Shown: positions 1 to 64,000 of the stretch, piece by piece
Layout of the letters: each line of letters opens with the position of its first letter
How positions within the stretch are numbered: position 1 is the first letter of the stretch
DNA from: Inmirania thermothiophila
GTDB lineage: Bacteria; Pseudomonadota; Gammaproteobacteria; DSM-100275
Length of the DNA: 64,000 nt
Reading direction: 5' to 3'
Assembly: GCF_003751635.1 (NCBI RefSeq)
Contig: NZ_RJVI01000001.1
Location: 846,726-910,725, forward strand
Program-made: the position numbers and the translations under genes
The notes under the pieces: model-generated
Databases searched by the model: none
Seen by the model: only the letters and a program-made list of their open reading frames with translations
Told to the model about the DNA's origin: nothing

Positions 1-1
1 G

Positions 2-289
2 ATGCGCGCCATGGCGGCGCGCGCCGCGGGCGGCGCCGAGCCCGCCGCCGGCGGCGAGGCCGCGGGGGGCGGCTTCGAGGCCCTGCTGCGCCGGGCGGTG
101 GACGAGGTCAACGCCCGCCAGCAGCAGGCGGCGGGGCTCGCCGAGGCCTTCGAGCGCGGCGAGCCGGGGGTGGAGCTTGCGCAGGTGATGGTGGCCCTGC
201 AGCGGGCCAACGTCTCCTTCCAGGCCATGACCCAGGTGCGCAACCGCCTGGTGGAGGCCTATCAGGAGATCTTCCGCATGCAGATCTGA
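2..289 (+). CDS. fliE: FliE, flagellar hook-basal body protein (5' end outside window)
   Basis: FliE is a small rod/export-gate junction protein that links the MS ring to the proximal rod. The visible 95 residues end in the typical FliE C-terminus, with helical text such as VMVALQRANVSFQAM and a last stretch RNRLVEAYQEIFRMQI. FliE proteins usually have about 10 further residues before the MRAMAA stretch, so the true start probably lies upstream of the window and the ATG at position 2 is internal. It is the first gene of the fliEFGHIJ block, 55 bp ahead of fliF. Identity is secure; the start is not visible. Confidence 0.9.
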   Translation: MRAMAARAAGGAEPAAGGEAAGGGFEALLRRAVDEVNARQQQAAGLAEAFERGEPGVELAQVMVALQRANVSFQAMTQVRNRLVEAYQEIFRMQI

Positions 290-344
290 TCCCGGGTGAC
301 GGGCCCCGAGGCGGGCGCCGTCGGTCGGTGCCGAGGAGGTTGCG

Positions 345-1958
345 ATGGCGGTGGTGAAGCTGGAGGATCTGGGGGCCTCGGTCAGCGGCCTCGGCCGCAT
401 GCCGGTGGTGCGCCAGGTGGCGGCGATGGTGGGGGTGGCGGCGGCGGTGGCCATCGGCGTGGCGGTGGCGCTGTGGGCGCAGCGCCCGCCCATGGTGCCC
501 CTCTACGGCAGCCTGGCGGCGCAGGACGCGGCCGAGGTGGCCGAGGCCCTGCGCCAGGCGGGGGCGTCGTTCCGCCTGGATCCCGCCACCGGCGCGATCC
601 TCGTGCCCGAGGCCAAGGTCCACGAGCTGCGCCTGCGCCTCGCCGAGGCGGGGCTTCCGCGCGGCGCCGACACCGGCTTCGAGCTCCTCGACCAGCAGCA
701 GGGCTTCGGCACCAGCCGCTTCATCGAGCAGGCCCGCTACCAGCGGGCGCTGGAGGGGGAGCTCGCGCGCACCATCTCTGCGCTCGCCAGCGTCGAGTCG
801 GCGCGCGTGCACCTGGCCGTGCCCCGACCCTCGGTCTTCCTGCGCGAGCGCGAGGAGCCGAGCGCCTCGGTCCTGGTCAGGCTGCGCCCCGGCCGGACCC
901 TGGAGCGGCCGCAGGTGGACGCCATCGTGCACCTGGTGGCCTCGAGCGTGCCGGGGCTCAAGGCCTCGCGGGTCAAGGTGGTGGACCACAAAGGCCGGCT
1001 CCTGACCCGCGACGAGAGCGGGCTCGCGGGTCTCAGCACCCGCCAGCTGGAGTACCAGAAGGCGGTGGAGGAGCGCTACGCCGAGCGCGTGCGGCAGCTG
1101 CTGGCGCCGGTCGTGGGCGCCGACGGCGTGCGGGTGCAGGTGGCGGCCGACCTGGACTTCACCGCCACGGAGTTCACCCGCGAGTCCTTCGACCCGCAGC
1201 GCAGCGCGGTGCGCAGCGAGGAGAGCAGCGAGGAGGTGAGCGGCGGCGCCGAGCCGGCGGGGGTGCCGGGTGCGCTCTCCAACCAGCCGCCCGCCGAGCC
1301 CGAGCTGGTGCCGGGGGCGCAGCCGGTGAGCCCGCCGGAGCAGTCGCCGGTGCGCAACAGCGCGCGGCGCGTGGTGCGCAACTACGAGATCGACCGCACC
1401 ATCAGTCACGTGCGCGAGCCCGTGGGCCGCATCAGCCGCCTCTCGGTGGCGGTGCTGGTGGACGACCGCGTGGTCACCCGCGAGGACGGCACCACGGCGC
1501 GCCAGCCGCGCACCCCGGAGGAGATGGAGCGCATCACCGCCCTGGTGCGCCAGGCGGTGGGCTTCGACCAGGCCCGCGGCGACACCGTGAGCGTCATCAA
1601 CGCCTCCTTCCAGCCGCCGGCCGCGCCCGAGCCGCTCCCGGAGCCGGCCCTGTGGGAGCGGCCGTGGGTGTGGGCGCTGGCCAAGCAGGTGGCGGCGGCG
1701 GCGCTTATACTGCTGCTGATCCTGGTGGTCCTCAGGCCGCTGGTGCGGGGCGCGGCCCAGGCCGGGGCGGCGCCCCCGCCGGCGCCGGCCCTGCCGCCCG
1801 GCGCCGGCGGCGCGGCGCAGCCCGCGCAGCTCCAGGGCCCGCAGCCGCAGCGTCCGGCGAGCTTCGAGGAGCAGCTCGGCGCGGCGCAGACGGTGGCGAG
1901 CCAGGACCCGAAGCGCGCGGCGCAGGTGGTGAAGACGTGGCTTGCGAGCGATGGCTGA
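345..1958 (+). CDS. fliF: FliF, flagellar MS-ring protein
   Basis: FliF forms the MS ring, the inner-membrane base on which rotor and export gate assemble. The 537-residue product has one membrane segment near residues 22-46 and a second near 443-465, flanking the periplasmic ring-building domains, as in the family. The cytoplasmic C-terminal tail, which binds FliG, ends with a short helix rich in Ala and Gln. The ATG is preceded by GAGGAGG at good spacing. The gene overlaps fliG by 8 bp, which suggests translational coupling of the two rotor components. Confidence 0.97.
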   Translation: MAVVKLEDLGASVSGLGRMPVVRQVAAMVGVAAAVAIGVAVALWAQRPPMVPLYGSLAAQDAAEVAEALRQAGASFRLDPATGAILVPEAKVHELRLRLAEAGLPRGADTGFELLDQQQGFGTSRFIEQARYQRALEGELARTISALASVESARVHLAVPRPSVFLREREEPSASVLVRLRPGRTLERPQVDAIVHLVASSVPGLKASRVKVVDHKGRLLTRDESGLAGLSTRQLEYQKAVEERYAERVRQLLAPVVGADGVRVQVAADLDFTATEFTRESFDPQRSAVRSEESSEEVSGGAEPAGVPGALSNQPPAEPELVPGAQPVSPPEQSPVRNSARRVVRNYEIDRTISHVREPVGRISRLSVAVLVDDRVVTREDGTTARQPRTPEEMERITALVRQAVGFDQARGDTVSVINASFQPPAAPEPLPEPALWERPWVWALAKQVAAAALILLLILVVLRPLVRGAAQAGAAPPPAPALPPGAGGAAQPAQLQGPQPQRPASFEEQLGAAQTVASQDPKRAAQVVKTWLASDG

Positions 1959-2958
1959 GGCGGGGAGCGCGAAGTTGAGCGGGGCCCAGCGCGCCGCGGT
2001 CCTCCTCATGACCCTCGGCGAGCGCGCCGCGGCCGAGGTGCTGCGCCACCTCGGCCCCCACGAGGTGCAGCAGGTGGGCCAGGCCATGGCCGAGCTCGGC
2101 GGCGTCACCCGCGAGCAGGTGCAGGGGGTGCTGGAGGCCTTCGTGCAGGGGGTGGAGAAGCACACCGCCCTCGGCGTGGGCAAGGAGGAGTACCTGCGCA
2201 CGGTGCTGGTGGAGGCCCTCGGGCCGGAGCGGGCCGGTGCGGTCCTCGAGCGCATCCTGCAGGGGGTGTCGGGCAAGGGGCTGGACGCCCTGCGCTGGCT
2301 CGATCCGCGCGCCATCGCCGGGCTCATCCGCAACGAGCATCCCCAGATCCAGGCCATCGTCCTCTCCTACCTGGAGGCGGAGACCGCGGCCCAGGTGCTC
2401 GCCCTGCTGCCCCAGCACGTGCGCGCCGAGGTGGTGATGCGCGTCGCCACCATGGACACCGTGCCCTCCGAGGCCCTGCAGGAGCTCGACGCCATCGTCG
2501 AGCAGAGCGTCTCGCGGGGGCTCGCCCGCGGCGGCAGCGCCCTCGGCGGCCTGAGGCGGGCGGCGGACCTGGTCAACCTCCTCGACGCCGAGACCGAGGG
2601 CGCGGTGATGGAGGCGCTCAAGGAGAGCGACGCAGACCTGGCGCAGCAGATCGAGGAGCAGATGTTCGTCTTCGAGAACCTCATGGACGTGGACGACCGC
2701 GGCATCCAGATGCTGCTGCGCGAGATCAACACCGAGACCCTGGTGGTGGCCCTGAAGGGCGCCGACGAGGCGCTGCAGGAGAAGATCTTCCGCAACATGT
2801 CCAAGCGCGCCGCCGAGATGCTGCGCGACGACCTGGAGGTGCGCGGCCCGGTGCGCGTGAGCGAGGTGGAGGCGGCGCAGAAGGAGATCCTGGCGGTGGC
2901 GCGGCGCCTCGCCGAGGAGGGCCAGATCATGCTCGGCAAGGGGGACGAGTTTGTCTAG
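1951..2958 (+). CDS. fliG: FliG, flagellar motor switch protein
   Basis: FliG is the rotor protein that contacts the stator and transmits torque; it sits on FliF and binds FliM. The 335-residue sequence begins MAEAGSAKLSGAQRAAVLL, a standard FliG N-terminus, and carries the EHPQ motif near residues 129-132 in the middle domain that binds FliM. I chose the ATG at 1951, inside the fliF stop region (ATGGCTGA), over an in-frame TTG three codons upstream. Its end overlaps fliH by 8 bp. Confidence 0.97.
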   Translation: MAEAGSAKLSGAQRAAVLLMTLGERAAAEVLRHLGPHEVQQVGQAMAELGGVTREQVQGVLEAFVQGVEKHTALGVGKEEYLRTVLVEALGPERAGAVLERILQGVSGKGLDALRWLDPRAIAGLIRNEHPQIQAIVLSYLEAETAAQVLALLPQHVRAEVVMRVATMDTVPSEALQELDAIVEQSVSRGLARGGSALGGLRRAADLVNLLDAETEGAVMEALKESDADLAQQIEEQMFVFENLMDVDDRGIQMLLREINTETLVVALKGADEALQEKIFRNMSKRAAEMLRDDLEVRGPVRVSEVEAAQKEILAVARRLAEEGQIMLGKGDEFV

Positions 2959-3592
2959 GCTGCTGCGGGGCGAGCGCGCCGGCGAGGCCGAGCGCTGGCA
3001 GGCCCCGGAGGTGGGGGCCTCGGGGACCGTGCGGCGCCACGCCCTGCCCACCGCCGAGGAGATCGAGCGCATCCAGCGCCAGGCCTGGGAGGAGGGCTTC
3101 ACCGAGGGGCGCGAGGCCGGCTATCGCGAGGGGCGCGCGGCGGGCGAGGCCGAGGTGCGGGCGGCGGCGCGGCGGCTCGAGGCGCTCTGCGATCTGCTCG
3201 CCCGTCCGCTGCAGGCCCTCGACGAGGAGGTCGAGCGCGAGCTGGTGCAGCTCGCGCTCGCGGTGGCGCAGCAGCTCGTGCGGCGGGAGCTGCGGACGGA
3301 TCCGGGCGAGGTGGTGGCGGTGGTGCGCGAGGCGCTGGCGGCGTTGCCGGTGGCCGAGCGCCTGGTGCGCGTCCACCTCCATCCCGAGGATGCCGCCCTC
3401 GTGCGCGAGGCGCTCTCCCTCTCGGGCGAGGAGCGGGCCTGGAAGGTGGTGGAGGATCCCACCATCACCCGCGGCGGCTGCCGCGTGGAGACCGACGTCT
3501 CGCGCCTGGATGCCACGGTGGAGAACCGGCTGGCGGTGATCGCGGCGCGGCTCCTCGGCGGCGAGCGGGAAGCGGATGGGCACGCAGGCTGA
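2951..3592 (+). CDS. fliH: FliH, flagellar export ATPase regulator
   Basis: FliH is the stator-like regulator of the export ATPase FliI and links it to the C ring. The 213-residue protein has the charged central region with G-x-x-x-G style repeats ([19 protein letters not shown]) typical of FliH, followed by a C-terminal FliI-binding domain. The likely start is a TTG that overlaps the fliG stop (TTGTCTAG), so translation is probably coupled. The end overlaps fliI by 17 bp. Assignment rests on this repeat, the size and the position before fliI. Confidence 0.93.
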
Positions 3593-4946
3593 TCCGGCGG
3601 CGGCGCGGCGCGCGGCCTGGCGGGCGCGCCTGGCGGCGCGGCGGGCGCTGCTCGCCCGCCCGGTCCGCCCGGTGGTGGAGGGTCGCCTCACCCGCATGGT
3701 GGGGCTGACCCTGGAGGCGGTGGGCTGCCAGGCGCCGGTGGGCGGGCGCTGCCGCGTCGTCGGCCCGGGCGGCGAGGTGGAGGCCGAGGTGGTGGGCTTC
3801 GCCGGGGAGCGGCTCTTCCTCATGCCCACCGGGGAGCTCACCGGGCTGGTGCCCGGGGCGCGCGTCATCCCGCAGCAGGGCGGGGCCGAGGTGGCGGTGG
3901 GCGAGGGGCTGCTGGGGCGGGTCGTGGACGGCGCCGGGCGCCCCCTCGACGGGCGCGGGCCGCTGCGCGTCGAGGCGCACCGCCCGCTCACGGGCAGGCC
4001 CTTCAACCCGATGCTGCGCCGGCCCATCCGCGAGCCGCTGGACGTGGGCGTGCGCGCCATCAACGCCCTGCTCACCGTGGGCCGCGGCCAGCGCATGGGG
4101 CTCTTCGCCGGCAGCGGCGTGGGCAAGAGCGTGCTCCTCGGCATGATGACCCGCTACACCGAGGCCGACGTCATCGTCGTCGGGCTCATCGGCGAGCGCG
4201 GGCGCGAGGTGCGCGAGTTCGTGCAGAACATCCTCGGCGAGGAGGGGCTGCGCCGGGCGGTGGTGGTGGCGACCCCCGCCGACCATCCGCCGCTGATGCG
4301 GCTGCACGGGGCGATGCTGGCCACCACCATCGCGGAGTACTTCCGCGACCGCGGCCGGCAGGTGCTGCTGCTGATGGACTCGCTGACCCGCTTCGCCCAG
4401 GCCCAGCGCGAGATCGCGCTGGCCATCGGCGAGCCGCCGGCCACCAAGGGCTATCCGCCCTCGGTCTTCGCCCGCCTGCCGCAGCTGGTGGAACGCGCCG
4501 GCAACGCCGAGGACGGCGGCGGCTCCATCACCGCCTTCTACACCGTGCTCGCCGAGGGCGACGACCAGAACGACCCCATCGCCGACGCCGCCCGCGCCAT
4601 CCTCGACGGCCACGTGGTGCTCTCGCGCGAGCTCGCCGACGCCGGGCACTACCCCGCCATCGACGTCGAGGCCTCGGTGAGCCGCGCCATGATGGAGATC
4701 ACCGGCGCGGAGCACCAGCGTGCCGCGCGCCGCTTCCGCCAGCTCTTCAGCACCTACCGCCAGCACCGCGACCTCATCAGCGTCGGCGCCTACCAGCACG
4801 GCAGCGATCCGCGGGTGGACGAGGCCATCGACTACTATCCTCGTCTCATGGCCTTCCTGCGCCAGGACATGGGCGAGCGGGTGACCTGGGCCGAGAGCGT
4901 CGCCGCCCTCGAGGCGCTGGTGGGCGTGCGGCAGGCGGCGGCCTGA
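3576..4946 (+). CDS. fliI: FliI, flagellum-specific export ATPase
   Basis: FliI is the F1-beta-like ATPase that powers unloading of export substrates and chaperones at the flagellar type III gate. The Walker A loop GSGVGKS is at residues 179-185, followed by the Walker B region [19 protein letters not shown] that is characteristic of FliI/V-type relatives. The length of 456 residues is normal. The ATG lies inside the 3' end of fliH, and fliJ follows after 10 bp, which matches the functional FliH-FliI-FliJ complex. Confidence 0.98.
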
Positions 4947-4956
4947 GCGGAGGGGG

Positions 4957-5397
4957 ATGACGATGGCGGGCCGGGCGAGGCGGATGGAGCCGGTGGCGCG
5001 GGTGATGCACGAACGCGAGCGCGAGGCCGCCCGCCGCCTCGGCGAGGCCCAGGCGCGGCTTCGGGCGCGGCTTGCCGAGCGCGAGCGCCTCGAGGGCTAC
5101 CGCGCCGAGTACGCCCGCAGCCTGCAGGGGGCGGCCGCCGTGAGCGGCGCGCGCCTGCGCGACTATCGCGTCTTCCTGGAGCGCATCAACCGGGCCCTCG
5201 GCGAGCTCGAGCGCGCGGTGGAGCAGGCCCGCGCGGAGGTGGAGGCCTGCCGCCGGCACTGGCTCGAGGCGCAGCGGCGCAGCCGTTCCGTGGGCCTGGC
5301 CGTGGAGCGGCTGCAGGGGCTCGAGCGGCGCGAGGAAGCGCGCCGCGAGCAGCGCGAGAGCGACGGGCACGCGGCGAGACGCCTGCGCCGCGGCTGA
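4957..5397 (+). CDS. fliJ: FliJ, flagellar export coiled-coil protein
   Basis: FliJ is the central-stalk-like coiled coil of the export ATPase and also handles chaperone exchange. The 146-residue product is almost entirely helical and rich in Arg, Glu and Ala heptads, with the family feature of two long helices. An ATG at 4957 and another at 4963 are both possible; the first follows CGGAGGGGG and was chosen. It closes the first flagellar block: the next gap holds a sigma-54 promoter for fliK. Confidence 0.9.
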   Translation: MTMAGRARRMEPVARVMHEREREAARRLGEAQARLRARLAERERLEGYRAEYARSLQGAAAVSGARLRDYRVFLERINRALGELERAVEQARAEVEACRRHWLEAQRRSRSVGLAVERLQGLERREEARREQRESDGHAARRLRRG

Positions 5398-5401
5398 GAC
5401 C

Positions 5402-5418
5402 TGGCACGGGATCTGCAT
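5402..5418 (+). promoter_or_regulatory. sigma-54 promoter upstream of fliK
   Basis: The sequence TGGCACGGGATCTGCAT has the -24 element TGGCACG and the -12 element with the invariant GG and GC exactly 10 bases apart. Only the first T of the usual TTGC is changed to C. It lies about 35 bp before the fliK ATG, in one of the few gaps of the cluster. Flagellar class II/III genes of polarly flagellated gammaproteobacteria commonly use RpoN, which supports the call. Confidence 0.8.
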
Positions 5419-5452
5419 CCTTCCGGGCAGGGACGAGGCGGAGGACGCCCCC

Positions 5453-6520
5453 ATGGAACAGCTGATGCCCATCCTGGCCCCGGGTGCGGTGCCGGCGCAG
5501 CCCGCGGCCTCGCCCGCGCAGGCCGCGCCGGCGGTGGATTTCACGCGCCTGCTGGAGGCCGGCATGGCCCTGCTTGCGGGCGAGGCGCCGCCGCTTGCGG
5601 CCGCGCCGCAGGCGGCGGCGGACGGCAAGGCCTTGCCGCCCGAGGCGGCGGCGCGGCCGGCGACCGCCGGGCGGCCCGCGGTGGCGGGCGCGGTCCCGGC
5701 GGTTCCGGCGGACGGGGAGGCGGGCGCGGTGCAGGCCGCCGAGGACCGTGACGATGCGGGCGGGGCGTCGGATGCGCCGGTGCCGCCCCCGGCGCTGCCG
5801 GTGGTGCCGGATGCGCCCGCCGCCGGCGGCGCGGCGCCGGCGGCGGAGGAGGCCGCGGGGGCGGCGGCGCGGGCGCGGCCGCGGCCCGCGGAGGCGGCGC
5901 TGCCGACGCCGTCGGCTGCGGGCGAGACCGGCGGCGGCGAGGCCACGGCACGGGCCGCTGCGGTCATGGCCGCGGCGGGGGCCCCGGAGGCGGCCCCGGT
6001 GGCGGCCGGGGGGGCGAGGGGCGGCCGCGACGAGGCCGTCGCCGCGGCACCGCCTGCCTCCGCGCCGCCGCGGGACGGCCAGCCCGCCGCCCCGGAGGCC
6101 GCCGCCGCGCCGCGCGATCCGGCGCGGCCGGAGTTCGCCGACGCGCTCGCCGAGCGGGTCCAGTGGCTGGCCCGCGGCGGGCACGGCGCGGCGCGCATCC
6201 AGCTCGACCCGCCCCACCTCGGCCAGCTCGAGGTGCGGGTCTCGGTGCACAACGACCAGGTCCAGGTCCAGTTCCACGTCCAGCAGGGGGCGGCGGCGGA
6301 CGCCCTCCAGGCGGCCCTGCCGCGCCTGCGCGACCTGCTCGCCGCGCAGGGCATGGCGCTCGCCCACATGGGGGTGCAGCACCAGGGGCCCGGCCAGGAC
6401 GGCGGCGGCCACGCCCGTGACGGCGCCGGTGCCGGATCCGCCTGGGCCGAGCCGGACGCCCCCGCCGACGCCGCCGCACCCGTCCGCCGCGGCGACGGCC
6501 TCCTCGACGCCTACGCCTGA
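5453..6520 (+). CDS. fliK: FliK, hook-length control protein
   Basis: FliK is secreted during hook assembly, measures hook length and switches export specificity through FlhB. The 355-residue protein is a long low-complexity Ala/Pro/Gly region followed by a conserved C-terminal domain at about residues 225-310 (ARIQLDPPHLGQLEVRVSV, then LRDLLAAQGMAL), the flagellar hook-length domain. The low-complexity half fits its role as an extended ruler. It has its own sigma-54 promoter just upstream and is followed by a 163 bp gap before fliL. Confidence 0.9.
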   Translation: MEQLMPILAPGAVPAQPAASPAQAAPAVDFTRLLEAGMALLAGEAPPLAAAPQAAADGKALPPEAAARPATAGRPAVAGAVPAVPADGEAGAVQAAEDRDDAGGASDAPVPPPALPVVPDAPAAGGAAPAAEEAAGAAARARPRPAEAALPTPSAAGETGGGEATARAAAVMAAAGAPEAAPVAAGGARGGRDEAVAAAPPASAPPRDGQPAAPEAAAAPRDPARPEFADALAERVQWLARGGHGAARIQLDPPHLGQLEVRVSVHNDQVQVQFHVQQGAAADALQAALPRLRDLLAAQGMALAHMGVQHQGPGQDGGGHARDGAGAGSAWAEPDAPADAAAPVRRGDGLLDAYA

Positions 6521-6528
6521 CCCGCGCG

Positions 6529-6578
6529 CCGGCTTCCCGACGCGCTCGCCCGCTGGTGCGTCGGCGGGCCGGCGCATC
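6529..6578. other. imperfect inverted repeat in the fliK-fliL gap
   Basis: CCGACGC and GCGTCGG form a 7 bp stem, embedded in flanking GCCGGC and GGGCCGGC arms. It lies just after the fliK stop. There is no T-run, so it is not a textbook terminator, but it could slow or end transcription of fliK before the fliL promoter. Confidence 0.4.
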
Positions 6579-6637
6579 CGCCCGCGCCGCGTTTGCAACC
6601 TCCTGAGTCTTCGGGGCTAAATGGGAAGGCGCCGTGA

Positions 6638-6654
6638 TGGCACGGGGCTTGCTA
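6638..6654 (+). promoter_or_regulatory. sigma-54 promoter upstream of fliL
   Basis: TGGCACGGGGCTTGCTA matches the RpoN consensus in both elements, with GG and GC separated by exactly 10 bases. It lies 30 bp before the fliL ATG and would drive the long fliLMNOPQR-flhBA unit. This is the best match of the three sigma-54 sites in the window. Confidence 0.9.
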
Positions 6655-6683
6655 TCCCTTTGGGCAGGACGGAGGTGCGAACG

Positions 6684-7217
6684 ATGGCCGACGAGGACGA
6701 GCTCGAGCTCTCCAGCGACGAGGAGGGCGGAAAGAAGAAGGGGAAGAAGGGGGGGCGCAAGACCCTCTTCCTGATCCTCGGGGCGGTGGTGGTGGCGGCC
6801 GCCGCCGCGGGCGGGGGCGTCTGGTTCCTGACGCGCGGCGAGGCGCCGCCGGAGCCCCCGGCGCAGGCCGAGAGCGCGCCCGAGGCGCCGGCGCCCAAGC
6901 AGGCCTTCTACATGCCCCTCGACCCCCCCTTCGTGGTCAACGTGGGCGGCAGCAACAGCAACCGCTTCCTGCAGGTGACCATCGAGGTGATGGCCCGCGA
7001 CGAGAAGGTCTTCGACGACGTCAAGAAGCACATGCCGGCGATCCGCGACGCGCTGCTGCTGCTCTTCTCGAGCCAGGACATCGAGGCCCTGGGCACCATC
7101 GAGGGCAAGCAGAAGCTGCGCCAGGCGGTGCTGGCCGAGATCCAGCGCATCCTCCAGGAGGAGACGGGCAGCCCCGGCATCGAGCGGGTCTACTTCACCA
7201 GCTTCGTCACCCAGTAG
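6684..7217 (+). CDS. fliL: FliL, stator-associated flagellar protein
   Basis: FliL is a single-pass inner-membrane protein with a periplasmic stomatin-like domain that forms a ring around the stator. The chosen ATG follows GGAGGTGCGAAC, giving 177 residues; an upstream ATG at 6621 lies before the sigma-54 promoter and is rejected. The N-terminus has a run of Lys/Gly (KKKGKKGG), then a membrane helix near residues 30-50, then the conserved YMPLDPPFVVNV and a C-terminal region ending VYFTSFVTQ. fliM starts 4 bp later. Confidence 0.95.
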   Translation: MADEDELELSSDEEGGKKKGKKGGRKTLFLILGAVVVAAAAAGGGVWFLTRGEAPPEPPAQAESAPEAPAPKQAFYMPLDPPFVVNVGGSNSNRFLQVTIEVMARDEKVFDDVKKHMPAIRDALLLLFSSQDIEALGTIEGKQKLRQAVLAEIQRILQEETGSPGIERVYFTSFVTQ

Positions 7218-7221
7218 CGCC

Positions 7222-8226
7222 ATGTCGGTCAACGACCTCCTCTCCCAGGAAGAGATCGACGCCCTCCTCGCCGGGGTGAGCGAGGGCGAGGTGCCGGCCG
7301 GCGAGGGCACACCGCCGGCGGAGGGCGAGGTCCGCCCCTACGACTTCACCAGCCAGGACCGCATCGTGCGCGGCCGCCTGCCGGGGCTCGACGTGGTCAA
7401 CGAGCGGCTGGCGCGGCACCTGCGCGGCAGCCTCTCGGCGCTGCTGCGCCGCCCGGTGGAGGTCAAGGCCGAGCCGGTGCAGACCCTCAAGTTCGGCGAG
7501 TACGCGCACAGCCTCTACGTGCCGAGCAGCATCAACCTGCTCGAGATCCAGCCCCTGCACGGCACGGCGATGCTGGTGCTCGATCCGAAGCTGGTCTACG
7601 TGGTGGTGGACCACTTCTTCGGCGGCGGCGGCCGCTTCGGGCCGCGCATCGAGGGGCGGGAGTTCACGGCCACGGAGCGGCGCGTGATCCAGCGCCTGGT
7701 GGACGCCGCGCTCGCCGACCTGGCGCGGGCCTGGGAGCCGGTGCTTCCGCTGCGGGTGACGCTGGCGGGCACGGAGATCAACCCGCATCTTGCGAACATC
7801 GCCATCCCCGCCGAGGTGGTGGTGGTGAGCGCCTTCCGGGTGGAGCTCGAGGGCGGGGGCGGCGGCGCCCTCCACGTGACCTTCCCCTACGCCATGCTGG
7901 AGCCGGTGCGCGAGCACCTCGACAGCGGCGTGCAGAGCGACCGCATCGAGGTGGACGAGGGCTGGGCCGAGGCCCTGCGCGAGCAGACCAAGGCGGCGCG
8001 GGTGGAGCTCGTGGGGGTGCTGGCGCAGACCGAGATCGCCCTGCGCGACGTCCTCGCCATGAAGCCCGGCGACGTCATCCCCCTCGACCCGCCGGAGCTG
8101 GTGACGCTGCACGTGGAGGGGATCCCGATGTTTCTCGGACGCTTCGGCAGCCACGAGGGCGCCAACGCCGTGCGCATCGAGCGCGTGGTGCGCCGGCCCC
8201 GCGCTGCCGGGGGAGGTGGGGCATGA
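7222..8226 (+). CDS. fliM: FliM, flagellar motor switch protein
   Basis: FliM forms most of the C ring and binds phosphorylated CheY at its N-terminus. The CheY-binding motif LSQEEIDALLAG is intact at residues 7-18. The middle domain has the GGGGR signature for FliG interaction near residues 133-137, and the C-terminus is a SpoA-like domain. Intact CheY binding is worth noting because the neighbouring CheY is altered. The gene overlaps fliN by 4 bp (ATGA). Confidence 0.97.
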   Translation: MSVNDLLSQEEIDALLAGVSEGEVPAGEGTPPAEGEVRPYDFTSQDRIVRGRLPGLDVVNERLARHLRGSLSALLRRPVEVKAEPVQTLKFGEYAHSLYVPSSINLLEIQPLHGTAMLVLDPKLVYVVVDHFFGGGGRFGPRIEGREFTATERRVIQRLVDAALADLARAWEPVLPLRVTLAGTEINPHLANIAIPAEVVVVSAFRVELEGGGGGALHVTFPYAMLEPVREHLDSGVQSDRIEVDEGWAEALREQTKAARVELVGVLAQTEIALRDVLAMKPGDVIPLDPPELVTLHVEGIPMFLGRFGSHEGANAVRIERVVRRPRAAGGGGA

Positions 8227-8573
8227 GCGACGAGCAGAAGACCGGCAACGGGGCGGCGCCGGAGCCGGCGCCCATGGAGGAGCTTGCGGCGGGGCCGCAG
8301 GAGGGCGGGCGCGAGCTCGACCTCGACCTCATCCTCGACATCCCCGTGGACCTCACGGTGGAGATCGGGCGCACCCGCATGAGCATCCGCAACCTGCTGC
8401 AGCTCAACCAGGGCTCGGTGGTGGAGCTGGACCGGCTCGCGGGCGAGCCCCTGGACGTGCTGGTCAACGGCACCCTGGTGGCGCACGGGGAGGTGGTGGT
8501 GGTCAACGACAAGTTCGGGATCCGCCTCACCGACGTGGTCAGCCCCAGCGAGCGGATCCAGCGGCTGCGCTGA
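8223..8573 (+). CDS. fliN: FliN, flagellar motor switch protein
   Basis: FliN is the lowest C-ring component and helps dock FliH/FliI. The 116-residue sequence has an acidic, variable N-terminus and a complete SpoA domain (LDLILDIPVDLTVEIGRTRM through VSPSERIQRLR). It starts at the ATG that overlaps the fliM stop and is followed 7 bp later by fliO. Size and sequence are normal. Confidence 0.96.
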   Translation: MSDEQKTGNGAAPEPAPMEELAAGPQEGGRELDLDLILDIPVDLTVEIGRTRMSIRNLLQLNQGSVVELDRLAGEPLDVLVNGTLVAHGEVVVVNDKFGIRLTDVVSPSERIQRLR

Positions 8574-8580
8574 GGGGGGC

Positions 8581-8985
8581 GTGGTGCGCGCGAGGATCCT
8601 CGTGCTGCTGGCCCTGCCGCTGCCCGCGACGGCGGCGGAGGCGGCCGACCCCCTGGCGCCGCAGCAGCTTGCGCGCATCCTGGCGGGGCTGGTGCTGGTG
8701 GTGCTGGTGATCGCGGCCACCGCCTGGGGGCTTCGCCGCCTCGGCCGCGTCGGCCTCGGCGGCGGCGGCGTGCTGCGGGTGGTGGCGGCGCTGCCGGTGG
8801 GGGCGCGGGAGCGGCTCCTGCTGGTGGAAGTGGGCGGCGAGCAGATCCTGATCGGGGTCGCCCCGGGGCGGATCCAGCGGCTGCACACCCTGGCCGAGCC
8901 GGTGGCGGCGCCGGCACCGGCCGCCCCCGGCGGCTTCGCCGCGCGCCTGCGCGAGGCCCTGGGGGCGCGGGAGGCGGGGCGATGA
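8581..8985 (+). CDS. fliO: FliO, flagellar export scaffold protein
   Basis: FliO is a small membrane protein that assists assembly of the FliP ring of the export gate. The 134-residue product starts at a GTG, has an apparent signal-like N-terminus, a transmembrane helix near residues 30-50 ([19 protein letters not shown]), and the cytoplasmic FliO domain with [27 protein letters not shown]. It overlaps fliP by 4 bp. FliO is poorly conserved, so the identity rests on this domain and the position between fliN and fliP. Confidence 0.9.
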
Positions 8986-9728
8986 GACGGGGGCGCCTGG
9001 CCGCGGTGCTGCTTCTGCTCGCGCCCGCCCTCGCCTCGGCGCAGCCCGGGATCCCCGCGCTCACCGTGGACGGGCCCGGCGGCGGGCAGACCTACACCCT
9101 CTCGATCCAGATCCTGTTCCTCATGACGGCGCTGACGCTGCTGCCGGCGGCGCTGCTCATGATGACCGCCTTCACCCGCATCATCATCGTCCTCGCCGTG
9201 CTGCGCCAGGCCCTCGGCACGTTGCAGACGCCTTCGAACCAGATCCTGGTGGGGCTGGCCCTGTTCCTGACCCTGTTCGTGATGGCGCCGGTGCTGGAGC
9301 GGGTGCGCACCGAGGCCCTCGCCCCCTACCTCGCCGACGAGATCCCGGCCGAGGAGGCCCTGCGCCGCGCCGCCGGGCCGATGCGCGCGTTCATGCTGCG
9401 CCAGACCCGCGACGACGCCCTCGCCTTGTTCGTGCGGCTCTCCGGGCGGGAGCCGCCGGCCTCGCGCGAGGAGGTGCCGTTCTCGCTGCTGGTGCCCGCC
9501 TTCGTCACCAGCGAGCTCAAGACCGCCTTCCAGATCGGCTTCCTGCTCTTCGTCCCCTTCCTCGTCATCGACCTCGTGGTGGCGAGCGTGCTGATGTCCA
9601 TGGGCATGATGATGCTGTCGCCGATGCTGGTCTCGCTGCCGTTCAAGATCATGCTCTTCGTCCTCGTCGACGGCTGGTCGCTGGTGATGGCGACGCTGGC
9701 GGCGAGCTTCGGCGTGACGGGAGGCTGA
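8982..9728 (+). CDS. fliP: FliP, flagellar export gate protein
   Basis: FliP is the main pore component of the flagellar type III export gate. The 248-residue sequence has a cleavable signal peptide (Arg-rich start, hydrophobic run, ALASA), as FliP often does. It then has the conserved helices with [18 protein letters not shown] and the C-terminal [20 protein letters not shown] motif. fliQ follows after 3 bp. Confidence 0.98.
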
Positions 9729-9731
9729 GGG

Positions 9732-10004
9732 GTGGGTCCGGACGAGGTCATCGACATCGGCCAGCGGGCGCTGGAGGTGATGGTGCTGCTGGCGGCGCCG
9801 ATGCTGCTTGCCGCCCTGCTCGTGGGCGTGGTGGTGGGCATGCTGCAGGCGGCGACCCAGATCAACGAGCTGACCCTGAGCTTCGTCCCCAAGCTGATCG
9901 TGGTGGCCCTGGTGCTCATGGCGGCGGGCCCGTGGATGCTGGGCCTGATCGTGGACTTCACGCGGGAGCTCATGGAGGCGGTCCCGCAGCTCGTGGGGGG
10001 CTGA
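9732..10004 (+). CDS. fliQ: FliQ, flagellar export gate protein
   Basis: FliQ is a two-helix membrane subunit of the export gate. The 90-residue product has both hydrophobic hairpins and the conserved VGMLQAATQINELTLSFVPK stretch. It starts at GTG, with fliP ending 3 bp before and fliR beginning 1 bp after the stop. Size is standard. Confidence 0.97.
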   Translation: MGPDEVIDIGQRALEVMVLLAAPMLLAALLVGVVVGMLQAATQINELTLSFVPKLIVVALVLMAAGPWMLGLIVDFTRELMEAVPQLVGG

Positions 10005-10005
10005 G

Positions 10006-10788
10006 GTGGTGGTGCCGTGGAACGCCGACGTCCTCGCCGCCGAGGTGGCGCGCTGGTTCTGGCCCTTCGTGCGCGTCGCCGCCATGGTGATGGTGGCGCC
10101 GGTGTTCGGCGCCGCCGGGGTGCCCGTGCGGGTGCGGCTGGTGACGGCGCTGGCGCTCACCGCGGCGGTGGCGCCGGTGCTGCCGGCGCCGCCGGCGGTG
10201 GCCCCGGCGAGCGTGGCGGGCCTGCTGGTGGGGGTGCAGCAGCTGCTGATCGGCCTCGCCACGGGCTTCGCCCTGCGCCTGGTCTTCGCCGCCATCGCCA
10301 CCGCCGGGCAGGTGCTCGCCAACACCATGGGGCTCGGCTTCGCCTCCAGCGTCGATCCGCAGAACGGGGTCCAGGTCCCGGTGCTGAGCCAGTTCCTGGT
10401 GGTGCTTGCGACCCTGGTCTTCGTCTCCGTCAACGGCCACCTGATCCTCATCGACATCGTCGCCGGCAGCTTCCGCACCCTGCCGGTGGCGGCGGAGGGG
10501 CTGGGGCGGGCCGATCTCTGGGCGGTGGCCGCCTGGGGCGGCGAGCTCTTCGCCGGCGCGGTGCTCATCGCCCTGCCGGTGCTGACGGCGCTGCTGCTGC
10601 TCAACCTCGCCTTCGGCGTCATCACCCGGGCGGCGCCCCAGCTCAACATCTTCGCCGTCGGCTTCCCGCTCTCGATGCTGCTCGGGTTCGTGGTGATCTG
10701 GGTCTCGCTGCCGGGGCTGCTGCCGCAGCTGGAGCGGCTCCTCGCGGCGGGGCTCGGGCTTGCGCGCACGCTCCTCGGCGGAGGCTGA
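10006..10788 (+). CDS. fliR: FliR, flagellar export gate protein
   Basis: FliR caps the FliP/FliQ helical export gate. The 260-residue polytopic protein has about six hydrophobic segments, and the family pattern ANTMGLGFASSVDPQNG is visible. It begins in a run of three in-frame GTG codons (10006, 10009, 10012), so the exact start is uncertain by two codons. flhB follows after 3 bp, a usual FliR-FlhB pairing. Confidence 0.96.
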   Translation: MVVPWNADVLAAEVARWFWPFVRVAAMVMVAPVFGAAGVPVRVRLVTALALTAAVAPVLPAPPAVAPASVAGLLVGVQQLLIGLATGFALRLVFAAIATAGQVLANTMGLGFASSVDPQNGVQVPVLSQFLVVLATLVFVSVNGHLILIDIVAGSFRTLPVAAEGLGRADLWAVAAWGGELFAGAVLIALPVLTALLLLNLAFGVITRAAPQLNIFAVGFPLSMLLGFVVIWVSLPGLLPQLERLLAAGLGLARTLLGGG

Positions 10789-10791
10789 GCC

Positions 10792-11949
10792 GTGGCCCAG
10801 GAAGACGCCCAGGAAAGAACCGAACGACCGACGCCGAAGCGCCTGCGCGAGGCGCGAGAGAAGGGCCAGGTCCCCCGCTCGCGCGAGCTCGGCACCCTGT
10901 TCCTGCTCCTCGCGGGGGCGGGCGGGCTGCTGCTCACGGGGCCGCATCTTGCCGGGGGGATGGAGGCGCTGCTGGTGCGGGGGCTGCGCCTGGAGGCGGC
11001 CGACGTGCTGGACCCCGCCGCCCCGGTCCGCCTGCTCGCGCGCGCGGTCACGGAGGCGGCGCTCGCCCTGGCGCCGCTGCTGGCCCTGCTGGTGGCGGCC
11101 GCGGTGGCGGCGCCCCTGGTGCTCGGCGGCTGGGTCTTCAGCACCGAGACCCTGATGCCGAAGTGGGAGCGCATCGATCCGGTGCGGGGCCTGCGGCGGG
11201 TGTTCTCGCTGCGCGGGCTGATCGAGCTCGTCAAGGCCCTGGCCAAGTTCGCCGTGATCGCCACCGTGGCGGTGGTGCTGCTGTGGCGGCTCGGGCCGGC
11301 GCTGCTCGGCCTCGGCCAGCAGGAGGCGGGGCAGGCGGTGGCGGACGCCGCGGCGCTGCTCGCCTGGGCCTTCCTCGGGCTTGCCGCCTCGACCCTGCTC
11401 ATCGCCGCCGTCGACGTCCCGTTCCAGCTCTGGGACCACACCCGGCAGCTGCGCATGACCCGCCAGGAGGTGCGCGACGAGCTCAAGGAGACCGAGGGCA
11501 AGCCCGAGGTGCGCGCCAGGCAGCGCGAGCGCCAGCGCGAGATCGCCCGTCGCCGCATGATGGCGGAGGTGCCCAAGGCCGACGTCGTGGTCACCAACCC
11601 CACCCACTTCGCCGTCGCCCTGCGCTACCGCCCGGAGCGGATGCGGGCGCCGCAGGTGGTGGCCAAGGGGACCGATCTCGTCGCCGCCCAGATCCGCGGT
11701 GTCGCCGCCCGCGCCGGGGTGCCGCAGTTCGAGGCGCCGCCCCTCGCGCGCGCCCTCTACTACAGCACCGAGGTGGGGCAGGAGATCCCGGCGGCGCTCT
11801 ACGTCGCCGTGGCCCAGGTGCTGGCCTGGGTCTACCAGGTGGACGCCGCCCGCCGCGAGGGGCGCGAGGCCCCGGCGCGGCCGCAGGGGCTCGAGGTTCC
11901 GGACGAGCTGACCCGGCCGGGCGCAGCCCGCGCCGCAAGGAGACACTGA
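10792..11949 (+). CDS. flhB: FlhB, export specificity-switch protein
   Basis: FlhB is the export-gate subunit that switches substrate class after autocleavage. The NPTH cleavage site is present at residues 269-272 (VVVTNPTHFAVALRY), the same position as in E. coli. Four membrane segments lie in the first ~220 residues, followed by the charged linker and the cytoplasmic domain. The 385-residue length is normal. It starts at GTG and lies between fliR and flhA with 3 bp gaps on both sides. Confidence 0.98.
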   Translation: MAQEDAQERTERPTPKRLREAREKGQVPRSRELGTLFLLLAGAGGLLLTGPHLAGGMEALLVRGLRLEAADVLDPAAPVRLLARAVTEAALALAPLLALLVAAAVAAPLVLGGWVFSTETLMPKWERIDPVRGLRRVFSLRGLIELVKALAKFAVIATVAVVLLWRLGPALLGLGQQEAGQAVADAAALLAWAFLGLAASTLLIAAVDVPFQLWDHTRQLRMTRQEVRDELKETEGKPEVRARQRERQREIARRRMMAEVPKADVVVTNPTHFAVALRYRPERMRAPQVVAKGTDLVAAQIRGVAARAGVPQFEAPPLARALYYSTEVGQEIPAALYVAVAQVLAWVYQVDAARREGREAPARPQGLEVPDELTRPGAARAARRH

Positions 11950-11952
11950 GCC

Positions 11953-14049
11953 ATGGCCACCTCCGCCGCCGTCCTCTCCGTGCGCAGCCTGACCCGCTAC
12001 GGCCTCGGCGCCCCGCTGCTGCTGGTCATGATCATGGCCATGGTGGTGCTGCCGCTGCCGCCGCTCGCCCTCGACGCCTTCTTCACCTTCAACATCTCGC
12101 TGTCGCTGGTGGTGCTGCTCGCCGCGGTCTACGCCCAGCGTCCCCTGGACTTCGCCGTCTTCCCCACGGTGCTGCTGATGGCGACGCTGCTGCGGCTCGC
12201 GCTCAACGTGGCCTCGACGCGGGTGGTGCTGCTGCGCGGGCACACGGGGTCGGATGCCGCCGGGCGGGTGATCGAGGCCTTCGGCCAGTTCGTGGTCGGC
12301 GGCAGCTACACCGTGGGGCTGGTGGTCTTCGTCATCCTCGTCATCATCAACTTCGTGGTCGTCACCCGCGGCGCCGGGCGGGTCTCGGAAGTGAGCGCCC
12401 GCTTCACCCTCGATGCCATGCCCGGCAAGCAGATGGCCATCGACGCCGACCTCAACGCCGGGCTCATCACCCAGGACGAGGCCCGCGCCCGGCGCGAGGA
12501 GATCGCCCGCGAGGCGGACTTCTACGGGGCCATGGACGGTGCCAGCAAGTTCGTGCGCGGCGACGCCATCGCCGGCATCCTCATCCTCTTCATCAACATC
12601 CTCGGCGGCGTCGCCGTCGGCACCGCCCAGCACGGCCTGCCCCTGGGCGAGGCCTTCCGCAACTACACCCTGCTCACCATCGGCGACGGCCTGGTGGCGC
12701 AGATCCCGTCGCTGCTCCTCTCCACCGCGGCGGCGATCATGGTCACCCGGGTCTCGGCCGCCCAGGACCTCGGCTCGGAGGTGCTGCGGCAGGTCTTCTC
12801 GAGCCCGCGCGTGCTCGGGGTCACGGCCGGCATCGTGGGCGTGCTGGGGACGATCCCGGGGATGCCCAACCTGCCGTTCCTGACCCTGGCCGCGGTGGCG
12901 GGCGGCGCCGCCTGGTGGATGACGCGGCGGGCCCGGGCCGAGGTGGTGGAGGAGGCCGAGCCGGAGGCGCCGCCGCATCCGCGCGAGCCCGAGCTCACCT
13001 GGGACGACGTCCAGCCGGTGGATCCCATCGGCCTCGAGGTGGGCTACCGCCTGATCCCGCTGGTGGACCGCACCCAGGGCGGGCAGCTCATGCCGCGCAT
13101 CAAGGGCGTGCGCAAGAAGCTCACCCAGGAGCTCGGCTTCCTGGTGCCGGCGGTGCACATCCGCGACAACCTGGATCTCTCCCCCAACGCCTACCGCATC
13201 ACCCTCAACGGCGTCCCCGTGGGCGAGGCCGAGGTCCACCCGGACCGCGAGCTCGCCATCAACCCGGGTCAGGCCCACGGGCGCCTACAGGGCCTCGCCA
13301 CCAAGGACCCGGCCTTCGGCCTCGATGCGGTGTGGATCGAGCCCGCGCAGCGCGAGCACGCCCAGACCCTGGGCTACACGGTGGTGGACGCCGCCACCGT
13401 CATCGCCACCCACCTCAGCCAGGTGCTGCGCACCCACGCCCACGAGCTGCTGGGCTTCGAGGAGGTGCAGCACCTGCTGGAGGTCCTCGGGCGCAAGGCC
13501 CCCAAGCTGGTGGAGGAGCTGGTGCCGCGCACCCTCTCCATGGCCACCGTGCTGCGGGTGCTGCAGAACCTGCTCGTCGAGGGGGTGCCCATCCGCGACA
13601 TCCGCACCATCTGCGAGACCCTCGCCGAGCACGGCCCGCGCACCCAGGACCCGGACGCCCTCACGGGGGCGGTGCGGGTCGCCCTCGGGCGGGCCATCGT
13701 CCAGGGCATCGTCGGCGGCGCCGCGGAGCTGCGGGTGGCGACCCTGGACCCCGCCCTCGAGCAGCTGGTGCAGCAGTCCCTGCAGGTGGCCGGCGCCGGC
13801 GGCGGGGCGGGCCTCGAGCCCGGCCTCGCCGAGCAGATCCACCGCGGGGTGAGCGAGGCCGCGGCCCGCATCGAGGCCTCGGGGCAGCCGCCGGTGCTGG
13901 TGGTGGGCGGGGCGGTGCGGGCCTGGCTGTCGCGCTTCCTGCGCCCGTCCATCCCCGGGCTGCACGTGCTCGCCTACAACGAGCTGCCCGACGGCAAGCA
14001 GATCCGGGTCGTCGCCACCGTCGGCCAGCAGCAGATCGCCGCCGGCTGA
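11953..14049 (+). CDS. flhA: FlhA, flagellar export gate platform
   Basis: FlhA forms the nonameric export platform that uses proton motive force and docks chaperone-substrate complexes. The 698-residue sequence has the N-terminal membrane domain of about eight segments and the FHIPEP-type motif region (RVSEVSARFTLDAMPGKQMA). The large cytoplasmic domain ends with VVATVGQQQIAAG. AAGGAGA lies just before the ATG. flhF follows after 25 bp. Confidence 0.98.
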   Translation: MATSAAVLSVRSLTRYGLGAPLLLVMIMAMVVLPLPPLALDAFFTFNISLSLVVLLAAVYAQRPLDFAVFPTVLLMATLLRLALNVASTRVVLLRGHTGSDAAGRVIEAFGQFVVGGSYTVGLVVFVILVIINFVVVTRGAGRVSEVSARFTLDAMPGKQMAIDADLNAGLITQDEARARREEIAREADFYGAMDGASKFVRGDAIAGILILFINILGGVAVGTAQHGLPLGEAFRNYTLLTIGDGLVAQIPSLLLSTAAAIMVTRVSAAQDLGSEVLRQVFSSPRVLGVTAGIVGVLGTIPGMPNLPFLTLAAVAGGAAWWMTRRARAEVVEEAEPEAPPHPREPELTWDDVQPVDPIGLEVGYRLIPLVDRTQGGQLMPRIKGVRKKLTQELGFLVPAVHIRDNLDLSPNAYRITLNGVPVGEAEVHPDRELAINPGQAHGRLQGLATKDPAFGLDAVWIEPAQREHAQTLGYTVVDAATVIATHLSQVLRTHAHELLGFEEVQHLLEVLGRKAPKLVEELVPRTLSMATVLRVLQNLLVEGVPIRDIRTICETLAEHGPRTQDPDALTGAVRVALGRAIVQGIVGGAAELRVATLDPALEQLVQQSLQVAGAGGGAGLEPGLAEQIHRGVSEAAARIEASGQPPVLVVGGAVRAWLSRFLRPSIPGLHVLAYNELPDGKQIRVVATVGQQQIAAG

Positions 14050-14074
14050 GGCCTGAGGAGAGGAGGAAGAGGCC

Positions 14075-15328
14075 ATGCGAATCAAGCGCTTTGCGGCCCC
14101 GGACATCCGCACCGCGATCCGCCTCGTGCGCGAGACGCTGGGCCCGGACGCGGTGATCCTGTCCAACCGCCGCGGTCCCGAGGGGGTGGAGATCGTGGCC
14201 GCGGTGGACTACGACGAGGCGGCGCTGCTGGCGGCGGCGGACGAGGCGGGTGCGGCGCCCGAGGCCGCCGCCCTTGCCGCGGAGACCGCCACGCCCGGCG
14301 CCGACCTCCCGCCCGCGGGGCCCGCGCCGCGTCGGGACGCGCCCGCCACGGAGGCCGCCGCGGCCCGGCCGGCGGCGGGGGAGACCGCGGCGGCCGGGCT
14401 CGAGGAGGTGCAGCGCGAGCTCCACCGCCTGCGCGGCCTCGTGGAGGGGCAGCTCGCGCGGCTCGCCTGGGGCGAGCTCAAGCGCACGCGCCCGCAGGAG
14501 GTGGCGCTCCTCGGGCGGCTGACCGAGCTCGGGCTTGCGCCGCGGCTCGCGCGGCGCATCGCCGCCGAGGCCGCCGCCCAGGAGGACGCGGAGCGAGCCT
14601 GGCGGGCCGCCCTCGGGCTGCTCGCCCACGCCCTGCCGATGGCGGCGGCCGAGCCGGTGGCCGAGGGCGGGGTGGTGGCGCTGGTGGGGGCCACCGGGGT
14701 CGGCAAGACCACCATGGTGGCCAAGCTCGCCGCCCGCTGCGCGCTTCGTCACGGCCGCCGCTCGGTGGCGCTGGTCACCACCGACAGCTACCGCATCGGC
14801 GCCCAGGAGCAGCTTCGCACCTTCGCCCGTATCCTCGACGTCCCCCTGCGCGTGGCCGAGGACGCCGAGTCCCTGCGCGAGGCGATCGCCGCCCTCTCGG
14901 ACCGGCACCTGGTGCTGGTGGACACCGCCGGCATGAGCCAGCGCGACGTGCGCCTCTCGGAGCAGCTGGCGCTGCTCGCCGCGGGGGGGGCGGCCGTGCG
15001 CAGCTACCTCGTGCTCTCCGCCACCACCCAGCGGCAGGGGCTCGAGGAGGTGGTGCGGGCCTTCCGCGGCGCGGCCCCGGCCGGCTGCATGGTCACCAAG
15101 GTGGACGAGGCCGGGCGGCTCGGCGACGTCCTTTCCGTGGTCATCGAGCATCGACTTCCGGTAGCCTATGTGGGCAACGGCCAGCGCGTGCCGGAGGATC
15201 TCCAGCTCGCCCGCGCCCACAACCTCGTCAGCCTCGCCATGGCGATGGGCCAGCGCCACGGCGGCGAGGTGGACGAGGAGGTGCTGGCGGCGGGGCTGGG
15301 GCCGGTGCTGGCCGGCGGGGCGTGCTGA
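14075..15328 (+). CDS. flhF: FlhF, SRP-type GTPase for polar flagellum placement
   Basis: FlhF is a signal-recognition-particle family GTPase that marks the pole for flagellum assembly. The N-terminal B domain is variable and Ala-rich (residues ~1-130). The NG domain follows, with the P-loop GATGVGKTTMVAKLAA near residue 204, the TTDSYRIGAQEQL motif, DTAGM and TKVDEAGRLG. The presence of flhF with flhG indicates a controlled, probably polar, flagellum. GAGGAGAGGAGG precedes the ATG. flhG starts 1 bp after the stop. Confidence 0.97.
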   Translation: MRIKRFAAPDIRTAIRLVRETLGPDAVILSNRRGPEGVEIVAAVDYDEAALLAAADEAGAAPEAAALAAETATPGADLPPAGPAPRRDAPATEAAAARPAAGETAAAGLEEVQRELHRLRGLVEGQLARLAWGELKRTRPQEVALLGRLTELGLAPRLARRIAAEAAAQEDAERAWRAALGLLAHALPMAAAEPVAEGGVVALVGATGVGKTTMVAKLAARCALRHGRRSVALVTTDSYRIGAQEQLRTFARILDVPLRVAEDAESLREAIAALSDRHLVLVDTAGMSQRDVRLSEQLALLAAGGAAVRSYLVLSATTQRQGLEEVVRAFRGAAPAGCMVTKVDEAGRLGDVLSVVIEHRLPVAYVGNGQRVPEDLQLARAHNLVSLAMAMGQRHGGEVDEEVLAAGLGPVLAGGAC

Positions 15329-15329
15329 G

Positions 15330-16199
15330 GTGGCGCGCGAGGACCAGGCGGCGGGGCTGCGGAGGATGACGGGCGGAGCGGTACGGACCATCGCCGTGAC
15401 CAGCGGCAAGGGCGGGGTCGGCAAGACCAACGTCTCGGTCAACCTCGCCGTGGCCCTGGCCGAGGCGGGGCAGCGGGTGCTGCTGTTCGACGCCGACCTC
15501 GGCCTCGCCAACGTCGACGTCCTCCTCGGGCTGCAGGCGCGGCGCAACCTCTCGCACGTGGTCAGCGGCGAGTGCGGCCTGCGCGAGATCATCCTCCGGG
15601 GGCCGGGCGGGATCGGCATCGTGCCCGCTTCCTCGGGCACCCAGCGCATGGCCGAGCTCACCCCCGCCGAGCACGCCGGGCTCATCCGCGCCTTCAGCGA
15701 GCTCGAGGACGAGGTGGACGTGCTCGTGGTGGACACCGCGGCGGGTATCTCCGACACCGTCGTCTCCTTCAGCCGCGCCGCCCAGGAGGTGCTGGTGGTG
15801 GTCTGCGACGAGCCCACCTCCATCACCGACGCCTACGCCCTCATCAAGCTGCTCAGCCGCGACTACGGCCTCGACCGCTTCCACGTCGTCTCCAACCTCG
15901 TCCCCGGGGCCGCCGAGGGGCGGGCCCTGTTCGACAAGATCCGCCGCGTCACCGACCGCTTCCTCGACGTCACCCTCGACCACGCCGGCGTCATCCCGGA
16001 GGACCCCTACGTGCGCCGGGCGGTGCAGCAGCAGCGCGCGGTGGTGGAGGCCTTCCCCTCGTCGCGGGCGGCGGAGGCCTTCCGCCAGCTCGCCCGCCAG
16101 GTCCTCGCGTGGCCGCTGCGCCGCGACGCCGACGGGCGGCTGCAGTTCTTCTTCGAGCGGCTGGTGGCGCTGCAGGGCGAGGAGGCGGGGCTGCCGTGA
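15330..16199 (+). CDS. flhG: FlhG/FleN, MinD-like flagellar number regulator
   Basis: FlhG (FleN) is a MinD-type ATPase that limits flagellar number and stimulates FlhF GTPase. The deviant Walker A SGKGGVGKT is at residues 25-33. I chose the GTG at 15330, directly after the flhF stop, because it keeps the DQAAGLR sequence at residues 5-11; the DQAxxLR motif is the known FlhF-activating helix. A later ATG at 15366 would remove it. The 289-residue product ends in a GTGA overlap with fliA. Confidence 0.95.
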   Translation: MAREDQAAGLRRMTGGAVRTIAVTSGKGGVGKTNVSVNLAVALAEAGQRVLLFDADLGLANVDVLLGLQARRNLSHVVSGECGLREIILRGPGGIGIVPASSGTQRMAELTPAEHAGLIRAFSELEDEVDVLVVDTAAGISDTVVSFSRAAQEVLVVVCDEPTSITDAYALIKLLSRDYGLDRFHVVSNLVPGAAEGRALFDKIRRVTDRFLDVTLDHAGVIPEDPYVRRAVQQQRAVVEAFPSSRAAEAFRQLARQVLAWPLRRDADGRLQFFFERLVALQGEEAGLP

Positions 16200-16930
16200 T
16201 CGGTGCGGCGGGCTACGAGGCGCTCGCGGAGCAGGACCGTGCGGCCCTCGTCGAGCGCCACGCCCCGCTGGTCAAGCGCATCGCCCATCACCTCATGCAC
16301 CGGCTGCCGCCGACGGTGCAGCTCGAGGACCTCCTCCAGGCGGGGGTGGTGGGGTTGCTGGAGGCGGCGCGCAACTTCGACCCCTCGCACGGGGCGAGCT
16401 TCGAGACCTACGCCGGGATCCGCATCCGCGGTGCCATGCTCGACGAGGTGCGCCGCCACGACTGGGTCCCCCGTTCGGTCCACCGCAAATCGCGGATGGT
16501 GGCCGAGGCGATCCAGGAGATCGAGCGCCGCGAGGGGCGCGAGGCCCGCGACGAGGAGGTGGCCGCGGTGCTGGGCATCGGCCTCGACGAGTACCACCGC
16601 ATCCTCCAGGACGCGAGCAGCGGGCGGCTCTTCAGCTTCGAGGAGGTGGCGGGCGAGGGCGGCGAGCTCATCGGCGGCGAGGATCCGGGCGCCGACCCGC
16701 TGGCCGCGGTGGAGGCCGAGGACCTGCGCCAGGCGGTGGCGCGGGCGATCGGGGAGCTCAGCGAGCGCGAGCAGCTCGTCCTCGCCCTCTACTACGACGA
16801 GGAGCTCAACCTGCGCGAGATCGGGGCGGTGCTGGGGGTGACCGAGTCGCGGGTCTGCCAGATCCACGGCAAGGCCATGCTGCGGCTGCGGGCGCGGGTG
16901 CGCGAGTGGATGGGGGAGGCGCGCGGGTGA
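16196..16930 (+). CDS. fliA: FliA, flagellar sigma factor sigma-28
   Basis: FliA is the sigma factor for late flagellar and often chemotaxis genes. The 244-residue protein has region 2 (LVKRIAHHLMHRLPPTVQLEDLLQ, then FETYAGIRIRGAMLDEVRRHDW), region 3, and a region 4 helix-turn-helix (LREIGAVLGVTESRVCQIHGKA). Translation starts at a GTG that overlaps the flhG stop. No clear sigma-28 promoter was found in the window, so its targets probably lie elsewhere. Confidence 0.97.
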   Translation: MIGAAGYEALAEQDRAALVERHAPLVKRIAHHLMHRLPPTVQLEDLLQAGVVGLLEAARNFDPSHGASFETYAGIRIRGAMLDEVRRHDWVPRSVHRKSRMVAEAIQEIERREGREARDEEVAAVLGIGLDEYHRILQDASSGRLFSFEEVAGEGGELIGGEDPGADPLAAVEAEDLRQAVARAIGELSEREQLVLALYYDEELNLREIGAVLGVTESRVCQIHGKAMLRLRARVREWMGEARG

Positions 16931-16961
16931 CGGCGACCGTCCCCGGCGGGGGCTGAGGCCG

Positions 16962-17342
16962 ATGCCCGAGCCGGCCGAGGCCCGCATCCTCATCGCCGAT
17001 GCGCAAGGGGCCATGCGCCGCATCCTCGCGGGCCTGCTGGGCGAGCTCGGCTGCGCCCGGGTGGGCGAGGCGGAGAGCGCCGAGGAGGCCCTCGCGGCGC
17101 TGCAGGCCGAGCCCTTCGATCTCCTCATCGTGGACTACCACCTGCCCGAGACCGGCGGTCCCGAGCTGGTGCAGGCGCTGCGGCGCGACCCAGCCCTCGC
17201 CGGCATCCGCATCCTCATGGTGAGCCCCGAGGCGAGCCGCGAGCAGGTCCTCAAGGCGGCCGAGGCCGGCGTCGACGGCTACCTGGTCAAGCCCTTCACC
17301 GCCGCGCTCCTGCAGGAGCGCATCCGCCGCCTGCTGGGCTGA
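16962..17342 (+). CDS. cheY: CheY-like receiver with an altered acidic pocket
   Basis: CheY carries the phosphorylation signal from CheA to FliM to change motor rotation. This 126-residue single receiver domain follows fliA, the usual place of cheY. The phosphoacceptor Asp58, Lys110, Tyr107 and a Ser88 in the switch Thr position are present. However, the paired acidic residues near the N-terminus read Asp13-Ala14 (ILIADAQGAMRR), whereas CheY normally has two Asp there and the second ligates Mg2+. It may be slow to phosphorylate or work differently. cheZ, cheA and cheB, often next in this order, are missing; motC starts 3 bp later. Confidence 0.88.
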   Translation: MPEPAEARILIADAQGAMRRILAGLLGELGCARVGEAESAEEALAALQAEPFDLLIVDYHLPETGGPELVQALRRDPALAGIRILMVSPEASREQVLKAAEAGVDGYLVKPFTAALLQERIRRLLG

Positions 17343-17345
17343 GCC

Positions 17346-18086
17346 ATGGATGTCCTCAGCCTCATCGGCGTCCTCCTGGCGCTGGTGGCCATCGTCGGCG
17401 GCAACCTCCTCGAGGGCGGGCACACCGGCTCGCTGCTGCAGCTGACCGCCTTCGTCATCGTCATCGGCGGCACCACCGGGGCGATCCTGCTGCAGACGCC
17501 GCTGCCCGTGTTCGTACGCGCGCTGGGCCTTGCCGGCTGGGTGCTCGTGCCGCCGCGCCGCGACGGCGGCGAGACCATCGAGCGCATCGTCGGCTGGAGC
17601 CAGGTCGCGCGGCGCGACGGGCTCCTGGGGCTCGAGGGCGCGGCCGAGGCGGAGGCCGACCCCTTCGTGCGCAAGGGCCTGCAGCTGCTCGTGGACGGCG
17701 CCGAGCCCGAGGCCATCCGCGCCGCCCTCGAGGTGGAGCTGGAGGCCCGCGAGCAGCGCGACCTGCAGGCGGCGCGCGTGTTCGAGGCCGCCGGCGGCTA
17801 CAGCCCCACCATCGGCATCATCGGCGCGGTCATGGGCCTGATCCACGTCATGCAGAACCTCGCCGACCCCTCGCGGCTCGGCGAGGGCATCGCCACCGCC
17901 TTCGTCGCCACCATCTACGGCGTCGGGGCGGCCAACCTCCTGCTGCTGCCCATGGCCAACAAGCTCAAGGCCCTCATCGGCGAGGAGGCACGCCACCGCG
18001 AGATGATCATCGAGGGGATTGTCGCCATCGCCGAGGGGGAGAACCCGCGCAACATCGAGGCCCGGCTCCAGGGCTTCCTGGCCTGA
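17346..18086 (+). CDS. motC: MotC (MotA-family) stator subunit
   Basis: This is the MotA/PomA-family ion channel subunit of the flagellar stator. The 246-residue protein has four membrane segments, two near the N-terminus and two near residues 150-200 (YSPTIGIIGAVMGLIHVMQNL and IATAFVATIYGVGAANLLLLPMANKL). The cytoplasmic loop between them carries the charged residues that contact FliG. The size equals Pseudomonas MotC, and the partner motD follows after 14 bp. Confidence 0.93.
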   Translation: MDVLSLIGVLLALVAIVGGNLLEGGHTGSLLQLTAFVIVIGGTTGAILLQTPLPVFVRALGLAGWVLVPPRRDGGETIERIVGWSQVARRDGLLGLEGAAEAEADPFVRKGLQLLVDGAEPEAIRAALEVELEAREQRDLQAARVFEAAGGYSPTIGIIGAVMGLIHVMQNLADPSRLGEGIATAFVATIYGVGAANLLLLPMANKLKALIGEEARHREMIIEGIVAIAEGENPRNIEARLQGFLA

Positions 18087-18100
18087 CCCCGGGGGACGCC

Positions 18101-18919
18101 ATGGCCCGCCGCCGCAGACGCCGCGAGGAGCACGAGAACCTGGAACGCTGGCTCGTCTCCTACGCCGACTTCATCACCCTGCTCTTCGCCTTCTTCGTCG
18201 TGATGTACGCCGTCTCCTCGGTCAACGAGGGCAAGTACCGCGTCCTCTCCGACGCCCTGGCGGCGATCTTCCAGGCCACGCCGCGGGCGACCGCCCCGAT
18301 CCAGGTGGGCGAGCCGCTGCGGGGGAAGGCGCCCGTGCCCGAGGACGTGCGCAGCGGGGTGGAGCTTCCGGTGCCGCCGCCGGCCGCGCGTGCCGGCCTC
18401 GACCTCGGCCGGGCCGGCGCCGAGGTGGCGCGCATGGCCGAGGAGATGCGCCGCACCCTCGCCCCCCTCATCGACCAGGATCTCGTCACCGTGCGCAAGG
18501 GCGACTTCTGGCTCGAGGTGGAGATCCGCAACAAGGTGCTCTTCCCCAGCGGCAGCGCCCGCCTCGCCCCCCAGGCCGAGGCCGTGCTCGAGCGCGTGGC
18601 CGCGATCCTGCGCCCCCACCCCAACCCCATCCACGTCGAGGGCCACACCGACGACGTGCCCATCCGCAACGACCTCTTCCCCTCCAACTGGGAGCTGTCG
18701 GCCGCCCGCGCGGCGAGCGTCGTCCACCTCTTCGCCCGCGCCGGCGTCGCCCCCGAGCGCATGGCCGCCATCGGCTACGGCGAGTACCGCCCGGTGGCCG
18801 CCAACGACACCGAGGAGGGCCGCGCCCGCAACCGCCGGGTGGTCATCGTGGTGCTCGCCAGCGGCGAGGGCCGCCACCTGCCCGACATCGAGCTGCGCCA
18901 CGGCGAGGCCGCGCCCTGA
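18101..18919 (+). CDS. motD: MotD (MotB-family) stator subunit
   Basis: MotB-family proteins anchor the stator to peptidoglycan and provide the ion-binding aspartate. Here Asp23 lies in the only membrane helix (SYADFITLLFAFFVVMYAVS). The C-terminal OmpA-like domain has the peptidoglycan-binding pattern VEGHTDDVPIRNDLFPSNWELSAARA. The 272-residue length and the N-terminal Arg run fit MotD. Coupled ion (H+ or Na+) cannot be told from this sequence. A sigma-54 promoter begins directly after its stop codon. Confidence 0.93.
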   Translation: MARRRRRREEHENLERWLVSYADFITLLFAFFVVMYAVSSVNEGKYRVLSDALAAIFQATPRATAPIQVGEPLRGKAPVPEDVRSGVELPVPPPAARAGLDLGRAGAEVARMAEEMRRTLAPLIDQDLVTVRKGDFWLEVEIRNKVLFPSGSARLAPQAEAVLERVAAILRPHPNPIHVEGHTDDVPIRNDLFPSNWELSAARAASVVHLFARAGVAPERMAAIGYGEYRPVAANDTEEGRARNRRVVIVVLASGEGRHLPDIELRHGEAAP

Positions 18920-18920
18920 T

Positions 18921-18937
18921 CGGCACGATTCTTGCTG
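18921..18937 (+). promoter_or_regulatory. sigma-54 promoter after motD
   Basis: CGGCACGATTCTTGCTG carries GGCACG and TTGCT with GG and GC 10 bases apart, a near-consensus RpoN site; only the first T of TGGCAC is changed to C. It lies 64 bp before the small gene at 19001 and so puts this gene and the DUF2802 gene under flagellar-type control. Confidence 0.8.
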
Positions 18938-19000
18938 CACTGCCCTGTGAAGGCGCCGTGCGTCGGAGATCCGGCGCCTGCCGGCGTCGGGAGGTGCGCG

Positions 19001-19171
19001 ATGGCCGGGATCGACGAGCTGCCGCCGGCCTTCCCCGTCCCGCCGGGGCGGCCGGTGCCCCCGGGCGAGCGGGAGCGCGGGCGGCGCCCGCCGCCGCGGC
19101 GCGAGGAGGCGCCGCGGCGCAGACCCCCCGAGGACGACGGGGACGAGCATCAGGTGGACGAGTACGCATGA
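19001..19171 (+). CDS. small Pro/Arg/Glu-rich protein of the flagellar cluster
   Basis: This 56-residue open frame follows GGAGGTGCGCG and overlaps the next gene by ATGA, so it is very likely translated. It is unusually rich in Pro, Arg and Glu, with a basic middle and an acidic end (DDGDEHQVDEYA), and has no membrane segment or cysteine. It is the first gene behind a sigma-54 promoter and translationally coupled to the DUF2802 gene. I do not recognise the family; low complexity and probable disorder suggest a small adaptor or accessory protein. Confidence 0.7.
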   Translation: MAGIDELPPAFPVPPGRPVPPGERERGRRPPPRREEAPRRRPPEDDGDEHQVDEYA

Positions 19172-19560
19172 CGGCGTGGGAGTGGATCACGGGCGGTGCG
19201 GCGGCGGTGGCGCTGGCCGCCGCCCTCGGGGCGTGGGTGCAGGCGCTGCGGCTGGAGCGCCGCCTCGCCGGGGAGGCCCGTGCCGCGGCGGCGGCGCGGC
19301 GCGACCTTGCCGCCGTGTGCGCGACGCTGGCCGCCCTCGGCGACCGCGTGCTCGCCCTGGAGGCGCGCATCGAGGAGCTCGCCGAGGCCCAGGAGATGCT
19401 CCGCACCCGGGAGCCCGGCGACGGCGTCTACGCCCAGGCGGTGCGCCTTGCGGCACGGGGCGGCGCCGGCGTCGAGGAGCTCATGGCCCAGTGCGGCCTC
19501 AGCCGCGGCGAGGCCGAGCTCATCGTGCGCCTACACGGGCGCATCGCCGCCGACGCCTGA
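19168..19560 (+). CDS. DUF2802 family protein
   Basis: A 130-residue protein with an N-terminal membrane helix (WITGGAAAVALAAALGAWVQAL), a coiled-coil segment from about residue 27 to 75, and a C-terminal conserved part (AQAVRLAARGGAGVEELMAQCGLSRGEAELIVRLH) that matches the DUF2802 pattern. DUF2802 genes commonly close the polar flagellar/chemotaxis cluster in gammaproteobacteria, but their function is not established. It is coupled to the small gene upstream and ends the flagellar supercluster. Confidence 0.85.
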   Translation: MTAWEWITGGAAAVALAAALGAWVQALRLERRLAGEARAAAAARRDLAAVCATLAALGDRVLALEARIEELAEAQEMLRTREPGDGVYAQAVRLAARGGAGVEELMAQCGLSRGEAELIVRLHGRIAADA

Positions 19561-19580
19561 GGCGGCCGCCCCGAGGGGGC

Positions 19581-19614
19581 AAAGGAAAAGGGGGCCGGGC
19601 CGTGCCCAACCCCC
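19581..19614 (-). terminator. intrinsic terminator for tRNA-Pro (minus strand)
   Basis: Read on the minus strand, GGGGG and CCCCC pair around an inner GGGC/GCCC stem with an ACG loop, separated by a two-base internal mismatch, and are followed by TTTTCCTTT. It lies 17 bp past the 3' end of the tRNA-Pro gene, as expected for a tRNA terminator. Confidence 0.65.
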
Positions 19615-19630
19615 GGACGGGCCTGTGTGC

Positions 19631-19707
19631 TGGTCGGGGTGAGAGGATTCGAACCTCCGGCCCCCGCCTCCCGAAGGCGGTGCTCTACCAGGCTGAGCTA
19701 CACCCCG
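19631..19707 (-). tRNA. tRNA-Pro (anticodon CGG)
   Basis: A 77-base cloverleaf on the minus strand with acceptor CGGGGTG paired to CACCCCG, anticodon loop TTCGGGA between CCGCC and GGCGG, the T-loop GGTTCGAATCC, and an encoded CCA. It reads CCG codons and resembles E. coli proK. It lies just downstream of ispB on the same strand. Confidence 0.97.
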
Positions 19708-19711
19708 TGGT

Positions 19712-20680
19712 TCAGTACGTGCGGCTGACGGCGAACTCGACGATCCCGGCCAGCGCCTGCCGGTAGGGCGAGTCGTCGATGGCCTCGAGGGCGGCGATCG
19801 CCGCCTGGGCCTGCTCCCGCGCGCGCTGCGCAGTGTATGCGATCGCCCCCGTGGCTTCAATGGCCGCCAGCACCTCGTCGATGCGCTCACGCCCGCCCTG
19901 CTCGATGGCCTCGCGCACCAGCGCCACCTGCGACGGCGTGCCGGTGCGCAGGACGTGGATCAGCGGCAGGGTGGGCTTGCCCTCGGCGAGGTCGTCGCCG
20001 ACGTTCTTGCCGATGTCCTCGCCCGAGGCGCCGTAGTCGAGGGCGTCGTCCACGAGCTGGAAGGCGACGCCGAGCTCGAGGCCGTAGCGGGCCATGGCCT
20101 GCTCCTGCTCCGGGGAGCCGCCGGCGAGCACCGCCCCGAGCTGGGCCGCGGCCTCGAACAGCTTCGCCGTCTTGCGGCGCACCACCTCCAGGTAGCGCTC
20201 CTCGGTGGTGTCGGGATCGTGGCAGTTGAGCAGCTGCAGCACCTCGCCCTCGGCGATGGTGTTGGTGGCGTGGGCGAGGATCTCCATCACCCGCATGTTG
20301 TTGATCTCGACCATCATCTCGAAGGAGCGCGAGTAGAGGAAGTCGCCCACGAGGACGCTCGCCTCGTTGCCCCAGAGGGCGTTGGCGGTCTCGCGCCCGC
20401 GGCGCAGCTCCGAGGCGTCCACCACGTCGTCGTGGAGCAGCGTCGCGGTGTGGATGAACTCGATGATGGCCGCCAGCTGCACGTGCCAGGGGCCGTCGTA
20501 GCCGAGGGCGCGGGCGCCGATCACCGTCACCAGCGGGCGCAGGCGCTTGCCGCCGCCGGCGATGATGTAGTGGCCGAGCTCGTTGATGAGCGCCACGTCC
20601 GAGCTCAGCCGCTTGCGGATGAGCTCGTCCACCGCGCGCATGTCCTCGGCGGCGAGGCTGCGGATGGCCTCGATGTCCAT
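19712..20680 (-). CDS. ispB: IspB, polyprenyl diphosphate synthase
   Basis: A trans-type prenyltransferase that makes the long (probably octaprenyl) side chain of ubiquinone/menaquinone. Both aspartate-rich motifs are present: LLHDDVVDAS and LVDDALDYGASGEDIGKN. The 322-residue length and the ending (RQALAGIVEFAVSRTY) fit IspB. The chain length cannot be read from sequence with certainty. The stop is only a few bases from the tRNA-Pro gene, and it is divergent from the tRNA-Ser locus. Confidence 0.95.
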   Translation of the reverse strand: MDIEAIRSLAAEDMRAVDELIRKRLSSDVALINELGHYIIAGGGKRLRPLVTVIGARALGYDGPWHVQLAAIIEFIHTATLLHDDVVDASELRRGRETANALWGNEASVLVGDFLYSRSFEMMVEINNMRVMEILAHATNTIAEGEVLQLLNCHDPDTTEERYLEVVRRKTAKLFEAAAQLGAVLAGGSPEQEQAMARYGLELGVAFQLVDDALDYGASGEDIGKNVGDDLAEGKPTLPLIHVLRTGTPSQVALVREAIEQGGRERIDEVLAAIEATGAIAYTAQRAREQAQAAIAALEAIDDSPYRQALAGIVEFAVSRTY

Positions 20681-20776
20681 GGACCGGCCGCTCCCCCCTG
20701 GCGGGAAAGGGCGCCCATGCTAGAGAGGCGCCGCGCGCGGTGTCAAGGCGAGGTGGCGAAGCGGGCGGGGCTGGGG

Positions 20777-20782
20777 TAAACT
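20777..20782 (+). promoter_or_regulatory. probable -10 box of the tRNA-Ser locus
   Basis: TAAACT in GGGGTAAACTGCCGCGCC has the look of a tRNA promoter -10 element, with only a weak -35 (TGGCGA) 17 bases upstream. It lies just before the duplicated unit, so only the broken upstream copy has it directly in front. Confidence 0.45.
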
Positions 20783-20794
20783 GCCGCGCCTTAC

Positions 20795-20887
20795 GCGAGG
20801 CCCCCGGTGGCCGAGCGGACGCCCGGGCCCTGCGGGGCCGGCGAAGGTTTCAGAACGGAGAGGTGCCGGAGTGGTTGAACGGGGCGG
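20795..20887 (+). repeat. direct repeat, copy 1 (93 bp, includes tRNA-Ser 5' part)
   Basis: This 93 bp stretch is identical to 20997-21089, offset by 202 bp. It contains 62 bp of upstream sequence (GCGAGGCCCCCGGTGGCCGA onwards) and the first 31 bases of a tRNA-Ser gene. The identity breaks at the anticodon arm. Confidence 0.95.
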
Positions 20888-20989
20888 GTGAGCCCCGACC
20901 GAAGCTCCGGTGGAGCTTCGCAGCGGGGCGAACGCCCGGCGCGAAGCGACGGGCTGGGCCCCGAGCGCAGCGAGGGGCGAAATCCGTTG
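20857..20989 (+). pseudogene. broken tRNA-Ser copy interrupted in the anticodon loop
   Basis: The first 31 bases match the functional tRNA-Ser at 21059 exactly. Then 90 bp of hairpin-rich sequence (20888-20977) takes the place of ACT in the anticodon arm. The match resumes for 12 bases with CGAAATCCGTTG at 20978-20989, which covers the anticodon CGA and the 3' strand of the anticodon stem. The rest of the tRNA (variable arm, T arm, acceptor 3' strand) is absent, so it cannot give a functional tRNA. Confidence 0.85.
20892..20978 (+). repeat. cluster of three REP-like hairpins inside the broken tRNA-Ser
   Basis: Three palindromes follow one another. The first is GCCCC/GGGGC enclosing a perfect 9 bp stem CGAAGCTCC-GGT-GGAGCTTCG. 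The second is GCCCG/CGGGC around GCGCGAAGCGA. The third is GCCCC/GGGGC around GAGCGCAGCGA. The repeated loop theme GCGnAGCGA looks like bacterial REP/BIME units. No other copy was noticed in the window. Confidence 0.75.
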
Positions 20990-21058
20990 GCGTGCCGCGA
21001 GGCCCCCGGTGGCCGAGCGGACGCCCGGGCCCTGCGGGGCCGGCGAAGGTTTCAGAAC

Positions 21059-21562
<504 letters not shown>

Positions 21563-22588
21563 ATGCCCATGAGAGGGACGGTCTTCCTCGCGATCACCTG
21601 GTCGGCCGTGCTGCTCGCCGGTTGTGGCGGCGGTGGGTCTGGGAGTGACACGGGCAGCCAGGGCATCTCCTACGACGGGCCGACGGCGCCGGTGGCCGTT
21701 TCGCCCGACAATCTCGACGAGGTCGCGCGCGTGGGCATCAACGCAGCCAGCTGGCTGGGCAGCGAAACCGAGGAGCTCTTTGTCCTCACCGGCGTTGCAT
21801 CGGAGCCGCAGCGGGTGCAGGCGTCGTTTCTTCATGTCCTGCCGCGCATCTGGACACGGGCGAGGGCGATCCTGGGCGCCTCCGGTGGAAGCGCCACGGC
21901 GGCGGGCGTCACCACGGTGGACGGCACAGAGCCTTGCGAGGACGGCGGCAGCATGAGGGTGCAGGGGACGGTCCTCGATCGCGGCAAGCTGTCTGTCGGC
22001 GATGCCGTGTCCATCACCGCCGACGACTGCCGGGCCGGTCCCTTGCGCCTGGATGGCGCACTGAGCCTCGAGGTGAAGTCGGCGAGCGGTGACCTCTGGA
22101 TCGGCGCGGACTGGAGCGTGTCGGCCGGCATTGCCGCCGAGAGCCTCACGCTCTCCATCGGCGACGACACGACGGTGCTGCACGGCGACCTCACGTATAC
22201 GGCATGGGGCAGCGGCGATACCGTCACCAAGGCCGGCATGCAGGGACAGGATGTCCTGCTGTCGGTCAACGGGCGGGTGATGAAGTTCCTTTCACTCAAC
22301 GCCCAGATCGAGCTGGTGCCAGGTGAGACCATATACGGGTTCGATTTCCAGGTGGCCGACAGCGTCCTCGGAGGCTCGATCCAGTTCGAAACCGTGAGCG
22401 ATTTCACGATCCGCGATACGGCCGATTATCCGTACCAGGGTGTGGCGACCGCCACCGGCGAGGGCGGAACCATGGCCCGGCTCACGGCCAACCCGGACGA
22501 GGCCACCTTCCTCCTGGAGGCGGACTTCGACGGCGACGGGACCTACGACGTCTCCGAGACCAAGAACTGGGCCGCCTACGAGCTGTGA
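21563..22588 (+). CDS. putative lipoprotein of unknown function
   Basis: The 341-residue product has a short positively charged start, a hydrophobic run and a lipobox LLAGC with the acylated Cys near residue 19, followed by a Gly/Ser linker. It is therefore expected to be a lipoprotein in the outer or inner membrane. The rest is predicted beta-rich and contains a DFDGDGTYDVSE stretch near the C-terminus that resembles a calcium-binding loop. I do not recognise the family. Its base composition looks slightly less GC-extreme than its neighbours, and it stands alone beside a tRNA, so horizontal acquisition is possible. The ATG is preceded by GGGAGGGG. Confidence 0.8.
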   Translation: MPMRGTVFLAITWSAVLLAGCGGGGSGSDTGSQGISYDGPTAPVAVSPDNLDEVARVGINAASWLGSETEELFVLTGVASEPQRVQASFLHVLPRIWTRARAILGASGGSATAAGVTTVDGTEPCEDGGSMRVQGTVLDRGKLSVGDAVSITADDCRAGPLRLDGALSLEVKSASGDLWIGADWSVSAGIAAESLTLSIGDDTTVLHGDLTYTAWGSGDTVTKAGMQGQDVLLSVNGRVMKFLSLNAQIELVPGETIYGFDFQVADSVLGGSIQFETVSDFTIRDTADYPYQGVATATGEGGTMARLTANPDEATFLLEADFDGDGTYDVSETKNWAAYEL

Positions 22589-22626
22589 CCCGGCGCTGCC
22601 GAGGGGAGCGCTTGCCGCGGCGTCCC

Positions 22627-22653
22627 GGTCCGGGGGCGTAAGCCCCGCGGACC
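22627..22653 (+). terminator. GNRA-capped hairpin after the lipoprotein gene
   Basis: GGTCC and GGACC enclose GGGGC-GTAA-GCCCC, a very stable hairpin with a GTAA tetraloop about 40 bp after the stop codon. It lacks a T-tract, so its role as a terminator is plausible but not proven. Confidence 0.4.
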
Positions 22654-22777
22654 GGCGCCGCGCCCTGCGGCGGCCAGGAACGCGGCAGGCGGATCCGCGA
22701 GATCCCGCGGCACGGGGGGCTGCGGGTCAGGGCCTTCGTGAGCACCACGGGGCGCTGTGAGGGCCGTCCCGGGGTGG

Positions 22778-22783
22778 TAAAAT
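22778..22783 (+). promoter_or_regulatory. probable -10 box for the gene at 22819
   Basis: TAAAAT stands out as an AT-rich hexamer in a GC-rich gap, 35 bp before the start codon. The -35 position 17 bases upstream reads CTGTGA, a weak match. Confidence 0.45.
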
Positions 22784-22818
22784 CGCCGCCCACGCTTCCC
22801 ATCCCCGAGAGACGTTCC

Positions 22819-23118
22819 ATGGAGCGAGAGGTCGACGCCTACGACGAGGCCGCGCGTGAGGCCGTGGAGCTGGGCAACCGCCTGGCGGAGGCGGACCAGG
22901 ACGCCGATCTCTGGGACATCGCGGACGGCCTGCTGGCGGGGGCGATCCAGTACTGGCTCTACGCCCGCCAGCCCTGCGGCGATCCGCGCTGCGAGGACTG
23001 CGCGCCGGTGAGCACGGGCGAGCGGCGCCTGCAGGAGCTGCTGCGCCTGACCGAGGAGCTGGCGCGCGAGAGCGAGTACTTCCACTCCCCCAACGATCTC
23101 GACGTCGGCCGCGCCTGA
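22819..23118 (+). CDS. hypothetical protein with a CxxxxCxxC motif
   Basis: A 99-residue acidic, mostly helical protein. The middle carries CGDPRCEDC (three cysteines), which could bind a metal or form a disulfide. The rest has no signal peptide or membrane segment, so it is likely cytoplasmic. The family was not recognised. Its C-terminal end faces the TGS GTPase gene on the opposite strand, 14 bp away. Confidence 0.75.
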   Translation: MEREVDAYDEAAREAVELGNRLAEADQDADLWDIADGLLAGAIQYWLYARQPCGDPRCEDCAPVSTGERRLQELLRLTEELARESEYFHSPNDLDVGRA

Positions 23119-23132
23119 GCGGGGGGCCGGCC

Positions 23133-24149
23133 TCACCGCGCGTGCAGCTCGACCACGTCGCCGTCGGCGACGAGGTGGTCCGGGCCCACCTGCTGCCCGT
23201 CGAACTGGGCGCTGCCCCAGATGCGGGCGTAGCGCAGCCGCTCGGCGAGCTCCTTGTGGACGAGGCGGGCGACGTCGCGCACGGTGTCGCCGCGGCGCAC
23301 GGTGAAGGGGTGGTCGCGGTCGGGCTCGCGCCCCGGGGCCTTGGTGTAGACCCGCACGACCCCGAGGCCGCGGAAGAGGAACGGGGCGATGCGGGCGAGG
23401 CCGTCGCCGCGCTCGGCGGAGACCGCAAGGGCCGGAAGCTGCAGGGCGGCGAGCTCCTCGAGCACCGCGACGTCGGCCTCGGGATCGGTGCTGCGGTCGG
23501 CCTTGTTGGCGACGAGCAGGGTCGGCAGGCGCAGGCGGAAGACGTCCTCCTCCGCCTCCTCCTCCCCGTCCAGACCCGGCCAGCGGCCGCTCAGGGTGAT
23601 GCGCCGCCCGGCCAGTTGCGCCACCACCGCCTGGGCCTGCTCCGGCGCCTCGGGATCGGCGAGGTCGAGCACCAGCAGCGCGGCGTCGGCGTTCTGCAGG
23701 GCCGAGGGCAGCCAGGGCGGCGTGTGTTCGGCGGCCACCGGGGGCAGGTCCACGATCTGGAAGTGGATGTCCTCGAAGGGGAGCATCCCGGGCAGGGGCA
23801 TCTGCGTGGTGAAGGGGAAGGGGCCGGCCTCGGCGTGCGAGCCGGTCAGGCGGGCGTGCAGGGTGGACTTGCCGCCGTTGGGCGGGCCGAGGAGGGCCAC
23901 CTGGGCCGCGCCCTCGGGGCGGACGGAGTAGGACGGGCCGCCCCGCCGCGGGCCCCGGCGCCCGGCCTCCAGCTCCTCGGTCAGCTCCCGGATGCGCGAC
24001 TTGATGTCGGCCTGCAGGTGCTCGGTGCCCTTGTGCTTGGGGATGGTCCGGAGCATCTCGCGCAGCGCCTCCAGGCGCTCGCGCGGGCCGCGCGCGCGGC
24101 GGTAGGCCTCCTCGGCGCGCTTGTACTCGGGGGTGAGGTTGGCCGGCAT
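23133..24149 (-). CDS. TGS-domain GTPase (DRG/Obg-like)
   Basis: A 338-residue GTPase of the bacterial DRG-like group. The N-terminus is a helical region of charged residues (1-80). The G domain has the P-loop GPPNGGKST near residues 89-97, a G3-like DLPP, NKAD (G4) and SAERGD (G5). The C-terminal TGS domain (VRVYTKAPG through VELHAR) resembles those of RelA and ThrRS and suggests binding to RNA or ribosomes. It is divergent from the Clp1-like/RNase Z-like fusion gene, with only 67 bp between the starts, so the two may share control. Confidence 0.9.
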   Translation of the reverse strand: MPANLTPEYKRAEEAYRRARGPRERLEALREMLRTIPKHKGTEHLQADIKSRIRELTEELEAGRRGPRRGGPSYSVRPEGAAQVALLGPPNGGKSTLHARLTGSHAEAGPFPFTTQMPLPGMLPFEDIHFQIVDLPPVAAEHTPPWLPSALQNADAALLVLDLADPEAPEQAQAVVAQLAGRRITLSGRWPGLDGEEEAEEDVFRLRLPTLLVANKADRSTDPEADVAVLEELAALQLPALAVSAERGDGLARIAPFLFRGLGVVRVYTKAPGREPDRDHPFTVRRGDTVRDVARLVHKELAERLRYARIWGSAQFDGQQVGPDHLVADGDVVELHAR

Positions 24150-24216
24150 CGCGGGCGATGATAGCGCGGTGGACGGCGGGCGCGGTCGGTGCGAGGCTGC
24201 GCCGGGGAGGCGGCCG

Positions 24217-26118
24217 ATGGCGGGGCGCGATCATCCGTGGGATCCGGCGGGGCTGGCGGCGGTGGCGGCCGGCGGGGCGGTCCTCGTCGGCGGGCCGCCG
24301 GGGTGCGGCAAGTCGACCCTGGTGGCGGCTCTCGCCGACGCCCTGGGCGGCGCCCGTGCCCTCGGGCTCGACCCCGGCAACCCGGCCTTCGGGCCGCCGG
24401 GCGCGCTGGCGCTGGCGCGCCGGAGCGCGGGGCGCTGGCGGCTCGAGCGCATCGCCGCCCTCTGCACGCTGGATGCGGCGCGCTTCCGCCTGCCGCTGGC
24501 GGAGGCGGCGCGCAGCCTGCGGCCGGAGGAAGCGGGCCCCCTGCTGGTGGACCTGCCGGGCCTCGTGCGGGGGGTCGCCGCGGCGGAGCTCCTGGACGCG
24601 GCGGTGCGGCTGCTCGGGGTCGCGGCCGTGATCTGGGTCGGTGAGGCGGCCGGGCTCGGGGCGGAGCTGGACGCCCTCGGGGTGCCCCTGTGGCGGGTGG
24701 CGGCGCCGCCGGGGGCGCACCGGGCGCCGCCCGCCGAGCGGGCGCGGCGCCGGACGGCGCGCTGGGCGCGCTGGCTTGCGGGGGCGGCGGCGCGCACCCT
24801 GCCGTGGGCGGGGCTTCGCGCCGTGGGCACCCCGCCGCCCCTGGGCCCGGCGTGGCGGGGGCTGCAGATCGGCTTCCTCGCCGACGGTGCCACCGTGGGG
24901 CTCGGCGAGGTGGAGGCGGCGGATGCGGAGGGGCTGCGTGTGCGGGTGGCGGGGCGCACGAGCCCCACCGCCCTCGTCCGCGACGCCGCGCGGGCACCGG
25001 ACGGGCTGCTTCGCACGCGGGCGCGGGCGCGCGCCGCGGCGGTGGCGGCGGCGGCGCCGGACCTGCGCCCGGGGCGGTCGGCGGCGGTGCCGGGCCCGGC
25101 GTTCCGGGTGGGGGCGCTGGATGCGCTGCTGGTCAACGGGGTCTTCGGCGATCCCCTCCTGCACGCGCGGCTGCGCCACCGCCGGCGCAGCCTGCTCTTC
25201 GACCTCGGCGACGGGGCGCGCCTTCCGGCGCGGATCGCCCATCAGGTCACCGACGTCTTCGTCAGCCACGCCCACCTCGACCACATCGCGGGTCTTCTAT
25301 GGCTGCTGCGGGCGCGCATGGGCGAGGCCGGGGTCTGCCGCCTGTACGGTCCGGCGGGGGTGGCCGGACACGTGGCGGCGCAGCTCGCCGCGGTGCTGTG
25401 GGACCGCATCGGCGAGGGCGGCCCGCGCTTCGAGGTCCTGGAGCTCGCGGAGGGGAGGCTGCGGCGCTTCGCCCTGCGCGCCGGGGGCGGCGGGCCGCGC
25501 CTCATCGGCGAGGCGCCGCGGCCCGACGGCGTGGTTCTGGAGGAGGCGGGTCTGCGCGTGCGCGCGGCGGTGCTGGATCACGGCACGCCGGTGCTGGCCT
25601 ACGCCTTCGAGCCGGCGCGGGAGGTGCACGTGCGCCGGGACCGCCTCGCCGCGAGCGGCCTGGCGCCCGGGCCGTGGCTGACGGAGCTCAAGCAGGCGGT
25701 GCTGGCGGGGCGGCGCGGGGCCGTCATCGCGCTGCCGGGGGGCGGGGTGCGCAGCGCCGGGGAGCTGGCGCGCGAGCTGCTGCTGGAGGGGCCGCCGCGG
25801 CGGCTCGTCTATGCCACCGACCTCGCCGACACGGCGTCGAACCGGGCGCGGCTGGTGGCGCTCGCGCAGGGCGCGCACACCCTGGTCTGCGAGGCCGCCT
25901 TCCTCGAGGCCGACCGCGCCCAGGCCGAGGCCACCGGTCACCTCACCGCCCGCGCCTGCGGCGAGATCGCGGCCGCCGCGGCGGTGGCGCGGCTGCTGCC
26001 CTTCCACTTCTCGCGCCGCTACGAGGATCGGCCGGAGGCGGTCTACGACGAGGTGCGGGCGGCCTTCGCCGGGGAGGTGCTGGCGACGAGCGCCGCGGTT
26101 CAGGCGGCGGGCTCCTGA
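24217..26118 (+). CDS. Clp1-like polynucleotide kinase fused to RNase Z-like MBL domain
   Basis: A 633-residue two-domain protein. The N-terminal part resembles the Clp1/Grc3/NOL9 kinases: P-loop GGPPGCGKST at residues 25-34, then LGLDPGNPAFGPPG (like the DxDxGQ..PPG motif) and LLVDLPGLVRG (like the NTPGWVxG motif). The C-terminal half, from about residue 290, is an RNase Z-type metallo-beta-lactamase: LLFDLGDGARL, HAHLDH at 351-356, VLDHGTPVLAYAF, YATDLADT, ATGHLTA, and HFSRRY with His597. Clp1 proteins phosphorylate RNA 5'-OH ends and RNase Z cuts tRNA 3' trailers, so an RNA end-processing enzyme is inferred. The ATG at 24217 follows CGGGGAGGCGG. The 3' end overlaps the convergent marR gene by 19 bp. 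Confidence 0.85.
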   Translation: MAGRDHPWDPAGLAAVAAGGAVLVGGPPGCGKSTLVAALADALGGARALGLDPGNPAFGPPGALALARRSAGRWRLERIAALCTLDAARFRLPLAEAARSLRPEEAGPLLVDLPGLVRGVAAAELLDAAVRLLGVAAVIWVGEAAGLGAELDALGVPLWRVAAPPGAHRAPPAERARRRTARWARWLAGAAARTLPWAGLRAVGTPPPLGPAWRGLQIGFLADGATVGLGEVEAADAEGLRVRVAGRTSPTALVRDAARAPDGLLRTRARARAAAVAAAAPDLRPGRSAAVPGPAFRVGALDALLVNGVFGDPLLHARLRHRRRSLLFDLGDGARLPARIAHQVTDVFVSHAHLDHIAGLLWLLRARMGEAGVCRLYGPAGVAGHVAAQLAAVLWDRIGEGGPRFEVLELAEGRLRRFALRAGGGGPRLIGEAPRPDGVVLEEAGLRVRAAVLDHGTPVLAYAFEPAREVHVRRDRLAASGLAPGPWLTELKQAVLAGRRGAVIALPGGGVRSAGELARELLLEGPPRRLVYATDLADTASNRARLVALAQGAHTLVCEAAFLEADRAQAEATGHLTARACGEIAAAAAVARLLPFHFSRRYEDRPEAVYDEVRAAFAGEVLATSAAVQAAGS

Positions 26119-26666
26119 TCGCGGCAGAGGCGGCGCGTCTCCTCCACCGCCAGGGGCTCGCCGGTGAGGCCGCAGCGATGCCCCCCGCCGGGGTCGGCGC
26201 GCAGGTGGCGGCAGTCGGCGCAGAGGCCGAAGGTGCGGCCGCCGTGGGCCCGCTGCAGCGCGCGCAGGAGCTCGGTCAGCCCCGCGGCGAGGGCCTCGGC
26301 GGCCTCGGGCGCGAGGGCGCCGGCGGCGCGGCGCCAGAGCGGCGGCGGCAGGGCCTCGGCGAGGAGCCGCTCGCCGGCCGGGGTGGGGCGGAGGTGGATG
26401 CGGCGCCCGTCGGCGCCGTCGGCGACGGCCTCGATCAGCCCCTCGCGGCGCAGGAGCCGCAGCGACTGCGACACCGTGCCCTTGGTCAGCCCCAGGTACT
26501 CGGCCACCGCCGCCGGGCCGTCGCTGTAGCGGTTGGCGCGGGCGAGGTAGTGGAGGGCGGCCAGATGCACCGGCTGCAGCCGCGGCCCCGAGGCGCTGCG
26601 AGGCGCCGGCCGCAGCAGCCGGCCGATGCGCTCGAGCAGTTCGTAGAGCCTGTGCTCGGTGTCCAT
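26100..26666 (-). CDS. MarR-family regulator with C-terminal cysteine cluster
   Basis: A 188-residue winged-helix regulator: the MarR core (QPVHLAALHYLARANRYSDGPAAVAEYLGLTKGTVSQSLRLLRREGLI, with the wing ADGRRIHLRPT) lies at about residues 30-100. The C-terminus is extended and holds CADC, HRC and RRLC, a possible metal or redox site not found in ordinary MarR. I chose the ATG giving MDTEH; a GTG 12 codons upstream is also open. The next gene downstream in direction of reading is the convergent fusion gene. The neighbouring cytochrome P460 gene has a MarR-like palindrome at its promoter. Confidence 0.85.
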   Translation of the reverse strand: MDTEHRLYELLERIGRLLRPAPRSASGPRLQPVHLAALHYLARANRYSDGPAAVAEYLGLTKGTVSQSLRLLRREGLIEAVADGADGRRIHLRPTPAGERLLAEALPPPLWRRAAGALAPEAAEALAAGLTELLRALQRAHGGRTFGLCADCRHLRADPGGGHRCGLTGEPLAVEETRRLCRDQEPAA

Positions 26667-26717
26667 GAGGGCGGCCCCGGTGCCGCAAGGGTGGCGCGGC
26701 ACCGGGCCGCGGTCAAT

Positions 26718-27191
26718 TCAGCCGCCGCTGTCGCGGAAGGTGGAGAAGACGTAGTCGCGCTCGCGCACCTGGGTGTGGCAGCCGAAGCACTGCTCGCGCG
26801 CGGCGTCGCCCACCAGCGGCTCGCGGCTGCCGGCGCGGAAGGCCTCGAAGGCCCAGCCGCCGGTGTCGGTGCGCGCCGGGTCCTTGCGCATCACCACCAC
26901 CTTGAGCGGCCGGCCCTGGCTGTAGCTGCCCTCGCCGGCGACCGCCTCGTAGAACACCACCGCCAGGGTGCTGCCGGCGGGGTAGGGGGTGCCGGCGCGC
27001 AGCGCCCCGTAGCCGAGGGGGTTCACGTAGACGTCGTGGTAGCCGTAGAGGGGATGGCTGCGGTCGTGGATGACCATGGACTTGACGTGGATCCACTCGC
27101 GGACGCCCTCGGGGTAGGGGGCGTTGCCGGCGGCGAAGGCCGAGGGGACGGCGAGGGCGGCGAGCAGGACGAGGGGGGCTGCGGCTTTCAT
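26718..27191 (-). CDS. cytochrome P460 family protein
   Basis: A 157-residue periplasmic c-type haem protein. It has a signal peptide ending near AFAAG, the haem-binding CFGCH near the C-terminus, and the pattern YPEGVREWIHVKSMVIHD, GGWAFEAF and RDYVFSTFR of the P460 family. Family members oxidise hydroxylamine or detoxify NO-related species, but many homologues are uncharacterised. The start is set by GGAGGAGTCCGCC before the ATG; an upstream ATG at 27224 lies beyond the operator. It has its own promoter with a palindromic operator overlapping the -10. Confidence 0.9.
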   Translation of the reverse strand: MKAAAPLVLLAALAVPSAFAAGNAPYPEGVREWIHVKSMVIHDRSHPLYGYHDVYVNPLGYGALRAGTPYPAGSTLAVVFYEAVAGEGSYSQGRPLKVVVMRKDPARTDTGGWAFEAFRAGSREPLVGDAAREQCFGCHTQVRERDYVFSTFRDSGG

Positions 27192-27212
27192 GGCGGACTC
27201 CTCCCGTGGATC

Positions 27213-27231
27213 TAGTATCGACACGAAACTA
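27213..27231. promoter_or_regulatory. 19 bp palindromic operator, MarR-type, before cytochrome P460
   Basis: TAGTATCGACACGAAACTA is an imperfect inverted repeat TAGTwTCG-nnn-CGAwACTA with 14 of 19 positions symmetric. It touches the -10 element of the promoter for the P460 gene on the minus strand, the right place for a repressor. The MarR gene lies directly beyond the P460 gene on the same strand, which makes it the likely binder. Confidence 0.7.
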
Positions 27232-27258
27232 CATAGCCCCCGAGTCCGCCCCTGTCAA
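27230..27258 (-). promoter_or_regulatory. sigma-70 promoter of the cytochrome P460 gene
   Basis: On the minus strand TTGACA (perfect -35) is followed after 17 bases by TATGTA. The operator palindrome begins inside the -10. The -10 is a weak match, typical of a regulated promoter. Confidence 0.6.
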
Positions 27259-27271
27259 GGCCGCGCCGGCC

Positions 27272-28801
27272 TCAGGGGGCGGTGAAGAGCGCCGGGTCCA
27301 TGGTGCGCAGCTCGGCGGCGATTCGGGGGCGGAAGGCCATGCGGGCGAGGACGTCGCGCTCGAGATCGATCCCGGGCGCGATCTCCGTCAGCACCAGCCC
27401 CTCGGGGTCGAGCCGGAAGACGGCGCGCTCGGTGATGTAGGTGACCCGCTGGCCGCGGCTGCGGGCGTAGCGGCCGCTGAAGGTGAGGTGGCCCACGCGC
27501 TGGACGAACTTGCGGTGCCGGCCCTCGCGCTCGATCACGAGCCGCCCGTCGCCGATGCGGAAGCGCGCCCCGCCGGAGGTGAAGGTGCCGAGGAAGAAGA
27601 GCTCGCGGGCGTTCTGGCTGATGTTGATGAAGCCGCCGGCGCCGGCGAGGCGGTCGCCGAAGCGGCTGACGTTGACGTTGCCCTCGGCGTCCACCTCGGC
27701 GAGCCCGAGGAAGGCCTGGTCGAGGCCGCCGCCGTCGTAGAAGTCGAACTGGGCGGGCTGGTCGATGATGGCCTCGGCGTTGGCCACGGCGCCGAAGCTG
27801 AGCCCGCCCGCGGGCACGCCGCCGATCCCGCCCGGCTCCACGGTGAGGGTGACGCGGTGGAGGATCCCCGCCTCGTGGGCCACCGCGGCCACCGCCTCGG
27901 GCATGCCGATGCCCAGATTGACCACCGCCCCTTCGCGCAGCGCCCGCGCCGCGCGGCGGCCGATCACCTTGCGCGCGTCCAGCGGCAGCGGCGGGATGCG
28001 GTCGGGCGGCGCCGTCACCTCGCCGGTGTAGGCCGGGTTGTAGGCCTCGGCGAAGGTCTGGCCGTGGGCCTCGGGCGGGGCCACCACCACGTGATCGACG
28101 AGGATGCCGGGGATGCGCACCATCTGGGGCGGCAGCCGGTGGCGTTCGGTGACGCGCTCGACCTGGACGATCACGGTGCCGCCGCAGTTGCGCACCGCCT
28201 GGGCGATGGCGAGGCCCTCCAGCGGCAGGGCCTCGCGCTCCATGGTGACGTTGCCGCGGGGGTCCGCGGTGGTCCCGCGCAGCAGCGCCACGTGGATGGG
28301 GAAGGCCTTGTAGAAGAGGTACTCCTCGCCGTCCATCTCCACCAGCCGCACCAGCTCGCCGCCGGTGCGCCGGTTGATGCGCCCGCCGTCGACGCGCGGA
28401 TCGACGAAGGTGTGCAGCCCGACGCGGGTGAGGAGCCCCGGGCGGCCGGCGGCGATCTCGCGGTAGAGATGGGCGATCACCCCCTGGGGCAGGTTCCAGG
28501 CCTCGATGCGCTCCTCCACGGCGAGGCGGCCGAGCCGCGGGACGAGGCCCCAGTGGCCGCCGATGACGCGCGCCACCAGCCCCTCGTGGGCGAGGTGGTT
28601 GAGGCCGCGTCCGGCGCCGTCGCCCTGGCCCGCGGCGTAGACCAGGGTGAGGTCGCGGGGGTGCCCCTCCGCGAGGAAGCGCCGCTCCAGCGCCGTGGCG
28701 AGGGCCTCGGGGAAGCCGATGCCGACGAAGCCGGAGGTGGCGACGGTGGCGCCGTCCGGGATCGCGGCGATGGCGGCCTCGGCGGAAACGATCTTGCTCA
28801 C
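27272..28801 (-). CDS. acyl-CoA:acetate CoA-transferase (YdiF type)
   Basis: A 509-residue family I CoA-transferase with both halves in one chain, as in YdiF and propionate CoA-transferase. The N-terminal half has [21 protein letters not shown] and the C-terminal half has the catalytic glutamate in [14 protein letters not shown]. It moves CoA between acetate and short acyl or 3-ketoacyl groups; the substrate cannot be fixed from sequence. It is divergent from the HDAC-like gene (137 bp gap) and is upstream of the P460 gene, which has its own promoter. Confidence 0.92.
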
Positions 28802-28938
28802 GCCATGCCTCTCCCGATCGCGACTGCGCGGCCATTCTGGGCGGCGGGGCCGGCCGCGGCAAGCCGCCCCCTTGCGCGGGTGGCGGCGGCGGCGTAGGTT
28901 CCTGGCGAGGCCGCGGGGATCCGCAGGGAGGGCGCGTC

Positions 28939-29886
28939 ATGAGCGGTGTCTGCGTCTACTACGGCGAGGCCCTGGGGCGCTACGGCTTCGGCGAGGGTCA
29001 CCCCTTCGATCCGCGGCGCCTCGCCGACTTCTGGGCCCACTTCACGGCCGAGGGGCTCGATCGGGAGGTCACCGTGTGCGAGCCCGCGACGGCCCCGCGC
29101 GAGGCCATCGAGCGCTTCCACACGCCGGCCTACGTGGCGCGGGTCATGGAGCAGTCCCGCACCGGCCAGGGCTACCTGGACTACGGCGACACCCCGGCCT
29201 ACCGCGGCGTCTACGAGGCCGCGGCGACGGTGGTGGGCACCGTGCTCGACGCCGTCGAGCGGCTGATGGCGGGGCGCTGCCGGCGGGCCTTCGTGCCCAT
29301 CGCGGGGCTGCACCACGCCCGCCGCGCCACGGCCGGCGGCTTCTGCGTCTTCAACGACATCGGCGTCGCCATCGAGACGCTGCGCGCGCAGCACGGGCTG
29401 CGCCGCATCGCCTACGTGGACATCGACGCCCACCACGGCGACGGCGTCTTCTACAGCTACGACGACGACCCGGACCTGCTCTTCGCCGACTTCCACGAGG
29501 ACGGCCGCTACCTCTACCCCGGCACGGGGGCGGCGAGCGAGGACGGGCGGGGGCCCGCGCGCGGCACCAAGATCAACGTCCCCTTGCCGCCCGGGGCCGA
29601 CGACGAGGCCTTCCTCGCGGCGTGGCCGCGGGTGGAGGCCTATCTGGATGCCGGGCGGCCCGAGTTCGTGATCCTGCAGTGCGGGGCCGACAGCATCGCC
29701 GGCGACCCTCTCACCCACCTCGCCTACAGCCCGGCGGTGCACCGCCACGTCGCCGCCCGCCTGGCGCGGCTCGCCGACCGGCACTGCCAAGGGCGGCTGC
29801 TCGCCCTCGGCGGGGGCGGCTACGATCACCGCAACCTCGCCCGCGCCTGGACCGAGGTCGTGCGCGGTCTGCTCGAGCCCGGCTGA
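28939..29886 (+). CDS. HDAC-like (AcuC/acetylpolyamine amidohydrolase) deacetylase
   Basis: A 315-residue zinc deacetylase of the class I HDAC fold. The active-site patterns are visible: GLHHARRATAGGFCVFNDIGVA, the zinc ligands in YVDIDAHHGDGV, and LALGGGGYDHRNLARAW. Relatives act on acetylated lysines, acetylpolyamines or in acetoin/acetyl-CoA synthetase control. The neighbour is an acetate CoA-transferase, so a role in acetyl metabolism is possible. The ATG follows GGGAGGGCGCGTC. Confidence 0.92.
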   Translation: MSGVCVYYGEALGRYGFGEGHPFDPRRLADFWAHFTAEGLDREVTVCEPATAPREAIERFHTPAYVARVMEQSRTGQGYLDYGDTPAYRGVYEAAATVVGTVLDAVERLMAGRCRRAFVPIAGLHHARRATAGGFCVFNDIGVAIETLRAQHGLRRIAYVDIDAHHGDGVFYSYDDDPDLLFADFHEDGRYLYPGTGAASEDGRGPARGTKINVPLPPGADDEAFLAAWPRVEAYLDAGRPEFVILQCGADSIAGDPLTHLAYSPAVHRHVAARLARLADRHCQGRLLALGGGGYDHRNLARAWTEVVRGLLEPG

Positions 29887-29920
29887 GGCGCCGGCGGCGG
29901 CCCCGCCGGCGCCGGACGTG

Positions 29921-30166
29921 CTACCTGGCGGCGAGGAGCTTGCGCATGGCCTCGGCGAGGGTGCGCTCGGACTCGCGGTGCTGGCCCGCGTTGTGGAGCT
30001 CCATCCCCTTGTCGCGCAGGGCCTTGACCTCGGCGGCGAGGCCCGCCGGCACCGTGCCCTTCGCGAGGGCCTGATCGATGGCCTTGGCGTCGAGGGGGCA
30101 GTGGCTCGCGAGGGCGACGCCCGAGGCGCCCATGAGCAGGGCGGCGGTGAGGATCTTGCGGTGCAT
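29921..30166 (-). CDS. small periplasmic hypothetical protein
   Basis: An 81-residue product with a signal peptide (hydrophobic run [18 protein letters not shown]) followed by about 60 mostly helical residues ([54 protein letters not shown]). The final helix pair resembles a single TPR-like unit of the kind seen in small periplasmic proteins. The start is set by AAGGAGACGCGACC. Function is not known. Confidence 0.8.
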
Positions 30167-30345
30167 GGTCGCGTCTCCTTCGTGACGGGGTTGCAACCGT
30201 GCCAACGCCCGGCGGGCCCGCTTATTCCGCAGGCCGCGTGCCGGCCCCGGCGCGGTGCAGGCCGGAGAGGGTTCGGGTATCCTTTAGCCCCTTTCCGGGG
30301 CGGGTCCCCGGCCCGCCCACCCGGTCCTTCGACGAGGGGTCGCCG

Positions 30346-31602
30346 ATGTTCACCAACGACATGCGCATTGCCGATTTCGACGAGGAGCTCTGGGCCGCGA
30401 TCCAGGCCGAGGAGCGCCGCCAGGAGGAGCACATCGAGCTCATCGCCTCCGAGAACTACGCCAGCCCGCGCGTCCTCGAGGCCCAGGGCTCGGTGCTCAC
30501 CAACAAATACGCCGAGGGCTACCCCGGGCGGCGCTACTACGGCGGCTGCGAGCACGTGGACGTGGCCGAGCGGCTCGCCATCGACCGCGCCAAGCAGCTC
30601 TTCGGCGCCGCCTACGCCAACGTGCAGCCGCATTCGGGCTCCCAGGCCAACGCCGCGGTCTACTTCGCGCTCCTCGAGCCCGGCGACACCATCCTCGGCA
30701 TGAGCCTCGCCGACGGCGGCCACCTCACCCACGGCGCCCGCGTCAACTTCTCCGGCAAGGTCTTCCGTGCCGTGCAGTACGGGCTCGACCCCGCCACCGG
30801 CGAGGTGGACTACGAGCAGGTGGCGCGGCTCGCCCGCGAACACCGGCCGAAGATGATCGTCGCCGGCTTCTCCGCCTACTCGCGGATCATGGACTGGAAT
30901 CGCTTCCGCGAGATCGCCGACGAGGTGGGCGCCTACCTCATGGTGGACATGGCCCACGTGGCGGGGCTCGTCGCCGCCGGGCTCTACCCCAACCCGGTGC
31001 CCATCGCCGACGTCACCACCTCCACCACCCACAAGACCCTGCGCGGCCCGCGCGGCGGCCTGATCCTGGCCAAGGCCAACGAGGAGATCGAGAAGCGGCT
31101 CAACTCCATGGTCTTCCCCGGGCTGCAGGGCGGGCCGCTGATGCACGTCATCGCCGCCAAGGCGGTCTGCTTCAAGGAGGCGATGACGCCCGAGTTCCGC
31201 GCCTACCAGGAGCAGGTGGTGGCCAACGCCCGCGCCATGGCCGAGGTCTTCCTCGGGCGCGGCTACAAGATCGTCTCCGGCGGCACCGACAACCACCTCT
31301 TCCTGGTGGATTTCATCGACAAGGGCATCACCGGCAAGGCCGCCGACGAGGCCCTGGGACGGGCCCACATCACGGTCAACAAGAACGCCGTGCCCAACGA
31401 CCCCCAGAAGCCCTTCGTCACCAGCGGCATCCGCGTCGGCACCCCGGCGGTGACCACCCGCGGCCTGCGCGAGCCCGAGGTGCGCGAGCTGGCGGGCTGG
31501 ATGTGCGACATCCTCGACGACCTCGGCAACGAGGCCGTCATCGAGCGGGTGCGCGGCCAGGTCATCGAGCTCTGCCGGCGCTTCCCGGTCTACCGGCGCT
31601 GA
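30346..31602 (+). CDS. glyA: GlyA, serine hydroxymethyltransferase
   Basis: A PLP enzyme that converts serine and tetrahydrofolate to glycine and methylene-THF in the cytoplasm. The 418-residue length is standard. The conserved [20 protein letters not shown], and the PLP lysine motif [18 protein letters not shown] are intact. It is the first gene of an operon with nrdR 4 bp downstream, a common pairing in gammaproteobacteria. The ATG at 30346 was chosen to match the family N-terminus. Confidence 0.98.
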
Positions 31603-31606
31603 GCCC

Positions 31607-32134
31607 ATGCACTGCCCCTTCTGCGGCGCCGGGGACACCCGCGTGGTGGACTCGCGGCTCGCCAGCGAGGGCGCCCAGGTGCGCCGCCGCCGCGCCTGCC
31701 CGCGCTGCGGCGAGCGCTTCACCACCTACGAGACCGCCGAGCTCGCCCTGCCGCGCATCGTCAAGCGCGACGGCCGCCGGGAGCCCTTCGACGAGGACAA
31801 GCTGCGCACCGGGATGCGGCGGGCGCTCGAGAAGCGGCCGGTGCCGACGGAGCTGGTGGAGGCGGCGCTGGGGCGGATCCGCCGCCGCCTCGCCGCCCGC
31901 GGCGAGCGCGAGGTCCCGGCGCAGGAGGTGGGCGAGCTGGTGATGGCGGAGCTGCGCGCCCTCGACGAGGTGGCCTACGTGCGCTTCGCCTCCGTCTACC
32001 GCCGCTTCCAGGACGTCAACGCCTTCCGCGAGGAGATCGAGCGGCTCGAGCGCGAGCCGCCGGTGGAGCTGCGGCGGGCGCAGCTGAAGCTGCTGCCCGG
32101 GGGCGACGAGGGCGGGGGCGAGGCCGCACCATGA
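31607..32134 (+). CDS. nrdR: NrdR, ribonucleotide reductase repressor
   Basis: A 175-residue repressor with an N-terminal zinc ribbon (CPFC at 3-6, CPRC near 31-34) and an ATP cone domain ([16 protein letters not shown] onwards). It senses ATP/dATP and represses nrd operons. The C-terminal tail is slightly extended and acidic. It starts 4 bp after glyA and overlaps ribD by 4 bp, the typical glyA-nrdR-ribD order. Confidence 0.98.
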
Positions 32135-33261
32135 GCTTCGGCGCCGACGACCACCGCCACATGGCGCACGCCCTGCGCCTCGCCCGGCGGGGGCTGTGCA
32201 CCGCAAGCCCCAACCCGCGGGTGGGCTGCGTGCTGGTGCGGGAGGGGCGGGTCGTGGGCGAGGGCTGGCACGAGCGCACCGGCGGCCCCCACGCCGAGAT
32301 CGTCGCCCTCGAGGCCGCGGGCGACGCCGCCCGCGGCGCCACCGCCTACGTGACCCTCGAGCCCTGCGCCCACCACGGGCGCACGCCGCCCTGCGCCGAC
32401 GCCCTCGTCCGGGCCGGGGTGGCGCGGGTGGTGGCGGCGATGGAGGACCCGAACCCGCAGGTGGCCGGGCGCGGGCTTGCGCGGCTGCGCGAGGCGGGGG
32501 TGGAGGTCGCGGCCGGGCTCATGGCGGCCGAGGCCGAGGCCCTCAATCCGGGCTTCGTCCGGCGCATGCGCGCGGGGCGCCCGTGGGTGCGGGTGAAGCT
32601 CGCGGCGAGCCTCGACGGGCGCACCGCGCTCGCCAGCGGCGAGAGCCGCTGGATCACCGGCGAGGACGCCCGCCGCGACGTCCACCGCCTGCGCGCCCGC
32701 AGCGACGCCCTCGTCACCGGGATCGGCACCGTGCTCGCCGACGATCCGGCCATGACCGTGCGCCTGCCGCCCGAGGAGATGGCGGCGCTGGGGCTTGCGC
32801 GCGTGCCGCGCCGGCCGCTGCGGGTGGTGCTGGACCCGCACCTGGCCATGCCCGAGAATGCCCGCATCATCGGCGGTGACGGGCGCTGCCTGGTGCTCTG
32901 CGGCGAGGAGGCCGAGGCCGCCGCGGAAGAGGCGCTGCGCCGCGCCGGCGCCGAGGTGGTCCGGCTGCCGGGGCCCGGCGGGGTGCTCGACCCCGGGGCC
33001 GTGCTCGACCTGCTCGCCGCCCGCGAGGTCAACGAGGTCATGGTGGAGACGGGGGCGCGGCTGGCCGGCGCCTTCGTGGCCGCACGGCTCGCCGACGAGC
33101 TCTGGATCTATCTCGCGCCGGCCCTGCTCGGCCACGAGGGCCGCCCGCTGCTGGAGCTCGCCGGCATCGACACCATGGAGCGGCGGCTGCGGCTGGTGGT
33201 GGACGAGGTCCGTCCGGTGGGGGCGGACCTGCGGCTGCGGGCGCGCCTGGCGGAGGCCTGA
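32131..33261 (+). CDS. ribD: RibD, bifunctional riboflavin deaminase-reductase
   Basis: RibD deaminates and reduces the pyrimidine intermediate of riboflavin synthesis. The deaminase zinc site is seen in [10 protein letters not shown] and [11 protein letters not shown] (first ~145 residues); the reductase domain follows ([25 protein letters not shown]). The 376 residues are normal for the fused enzyme. The ATG overlaps the nrdR stop by 4 bp. Confidence 0.97.
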
Positions 33262-33264
33262 ACC

Positions 33265-33921
33265 ATGTTCACGGGGATCGTGCAGGCGGTGGGGCGCATC
33301 GCCGCGCTGGAGCGGCGCGGGGCCGATGCGCGCGTGCGCATCGAGGCCGGCGGCCTCGGCCTCGGCGACGTCGCCCTCGGCGACAGCATCGCCGTCAACG
33401 GGGTGTGCCTGACCGCGGTGGAGATCGCGGGCGAGGTCTTCGCCGCCGACGTCTCCGCCGAGACCCTGGCGCGGACGACGCTCGGCGGGCTCGCCGGCGG
33501 CGATCCGGTCAACCTCGAGAAGGCCCTGACCCTCTCGACCCCCCTCGGCGGGCACCTGGTCACGGGGCACGTGGACGGCGTCGGCGAGGTCCTCGCGCGG
33601 CGCGGCGAGGGGCGCGGCGAGCGGCTGCGGCTGCGCGCCCCGGCGGCGCTTGCGCGCTACATCGCGGCCAAGGGCTCCATCGCCGTGGACGGCGTCAGCC
33701 TCACCGTCAACGCCGTGGAGGGGGCCGAGTTCGAGCTCATGATCGTGCCGCACACCCTGGAGCGCACCATCATCCGCCACTACGCCCCGGGGCGGCGGGT
33801 CAACCTCGAGGTGGACATCGTCGCCCGCTACCTGGAGCGGCTGCTGCTCGGGGAGCGGGCCGCCGAGCCCGGCGCGGGCCTGACCCTGGAGTTTCTGCGC
33901 GAGCACGGCTTCGCGCGCTAG
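33265..33921 (+). CDS. ribE: RibE, riboflavin synthase alpha chain
   Basis: This lumazine-dismutating enzyme forms riboflavin. The 218-residue protein has the family's internal duplication: [12 protein letters not shown] with VNGVCLTA in the first half, and [11 protein letters not shown] with VDGVSLTVN in the second. It sits between ribD and ribBX with short gaps. In some nomenclature the gene is called ribC. Confidence 0.97.
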
Positions 33922-33944
33922 ACGCCGCCCGCCGAGGAAGGGAG

Positions 33945-35063
<1,119 letters not shown>

Positions 35064-35076
35064 AGGAGCAGCCACC

Positions 35077-35540
<464 letters not shown>

Positions 35541-35544
<4 letters not shown>

Positions 35545-35972
35545 GCCGCAAGCGCACCCGCGCCCGCCGCCGCGCCCTCCAGGCCCTCTACCAGTGGCAG
35601 ATGACGGGGCAGGACCTGGGCGAGATCGAGCGCCAGTTCCTCGAGGACGAGGACATGCGCGACGTCGAGCTCGACTACTTCCGCGAGCTCCTGCACCAGG
35701 TGCCGGCGCGGCTGGCCGAGCTCGACGGCGTCCTCGCCCCCCTCCTCGACCGCCCCATCGGCCAGGTGGATCCGGTGGAGCGGGCGGTGCTGCGCATCGG
35801 CGTCTACGAGCTCGCCCACCGCCTCGAGGTGCCCTACCGCGTGGTCATCAACGAGGCCATCGAGCTCGCCAAGCGCTTCGGCTCCGAGCACGGCCACCGC
35901 TACGTCAACGGCATCCTCGACAAGGCCGCCCGCAGCCTGCGCGCGGTGGAGGTCGAGGCGGCCGGGCGCTGA
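35541..35972 (+). CDS. nusB: NusB, transcription antitermination factor
   Basis: A 143-residue all-helical protein that binds boxA RNA with NusE (S10) in rRNA antitermination. It has the Arg-rich start [19 protein letters not shown], and the conserved [32 protein letters not shown] near the C-terminus. It is translationally coupled to ribH and followed by thiL, the widespread ribH-nusB-thiL order. Confidence 0.97.
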
Positions 35973-35980
35973 GCCCGCCG

Positions 35981-36937
35981 GTGCAGGGCGAGTTCGACCT
36001 GATCGAGCGCTTCTTCCGGCGGGGCCCGGCGCGCGCCGATGTCGCCCTCGGCGTCGGCGACGACGCCGCGCTGCTGCGTCCGCCGCCGGGCTGCGAGCTC
36101 GTCGCCGCCACCGACACCCTGGTGGAGGGTGTCCACTTCCCCGCCGGGACCGACCCCGCCGCGGTCGGCCACAAGGCCCTCGCCGTCAACCTCTCGGACC
36201 TCGCCGCCATGGGGGCGGAGCCGCGCTGGGCCCTGCTCGCGCTCACCCTGCCCGCGGCCGACGAGGACTGGCTCGCCGCCTTCGCCGCCGGCCTCGAGGC
36301 CCTCGCGCGGGAGGCCGGCGTCGCCCTCGTGGGCGGCGACACCACCCGCGGCCCCCTCGCCGCCACCGTCACCGTGCTCGGCAGCGTGCCCGCGGGCCAG
36401 GCCCTGCGCCGGTGCGGGGCGCGCCCCGGCGACGACGTCTGGGTCAGCGGCACCCTCGGCGATGCCGCCCTCGGCCTCGCCGCGGCGACGGGGCGGCTGG
36501 AGCTGCCGGCGGCGGTGGCGGCGGCGCTGCGCGCGCGCCTCGACCGACCCCGGCCGCGGCTCGCCCTCGGCCGGCGCCTGCGCGGGCTTGCCCGCGCCTG
36601 CATCGACGTCTCCGACGGGCTCGTCGCCGACCTCGGCCACGTCTGCCGCGCATCCGGCGTGGGGGCGCGCATCGAGCGGGCGGCGCTGCCGCTCTCGCCC
36701 GCCGCGCAGGCGGCCCTCGCCGCCGGCGGCGATCCCGCCGCCCCCCTCGTCGGGGGCGACGACTACGAGCTCCTCTTCACCGCCCCGCCGTGGGCCGCGG
36801 CGGCCGTCGCCGGCCTCGGGGAGGTGGCCCGCATCGGCACCGTGGAGGCCGGGGCGGGGGTGCGCATCGTGGAGCCGGACGGCAGCGAGCGCCGCCTCGA
36901 GGCCGGCGGCTGGGACCACTTCCGGGGCCGGCCGTGA
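35981..36937 (+). CDS. thiL: ThiL, thiamine-monophosphate kinase
   Basis: ThiL phosphorylates thiamine monophosphate to the active diphosphate. The 318-residue product starts at GTG (MQGEFDLIERFF), and has GVGDDAALL, the metal-binding VNLSDLAAMGAEP, VGGDTTRGP and IDVSDGLVADLGH motifs of the AIR-synthase-like family. It is 8 bp after nusB and overlaps pgpA by 4 bp (GTGA). Confidence 0.96.
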   Translation: MQGEFDLIERFFRRGPARADVALGVGDDAALLRPPPGCELVAATDTLVEGVHFPAGTDPAAVGHKALAVNLSDLAAMGAEPRWALLALTLPAADEDWLAAFAAGLEALAREAGVALVGGDTTRGPLAATVTVLGSVPAGQALRRCGARPGDDVWVSGTLGDAALGLAAATGRLELPAAVAAALRARLDRPRPRLALGRRLRGLARACIDVSDGLVADLGHVCRASGVGARIERAALPLSPAAQAALAAGGDPAAPLVGGDDYELLFTAPPWAAAAVAGLGEVARIGTVEAGAGVRIVEPDGSERRLEAGGWDHFRGRP

Positions 36938-37422
36938 GCCGCCTCGCGCCGGCGCAGGTGCTGCGCGACCCGGTCCTGCTCCTCGCCACCGGCCTCGGCG
37001 CGGGGCTCGCCCCGCGCGCCCCCGGCACCTTCGGCACCCTCGTCGCCGTGCCCCTGTGGGCGCTGCTCGCGCCGCTGCCGCCGGCCCTCTACGGGGCGGT
37101 CACCGCCGCCGTGGTCCTCGCCGGCATCCCCCTCTGCGGCGCCGCCGCCCGCCGCCTCGGCCTCCACGACCACCCCGCCATCGTCTGGGACGAGATCGCG
37201 GGCTACCTCCTCGCCATGGCCTTCGTCCCCGCCTCGGCGGCGGCCGCCGCCGCCGGCTTCGTCCTTTTCCGCCTCCTGGACATCCTCAAGCCGTGGCCGG
37301 TGTGCGTGCTCGACCGGCGCCTCGGCGGCGGCCTCGGCATCATGGCCGACGACGTCGCTGCGGGGGTGCTCGCGGGATCGGGGCTGTGGCTCGCCGCCCC
37401 GTATCTGCCGCCGTGGGGGTGA
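36934..37422 (+). CDS. pgpA: PgpA, phosphatidylglycerophosphatase A
   Basis: An inner-membrane phosphatase that makes phosphatidylglycerol. The 162-residue protein has the family pattern GLAPRAPGTFGTL, the HDHPAIVWDEIAGYLLAM active-site region and FRLLDILKPWP. It begins at a GTG that overlaps the thiL stop, and closes the housekeeping operon that began with glyA. Confidence 0.95.
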   Translation: MSRLAPAQVLRDPVLLLATGLGAGLAPRAPGTFGTLVAVPLWALLAPLPPALYGAVTAAVVLAGIPLCGAAARRLGLHDHPAIVWDEIAGYLLAMAFVPASAAAAAAGFVLFRLLDILKPWPVCVLDRRLGGGLGIMADDVAAGVLAGSGLWLAAPYLPPWG

Positions 37423-37476
37423 GGGGGCGGGGCGGCGCCGCCGCGGCGCGGGCCCGGCGCGCCCGGGGAGGGTGCG

Positions 37477-38214
37477 GTGGGCGCGGGTGAGTCGATGTTC
37501 CTGCTGGCGCTGGCCGCCGGGGCCTACGTGCAGACGGTGACGGGCTTCGCCCTGGGCCTGATCGTGATGGGGGCGGTGGCGCTGGGCGGCTGGGTGCCGC
37601 TGCCGGCGGCGGCGGCGGTGGTGAGCGTGGTGGCGCTCGTCAACAACGCCCTCGCGCTCGCCGGGCTGCGCCGCCACGTGGCCGCGGGGCGGGCGGCGCG
37701 CATCGCGGCGGCGCTGGTGCCGTCGGTGGCGCTCGGGGTGTGGCTGCTGGAGCGGCTGAGCGTCGCGGCGGAGTCGTTCCTGCGCGCTCTCCTCGGGACG
37801 GTGATCCTGGGGGCCGGGGTCCTCCTCATGCTGCATCCGGCGCGCAGGCGGCGGCCCGCCCCGGCGTGGTCCGACCTCGCCTTCGGCGCCGTCGCGGGCG
37901 TCCTCGGCGGGCTCTTCAGCACCGCCGGGCCGCCCGTGGTCTATCACCTCTACCGGGAGCCCATGCGGCTGGTGGAGGTGCGGGCGACGCTGTTTGCCGT
38001 CTTCGTCCTCGCGAGCCTCTCGCGCGTGCTCTACGTCGCCGCCGCGGGCGGGTTCGACGCCCACACGACGGGGCTGGCCGCGGCGGCGCTGCCGGCGGTG
38101 GCGGCGGCCACCTGGCTCGGCCGGCGCTTCCCGCCGCCGCTGGGCGAGTCGGGGCTGCGCCGCCTCGCCTTCGGGATCCTGGCGCTGCTGGCGCTGCCGC
38201 TGTGGCTGGTGTGA
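37477..38214 (+). CDS. TauE/SafE-family membrane transporter
   Basis: A 245-residue polytopic protein with about eight hydrophobic segments. The two half-repeats with GFALGLIVMGAVALGG and FGAVAGVLGGLFSTAGPPVVYHLYREP are characteristic of TauE/SafE permeases, thought to export sulfite, sulfoacetate or related organic sulfur anions. Substrate is not known here. A GTG at 37477 and an ATG at 37495 are both possible starts. Confidence 0.85.
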   Translation: MGAGESMFLLALAAGAYVQTVTGFALGLIVMGAVALGGWVPLPAAAAVVSVVALVNNALALAGLRRHVAAGRAARIAAALVPSVALGVWLLERLSVAAESFLRALLGTVILGAGVLLMLHPARRRRPAPAWSDLAFGAVAGVLGGLFSTAGPPVVYHLYREPMRLVEVRATLFAVFVLASLSRVLYVAAAGGFDAHTTGLAAAALPAVAAATWLGRRFPPPLGESGLRRLAFGILALLALPLWLV

Positions 38215-38232
38215 GGCACGGGAGGTGACCGG

Positions 38233-39003
38233 ATGAGACGCGGATCGTGGATCGGGCTCCTCGCGGCGGGCCTTGCCGCGCTGCCGGCGGCGGCGGGGGA
38301 GGTGGAGGTCCTGGGGGCCGAGCTCGCGCGCGAGGCGGACGGCACCTGGCGGGTGGATGTGACCCTGCGTCATGCCGACACCGGCTGGTCGCACTACGCC
38401 GATGCCTGGCGGATCGTGGACGCGCAGGGGCGCGAGCTCGCGCGGCGCGTCCTCTACCACCCGCACGTGGAGGAGCAGCCCTTCACGCGGGGGCTGTCCG
38501 GGGTGCGGCTCCCCGAGACCGGGGTGGTCTTCGTCGAGGCCCACGACAACGTCCACGGCTGGAGCCCGCGGCGGCTGCGGATCGATCTGGCGCGCCGGCG
38601 CGGCGAGGGCTGGCGGATCCGCTACCCGGGCACGCGCTGGGCCACGAGGCGGGCGCCCGGGACGCGCGCCACGAGCGCGGCGGCGAGGGCGAGGGCGAGG
38701 CCCGGGCGCGGGCGCAGGCTGACCCAGAGGACGTTGAGGCGGAGGTTGAGGTCGGCGAAGACCACGGCGTCGCCGTGGGCGGTGAGGACCTCGCCGATGG
38801 CGTCGAGGGCGGCCTCGAGCTCGCCCGGCGGGCGCCGGCCGAGGCCGGGGATGAGGAGCATGAAGTCGGCGAGCGGCCGCCCCGCCTCGTCGCGCGCGGG
38901 CACGCGCCGCCACAGCGGGGTGGCCGGGGCAAGGCCGGCCTGCGGGCGCAGGGTGGTGCTCACCGGGCGGGGGGCGGGTGCGGGTCCATGGGCTCGAGCA
39001 TAG
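38233..39003 (+). CDS. secreted conserved protein with an abnormally long C-terminus
   Basis: The first ~135 residues form a plausible protein: a signal peptide (LLAAGLAALPAAAGE) and a globular part with DVTLRHADTGWSHYADAWRIVDAQGRELARRVLYHPHVEEQPFTR and EAHDNVHGW. After about residue 133 the frame runs without a stop into an Arg-rich low-complexity tail that lies exactly opposite the convergent gene at 38622-38963. The natural end is probably near 38630 and the stop codon seems lost, so the tail may be an artefact of stop loss or sequencing error. The family function is unknown. Confidence 0.6.
   Translation: MRRGSWIGLLAAGLAALPAAAGEVEVLGAELAREADGTWRVDVTLRHADTGWSHYADAWRIVDAQGRELARRVLYHPHVEEQPFTRGLSGVRLPETGVVFVEAHDNVHGWSPRRLRIDLARRRGEGWRIRYPGTRWATRRAPGTRATSAAARARARPGRGRRLTQRTLRRRLRSAKTTASPWAVRTSPMASRAASSSPGGRRPRPGMRSMKSASGRPASSRAGTRRHSGVAGARPACGRRVVLTGRGAGAGPWARA
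38622..38963 (-). CDS. conserved hypothetical protein (113 aa)
   Basis: A 113-residue protein on the minus strand, starting at a GTG. The core reads PLADFMLLIPGLGRRPPGELEAALDAIGEVLTAHGDAVVFADLNLRLNVLWVSLRPRPG, with an amphipathic helix and beta strands and a hydrophobic end (LALALAAALVARVPGARLV). It looks like a compact folded domain with normal amino-acid use, unlike the Arg-rich frame opposite it. I do not know the function. It overlaps the 3' tail of the + strand gene over its whole length. Confidence 0.65.
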   Translation of the reverse strand: MSTTLRPQAGLAPATPLWRRVPARDEAGRPLADFMLLIPGLGRRPPGELEAALDAIGEVLTAHGDAVVFADLNLRLNVLWVSLRPRPGLALALAAALVARVPGARLVAQRVPG

Positions 39004-39071
39004 CCTGCGGCGCTCAAGCCTGCCGGGTCCTGCCCGATAAGACGGTCAGGCTCGTCCCGGGAGTTCGCCGC

Positions 39072-41066
39072 ATGTCGCCAGCCCGGCTGACCCTGCTCCT
39101 CCTCGTGCTGCTCCTCGGCGCGCTCGTCCGCGCCGAGGAGGGTGCGGCGCCGGGCTCGCTGGAGCAGGGCATCGCCCTCTACGAGGCGCGCGAGTACGAG
39201 CAGGCCTACCGCATCCTGAGGCCCCTGGCCGACCAGGGCGACCCCCGCGCCCAGTACTACGTGGGGCGGATGTTCGAGCTCGGCCAGTACGTGGTCTTCA
39301 ACTACGACGAGGCCCGCCGGTGGTACGAGAAGGCGGCGGCGCAGCAGCACCCCAAGGCGGCGGCGAGCCTGGCCAAGATGTACGAGGAGGGGCGGGGGGT
39401 CGAGCCCGACCCCGAGCGGGCGCTCGAGTACTACGGCCTCGCCGCGGCCAAGGGCGAGGCGGCGGCGGCCGAGGCGGTGGCGCGCATCACCCGCACCGCC
39501 GAGGAGAAGCGGCGGCGGGAGATGGAGGCGCTCGTCCGCAAGACCCGCGAGGAGACCTACGCCGAGGCGGTGCGCCAGGCGCGGCGGGAGGCCCAGGCGC
39601 TGCTGCGCATCCAGGAGCGGGAGATGGCCCGGCGCATCGCCCGCATCGAGCGCGAGGCCCGCGAGCGCGAGCGGCAGCGCCAGGAGGCCTTCCGCCGGGA
39701 GCTGGAGCGGGCCCGGCGCGAGGCGGTGGCGCGTGCGGTGCGGGAGGAGGCGGCGCGCATCCGGCGCGAGGCCCTCGCCCAGGTGCGCGACGAGGTGCGG
39801 CGGGCGATCCGCGACGAGGTCCTCGCCGAGCTCAGGGCCGAGCTCACGGCGGAGCTTCGCGCCCGCCTGACCCTGCCCCCGGCGGCGCCGACGCCGGCCG
39901 AGGAGCTGCTCGCCCGCGCCGCGGCGAAGGCCGAGGCGGAGGGCCGGCGGGGGCTGGCGGAGGCGGCCCGCGAGGCGGCCGCGGCGCTCGCCTCGGGCAC
40001 CGCCGACGGGCTTGCCGAGGCCGGCCGCCGGCTCGCCGCGCAGGGTCTCCCCCTCGGCCGCTATCTCGTCGCCCGCGCCCTCGAGGGTCGCGCGCCCGCG
40101 CAGGCGCTGGCGGAGTATCTCGCGGCGCGCGCCGCCGGCGTCCAGGCCGACACCGCCCTGCGCCTCGCCCGCCTCTACGCCGAGGGGCCGCCCGCCCTGC
40201 GCGATCCGGAGCAGGCGCGGCGCTGGTACCGCGAGGCGGTGCTGGACGGGCACCGCGGGGCGCTGGTGGCGCTGGCGCGCCTCCTGCCCGAGGACGACGG
40301 CGAGGCGCTGCCGTGGCTGCGCTTTCTCGCCGAGCTGGGGCACGCCCCGAGCCAGCACCGGCTGGCGCAGATCCTGCGCGCGCGCGCGGAGGGGCGGGCC
40401 GACGCCCTCCAGGCGCTGGCCTGGGAGCGCCTCGCCGCCCGCGCCGGGATCCCCGAGGCGCAGCTCGCGCTGGCGCGCATGTACGAGGAGGGCGCCGGCG
40501 CCCCGCCGGCCCCGGAGGAGGCGCTGCGCTGGTACCGGGCGGCGGCCGAGCAGGGGCTCGTGGAGGCGCAGAAGGCCCTTGCCGAGCGCCTGCTGGCGGG
40601 CCGGGGGACGGTGCGTCCCGAGCCCGAGGCGGCGCGGCGCTGGCTCGAGCGGGCAGCCGGGGCCGGCGACGGGGAGGCGCGGGCGCGGCTTGCGCGCCTG
40701 CTCGCGGCCGCCGAGGCCACGGATCCCGGGGCGGTGCGCTGGCTGCGGGCGGCGGCCGAGGCGGGCGAGGCCGAGGCCCAGTACCGCTACGGCACGCTGC
40801 TGCTGGAGGGCCGCGGAATGATGCGGGATCCGGTCGCCGCCAGGGACTGGCTGCGGCGGGCCGCCGAGGCCGGCCACGTGGGGGCGCAGGTGGCCCTCGG
40901 GCAGGTCTACTTCGCCGGACTCGGCGTCGCCAGGGACTACCGCGAGGCCGAGCGCTGGTGGCGGCGGGCGGCCGCCGCCGGCAGCGACCGCGCCCGCCGC
41001 TACCAGGCCATCCTCGCCGCGCGCATCCCCGGCGACGGGATCGAGCCGCTGCCCCTCAGACCCTGA
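39072..41066 (+). CDS. Sel1-repeat protein with a central coiled coil
   Basis: A 664-residue secreted or periplasmic protein. A signal peptide (LTLLLLVLLLGALVRAEE) is followed by Sel1-like repeats at about residues 30-140 (e.g. DPRAQYYVGRMFELGQYVVFNYDEARRWYEKAA). A long, highly charged coiled coil follows at about 140-275 (Arg/Glu heptads), then at least six further Sel1 repeats to the end (e.g. AQLALARMYEEGAGAP, DEARRWYREA-like units). Sel1 proteins act as scaffolds for protein complexes, often in envelope signalling. It converges on the SH3-domain gene with an 11 bp overlap. Confidence 0.9.
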   Translation: MSPARLTLLLLVLLLGALVRAEEGAAPGSLEQGIALYEAREYEQAYRILRPLADQGDPRAQYYVGRMFELGQYVVFNYDEARRWYEKAAAQQHPKAAASLAKMYEEGRGVEPDPERALEYYGLAAAKGEAAAAEAVARITRTAEEKRRREMEALVRKTREETYAEAVRQARREAQALLRIQEREMARRIARIEREARERERQRQEAFRRELERARREAVARAVREEAARIRREALAQVRDEVRRAIRDEVLAELRAELTAELRARLTLPPAAPTPAEELLARAAAKAEAEGRRGLAEAAREAAAALASGTADGLAEAGRRLAAQGLPLGRYLVARALEGRAPAQALAEYLAARAAGVQADTALRLARLYAEGPPALRDPEQARRWYREAVLDGHRGALVALARLLPEDDGEALPWLRFLAELGHAPSQHRLAQILRARAEGRADALQALAWERLAARAGIPEAQLALARMYEEGAGAPPAPEEALRWYRAAAEQGLVEAQKALAERLLAGRGTVRPEPEAARRWLERAAGAGDGEARARLARLLAAAEATDPGAVRWLRAAAEAGEAEAQYRYGTLLLEGRGMMRDPVAARDWLRRAAEAGHVGAQVALGQVYFAGLGVARDYREAERWWRRAAAAGSDRARRYQAILAARIPGDGIEPLPLRP

Positions 41067-41643
41067 GGCCGCCGAGGCGGCGCGAGGCGCGCCGCCGATA
41101 CCAGGCGGACCCGGCGAGGAACGACCCCACCACGAGCACCGCGACCCCGCCGGCGGCGGCGCCCAGGCGGCGCTCAAGCCCCTCGCGCCAGGCCTCGGCG
41201 CGCCGCGCCCGCGCCTGCGCCGCGGCGAGCGCCTGCTCGGTGCGGGCGAGGGCCTCGCCGGTCTCGCGCACCCGCTCGGCGAGGGCCCGGCGCTGGGCGG
41301 CCTCCTGGCCCGCCTCGGTGCGCGCCTGCTCGAGGGCGGCCTCCAGCTCGGCGATGCGCGCCTCGAGCGCCGGCAGGCGCTCCCGCGCCGGCGGCTCGGG
41401 CATGGTGTAGACCTCGGCGAGCCAGCCCTCGCGCCCGGCGGGGGTGCGCACCCGCAGCACCCCGCGGCCGCGCTGCAGCACCTCCAGCGGGGTCCCCGTG
41501 GAGACGATCTCCACCGGCTGACCGCGTCCGGCGGGATCGGGCCGCACCCCCACCCGCAGGATGTCGACGACGTAGACGGTCTCGGCCGCCGCCGCCGAGG
41601 CGGCGGCGAGGAGCACGGCCCCGGCGATGCCACGCATGCGCAT
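41056..41643 (-). CDS. SH3-domain membrane protein (TIGR04211-like)
   Basis: A 195-residue protein with a signal peptide (GIAGAVLLAAASAAAAE), an SH3b domain (VYVVDILRVGVRPDPAGRGQPVEIVSTGTPLEVLQRGRGVLRVRTPAGREGWL), a coiled coil at about 85-165, and a single C-terminal membrane helix (AAGGVAVLVVGSFLAGSAWY). This order is typical of the TIGR04211 family of periplasmic membrane-anchored proteins of unknown role. The start follows AAGGGGGGCGTC. Confidence 0.88.
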   Translation of the reverse strand: MRMRGIAGAVLLAAASAAAAETVYVVDILRVGVRPDPAGRGQPVEIVSTGTPLEVLQRGRGVLRVRTPAGREGWLAEVYTMPEPPARERLPALEARIAELEAALEQARTEAGQEAAQRRALAERVRETGEALARTEQALAAAQARARRAEAWREGLERRLGAAAGGVAVLVVGSFLAGSAWYRRRASRRLGGLRV

Positions 41644-41726
41644 GACGCCCCCCTTCTGCGCCAAGGTCGGCAACGATAACAGGTTTGGCCTGCGGGCGCC
41701 GCCTGCGCGCCGTTTACAATGCGGCC

Positions 41727-42701
41727 ATGGACACGCGGTGGGCGCTGCTGCGCAGGCTGGCGGACGGCGAGGTGCACTCGGGCGAGGCCCTCGGGCGCGC
41801 CCTCGGCGTCAGCCGTGCCGCGGTCTGGAAGGCGGTGCGGGGGCTGGCCGACCTGGGGCTCGAGGTGGAGGCGGTGGCCGGGCGCGGCTACCGGCTGGCC
41901 GCGCCGCTGGAGCTTCTGGACGCAGGGCGCATCACCGCGGCCCTCGGCCCCGAGGCGCGGCGGCGGCTCGCCCGTCTCGAGGTGCTGCCGGAGGTGGACT
42001 CCACCAGCCGGCGGCTGCTCGCCGCCGCGCGCGAAGGGGCGCCGTCCGGCACCGTCTGCCTCGCCGAACGGCAGACCGCGGGGCGCGGCCGGCGGGGGCG
42101 GAGCTGGTGCTCGCCCTTCGCGGCGAGCCTCTGCCTCTCGGTGCTGTGGCGCTGCGACGAGGGGCCGGGCCGCCTCGGCGGCCTCAGCCTCGCGGTGGGG
42201 GCGGCGGTGGCCGGGGCCCTGCGGGCGGCCGCCCCGGTGGCGGTGGGTCTGAAGTGGCCCAACGACCTCATCGCCGGCGGGCGCAAGCTGGGGGGGATCC
42301 TGGTGGAGCTGCAGGGGGAGGCGCAGGGGCCCACCGCGGTGGTGGTGGGCATCGGCATCAACGTGCGCATGCCGGACGGCGCCGGCGAGGCCATCGACCA
42401 GCCGTGGACGGATCTCGCCCGCGAGGGGGCGGCGCCCCCGCGCAACGCCCTCGCCGCCGCCGTCCTCGACGCCGTCCTGCCCCTCCTCGCCCGCTTCCCC
42501 GGCGAGGGCCTCGCCCCCTGGCGCCCCGCCTGGGAACGGCTGGACGCCCTGCGCGGGCGGCGCGTGGTGGTGCACACCGCGGACGGGCCCGTGCAGGGAG
42601 TGGCCGAGGGGGTGGAGGCCGACGGGGCGCTGCGGCTTCGCACCGCGGCGGGGCTGCGGCGCTTCCACAGCGGCGAGGTGAGCCTGCGGGGGGCGCCGTG
42701 A
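41727..42701 (+). CDS. birA: BirA, biotin-protein ligase and repressor
   Basis: BirA attaches biotin to the carboxylase carrier protein and, with its N-terminal winged helix, represses biotin genes. The 324-residue protein has the winged helix (LRRLADGEVHSGEALGRALGVSRAAVWKAVRGL), the biotin-binding GRGRRGRSWCSP and KWPNDLIAGGRKLGGILVE motifs, and the C-terminal SH3-like domain. TACAAT lies 6 bp before the ATG. coaX overlaps the stop by GTGA. Confidence 0.97.
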   Translation: MDTRWALLRRLADGEVHSGEALGRALGVSRAAVWKAVRGLADLGLEVEAVAGRGYRLAAPLELLDAGRITAALGPEARRRLARLEVLPEVDSTSRRLLAAAREGAPSGTVCLAERQTAGRGRRGRSWCSPFAASLCLSVLWRCDEGPGRLGGLSLAVGAAVAGALRAAAPVAVGLKWPNDLIAGGRKLGGILVELQGEAQGPTAVVVGIGINVRMPDGAGEAIDQPWTDLAREGAAPPRNALAAAVLDAVLPLLARFPGEGLAPWRPAWERLDALRGRRVVVHTADGPVQGVAEGVEADGALRLRTAAGLRRFHSGEVSLRGAP

Positions 42702-43453
42702 TCCTGCTCGTGGACATCGGCAACACGCACCTGCGCTGGGGGGTCTGGCGCGAGGGGGCGCTGCATCCGGGCGGCGCGGTGGCCCGTGGCGGGGGGGAGG
42801 GGCGGCTGCGCGAGGCCTGGGCGGGGCTGGCGCCGCCGGCACGGGTCGCGGTCTCCAACGTCGGCGGCGAGGCCGCGGCGGCGCAGGTGCGGGCGGCGAG
42901 CCTCGCGCTCTGGGGTCTGGAGCCGCGGCTGCTGCGGCCGACGGCGGCCTGCGCCGGGGTGGTCAACGCCTACCCGCGGCCCGACCGGCTGGGGGCGGAC
43001 CGGTGGGCGGCGCTGCTGGCGGCGCGGGCGCGGGCGCCGCAGGGCGCGGTGGTGGTGGACTGCGGCAGCGCCATCACCGTCGACGGCCTCGACGCCGCCG
43101 GGCGCCACCTCGGCGGGGTGATCCTCCCCGGGCTCGGGCGCATGTACCGCATCCTCGCCCACGAGATCGGCCTCGATGCGCTGCCCCTCGCCGAGGCCGG
43201 CACCGAGATCCCGGTTACGGACACCGCCCCCGCGGTGGCCAACGGCGCCCTGTGCGCGGCCCTCGGCGGCCTGCTGCGGGCGGCGGCCGCGGTGGAGGCG
43301 CGGCTGGGCCCGGCCCCGGCGCGGCTCATCACCGGCGGTGACGCCGTGCTTCTCGCCCCGCACCTGGGTCCGGGGTGGACGCTGGCGCCCCACCTGGTGC
43401 TGGAGGGTGTGGCGCGCTGGGCCCTCGCGGCGGAGGCCGGGGAAGCGGGCTGA
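42698..43453 (+). CDS. coaX: CoaX, type III pantothenate kinase
   Basis: This enzyme makes 4'-phosphopantothenate, the first step of CoA synthesis, with no feedback by CoA. The 251-residue product starts at GTG and has the ASKHA-fold motifs: DIGNTHLRWG, PRPDRLGADRWAALLAAR, VVDCGSAITVDGLDAAGRHLGGVILPG and ITGGDA. The birA-coaX pair is common in gammaproteobacteria. Confidence 0.97.
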   Translation: MILLVDIGNTHLRWGVWREGALHPGGAVARGGGEGRLREAWAGLAPPARVAVSNVGGEAAAAQVRAASLALWGLEPRLLRPTAACAGVVNAYPRPDRLGADRWAALLAARARAPQGAVVVDCGSAITVDGLDAAGRHLGGVILPGLGRMYRILAHEIGLDALPLAEAGTEIPVTDTAPAVANGALCAALGGLLRAAAAVEARLGPAPARLITGGDAVLLAPHLGPGWTLAPHLVLEGVARWALAAEAGEAG

Positions 43454-44289
43454 TGCGCGCGCTCGCCGCCCTGCTGGCGCTGGCCAACCTGGCCTTCCTG
43501 GTGTGGTGGACCGGGCTGCCCGAGGCGCCGTCGGGGGAGGCGCCCGGGTTGCCCGCCGGGGCCGCCCCGCTGGTGCTGCTCCAGGAGGCGCCGCCGCGCC
43601 TCGACGGGCCCGTGCCCGCCGTGGTGGCGGAGGCGCCGGCGCCCGATCGGGAGGCGCCGGATGCGGACGGCGGCCGCGGCCGGGCGGTCGCCGAGGCCGC
43701 ACCGCCTGCGCCGGTGGAGGCGGCGGCATCGGACGGGGGCGGAGCCGAGCCGCCGGCGCCGTCCGGCGCCGGCGCGGCCGGGGAGGGCGGAGCGGGGGGC
43801 GCTGCGTCGGAGCCCGGCGCGGTGGCGGCGGCGCAGCCCCCGCCGCGGCTCTGCGTCGAGCTCGGACCCTTCCCCGGGGAGGCGGCGGCGCGGGCGGCGG
43901 TGACCCGCCTCCAGGGCGAGGGCGCTGCCACCGCCCTGGTGATGCGGGAGGTGGCGCTTCCGCCCTACCACTGGGTGATGGTGCCGCCGGCGCCGACCGA
44001 GGCGGAGGCGCGGCGGACCCTGCGCGCGCTGCAGGCCCGCGGCGTCGACAGCTTCATCGTCACGCGGGGCGCGCACGCCCGCGCGGTCTCCCTCGGGCTC
44101 TTCAGCCGCCGCGAAACGGCCGAGGAGGTCAAGCGCCGCGTGGAGCGGCTCGGCCATCCCGTGGTCATCGTCCCCCGCGAGCGCCGGGGGCGGCGCCCCT
44201 TCGTGCAGGCCGAGGGTCCGGCCCTCGAGGGCCTGCTCGCCGCCGGGGCGCCGGAGGGCGTGCCGGTGCGGCGAATCGACTGCCCGTGA
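43453..44289 (+). CDS. SPOR-domain protein
   Basis: A 278-residue protein with an N-terminal membrane anchor (ALAALLALANLAFLVWW), a long Ala/Pro/Glu linker (residues ~25-135) and a C-terminal SPOR-like domain (LCVELGPFPGEAAARAAVTRLQ, then VMVPPAPTEAEARRTLRALQARGVDSFIV). SPOR domains bind glycan strands lacking stem peptides at septa. The gene overlaps coaX by the TGATG junction. Function beyond peptidoglycan binding is not known. Confidence 0.88.
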   Translation: MRALAALLALANLAFLVWWTGLPEAPSGEAPGLPAGAAPLVLLQEAPPRLDGPVPAVVAEAPAPDREAPDADGGRGRAVAEAAPPAPVEAAASDGGGAEPPAPSGAGAAGEGGAGGAASEPGAVAAAQPPPRLCVELGPFPGEAAARAAVTRLQGEGAATALVMREVALPPYHWVMVPPAPTEAEARRTLRALQARGVDSFIVTRGAHARAVSLGLFSRRETAEEVKRRVERLGHPVVIVPRERRGRRPFVQAEGPALEGLLAAGAPEGVPVRRIDCP

Positions 44290-44324
44290 CCGGGGCGGCG
44301 CTGCGCTAGAATGGCCAGCAGCGG

Positions 44325-44400
44325 GCTGGCGTAGCTCAGCAGGTAGAGCGGCTGCCTTGTAAGCAGCGGGTCGCAGGTTCGAGTCCTGTCGCCAGCTCCA
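44325..44400 (+). tRNA. tRNA-Thr (anticodon TGT)
   Basis: A 76-base cloverleaf: acceptor GCTGGCG/CGCCAGC, anticodon loop CTTGTAA between GCTGC and GCAGC, T-loop GGTTCGAGTCC, and CCA encoded. It reads ACA (and by wobble ACG) codons. A TAGAAT -10-like box lies 12 bp before it at 44307-44312, with only a weak -35. Confidence 0.97.
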
Positions 44401-44441
44401 GCCTCTTCGGCGGCGGGGGACGGGTCGGCGGCGGGCGCGGC

Positions 44442-44660
44442 ATGGGGAAGATGCTCAGCGAGGAGGAGCGCGAGGCGATCCGGCAGCGGGTCGTCGAGCT
44501 CAGGCTGGAGCACCGCGATCTCGACGAGGCCATCTCGCGCCTGGCCGAGCAGCCGGTGGTGGACCAGCTGCGCCTGCGCCGGCTCAAGAAGCGCAAGCTC
44601 TGGCTCAAGGACACCATCGCCCGTCTCGAGAGCATGCTGATCCCGGACCTCGACGCCTGA
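44442..44660 (+). CDS. YdcH/DUF465 family small protein
   Basis: A 72-residue helical hairpin protein. The pattern LRLEHRDLDEAISRLAEQPVVDQLRLRRLKKRKLWLKDTIARLE fits the DUF465/YdcH family. Members are small cytoplasmic coiled-coil proteins of unknown function. It lies 41 bp after tRNA-Thr and may be co-transcribed with it. Confidence 0.85.
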   Translation: MGKMLSEEEREAIRQRVVELRLEHRDLDEAISRLAEQPVVDQLRLRRLKKRKLWLKDTIARLESMLIPDLDA

Positions 44661-44779
44661 CCGTGGCGAAAGCGGCGCGGGCGCCGCCCGGTCCTCTCTC
44701 TGCAGCCGTCGGCGGTGCCGGCGGCGTGAAAAGGTGGAGGGGCCCCGGCGACGCCCATCGGGCGCGAAGGATCCGACCC

Positions 44780-44959
44780 ATGTCCAGGCGCACCCGCTTC
44801 CCCCCGCCCCGGCTGTTCCACGTCCTCGGCAGCGGCTGGTTCGTGCAGACCCGCGAAGGGGTCCGCGGCCCCTTCGTCCGGCGCGAGCTCGCCGAGATCC
44901 ACCTGCGCGCCCTGCGCAGGGTCTGCTGCCCCCGCGCGCGCCTCTTCGCCGACGGCTGA
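44780..44959 (+). CDS. small conserved protein, DUF6316-like
   Basis: A 59-residue basic protein with the core LFHVLGSGWFVQTREGVRGPFVRRELAEIHLRAL. A pattern like (W/Y)FxTREG...GPF is seen in small DUF6316-type proteins of gammaproteobacteria; I match it only by memory of that pattern. No good ribosome binding site precedes the ATG, so the start is uncertain. It lies 119 bp after the YdcH-like gene. Confidence 0.6.
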   Translation: MSRRTRFPPPRLFHVLGSGWFVQTREGVRGPFVRRELAEIHLRALRRVCCPRARLFADG

Positions 44960-45032
44960 GGGCCCTCGGCCCCGCATCCACCCCCGGCGCGGGCCTATAC
45001 TTGGCCTGGAGGCCAAGCGACGGAGGTGGGGG

Positions 45033-45473
45033 ATGGAGGCGCCGCTGCGCAGGATTCTCGAGCAGAAGGGGGGCGCCGTCGTCGGCGTCGACGCGCAGAC
45101 CACGGTGCGGGAGGCGGTACGGCGCATGAACGCGGAGCGGATCGGCGCCGTGGTGGTGCTGGACGAGGGCAGCGTCGTCGGCATCTTCACCGAGCGCGAC
45201 GTGCTGGCGCGGGTGGTGGATGCGGGGCGCGACCCCGAGACCACGCCCGTGGCGGAGGTGATGACGGCCTCGGTGGCGACGGTCTCGCCCGATCTCACCG
45301 TGGGCGAGGCGATGCTGCTGGTGACCGAGCGCCGCTTCCGGCACCTGCCGGTGCTGGAGGAGGGGCGCCTGGTGGGGATGGTCTCGGCGGGGGATCTCAT
45401 GCGCTGGCTGGTGCGCGACCAGGCCGCCGAGATCCAGCAGCTCGTCGCCTACATCAGCGGCGAGTACACCTGA
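45033..45473 (+). CDS. CBS-pair domain protein
   Basis: A 146-residue protein made almost entirely of two CBS motifs: the first around TTVREAVRRMNAERIGAVVVLDEGSVVGIFTERDVLARV and the second around LTVGEAMLLVTERRFRHLPVLEEGRLVGMVSAGDLMRWLV. Stand-alone CBS pairs bind adenine nucleotides and act as energy sensors on partner proteins. The partner is unknown. GGAGGTGGGGG precedes the ATG. Confidence 0.92.
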   Translation: MEAPLRRILEQKGGAVVGVDAQTTVREAVRRMNAERIGAVVVLDEGSVVGIFTERDVLARVVDAGRDPETTPVAEVMTASVATVSPDLTVGEAMLLVTERRFRHLPVLEEGRLVGMVSAGDLMRWLVRDQAAEIQQLVAYISGEYT

Positions 45474-45538
45474 CCCCCCTTGCCGCCGGCGCGGCGCCGC
45501 GCTAGCGTCGCCGCCATGGCGGCGGCCGGGGGGGATCC

Positions 45539-46318
45539 ATGAGGGCGTGGCGGGCCTGGCGCAGGCGGCGCCTGCTGGCCTGTGCCCGCATCGACGCCGG
45601 CCTCTGGGCGCGCGTGACGGCCGCGATCCCGTGCCTGCACGGCCTCGACGATGCCGAGCAGGCGCGCCTGCGCGACCTGGCGAGCCTCTTCCTCCGCGAG
45701 AAGCGCATCCTCGGCGCCGGCGGCTTCGAGCCCGACGAGGAGGCCCGCGCCGCGATCGCGGCCCAGGCCTGCCTGCCGGTGCTGGCGCTGGATGCGGATC
45801 TGCTCGGCGGATGGCGCACGGTGCTCGTCTATCCCGGCGCCTTCCTCTCGCGCCAGCACGAGGTGGACGAGGCGGGGGTGGTCACCGAGTGGGAGGACGA
45901 GCGAAGCGGCGAGGCCTGGCCGGAGGGTCCGCTGGTGCTGTCCTGGGAGGAGGCCCGCCCGGGGGCGGAGCCGTACGGCGAGGGCAGCAACGTCGTCATC
46001 CACGAGATCGCGCACAAGCTCGACCAGCGCACCGGCGAGGCCAACGGCCTGCCGCCGCTGCACCGCGACATGGACCCGCAGGCCTGGGCGCGGGTCATGT
46101 CCGCGGCCTACGAGCGGTTGCGCCGGCGCGTCGCCCGCGGGCGGGCCACCGCCGTCGATCCCTACGCCGCCGAGGATCCGGGCGAGTTCTTCGCCGTCGT
46201 CAGCGAGCACTTCTTCTGCGCGCCGTGGCTGCTGCTGGAGGAGATGCCCGAGGTCTACCGCGAGCTTAGCCGCTTCTACCGCCAGGAACCCGCGCGGCGC
46301 CTGCTCAGAAGCCGCTGA
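45539..46318 (+). CDS. mtfA: MtfA-like M90 zinc peptidase
   Basis: A 259-residue cytoplasmic protein of the MtfA/DUF980 family. The zinc motif HEIAH is at residues 155-159 (VVIHEIAHKLDQRTGEANG), with the downstream region AEDPGEFFAVVSEHFF supplying the third ligand. In E. coli MtfA binds the regulator Mlc and has peptidase activity. Mlc was not seen in the window, so the target here is open. Its 3' end overlaps the convergent radical SAM gene by 14 bp. Confidence 0.92.
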   Translation: MRAWRAWRRRRLLACARIDAGLWARVTAAIPCLHGLDDAEQARLRDLASLFLREKRILGAGGFEPDEEARAAIAAQACLPVLALDADLLGGWRTVLVYPGAFLSRQHEVDEAGVVTEWEDERSGEAWPEGPLVLSWEEARPGAEPYGEGSNVVIHEIAHKLDQRTGEANGLPPLHRDMDPQAWARVMSAAYERLRRRVARGRATAVDPYAAEDPGEFFAVVSEHFFCAPWLLLEEMPEVYRELSRFYRQEPARRLLRSR

Positions 46319-47744
46319 GCTGCTCCTCGGTGGGCTCGGCGCAGCAGTACCAGGGCTCGGTCATCGCCGGCACGGGCTCGCTGAAGGCGGCCTCGTCGAG
46401 GGGCGGGGCGGCGCGGCCCAGAGCCTCGTGGGCGAGCTCCCAGAGCTCGGCGAAGATCGCCTCGCGCCCGCGGCCCGCCGCCTCGCCCTCGGCCACGCGC
46501 CGCTGCACCGCCGCCTGCAGGGCGTCCACGCGGGGGTCGGTGTGCCGCCAGGGATAGCCCAGCATCCGGGGGTCGAAGGGCTCGAGCCGCTCGCGGAAGC
46601 CCGGCAGCTCCAGCAGCAGCGACCCCTCCGGCACGAGCAGGCGGATCGCGAGCTGCACCGGCGCGGTGGCGCGCACGAGGCCGAGCTCGGACACCGTCGC
46701 CAGCAGCTCGCGGTAACCGGCGAGGGTGGTCCAGGGCGTGAAGGGGATGAAGGTCGGGGCGAGCCCGATGCCGTGGTCGCGCAGCAGCGCCACGGCGCGG
46801 CGGAAGTCGCCTGCGGTGTGGCCCTTGGCGAGCCGGGCGAGGACCCGGTCGTCCACCGATTCCACCGCGGCGGTGACGAACAGGCACCCGGTGCGGGCGA
46901 GCTCTGGCAGCAGCGCCGCATGCTTCAGCAGGTGCTCGATCTTGATCACGGCGTCGTAGGTGATGCCCGGGAAGCGCGCGGCGAGGGCGCGCACCACGCG
47001 CAGGGCGTGGGCGGGCCCGTTGAGGAAGTCGGGATCGCCGAAGGAGACGTGCTCCGCCCCCGCCTCCACCTGCTGCGCGATGTCCTCCAGCACCACCTCC
47101 ACCGGCACCGTGCGGAAGCGCCCGTGGTAGACCGGCACCACGGGGCAGTGGCGGCAGAGGTGCTTGCAGCCGCGCGTGGCCTCGGCGAAGGCCACCACGC
47201 GCTCGCTGCCGTCGGGCATGCGCAGGCGGGCGTAGCGGCGAAGCGCCGGGAGCAGCTCGCGCGCCGGCCGCAGGAAGCGCACGCGCCCGAGGTGGACCCG
47301 GCTGCCCGTGGGTGGGGGGGTGCCGTCGCGTACCGCCTCGGCGAGGGCGAGCAGCGCCGGCTCCACCTCGCCGCCGAGGATGGTCCCGACCCCCTGGGCC
47401 TGGAGCCAGGCCGCGTTCATGGGGGCGTAGAGGCCATAGGCGCACAGATGCGCCTCGGGGGCGAGCTCGCGGATGCGCGGCAGCGCCCGCGCCGCGATGC
47501 GGGTGGCCGTGTGCATGCCGAGGTAGAGGGCCACCAGACGGGCGCCGGAGAGGGTCTCCGCCGAGAGCGGCTCCACCGCGAGGTCGAGGCAGCGCACGTC
47601 GAAGCCCGCCTCGCGCAGCCAGGCCGCGGGCTCGGCGAGGGCGAAGGGCTGGCGGCCGATCTCGTAGGGGCTGACGAGGACGACGCGGACGGCGCCGCGC
47701 GCGGTTCCGGGCGCGGCGGCGCAGCAGGCAGGATGGTCGCTCAT
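46305..47744 (-). CDS. B12-binding-type radical SAM protein with CCAEP tail
   Basis: A 479-residue radical SAM enzyme. The N-terminal third (residues ~18-140) looks like a B12-binding-type Rossmann domain (VRVVLVSPYEIGRQPFALAEPAAWLREAGFDVRCLDL). The radical SAM cluster motif is C193-x3-C197-x2-C200 (TRGCKHLCRHCP). The C-terminus ends in WYCCAEPTEEQL with Cys467-Cys468; this matches the CUAEP/CCAEP-tail group, where some relatives carry selenocysteine at the first Cys. The substrate is not known. It is convergent with mtfA. Confidence 0.85.
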   Translation of the reverse strand: MSDHPACCAAAPGTARGAVRVVLVSPYEIGRQPFALAEPAAWLREAGFDVRCLDLAVEPLSAETLSGARLVALYLGMHTATRIAARALPRIRELAPEAHLCAYGLYAPMNAAWLQAQGVGTILGGEVEPALLALAEAVRDGTPPPTGSRVHLGRVRFLRPARELLPALRRYARLRMPDGSERVVAFAEATRGCKHLCRHCPVVPVYHGRFRTVPVEVVLEDIAQQVEAGAEHVSFGDPDFLNGPAHALRVVRALAARFPGITYDAVIKIEHLLKHAALLPELARTGCLFVTAAVESVDDRVLARLAKGHTAGDFRRAVALLRDHGIGLAPTFIPFTPWTTLAGYRELLATVSELGLVRATAPVQLAIRLLVPEGSLLLELPGFRERLEPFDPRMLGYPWRHTDPRVDALQAAVQRRVAEGEAAGRGREAIFAELWELAHEALGRAAPPLDEAAFSEPVPAMTEPWYCCAEPTEEQLSGF

Positions 47745-47861
47745 GGGGGGCGGATCCCTGACGCTACGGGTGCGCTATCTTAGCAGCCGGCGACCGGCGG
47801 ATTCCCGGTTGCGGGAAGGGGATCACGGCGCCCGCCGCCGGCGGCGGGCATACAGGGGCCC

Positions 47862-48968
47862 ATGGACCGCGGCGAGGTGAGGGACGACGGGGGCGACCCG
47901 CGGGCGTTGCGCCGGCGCCTGCGCGCCCTCGTGCGCAAGGCGCAGGACAACGAGGCGCGGCTGCGCCGCTTCCAGCGCCAGGAGCTGCACCTCATGGAGG
48001 CCGCCACCCTGCCCGAGCTCATGGAGCGGCTGCTCGAGGGGACCTGCCGCAGCTTCGGGCTGGAGGCGGCGGCGCTGGTGCTGGTGGACCCGTCGGGGAC
48101 CCTCCGGGAGCTCCTCGCCGGTGCCCTGGGCGGGGCCGACCCGGCCTGCCTGCACCTCGTCGGCTCGGCGCAGGCGCTCTCGCCGCTGCTCGGCCGGGGC
48201 GACGGGCCGAGCCGCCTCGGCCCCTACGATGCGGACCGCCACGGCCCGTGGCTTGCCGGCCTGCCCGTGGCCAGCGTGGCGGCGGTGCCCCTGCGCCACG
48301 GCGGCGGCCCCGTCGGCGCCCTCCTCCTCGGCAGCCGCGACCCGGACCGCTACCGCCCGAGCCATGCCACCGAGTTCCTCGACCATTTCGGGGCGGTGGT
48401 GGCGGTCTGCCTCGAGAGCGCCTTCAACCGCGAGCGGCTGCGCCGGGCGAGCATCACCGACCCCCTCACCGGGGTGCCCAACCGCCGCTACTTCGAGCAG
48501 CGGCTGCGCGAGGAGCTGGAGCGGGCGCGGCGCGCGGGCACCCCGCTCGGCTGCGCCTTCATCGACATCGACCGCTTCAAGGCCATCAACGACGGCCACG
48601 GCCACGAGGTGGGCGACCACGTGCTGCGCGCGGTGGCGCGGGTGGTGGACGCGGGGCTGCGCGCCTGCGACGTGCTCGCCCGCTACGGCGGGGAGGAGTT
48701 CGTGGCGCTGCTGCCGGGCTCGGGTCTCGAGGAGGCGCTCGCCATCGCCGAGCGGGTGCGCGCCGCGGTGGCGGCAAGCCCCGTCCGGCCCTGCGCGGGC
48801 ACGGCGGTGCCGGTCACCGTCTCGGTGGGGGTCTCGGCCCTGGCCCGGGTGCCGCCGGGGGACGTCGCCGCGGCCGGCGAGGCGCTGACCCGCGCCGCCG
48901 ACCGCGGCCTCTACGCGGCCAAGGCGGCGGGGCGCAACCGCGTCGTCGCCGGCCCCGCCGTCGACTGA
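47862..48968 (+). CDS. diguanylate cyclase with GAF-like sensor
   Basis: A 368-residue soluble cyclic di-GMP synthase. Residues ~15-50 are a helical coil, ~50-190 a GAF/DUF484-like sensor domain, and ~205-362 a GGDEF domain with the active motif GGEEF at 276-280. The inhibitory I-site RxxD (RACD) is at 267-270, five residues before the active site, so product inhibition is expected. Its output could act on flagella and pili encoded in this window, but that is inference. Confidence 0.95.
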   Translation: MDRGEVRDDGGDPRALRRRLRALVRKAQDNEARLRRFQRQELHLMEAATLPELMERLLEGTCRSFGLEAAALVLVDPSGTLRELLAGALGGADPACLHLVGSAQALSPLLGRGDGPSRLGPYDADRHGPWLAGLPVASVAAVPLRHGGGPVGALLLGSRDPDRYRPSHATEFLDHFGAVVAVCLESAFNRERLRRASITDPLTGVPNRRYFEQRLREELERARRAGTPLGCAFIDIDRFKAINDGHGHEVGDHVLRAVARVVDAGLRACDVLARYGGEEFVALLPGSGLEEALAIAERVRAAVAASPVRPCAGTAVPVTVSVGVSALARVPPGDVAAAGEALTRAADRGLYAAKAAGRNRVVAGPAVD

Positions 48969-49167
48969 GGAAACAAGGGGATGGCCCGGAAAGGGCAGCG
49001 GCGGTGTCTGGACATCCCGGCAAGTGCCTGTTAGTCTGCGCCGTCACTGGGGAGGATGGACGGCGGGGGCGTGACCGCCGTCACACGGGAAGCGCCGACC
49101 GGAGCAGGGACGCCGAACCGCGGACCGGCGATCATACCGACAACGAGAACGACCGGGGATTGCGCGC

Positions 49168-49236
49168 ATGGTCAAGCTGTTCCTGTTCACCATCGCCGCG
49201 GTGGTGATCAGCAATATGATCTGGATCGGCTTCTGA
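49168..49236 (+). CDS. possible 22-residue membrane peptide
   Basis: A very short frame reading MVKLFLFTIAAVVISNMIWIGF, a single clean membrane helix with a basic start. It lies between the diguanylate cyclase gene and a membrane methyltransferase gene on the other strand. The ribosome binding site is weak (CGGGGA). Its local use of AT-rich codons differs from the surroundings, which favours a real small protein, but this is not certain. Confidence 0.4.
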   Translation: MVKLFLFTIAAVVISNMIWIGF

Positions 49237-49243
49237 GCCGCGC

Positions 49244-49903
49244 TCAGGTGCCGTCGCGCGCCGCCGCCTCCAGCGCTGCGGCCTCCTCCGCGCTCAGGTG
49301 CCGCCACGGACGAGGGACGAGGGCCGGGACCCGCCGCGCGTAGGCGCGGTAGACCTCGCCGTAGCGTGCGACCAGCCGGCGCTCCTCGAGCCGTGACCCC
49401 ACCACCACGTAGGCGGTGATGCACAGCGCCGTCACCAGCAGGGCGGCGTCCATGGGGCGCGTCCACAGGATCACGAGGCCGAGGCTGTACCAGGGGTGGC
49501 GCACCCAGCGGTGCAGCGTGGTCAGGCGCAGGCCCTGGCCCTCGTCCGCCGCCCCCGCGCCGTGCCGGAGCTGGCGCAGCCCGAGGAAGGCGGCGCCGTC
49601 GTAGCCGTCGCGCAGGGTCCAGACGAAGCCCGCAAGCGCCGCCAGAGCGAGCCCGTCGGCGAGCCAGCGCAGCGGCCCCGGCCAGGACCACAGGGGCGGG
49701 CCGGCAAGGCGCAGGAGCAGCGCCACCGGGACCGCGAGCAGCGCCAGCGCGAGCAGGCTGTAGAGCAGGCGGTAGGCGCGGGCGATGCGGCCGAGGCGGC
49801 GGTCCACCCAGGCCTTGACGCGCAGCGAGGCCAGCGCCGAGTGGATCGCGAAGTAGGCGCCCCAGGCGAGGGCGAGCAGCGCGAGGTCGCGGGCGTGCGG
49901 CAT
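49244..49903 (-). CDS. isoprenylcysteine/phospholipid methyltransferase-like membrane protein
   Basis: A 219-residue polytopic protein with about six hydrophobic segments. The C-terminal half has the pattern [18 protein letters not shown] and [27 protein letters not shown], seen in ICMT/PEMT and NnrU-like methyltransferases. SAM-dependent methylation of a lipid or protein is inferred; the substrate is unknown. Upstream on its strand is the ychF gene, divergent. Confidence 0.8.
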
Positions 49904-49944
49904 GGCGTGGTCCCCTGTGGGCAGGGCGCCAGTATACGGCGGGC

Positions 49945-49973
49945 TTGGTGGGGGGGCGGGGGCGCCCTACAAT
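49945..49973 (+). promoter_or_regulatory. sigma-70 promoter of ychF
   Basis: TTGGTG and TACAAT are separated by exactly 17 bases and lie 29 bp before the ychF ATG. The -10 is close to consensus. Confidence 0.6.
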
Positions 49974-50002
49974 GTCCGGCCCTTCCACGGGAGCACCGAG
50001 GC

Positions 50003-51101
<1,099 letters not shown>

Positions 51102-51130
51102 TTGCCCGCACTCGGGCGATCCGGTATCTT
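51102..51130 (+). promoter_or_regulatory. promoter of tRNA-Met
   Basis: TTGCCC and TATCTT are 17 bases apart and end 11 bp before the tRNA. Both are partial consensus matches at the right distance. Confidence 0.5.
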
Positions 51131-51141
51131 TTGCCGCCTTC

Positions 51142-51218
51142 GGCTACGTAGCTCAGCTGGTTAGAGCACGGCACTCATAATGCCGGTGTCGCTGGTTCGA
51201 GTCCAGCCGTAGCCACCA
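51142..51218 (+). tRNA. tRNA-Met, elongator (anticodon CAT)
   Basis: A 77-base cloverleaf: acceptor GGCTACG/CGTAGCC, anticodon loop CTCATAA, T-loop GGTTCGAGTCC, CCA encoded. The acceptor and D arm match elongator tRNA-Met of E. coli rather than initiator tRNA or the lysidine tRNA-Ile. Confidence 0.95.
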
Positions 51219-51284
51219 GATCCCGTTCCGGCGACCGCACCCCGCCCTTCGGCGGCGCAAGGCGCCGCCCCCTCGGGAGATCCC

Positions 51285-53117
51285 ATGGGCCTTCCGGAGC
51301 TTCCCAACGCCCATGCCCTGGCGGCGCTCGCGCTGACCGCGCTCGCCCTCTTCCTCTTCACCCGCGAGCGCATCCCCCTCGAGACCTCGAGCCTGTTCGT
51401 GCTCGTGGCCCTCGCCACCGGCTTCGCCCTCTTCCCCTACCACGACCCCCAGGGCCGGGTGCTGGAGCCGGCCTCGCTCTTCAGCGGCTTCGGCCACGAG
51501 GCGCTGGTGGCGGTGGTCTCCCTCATGGTGGTGGGCGAGGGGATCGTGCGCACGGGGGCGCTGGAGCCGGTGGCGCGGCTGCTCGCCCGCGCTTGGGCGG
51601 CGGCGCCGGCGCTCTCGCTGCTCGCCACCTTGGTGGTGGCCGCAGCCCTCAGCGCCTTCGTCAACAACACCCCCGTGGTGGTGCTGCTGCTGCCCATCCT
51701 CGTGGGCGTCGCCCTGCGCAGCGGCCGCCCCGCGAGCGGCATCCTCCTCCCGGTGGGTCTTGCTACCCTCGTCGGCGGCATGGCCACCACCATCGGCACC
51801 TCCACCAACCTCCTCGTGGTCTCCGTGGCGCGGGAGATGGGGGTGCGGCCCTTCGGGATGTTCGACTTCAGCCTGCCCGCGGCGGCCGCCGGTGCGGTCG
51901 GGCTCCTCTACCTCTGGCTCGTCGCCCCGCGCCTGCTGCCGCGGCGTGAGCTGCCCATCGGCGACTGCTCGCCGCGGGTCTTCGCCGCCGAGCTCCTGCT
52001 GCCCGAGGACGCGCCCGTGGTGGGGGAGCGGCTCGGCGACGCCGTGGCGCGGACCGACGGGCGGATGCGGGTGCGGCGCATCCGCCGCGGCGAGGACGCC
52101 TTCGTGGTGCCGATGCCGGACGTGCGGCTGCGCCCCGGCGACCGGCTCCTGGTCAGCGACCGGCCCGACCGGCTCAAGGAGTTCGAGGCCGCCCTCGGGG
52201 CCCGGCTCCACTCCGGCGACACCCCGGTGGACGAGGCGCATCCGCTGCGGGCGGGGGATCAGCGCCTCGCCGAGGTGGTGGTGGTCCAGGGCTCGGAGGT
52301 GCTTGGCACGTCGCTGCGGCGGCTGCGCTTCCTCGACCGGCACAACCTGCTCGTGCTCGCCGTGCACCGGGCGGGACGGGACCTGCTGGGGGCGGGCCGC
52401 GACCTCGCCGACATCCGGCTGCGCGCCGGCGACGTCCTCCTGGTGCAGGGGGCGGAGGCGGACATCGCCGCCCTGCGCGAGGTCCCGGGGCTGCTGGTCC
52501 TCGACACCGCCATGGACCTGCCACGCAGCGACAAGGCGCCGCTGGCGCTCGCCATCACCGCGCTGACCGTGGGGCTCGCCGCCGCCGACATCCTGCCCAT
52601 CGCGGTGAGCGCGCCCCTGGGCGGTCTCCTGATGGTGACCGCGGGCTGCCTCGACTGGCGCGACGCGGCCGAGGCGGTGAGCGCGCAGGTGGTGCTGATC
52701 GTGGCCTCGAGCCTCGCGCTGGGCACCGCCCTCGTCGAGACCGGCGCCGCCCGCTACCTGAGCGAGGTCCTCGTCGCCGTCACCGCCGGCGCCTCGCCGC
52801 GGGTGGTGCTCGCCGGGCTCATGCTCCTCATGGCCCTGCTCACCAACGTCGTCTCCAACAACGCCGCCGCCGTCATCGGCACCCCCATCGCTGTGGAGAC
52901 CGCCCGCCAGCTCGGCCTGCCCCCCGAGGCCTTCGTCCTCGCCGTCCTCTTCGGGGCCAACATGAGCTACGCCACGCCCATGGCCTACAAGACCAATCTG
53001 CTGGTGATGAGTGCCGGCGGCTACCGCTTCTCGGACTTCCTGCGCGCGGGCCTGCCCCTGACCCTCCTCATGTGGGCGGCTCTGGGCATGATCCTGCCGC
53101 ACCTCTACGGCTTCTGA
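51285..53117 (+). CDS. SLC13/DASS-type transporter with two RCK_C domains
   Basis: A 610-residue inner-membrane transporter of the ArsB/DASS superfamily. The N-terminal half has membrane segments with LSAFVNNTPVVVLLLPILVG and GGMATTIGTSTNLLVV. Two cytoplasmic TrkA-C domains lie at about residues 215-395 (e.g. EDAFVVPMPDVRLRPGDRLLVSD and ADIRLRAGDVLLVQG). The second membrane half has NVVSNNAAAVIGTPIAVETA. Such proteins carry sulfate, citrate or dicarboxylates; a sulfur anion would fit a sulfur oxidiser, but the substrate is not known. Confidence 0.9.
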   Translation: MGLPELPNAHALAALALTALALFLFTRERIPLETSSLFVLVALATGFALFPYHDPQGRVLEPASLFSGFGHEALVAVVSLMVVGEGIVRTGALEPVARLLARAWAAAPALSLLATLVVAAALSAFVNNTPVVVLLLPILVGVALRSGRPASGILLPVGLATLVGGMATTIGTSTNLLVVSVAREMGVRPFGMFDFSLPAAAAGAVGLLYLWLVAPRLLPRRELPIGDCSPRVFAAELLLPEDAPVVGERLGDAVARTDGRMRVRRIRRGEDAFVVPMPDVRLRPGDRLLVSDRPDRLKEFEAALGARLHSGDTPVDEAHPLRAGDQRLAEVVVVQGSEVLGTSLRRLRFLDRHNLLVLAVHRAGRDLLGAGRDLADIRLRAGDVLLVQGAEADIAALREVPGLLVLDTAMDLPRSDKAPLALAITALTVGLAAADILPIAVSAPLGGLLMVTAGCLDWRDAAEAVSAQVVLIVASSLALGTALVETGAARYLSEVLVAVTAGASPRVVLAGLMLLMALLTNVVSNNAAAVIGTPIAVETARQLGLPPEAFVLAVLFGANMSYATPMAYKTNLLVMSAGGYRFSDFLRAGLPLTLLMWAALGMILPHLYGF

Positions 53118-53247
53118 GCAGGCGGGGGACGCCCTTCGCGCGCCCGCCACTGCGGCGGTGGCACGGCAACCCTGCCGACGGCCGGCTGCGGGTGGTGGCG
53201 GGGGCATCCTTTGGGGCGCTGGAGGCCCGGGATGCGGGGAGGTCACC

Positions 53248-53589
53248 ATGTCGGCACCGGACGAGCACGATCCCTTTGGCGGCGCGGTCGCCATTGCGAT
53301 CCCGACCGAAGAGCTTCTCGACTGGCACAGTCCCATCACCGTGCGTGGGGTCGAGATCACGCGCGAGCAGCTGCAGGACGCCATGCGCGATCTTTTCCAC
53401 AATGCGATCCGCTGCGGTGCCCCGCCGGTGCGTTTTGCCGAGCGCTGGTGCGAGGCGCACGGGGTGCGGATCAACCGTGCGCTGCTGGAGTGGCTGGTGG
53501 TGGAGCTCATCTGCCAGATCGGCGAGCGGCACTACGTGGGCCGGCCCCTGCAGATCGTTCCCGGCTGCGGGGGCGGGCGGCTGAACTGA
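53248..53589 (+). CDS. hypothetical protein (113 aa)
   Basis: A 113-residue probably cytoplasmic protein with no signal peptide. It is helical in the middle (EITREQLQDAMRDLFHNAIRCG, RFAERWCEAHGVRINRALLEWLVVELICQIG) with three cysteines and a Gly-rich end. The start is supported by GGGGAGGTCACC. I do not recognise the family. It lies between the SLC13 transporter and the CRISPR leader. Confidence 0.7.
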   Translation: MSAPDEHDPFGGAVAIAIPTEELLDWHSPITVRGVEITREQLQDAMRDLFHNAIRCGAPPVRFAERWCEAHGVRINRALLEWLVVELICQIGERHYVGRPLQIVPGCGGGRLN

Positions 53590-53823
53590 GGGCGGGCGCA
53601 GGCTGCGGCCGCGCAGGGTGCTCCCGCCCGGCCCGCTGCCCCCCTGCCGCTCCGCACGGCCCCCCTTTCCCTCGGTCGGCCTGCGCGCTATGCTCGATCC
53701 TACGCGCCGCACCTGCCGCGGATCTTGATCTTTGTCAAGAACGGATAAAACTTCTGCGATGTGCTGGAATCCCGCAAGGGCCCTTGTAAGCCGTTGTTTC
53801 TGCGGCGTTTCTGGCGCCGACCT
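53590..53823. promoter_or_regulatory. probable CRISPR leader
   Basis: The 234 bp before the first repeat lack a gene. The last ~100 bp (from about 53718) are clearly richer in A and T than the surroundings (e.g. GATCTTTGTCAAGAACGG, ATAAAACTTCTGCG), as CRISPR leaders usually are. The degenerate last repeat lies at the other end, which also places the leader here and transcription on the + strand. Confidence 0.7.
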
Positions 53824-55247
53824 GTCCGAACCGAGCCCTGACGAACAAGGGATTAAGACTACCCGGGCCGCCCCGTCTTCGGGAGCACCCAGGGTCCGAA
53901 CCGAGCCCTGACGAACAAGGGATTAAGACTTCTCGGCCTTAGCAGCCTTCGCAGGAGCAGCCGTCCGAACCGAGCCCTGACGAACAAGGGATTAAGACAA
54001 GACGCCAGGCAGGGTATTCAGGGAAGCATCGTCCGAACCGAGCCCTGACGAACAAGGGATTAAGACGGTGCAACTCTGTGGACAAACCTTCATCGACACG
54101 TCCGAACCGAGCCCTGACGAACAAGGGATTAAGACTTCTTCGTGACAGGGTCGCTATCAAGACGCGCCGGTCCGAACCGAGCCCTGACGAACAAGGGATT
54201 AAGACGGGACGGCATCAAGGAACCCCAGCGCCGTATCGGGTCCGAACCGAGCCCTGACGAACAAGGGATTAAGACTTCTCGGCCTTAGCAGCCTTCGCAG
54301 GAGCAGCCGTCCGAACCGAGCCCTGACGAACAAGGGATTAAGACATCGCCGCGGAGCCGGGAACGCGATCAAGTCCTGGTCCGAACCGAGCCCTGACGAA
54401 CAAGGGATTAAGACTGCTCATGCTCGTATCTCCTATCTTACTCACCCGTCCGAACCGAGCCCTGACGAACAAGGGATTAAGACAGCTCCGCGGCAGGGAT
54501 GCCGCGGTCAGCGCCGTCCGAACCGAGCCCTGACGAACAAGGGATTAAGACAGCTCGGGCCAGCGGGCCTCGTCCTTATCCGTCGTCCGAACCGAGCCCT
54601 GACGAACAAGGGATTAAGACCTGAGGGCCGCGTTGCGGCTGTGCGCCGCGCGCAGTCCGAACCGAGCCCTGACGAACAAGGGATTAAGACGCGTCCAGGC
54701 GGGATGGATCCTCCGCCACCGCCTGTCCGAACCGAGCCCTGACGAACAAGGGATTAAGACGAAGCCCCGCCTCCTGCAACATACGGATCGCGCTGTCCGA
54801 ACCGAGCCCTGACGAACAAGGGATTAAGACCTGATCGCCGCGGGGTAGGTATCCCATGGGGCCTGTCCGAACCGAGCCCTGACGAACAAGGGATTAAGAC
54901 GCCCCTATGGGATGGATCGCGCCAGCAGTAAGTCCGAACCGAGCCCTGACGAACAAGGGATTAAGACGGGCTTATTTAGGGGAGCCAGCTCCGCGGCATG
55001 TCCGAACCGAGCCCTGACGAACAAGGGATTAAGACTCTTCGAGGCCCGGCATTGCGAGGCAGTCGCCGCGTCCGAACCGAGCCCTGACGAACAAGGAATT
55101 AAGACGGCGACTACAAATCGCCCAGAACCTCGGCCAGTGGTCCGAACCGAGCCCTGACGAACAAGGGATTAAGACGTCGAGACGGCTGTTCACATTGACC
55201 GCGCCCACCGTCCGAACCGATCCCGGGCGAACAATGGATCAACAGAC
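53824..55247 (+). CRISPR. CRISPR array, 21 repeats and 20 spacers, no cas genes in window
   Basis: The 36 bp repeat begins GTCCGAACCGAGCCCTGACG and ends AACAAGGGATTAAGAC; a short CCCT/AGGG stem is possible. Repeats 1-18 and 20 are identical, repeat 19 (55070-55105) has one G-to-A change, and the last (55210-55247) is degenerate and two bases longer. Spacers are 31-34 bp. Spacers 2 (53930-53962) and 7 (54276-54308) are identical. The subtype cannot be named from the repeat alone. Read on either strand, open frames inside the array are repeat artefacts. Confidence 0.98.
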
Positions 55248-55249
55248 GG

Positions 55250-55277
55250 CCGCGCCCTCTGGGCGCGGTTTTTTTTT
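55250..55277 (+). terminator. strong intrinsic terminator after the CRISPR array
   Basis: CCGCGCCC-TCT-GGGCGCGG is a perfect 8 bp stem followed directly by nine T residues. It is the clearest Rho-independent terminator in the window and begins 2 bp after the last repeat, so it would end the pre-crRNA transcript. Confidence 0.95.
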
Positions 55278-55586
55278 CGACGTGCGGGTCGCAAGCGGGG
55301 CGCGGCGGCTCCGGCGGCGGGCGGAGGGGCGGGGTTCGGGGGGCGAGGGGGCAGGGGCGTGCGGCGGGTGAAGCGGCGCGGGGCGGGAGGGGCGCGGCGG
55401 GGCGGGGTGGGGGGAGGCGCGGGCGATGGGCGGGTTAGGCTGAGGGGGGAGGCGCGGAAGGGGGGGTGCTTCGCGTGGCCTGGGGTCGGGGGTGGTGCGG
55501 GCGGAGCCGTGGGCCGCCGCGCCCGGGCGGGCGGGGCGCGAATGGCGGCTCGGAGGGGGCGCGGGTCGGCCGGGCCACGGGTTCGA
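55278..55586. other. gene-free, extremely G-rich spacer
   Basis: About 310 bp with no believable gene. Between about 55327 and 55499 the + strand is a near-continuous series of GGGG to GGGGGGG runs with short loops, a strong G-quadruplex candidate. No promoter or repeat was recognised. Confidence 0.75.
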
Positions 55587-55662
<76 letters not shown>

Positions 55663-55705
55663 GAAGGGGCGGAAGTATACGGCGGGCGCTGGGGGGGGGC
55701 AACCG

Positions 55706-56131
55706 TCAGGCGCGGGCGGCGCCGCGGATACGGATGACGAGGTCGACGCCCTCGGCGACGGTGCCCTCGGGCGGCGGCGGCAGGCGGTCGAGGGGCAGGT
55801 CGGGGGCCTCGACGTCGATGAGCTCGCCGGTCTCGACGTTGTAGAAGTGGTGGTGCGGGGCGGTGTTGGAGTCGTAGAAGACGCGCGCTGGGTCGACGAT
55901 GACCTCGCGCACGAGGCCCTTGCGGGCGAAGACGGCGAGGGTGTTGTAGACCGTGGCCTTGGAGACGCGGCCGCCGGCGGCGCGCACGCGGTCGAGAAGC
56001 TCGTCGGCGCTGAGGTGCTGCGGCGCCGCGAGGAGGACCCGGGCGATGGCGAGGCGCTGGCGCGTGGGCGCGATGCCGTGCGCGCGAAGGCGCGTCGCGA
56101 GCCTGTCGTCCTGGTCCGTGCGCTCGTTCAT
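55706..56131 (-). CDS. Fur-family regulator, Irr-like, without cysteines
   Basis: A 141-residue Fur-superfamily repressor: winged helix (IAPTRQRLAIARVLLAAPQHLSADELLDRVRAAGGRVSKATVYNTLAVFARKGLV) followed by a dimerisation/metal domain with APHHHFYNVETGELIDV. The protein contains no cysteine, so the structural zinc site of typical Fur is missing, and the HHH motif recalls Irr. Iron, haem or peroxide response is possible. A TATAAT -10 lies only 8 bp before the ATG, so the mRNA may be nearly leaderless. Confidence 0.88.
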   Translation of the reverse strand: MNERTDQDDRLATRLRAHGIAPTRQRLAIARVLLAAPQHLSADELLDRVRAAGGRVSKATVYNTLAVFARKGLVREVIVDPARVFYDSNTAPHHHFYNVETGELIDVEAPDLPLDRLPPPPEGTVAEGVDLVIRIRGAARA

Positions 56132-56139
56132 GGTTGACC

Positions 56140-56145
56140 ATTATA
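56140..56145 (-). promoter_or_regulatory. -10 box of the Fur/Irr-like gene
   Basis: A perfect TATAAT on the minus strand. The best -35 (TTGGCG) is 19 bases upstream. The start codon is 8 bp downstream of the box. Confidence 0.6.
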
Positions 56146-56254
56146 GCCGGGTATGCGCTGGGCCCGCCAAGGCGTGCCGTTCGTCGGCGCACCCGTGCCG
56201 CCCGTCGGGCGGGGGCTTGCGGTGGTGGCGGCACACACCTATGAGGAAGGCACG

Positions 56255-56800
56255 ATGCGCGGCGAAGGTTTCACGCTGATCGAGCTTCTGGTGACGCTGG
56301 CGGTGGCGGCGGTGCTGCTCACCGTTGGGGTGCCGTCGGTGGTGGACTGGGTGCGCGACGGACGCATGACCTCGCAGGTGAACGAGCTGGTGGCGGCGCT
56401 GCATCTCGCGCGCGGCGAGGCGGTGAAGCGGCGGACGCGGGTGGTGGTGTGCGCGAGCGCCGACGGGGCGAGCTGCGGCGGCAGCGGTGTGGGCTGGGAG
56501 GATGGCTGGATCGTGTTCGTGGACACGAACGGCGACGGCGCCAAGGACAGCGGTGAGGCGCTGCTCGGGCAGGCGGCGGCGCTTTCGGGCGGCAACAGCG
56601 TCAAGGCCGCGATCGGCAGCGTGAGCTACCGCAGCGACGGGACCCCCGCGCCCTTGGGGGCAGGCACGGTGAACGGGGTCACCTTCACCTTCTGCGACAG
56701 CCGCGGGGCGGGCGACGCCCGCGCGGTGGTGCTGCGCCCGACCGGCGCGGTGAGCACGGGGAAACGGGATGCGGACGGCAATGCCCTCAGCTGCACCTGA
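56255..56800 (+). CDS. fimT: FimT/GspH-type minor pilin
   Basis: A 181-residue prepilin: the leader MRGEG is followed by FTLIELLVTLAVAAVLLTVGVPSV, with the Glu5 that all type IV pilins need. The rest is a GspH-like globular domain with two cysteine pairs. Minor pilins prime pilus assembly and present PilY1. The ATG follows GAGGAAGG. It is the first gene of the minor pilin operon and divergent from the Fur-like gene. Confidence 0.92.
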   Translation: MRGEGFTLIELLVTLAVAAVLLTVGVPSVVDWVRDGRMTSQVNELVAALHLARGEAVKRRTRVVVCASADGASCGGSGVGWEDGWIVFVDTNGDGAKDSGEALLGQAAALSGGNSVKAAIGSVSYRSDGTPAPLGAGTVNGVTFTFCDSRGAGDARAVVLRPTGAVSTGKRDADGNALSCT

Positions 56801-57266
56801 GCGCGGCTTCGGCCTGATCGAGGTCCTGGTGACCCTGCTGGTGCTGTCGGTGGGGCTGCTGGGCGTGGCCGGCGTGCACCTGCGCGGCATCGAGTCGAGC
56901 CGCATGGGCTATCACCGCAGCCACGCGGTGTGGATCGCCACCGAGCTTGCCGAACGCATGCGGGCCAACCGCGACGGCGTGGCCAACGGCTGCTACGAGA
57001 GCCGCATGGTGGATCACGCGGTGACGGCGACGGCCACCTACGGCGCCGACTGCGGCAGCGGCGCCGAGGGTCGGGCGGTGGCCGACGCGGATCTGGCCGA
57101 CGTGGAGGCGGCGCTGCGCAGCGATCCGCCGCCGCTGCCCGGGGGGCGGGTGACGGTCTCCTGCCCGGACCTGGCGTCGGACTGCACCATCATCGTGGAC
57201 TGGCAGCATGACAACCCCGACAGCCTGGATGCCTCGCAGTATGTGCTCGCGGTGCGCTTCTTCTGA
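56769..57266 (+). CDS. pilV: PilV minor pilin
   Basis: A prepilin with mature N-terminus FGLIEVLVTLLVLSVGLLGVAGVHLRGIESSR, the pattern of PilV. The globular part has a few cysteines (ANGCYES, YGADCGSG, VSCPDLASDC). Two starts are possible: ATG at 56769 (165 residues, 13-residue leader) or ATG at 56781 (9-residue leader). Both overlap fimT, so translation is coupled. Confidence 0.9.
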   Translation: MRTAMPSAAPERGFGLIEVLVTLLVLSVGLLGVAGVHLRGIESSRMGYHRSHAVWIATELAERMRANRDGVANGCYESRMVDHAVTATATYGADCGSGAEGRAVADADLADVEAALRSDPPPLPGGRVTVSCPDLASDCTIIVDWQHDNPDSLDASQYVLAVRFF

Positions 57267-57291
57267 GCGGCCGGCGGGGGGGCGGCGCGCG

Positions 57292-58266
57292 GTGCGCGGC
57301 CTCTCGCTGGTGGAGCTCATGGTGGCGATGGCGCTCAGCCTCGTGCTGCTGCTCGGGGTGGTGCAGATCTTCGTCGCCAACCGCCAGTCGATCCGGATCC
57401 AGGACGGGGTCACGGTCCTGCAGGAGAACGGGCGCTATGCCCTGGACCAGCTCGCCTACTCGCTGCGGATGGCCGACTTCTGGGGGGCGTCGGTTCCCGG
57501 GGACGTGGTCGTCGATACCGGCCTCGGGGCCATCTCCGGGGACTGCACCGAGGTGCCGGTGACGCGGCGGGAGGGGGTGGAGGCGGTGGAGGGCGCCTCG
57601 GCGTCGCCCATCTCGAGCTGCCTCGCCGATGCCGACTACTACGCCGGCGCCGATCTCGACGGCAGCGGCGCGGTGGATGCCGACGAGCGGCCGGACGTGC
57701 TCGTGGTGCGCCATGCGCAGGCGACCGCGGTGGCGCCGGCGGATCTCGCCCTGGCGGCGAACGCCGACCGGATCTTCTTGGAGACGGTGCCGGGCGGGCG
57801 CGGCTGCATCGCGAAGGGGTCCCGCCTCGACCCCGGCGCCGCGACCAAGGCGTCGTGCAAGGCGCCTTCGGGGGTGACGTCCTACGTCTACCCCTACAGC
57901 GCCACCCTCTACTTCGTCCGCCCTTGCGCGGTGAAGGGCGGGATCACCTGCAGCGCCAGCTCCGACGGCGGGTCGCCGGTGCCGACCCTGGTGCGGATGA
58001 CGCTGCAGGAGGACGAGCTGGTGGAGCAGGCGCTGGTGTCGGGGGTGGAGAACCTGCAGGTGCGCTTCCGCACCGAGGGCGACACGGCCTTCGTGGACCC
58101 CGGGGCGGTGAGCGACTGGGGCGACGTGGAGGCGGTGGAGGTCTCGCTCACGGTGCGGGCCGAGGCGCGGGATCCGACGATGACCGGCAGCGGACCGGCC
58201 GACGGCTACATCCGGCGCACCTTCCGCACGGTGGTGCTCCTGCGCAACCGCGCCCAGGCACGATGA
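57292..58266 (+). CDS. pilW: PilW minor pilin
   Basis: A prepilin of about 324 residues with mature N-terminus LSLVELMVAMALSLVLLLGVVQIFVANRQS, typical of PilW, and a large cysteine-containing C-terminal domain. I chose the GTG at 57292 (leader MRG) since GGGGGG lies before it; in-frame ATGs at 57208, 57229 and 57241 overlap pilV and would give longer leaders. The end overlaps an ATG of pilX (ATGA). Confidence 0.9.
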   Translation: MRGLSLVELMVAMALSLVLLLGVVQIFVANRQSIRIQDGVTVLQENGRYALDQLAYSLRMADFWGASVPGDVVVDTGLGAISGDCTEVPVTRREGVEAVEGASASPISSCLADADYYAGADLDGSGAVDADERPDVLVVRHAQATAVAPADLALAANADRIFLETVPGGRGCIAKGSRLDPGAATKASCKAPSGVTSYVYPYSATLYFVRPCAVKGGITCSASSDGGSPVPTLVRMTLQEDELVEQALVSGVENLQVRFRTEGDTAFVDPGAVSDWGDVEAVEVSLTVRAEARDPTMTGSGPADGYIRRTFRTVVLLRNRAQAR

Positions 58267-58280
58267 GGGAGGGCAGGCCG

Positions 58281-58910
58281 ATGAGCGGTGCAGCAGGCGT
58301 GCGGATGCGCGGGGCCGCCCTCGTCATCAGCCTCATCGTGCTCGTGGTGCTGACCCTGATCGGCCTGAGCTCGGTGCGGATGTCGGCGCTGGAGGAGCGC
58401 ATGAGCGCCAATCTCGCCTTCAAGGCGCGCACGGGGGAGTCCTCCGAGGCGGGCCGGCGCGCCCTGGCGAGCGTGGTCGACACGCACATCTTCACCCGCG
58501 GCTGGGGGGACGTCACCCTGCCCGGCGGGCTCTCCATCGCCACCGACTCGAGCGGAAACCAGATCAACCTCTTTGAACTCCTCGCGCCCACGGGCTATCC
58601 GGCGGTGGATCTCGACGCGCAGAGCCCGGTGGGGACCTTCTCGGAGAGCGTGGACGTCGACACCGACGGGGACGGCACCACCGACACCACGATCCAGCAG
58701 ACCGCGGAGATCTTCGCCTTCCCGGCCGGGTCCAGCATCGCCACCGGCGCGGCGGCGCGGGTCCACGCCGGGTACGAGGGCCTCGGCAAGGCGGTCTCCG
58801 CCGGCGGCGGCTTCGTCTTCTACGACCTTCGCAGCCGCAGCACGGACGCCGGCACCGAGGGCGGGGCGGTGACCGTCACGGGGGCCGACTACCGCTACGT
58901 GGTGCGCTGA
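58281..58910 (+). CDS. pilX: PilX minor pilin
   Basis: A 209-residue protein with the PilX hydrophobic N-terminus GAALVISLIVLVVLTLIGLSSVRMSALEERMSANL and no Glu5-style leader, as usual for PilX. An ATG at 58263 overlaps the pilW stop, but the one at 58281 follows GGAGGGCAGGCCG, the same ribosome binding sequence that precedes pilY1, and was preferred. The C-terminal domain has a DTDGDGTTDTT calcium-like stretch. Confidence 0.9.
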   Translation: MSGAAGVRMRGAALVISLIVLVVLTLIGLSSVRMSALEERMSANLAFKARTGESSEAGRRALASVVDTHIFTRGWGDVTLPGGLSIATDSSGNQINLFELLAPTGYPAVDLDAQSPVGTFSESVDVDTDGDGTTDTTIQQTAEIFAFPAGSSIATGAAARVHAGYEGLGKAVSAGGGFVFYDLRSRSTDAGTEGGAVTVTGADYRYVVR

Positions 58911-58930
58911 TGCGCGCGGGAGGGCAGGCC

Positions 58931-61900
58931 ATGAAGATGCGGAAGGGCACGATCCTCGCGGTGGCCATGGCGGCCTTCGTCGCCGGGCTGGGTGCACCGC
59001 CGCAGGCGGCGGCCGCGGTCTCGAGCCACACCATGGCCGAGTTCACCGCCTACCCCATCACCGTCTCCCAGACGGCGACCCCGCTGGTGATGCTGGTGAT
59101 GTCCAACGACCACCAGTACTACTTCAAGGCCTACAACGACTACAGCGACCTCGACGCCGACGGCGTGGTGGAGGCCACCTACACGCACGCCATCGACTAC
59201 TACGGCTACTTCGACCCCTACAAGTGCTACCAGTACGACAGCGCCGACGGGCGCTTCGAGCCGGTGGCCGAGACCGCGGACAAGTACTGCCCCGCGGGCA
59301 GCGGCCAGTGGAGCGGCAACTTCCTCAACTGGGCGACGATGACGCGCATGGACGCCGTGCGGCGGGTGCTCTTCGGCGGCCTGCGCTACATCGACACCGA
59401 CGGCGAGACCGTGCTCGAGCGCGCCTTCCTGCCCCATGACGCTCACAGCTTCGCCAAGTTCTACAACGGCTCGGACCTCGGCAAGCTCACGCCGTGGTCC
59501 TACTCGGAGGGCGTCACGCTGTGCAACACCACGGCGGCCGCGAGCAGTAGCAGCACTTCGGAGGCCATGGACCACACCGACCCGCCGCTCGTGCGGGTCG
59601 CCCGCGGCGACTTCTCGCTGTGGGCGTCCAACGAGCGCTTCCAGTGCCGCTGGCGCGAGGAGATGAGCAGCGTCGGGCAAGGGAAGAACAAAAACAATCC
59701 CGCGGTGAGCGGGATCCCGGCCGCCAGCGACAGCCCCAAGGAGAGCGGCGACAACAACGGCGACGGCTTCGATGACAAGCTGGGCGAGTACGTGGCCCGG
59801 GTCCAGGCCTGCGTCCCCGGGCTCGTCGGCACCGAGCCCTGCAAGACCTATCCCAACGGCAACCTGAAGCCGGTGGGGCTGCTCCAGACCTACGGCGAAG
59901 GGGGCAAGATGTGGTTCGGCCTCTTCGCCGGGACCTACGAGAAGAACAAGTCCGGCGGCGACCTCGTGGCCGACATCGGCCGCATCGACGACCCCACAGA
60001 CGGCGAGATCGATCCCGACACCGGCCGCTTCCGCTGGGTCTCGCAGCGGGTACAGCTCGGCGGCGTCCCCGACAACAAGGTCAAGGGGATCATCAACGCC
60101 CTCTCCCGCTACCGCATCGTCAACTACCGCTACGGGGACGGCACCTACGGCACCGGCGGCCTCAACAGCACCAAATGCACGTGGGGCATCTCCTCGTTCA
60201 GCAACGGCCAGTGCCAGAACTGGGGCAACCCCTTCGGCGAGATCTACCTCCAGGCGATCCGCTACCTGGCCGGCGAGGCCAAGGCGAACCTCTTCGAGGC
60301 CAACGACCACACCCTGCTCAAGGGGCTGCAGGGTCCGCAGGCCTGGAAGTGCCCGCTCGGGACGGGCAACAGCTGCGCGCGCCTGAGCGTGGTCGCCATC
60401 AACGGGAGCACCATCTCCTACGACGGCGACGAGCTGGACAGCGCCAGCGCCGGAGTGGACAAGCTGGACCCGGCCGACAGCGTCGACTCGGCGAGCCTCA
60501 CCGACATCGTCGGCGACGGCGAGGGCATCCACGGCAGCGCCTGGTTCGTGGGCGAGGCGGGCAGCGACCGCAACCAGCTCTGCACCGAGAAGACGGTCTC
60601 CTCGCTCGGCGACGTGGAGGGCATCTGCCCCGAGGCGCCGCGCCTCGACGGGACCTACCGCGTGGCCGGCCTCGCCTGGTACGCGCACACCCACGATCTC
60701 CGCCCCGACAGCGATCCGGCGCGGGCGCTCGACGGCGAGCAGCGGGTCGACACCTACGCCCTCTCCCTCGCCACCGCGGTGCCGAAGATCGAGATCCGCG
60801 TCCCGGGCGACCCCTCGCGGGTGGTGCGCATCCTGCCGGCCTGCCGCAACGAGAGCCTCTCGCCGCCGGGCAACTGCGCCATCGTCGACTTCCGCATCGT
60901 GTCCCAGGATCCGGACTACATCGATCCCGCCGACGGGCACCGCAAGGCGCGGGGCAAGCTCTACGTCAACTGGGAGGACTCGGAGCAGGGCGGCGACTAC
61001 GACCAGGACATGTGGGGCATCATCGAGTACGTCCTGGACGCCGACGCCGGGACGGCGGGGCAGCTGACGGTGACCACGGACGCCATCGCCGAATCCACCA
61101 TCTATGAGATGGGTTTCGGCTATGTCCTCAGCGGCACCACCCAGGACGGCTTCCACGCCCATTCGGGCATCGAGGGCTACAGCTACACCGATCCCACGGG
61201 GGTCGCCGGGTGCAGCAACTGCCAGGTGGGGGACGGGCCCACGAGCGTCACCTACGATCTCTCGCCCGCGGGCTCCGGCGCGGCCCTCCTGGAGGATCCG
61301 CTCTGGTACGCGGCCAAGTGGGGCGGCTTCCAGGACCGCAACGGCAACGACATCCCGGATCTCGTCGCGGAGTGGGACCAGGTGGACAACCTGACCGGGA
61401 TCAAGACCCCGGACGGCGTCCCCGACAACTACTTCTTCGCCGCCAACCCGGGGCAGATCGAGGAGATGCTGGGCCGCGTCTTCGCCAACATCCTCAAGCG
61501 CGCCTCGTCGGGCACCGCGGCGGCGGTGGTCTCGAGCAGCGCCACCGGCGCCGGCGCCCTGTACCAGGCCTTCTTCGTCCCGGAGCGCAGCGATTCCGCG
61601 GGCAACACCGTGCGCTGGATCGGCAACCTCCACGCGCTGTGGGTGGACGAGGCCGGACGGCTGCGCGAGGACGACGGCGACGGCGTCCTCGAGGACTACC
61701 AGACCGACCGCGTCATCGAGCTCTTCTACGACGACGTCGATCGCAGGACCAAGGTCCGCCGCTTCGACAGCGGCGATCCCGACCGCTTCGACCCGCCGCT
61801 CGACGCCAGCGGCAATCCGGTGCCGGCGGAGGTGGCGGAGCTCGACGAGATTCAGCCCATCTGGTCGGCGCGGGAGCGGCTCTCGGAGCTCAAGAACGTG

Positions 61901-63811
61901 GCGGGGACCCAGCGTGCCTACGGCACCGTCTCCACCACCGGCCGCTACGTCAAGACCTGGATCGACGCCGATCTCGACGGCGTCGTCGACAGCGGCGAGT
62001 ACAAGGACTTCGTCACCGCCAACATCGACAGCAGCAACTACGGCTTCTTCGACGTCGCCGACGAGGCCACCGCCAAGGCCGTGGTGCGCTGGGTGCGCGG
62101 CGGCGAGCCCACGGGCATGCGAAACCGCGACGTCGACTACGACGGCGACGGCACCGTCGAGCGGATCCGCCTCGGCGACATCGTCAACTCGACGCCGACG
62201 GTGGTGGCGGCGCCCGCGGAGAACTTCGACCTCCTCTACGGCGACAGCAGCTACGCCACCTTCCGCATGCTCTACGCCCACCGGCGCCACGTGGTCTACG
62301 TCGGCGCCAACGACGGCATGCTGCACGCCTTCAACGCCGGCTTCTACGACGAGAAGACCAAGAGCTTCAAGCTCCAGCCCTCCGGGTGCACGAGCTGCCC
62401 GGCGGCCCACCCCCTGGGGACGGAGCTCTGGGCCTACGTGCCGGGCAACCTGCTGCCGCACCTCAAGTGGCTCACCGACCCCGACTACACCCACGTCTAC
62501 TACGTGGACGCCACCCCCTACGCCTTCGACGCCAAGATCTTCGCCGACGACGCCACCCATCCCGGCGGCTGGGGCACGGTGCTGGTGGTGGGGATGCGGC
62601 TCGGCGGCGGGCCCATGACCATCGACACCGACGGCGACGGGACCTACGAGTCCACGTTCAGCTCCGCCTACGCCATCTTCGACGTCACCGATCCGGAGCA
62701 GGAACCGGAGCTGCTCGCCGAGGTGCGGCTGCCCGACCAGAGCTTCACCACCAGCCGGCCGAGCGCGGCGGCCTTCGTCGATTCCACCACCAACGGCTGG
62801 TACCTGCTGCTGGGGTCGGGCCCCGACGACCTCACCACGGCCTCGGCCTCGGGCAAGGCCAAGATCTACGTCCTCGACCTCAAGGATCTCGCCGCCGGGG
62901 TGGTCCGGACCATCGACACCGGCGTGCCGGGCACCTTCGTCGGGGACTTCGCCACCGTGGACTGGGATCTGGACCAGCTCGACGACACCGTCGTGGTGGG
63001 GCTGATCGGCGACGCCGACGCCGACACCGGCGGGCTCTACCGCATCGAGCTCGGCGAGACGGACGATCCCGCGTCGTGGACGCACGGGCTGCTGATCGAC
63101 ACCGCAGCGCCCGTCTCCACCGCCGCGGTGCCGGCCATCGACCTTGACCTCAACCGCTGGATCCTTTTCGGCACCGGGCGGCTCCTGGTGGAGGCGGACA
63201 AGAGCAGCACCGCGACCCAGGCCCTCTACGGCCTGCGCCTGCCGGCGAGTGCGGCCACTTCGGTGACGACGTCCGAGCTGCTCGACGTCACGGGCGTGGA
63301 CGTCTTCACCGACGGCAGCACCGATCACGCCACCTACACCACCTTCTCGGACCTCTACGACGCCATCAACGGCAGCTCGGCGAGCTTCAAGGGCTGGAAG
63401 CGCGAGCTCGAAGCGTCGACCGGCGGCGAGCCCTCGGAGCGCGTCGTCTCCGACCCGCGTCTCTTCGGCAAGGTGTTCTTCGCCAGCGCCTACACGCCCA
63501 ACAACAACCTGTGCGAGGCCGAGGGGACGAGCCGGCTCTACGGGCTCTACTTCCTCACCGGCACGGCGCGGCCGGAGCTCGAGGTCTTCGGCACCGCCGC
63601 CACCGGCACCGGGAAGCTGGAGGTGCTCGAGCGCATCGACCTCGGCTGGGGCGTGGCCTCGTCGCCGGCGCTGCACGTGGGCTCCGGCAAGTCCGGCGGC
63701 GAGATCACGGTCTACACGCAGACCTCCACCGGCACCATCCAGGTGGAGGATGCGGAGGTCTCGAGCAGCGTGCGCAGCGGCGAGATCAACTGGCGCGAGT
63801 ACAGGGAGTGA
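58931..63811 (+). CDS. pilY1: PilY1, type IV pilus tip adhesin
   Basis: A 1626-residue secreted protein that with the minor pilins primes and tips the pilus. It has a signal peptide (ILAVAMAAFVAGLGAPPQAAA). The N-terminal region (PLVMLVMSNDHQYYFKAYNDYSDLDADGV) is in the place of the von Willebrand domain of P. aeruginosa PilY1, but lacks a DxSxS metal motif. The C-terminal part is a beta-propeller (FRMLYAHRRHVVYVGANDGMLHAFNAG, near residue 1120). Several D-x-D-G calcium loops occur, including DTDGDGTYES near 1232. The ATG follows GGGAGGGCAGGCC. Confidence 0.95.
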   Translation: MKMRKGTILAVAMAAFVAGLGAPPQAAAAVSSHTMAEFTAYPITVSQTATPLVMLVMSNDHQYYFKAYNDYSDLDADGVVEATYTHAIDYYGYFDPYKCYQYDSADGRFEPVAETADKYCPAGSGQWSGNFLNWATMTRMDAVRRVLFGGLRYIDTDGETVLERAFLPHDAHSFAKFYNGSDLGKLTPWSYSEGVTLCNTTAAASSSSTSEAMDHTDPPLVRVARGDFSLWASNERFQCRWREEMSSVGQGKNKNNPAVSGIPAASDSPKESGDNNGDGFDDKLGEYVARVQACVPGLVGTEPCKTYPNGNLKPVGLLQTYGEGGKMWFGLFAGTYEKNKSGGDLVADIGRIDDPTDGEIDPDTGRFRWVSQRVQLGGVPDNKVKGIINALSRYRIVNYRYGDGTYGTGGLNSTKCTWGISSFSNGQCQNWGNPFGEIYLQAIRYLAGEAKANLFEANDHTLLKGLQGPQAWKCPLGTGNSCARLSVVAINGSTISYDGDELDSASAGVDKLDPADSVDSASLTDIVGDGEGIHGSAWFVGEAGSDRNQLCTEKTVSSLGDVEGICPEAPRLDGTYRVAGLAWYAHTHDLRPDSDPARALDGEQRVDTYALSLATAVPKIEIRVPGDPSRVVRILPACRNESLSPPGNCAIVDFRIVSQDPDYIDPADGHRKARGKLYVNWEDSEQGGDYDQDMWGIIEYVLDADAGTAGQLTVTTDAIAESTIYEMGFGYVLSGTTQDGFHAHSGIEGYSYTDPTGVAGCSNCQVGDGPTSVTYDLSPAGSGAALLEDPLWYAAKWGGFQDRNGNDIPDLVAEWDQVDNLTGIKTPDGVPDNYFFAANPGQIEEMLGRVFANILKRASSGTAAAVVSSSATGAGALYQAFFVPERSDSAGNTVRWIGNLHALWVDEAGRLREDDGDGVLEDYQTDRVIELFYDDVDRRTKVRRFDSGDPDRFDPPLDASGNPVPAEVAELDEIQPIWSARERLSELKNVAGTQRAYGTVSTTGRYVKTWIDADLDGVVDSGEYKDFVTANIDSSNYGFFDVADEATAKAVVRWVRGGEPTGMRNRDVDYDGDGTVERIRLGDIVNSTPTVVAAPAENFDLLYGDSSYATFRMLYAHRRHVVYVGANDGMLHAFNAGFYDEKTKSFKLQPSGCTSCPAAHPLGTELWAYVPGNLLPHLKWLTDPDYTHVYYVDATPYAFDAKIFADDATHPGGWGTVLVVGMRLGGGPMTIDTDGDGTYESTFSSAYAIFDVTDPEQEPELLAEVRLPDQSFTTSRPSAAAFVDSTTNGWYLLLGSGPDDLTTASASGKAKIYVLDLKDLAAGVVRTIDTGVPGTFVGDFATVDWDLDQLDDTVVVGLIGDADADTGGLYRIELGETDDPASWTHGLLIDTAAPVSTAAVPAIDLDLNRWILFGTGRLLVEADKSSTATQALYGLRLPASAATSVTTSELLDVTGVDVFTDGSTDHATYTTFSDLYDAINGSSASFKGWKRELEASTGGEPSERVVSDPRLFGKVFFASAYTPNNNLCEAEGTSRLYGLYFLTGTARPELEVFGTAATGTGKLEVLERIDLGWGVASSPALHVGSGKSGGEITVYTQTSTGTIQVEDAEVSSSVRSGEINWREYRE

Positions 63812-63816
63812 CGGCC

Positions 63817-64000
63817 ATGGCACGTCGGGCGCGCGGCTTCACGCTGGTGGAGCTCCTGATCGTGGTGGTGATCGTGGCGATCCTCGCCACGGTGGCCATC
63901 CCCGCCTACCAGAGCCAGGCGACGCGCTCGCGGCGCGCCACGGCCAAGGCGGCGCTGATGGAATTCGCCACCGTGATGGAGCGCTACTACGCGAAGAACG
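63817..64000 (+). CDS. pilE: PilE-type minor pilin (3' end outside window)
   Basis: The first 61 residues are visible: leader MARRARG, then FTLVELLIVVVIVAILATVAIPAYQSQATRSRR, a classic type IV pilin N-terminus with Glu5, followed by AKAALMEFATVMERYYAKN. A PilE-like minor pilin as last gene of the fimT-pilVWX-pilY1-pilE operon is the usual arrangement. It is 5 bp after pilY1. Confidence 0.92.
   Translation, partial: MARRARGFTLVELLIVVVIVAILATVAIPAYQSQATRSRRATAKAALMEFATVMERYYAKN

Follow-up and report, generated by a model that had tools for sequence, protein, structure and literature searches.

The protein encoded at positions 24217 to 26118 of the window (the whole stretch of 64,000 nucleotides that was analysed) joins a Clp1-like polynucleotide kinase to an RNase Z-like nuclease domain in a single chain of 633 residues. 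Judged by its sequence and by a predicted structure, the fusion is probably a bifunctional RNA end-processing enzyme. That the two activities, kinase and nuclease, are present as a pair is very probable, a tRNA-like substrate is likely, and a role in repair or quality control is put forward only tentatively. The bifunctional reading is supported by the folds and profiles of both halves, their conserved active sites, a kept exosite arm and the occurrence of the fusion across phyla. It is further supported by a second association of the two genes elsewhere, their co-occurrence, the position of the fusion as the sole RNase Z-like gene and the presence of an Rnl3-type ligase.

Identity and conservation of the two halves

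The gene and its motifs are laid out in the window as follows.

24204-24210 (+): GGGGAGG, Shine-Dalgarno-like, 6 nt upstream of the fusion ATG; read directly
24217-26118 (+): coding sequence of the 633-residue Clp1-like kinase/RNase Z-like fusion; ATG start, stop-free translation, 34 aligned full-length fusions
24229-25005 (+): Clp1/Grc3 kinase fold, residues 5-263 (P-loop domain and C-terminal beta domain); fold match, CLP1_P
24289-24318 (+): Walker A GGPPGCGKST, residues 25-34; Lys32 in 33 of 34
24367-24402 (+): LDPGNPAFGPPG, DPGxPxFGxPG motif, residues 51-62; like DPGQPEFSPPG of fungal Grc3
24541-24573 (+): Walker B/clasp-like LLVDLPGLVRG, residues 109-119; P114, G115 and R118 invariant
24739-24765 (+): Arg-rich lid-like helix, residues 175-183 (R175, R179 and W183, invariant or nearly so); hhalign alignment with lone Clp1 proteins
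25030-25086 (+): disordered linker, residues 272-290; pLDDT < 50
25117-26088 (+): RNase Z-like metallo-beta-lactamase (MBL) domain, residues 301-624; PRK02126 profile, fold match to 4gcw
25267-25284 (+): HAHLDH metal-binding motif, residues 351-356; invariant, 34 of 34
25579-25581 (+): His455, metal ligand position; invariant, aligned to RNase Z
25618-25695 (+): RNase Z exosite-like arm, residues 468-493 (RDRL..GL.PGPW..ELK); aligned to B. subtilis and E. coli RNase Z and human ELAC1, present in 33 of 34
25819-25821 (+): Asp535, bridging metal ligand position; invariant
26005-26007 (+): His597 (in HFSRRY), last metal ligand position; invariant

The N-terminal half matched the Pfam family CLP1_P (2.8e-10; 40.8 bits versus a cut-off of 26.6), and the C-terminal half matched Lactamase_B_2 (2.9e-15) and PRK02126, a "ribonuclease Z" subfamily of NCBIfam (2.7e-86 and 9.1e-86). 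Both CLP1_P and Lactamase_B_2 were matched by all 34 aligned fusions. An AlphaFold2 model built from these 34 sequences had a mean pLDDT of 87 and a pTM of 0.55, and this modest pTM suggests that the placement of the domains relative to each other is not fixed. Residues 5-263 of the model matched Clp1 of C. elegans (4ohy; VIA Z 26.4, 255 residues, rmsd 2.8), human CLP1 as solved within the TSEN complex (8hmy; Z 26.2), and Grc3 (8puw; Z 21.2), and residues 301-624 matched the RNase Z of B. subtilis with pre-tRNA (4gcw; VIA Z 26.0). No P-loop family fitted the N-terminal half better than Clp1/Grc3, either in profiles or in the fold of the predicted model. The evidence for the domain identity of both halves is strong, and the initial annotation, which had recognized a Clp1-like kinase and an RNase Z-like nuclease, was right about both. 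The motifs that it had placed (Walker A, LDPGNPAFGPPG, LLVDLPGLVRG, HAHLDH and His597) are found at those residues in the translation. Since the PxKxRN loop is absent and the scores lie under the equivalog cut-offs, the most fitting description of the C-terminal half is that of a PRK02126-related domain that is RNase Z-like; it scored 287.9 bits with NF002558 (PRK02126), just under the cut-off of 315, and 101.1 bits with the RNase Z equivalog TIGR02651, under the cut-off of 292.95.

Active-site conservation was followed in a set of 34 sequences, comprising this protein and 33 full-length fusions that are 44 to 55% identical to it. The seven metal ligands were invariant. In the kinase half, the Walker A lysine (Lys32) was retained in 33 of the 34, the exception being L035, and D112 of Walker B was conserved at 97%. 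R175 and R179 were also conserved among the fusions, and their helix, a putative lid, could be aligned with lone Clp1 proteins, though not residue by residue with a solved Clp1; the position of the clasp TxGW reads xPG(V/L) in the fusions. The clasp TxGW and the Arg lid follow motif definitions reportedly given by Dikfidan in 2014. The C-terminal half had been credited with a full RNase Z motif set, which holds for the metal ligands and for the exosite arm (kept in 33 of 34 fusions) but not for two other elements. The PxKxRN loop, which in RNase Z is linked to CCA reading, is absent, with NGVFGDPLLHxRL in its place, and the HEAT of RNase Z reads CEA, so that its His is replaced by Cys. The mean pairwise identity was 44% in the kinase half versus 57% in the nuclease half. 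In L035 (match 6001-7833), Walker A reads GSPGSDRCT and the Walker B aspartate is lost, with the nuclease motifs intact. L042 (match 6001-7608, Myxococcota) is a fusion that lacks the exosite arm region.

Distribution and history of the fusion

A single scan of genome contigs yielded 47 relatives, 33 of which were aligned with this protein as full-length fusions; the aligned set covers Gammaproteobacteria, Nitrosomonas, Desulfobacterota, Myxococcota and Nitrospinota. Among 276 genomes sampled from the same class, the full fusion was present in 9 and a PRK02126-type nuclease on its own in about 14, with a few more cut by contig ends. In a phylum sample of 397 genomes the fusion was present in 4, including G372, where it lies in two contig pieces; one of the 4 belongs to another class. 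A chance join or misassembly was rejected because the junction is spanned by homologues. An origin from phages or plasmids was also rejected, since no viral or phage relative was found and the plasmid relatives are lone MBL proteins only. None of the fusion genomes checked contained a canonical RNase Z, but mutual exclusion of the two carries no weight, since canonical RNase Z (> 250 bits) is rare in the class (9 of 276).

In a tree of the nuclease half, lone nucleases of Marinobacter are nested among the fusions, where L035 is their sister (98/94), and no kinase lies within 6 kb of the nuclease in Marinobacter. Because of this position, the kinase has evidently decayed and was then lost in the L035/Marinobacter lineage. 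In L038 (Pontibacterium), the kinase frame gives way to the nuclease frame at a run of C around position 6905, where stop and start overlap in TCATGA. Since L038 is sister to the fusion L026 in the same tree, these overlapping frames would represent a recent split or a frameshift, or else an assembly error.

Other lone nucleases form a deep clade of their own, to which the nuclease of G153 belongs; the latter passes the NF002558 cut-off with 463.6 bits. In G153, a gap of 79 bp separates the end of a canonical Clp1 gene from the nuclease gene that follows it on the same strand. The G153 kinase carries DADVGQKDIGPP where the fusions have ADPGSPAFGxPG (like fungal Grc3), and the fusion kinases aligned with the lone Clp1 group over 257 columns (hhalign, 1.1e-14). 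By its sequence, the G153 kinase would be a distant lineage and its adjacency to the nuclease a second kinase-nuclease association. In the class sample, lone Clp1 kinases were found in genomes with a lone PRK02126-type nuclease in 3 of 3 cases, and such nucleases occur in 14 of the 264 non-fusion genomes; this co-occurrence has a p value of 1.2e-4, or 0.003 when genera are counted, with n = 3 and two of these genomes in one genus. The fusion clade and this separate pairing of lone genes taken together, kinase and nuclease appear to have been linked at least twice, as judged from a small sample.

Within 6 kb of the fusion, no convincing conserved neighbours were found; recurrent neighbour clusters were rejected as antisense artefacts of the fusion or as Marinobacter synteny. 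In the window, the divergent neighbour at 23133-24149 (-) is a GTPase with a C-terminal TGS domain, Obg/YchF-like, which reaches the cut-off of none of the listed NCBIfam models, and a protein with a histone deacetylase fold is encoded at 28939-29886 (+; 6.6e-80).

Candidate roles in RNA end processing

A profile search of this genome revealed no other RNase Z-like gene above background, so that the fusion is the only candidate for an rnz; the next-best matches were a phosphodiesterase-like MBL protein of 268 aa and a further MBL protein that matched over a short stretch. No member of the CLP1_N family was found in this genome. RtcB is encoded, as is an Rnl3-type ATP-dependent RNA ligase (TIGR01209, 265.7 bits), which is adjoined on the opposite strand by a PIN_5/RNA-ligase-partner protein (TIGR03875, 222.7 bits).

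L151 1282-2385 (+) and 2394-3017 (-), on C1 near 514810: Rnl3-type ligase and putative HARP-family gene

The TIGR03875 family is taken as HARP, the protein-only RNase P, because HARP is a PIN_5 member and has been reported beside Rnl3, a pair that is restricted in bacteria (PMC12153264). An archaeal relative of Rnl3 is described as belonging to the class that joins 5'-phosphate and 3'-OH ends (PMC5599603).

In the likeliest scheme, the two halves would act together, one at each end, on tRNAs that are damaged or misprocessed or on fragments of tRNAs, and convert them to RNA with a 5'-phosphate and a 3'-OH. The N-terminal half would act as an ATP-dependent kinase of the Clp1/Grc3 type that phosphorylates 5'-OH ends of RNA; a lone bacterial Clp1, that of Thermus scotoductus, is a proven RNA kinase, as assayed in a 2019 survey (PMC6777427). 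The C-terminal half would act as an RNase Z-type zinc endonuclease that holds tRNA-like RNA via the exosite arm and cuts on the 3' side of the acceptor stem to leave a 3'-OH. RNA with such ends would be a suitable substrate for the addition of CCA, for ATP-dependent ligation or for decay that depends on a 5'-phosphate. Cleavage by RNase Z yields a tRNA with a 3'-OH and a trailer with a 5'-phosphate (PMC9181182), and therefore the nuclease would not feed the kinase, whose substrate would be 5'-OH RNA from other cuts. The 5'-phosphate set by the kinase may license the fused nuclease, which we propose because human ELAC2 contacts the 5'-phosphate of the tRNA (PMC11649783). The more specific idea of a tRNA repair or surveillance enzyme, in which the 5'-OH kinase licenses the 3' cut of the same tRNA together with the HARP and the Rnl3 ligase of this genome, is speculative and rather unlikely. 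Some observations count against the bifunctional reading itself: the 5'-phosphate that RNase Z cleavage leaves, which makes its product no substrate for the kinase, the missing PxKxRN, the CEA in place of HEAT, the unconserved gene neighbourhood and RtcB, which requires 5'-OH ends and would be antagonised by the kinase. Furthermore, the decayed kinase of L035 and the kinase-free nucleases of Marinobacter indicate that the halves are separable.

In this genome, CCA is encoded in 41 of 43 tRNA genes, the exceptions being a CAU tRNA (L069 1501-1573), which looks like tRNA-Ile2, and tRNA-Leu(UAA) (L099 220-301). In other fusion genomes, CCA was present in 25/25 (G281) and 22/23 (G279) sampled tRNA genes and in every tRNA gene checked of G276, where coordinate lists were compared by hand and one tRNA without a pattern match had CCA in its sequence. 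This near-universal encoding means that routine 3' maturation is needed for at most a few tRNAs; it argues against bulk 3' maturation as the main job of the fusion, and routine 3' maturation does not explain the attached kinase. The fusion could still be an ordinary RNase Z with an added module, in which the Clp1 half only binds ATP or RNA and positions the tRNA and the job is the 3' maturation of the few CCA-less tRNAs. The dead N-terminal half of long RNase Z offers a parallel, the gene is the sole RNase Z-like one, two tRNA genes here and one in G279 lack CCA, and the kinase half evolves faster (44% versus 57% identity) and has decayed or disappeared in some lineages. However, the catalytic motifs of the kinase are near-invariant in 33 of 34 fusions, which a module for binding only would not need, and the fusion is kept although all checked tRNA genes of G281 and G276 encode CCA. 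We consider this explanation decidedly unlikely.

Human ELAC1 is reported to repair tRNAs that were cut during ribosome quality control. This report, the Rnl3-type ligase in the genome and the plausibility of MBL phosphodiesterases as cyclic-phosphate hydrolases would all fit a healing of both RNA ends, in which the kinase adds the 5'-phosphate, the MBL half opens 2',3'-cyclic phosphates and a ligase for 5'-phosphate and 3'-OH ends reseals the cut RNA, much as T4 Pnkp or fungal Trl1 do. We nevertheless regard it as unlikely, since the MBL half retains the tRNA exosite arm typical of the endonuclease and cyclic-phosphate ends are already used by RtcB in the same genome. Equally unlikely is a Grc3-Las1-like decay, in which phosphorylated 5'-OH fragments would pass to 5'-phosphate-sensing nucleases and the MBL half would trim pieces that resemble tRNA; the DPGxPxF motif resembles that of Grc3, and the known Grc3 has a nuclease as its partner (6of2, 8puw), but a partner exonuclease was not found in the neighbourhood. 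Finally, RNase Z was reported in 2025 to have a conserved deAMPylase function that acts on SelO-modified proteins (PMC12663964), and this report and the missing PxKxRN would allow an action of the MBL half on a non-RNA substrate, for example, the removal of AMP from proteins. Both the retained exosite arm and the presence of an RNA kinase in the same chain suggest RNA as the substrate instead and make such an action very improbable.

Relation to known systems

In the open-access full texts that the search covered, no published description of the fusion was found. The passages of the main text of the 2019 Clp1 survey that were consulted do not mention a kinase-RNase Z fusion; the survey gives a length of 333 ± 74 aa for bacterial Clp1 and places Clp1-type kinases in under 1% of bacteria (PMC6777427). 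These kinases are not known to have a role in bacteria. The fusion, conserved across phyla, ties a Clp1-type kinase to RNase Z chemistry and may be an enzyme for the repair or quality control of tRNA, so that a single purified protein would suffice to test the question. It recalls the eukaryotic complexes in which Clp1 or Grc3 is paired with an RNA endonuclease (TSEN, CPSF73, Las1).

With the Clp1/Grc3/Nol9 kinases and the Clp1 of Thermus scotoductus, the protein shares the fold (residues 5-263), Walker A, the DPGxPxF..PG motif, Walker B, a putative Arg-rich lid and the C-terminal beta domain; it differs from Clp1/Grc3/Nol9 in the added nuclease and at the clasp position, which reads xPG(V/L) instead of TxGW. 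With the short RNase Z enzymes (B. subtilis rnz, E. coli RNase BN, ELAC1), it shares the fold, the seven metal ligands and an exosite-like arm, and their HST is matched by HLT. In contrast to these enzymes, it lacks PxKxRN, has CEA for HEAT, carries an N-terminal kinase and reaches 101 bits where the equivalog cut-off is 293. The nearest named family of the C-terminal half is PRK02126 (NF002558), whose model has 345 positions and no kinase; in its lone member in G153, a VNxPFGDAGL loop replaces PxKxRN and is similar to the loop of the fusion. In long RNase Z (ELAC2, Trz1), the RNase Z core is likewise preceded by an additional domain, but this domain is a dead copy of the MBL, whereas that of the fusion is an apparently intact kinase. 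The idea of a 5'-kinase joined to 3'-end chemistry has work-alikes in Pnkp1-Rnl-Hen1, T4 Pnkp and fungal Trl1, but the kinase and 3' domains of these systems are unrelated to those described here, and the fusion contains no ligase domain.
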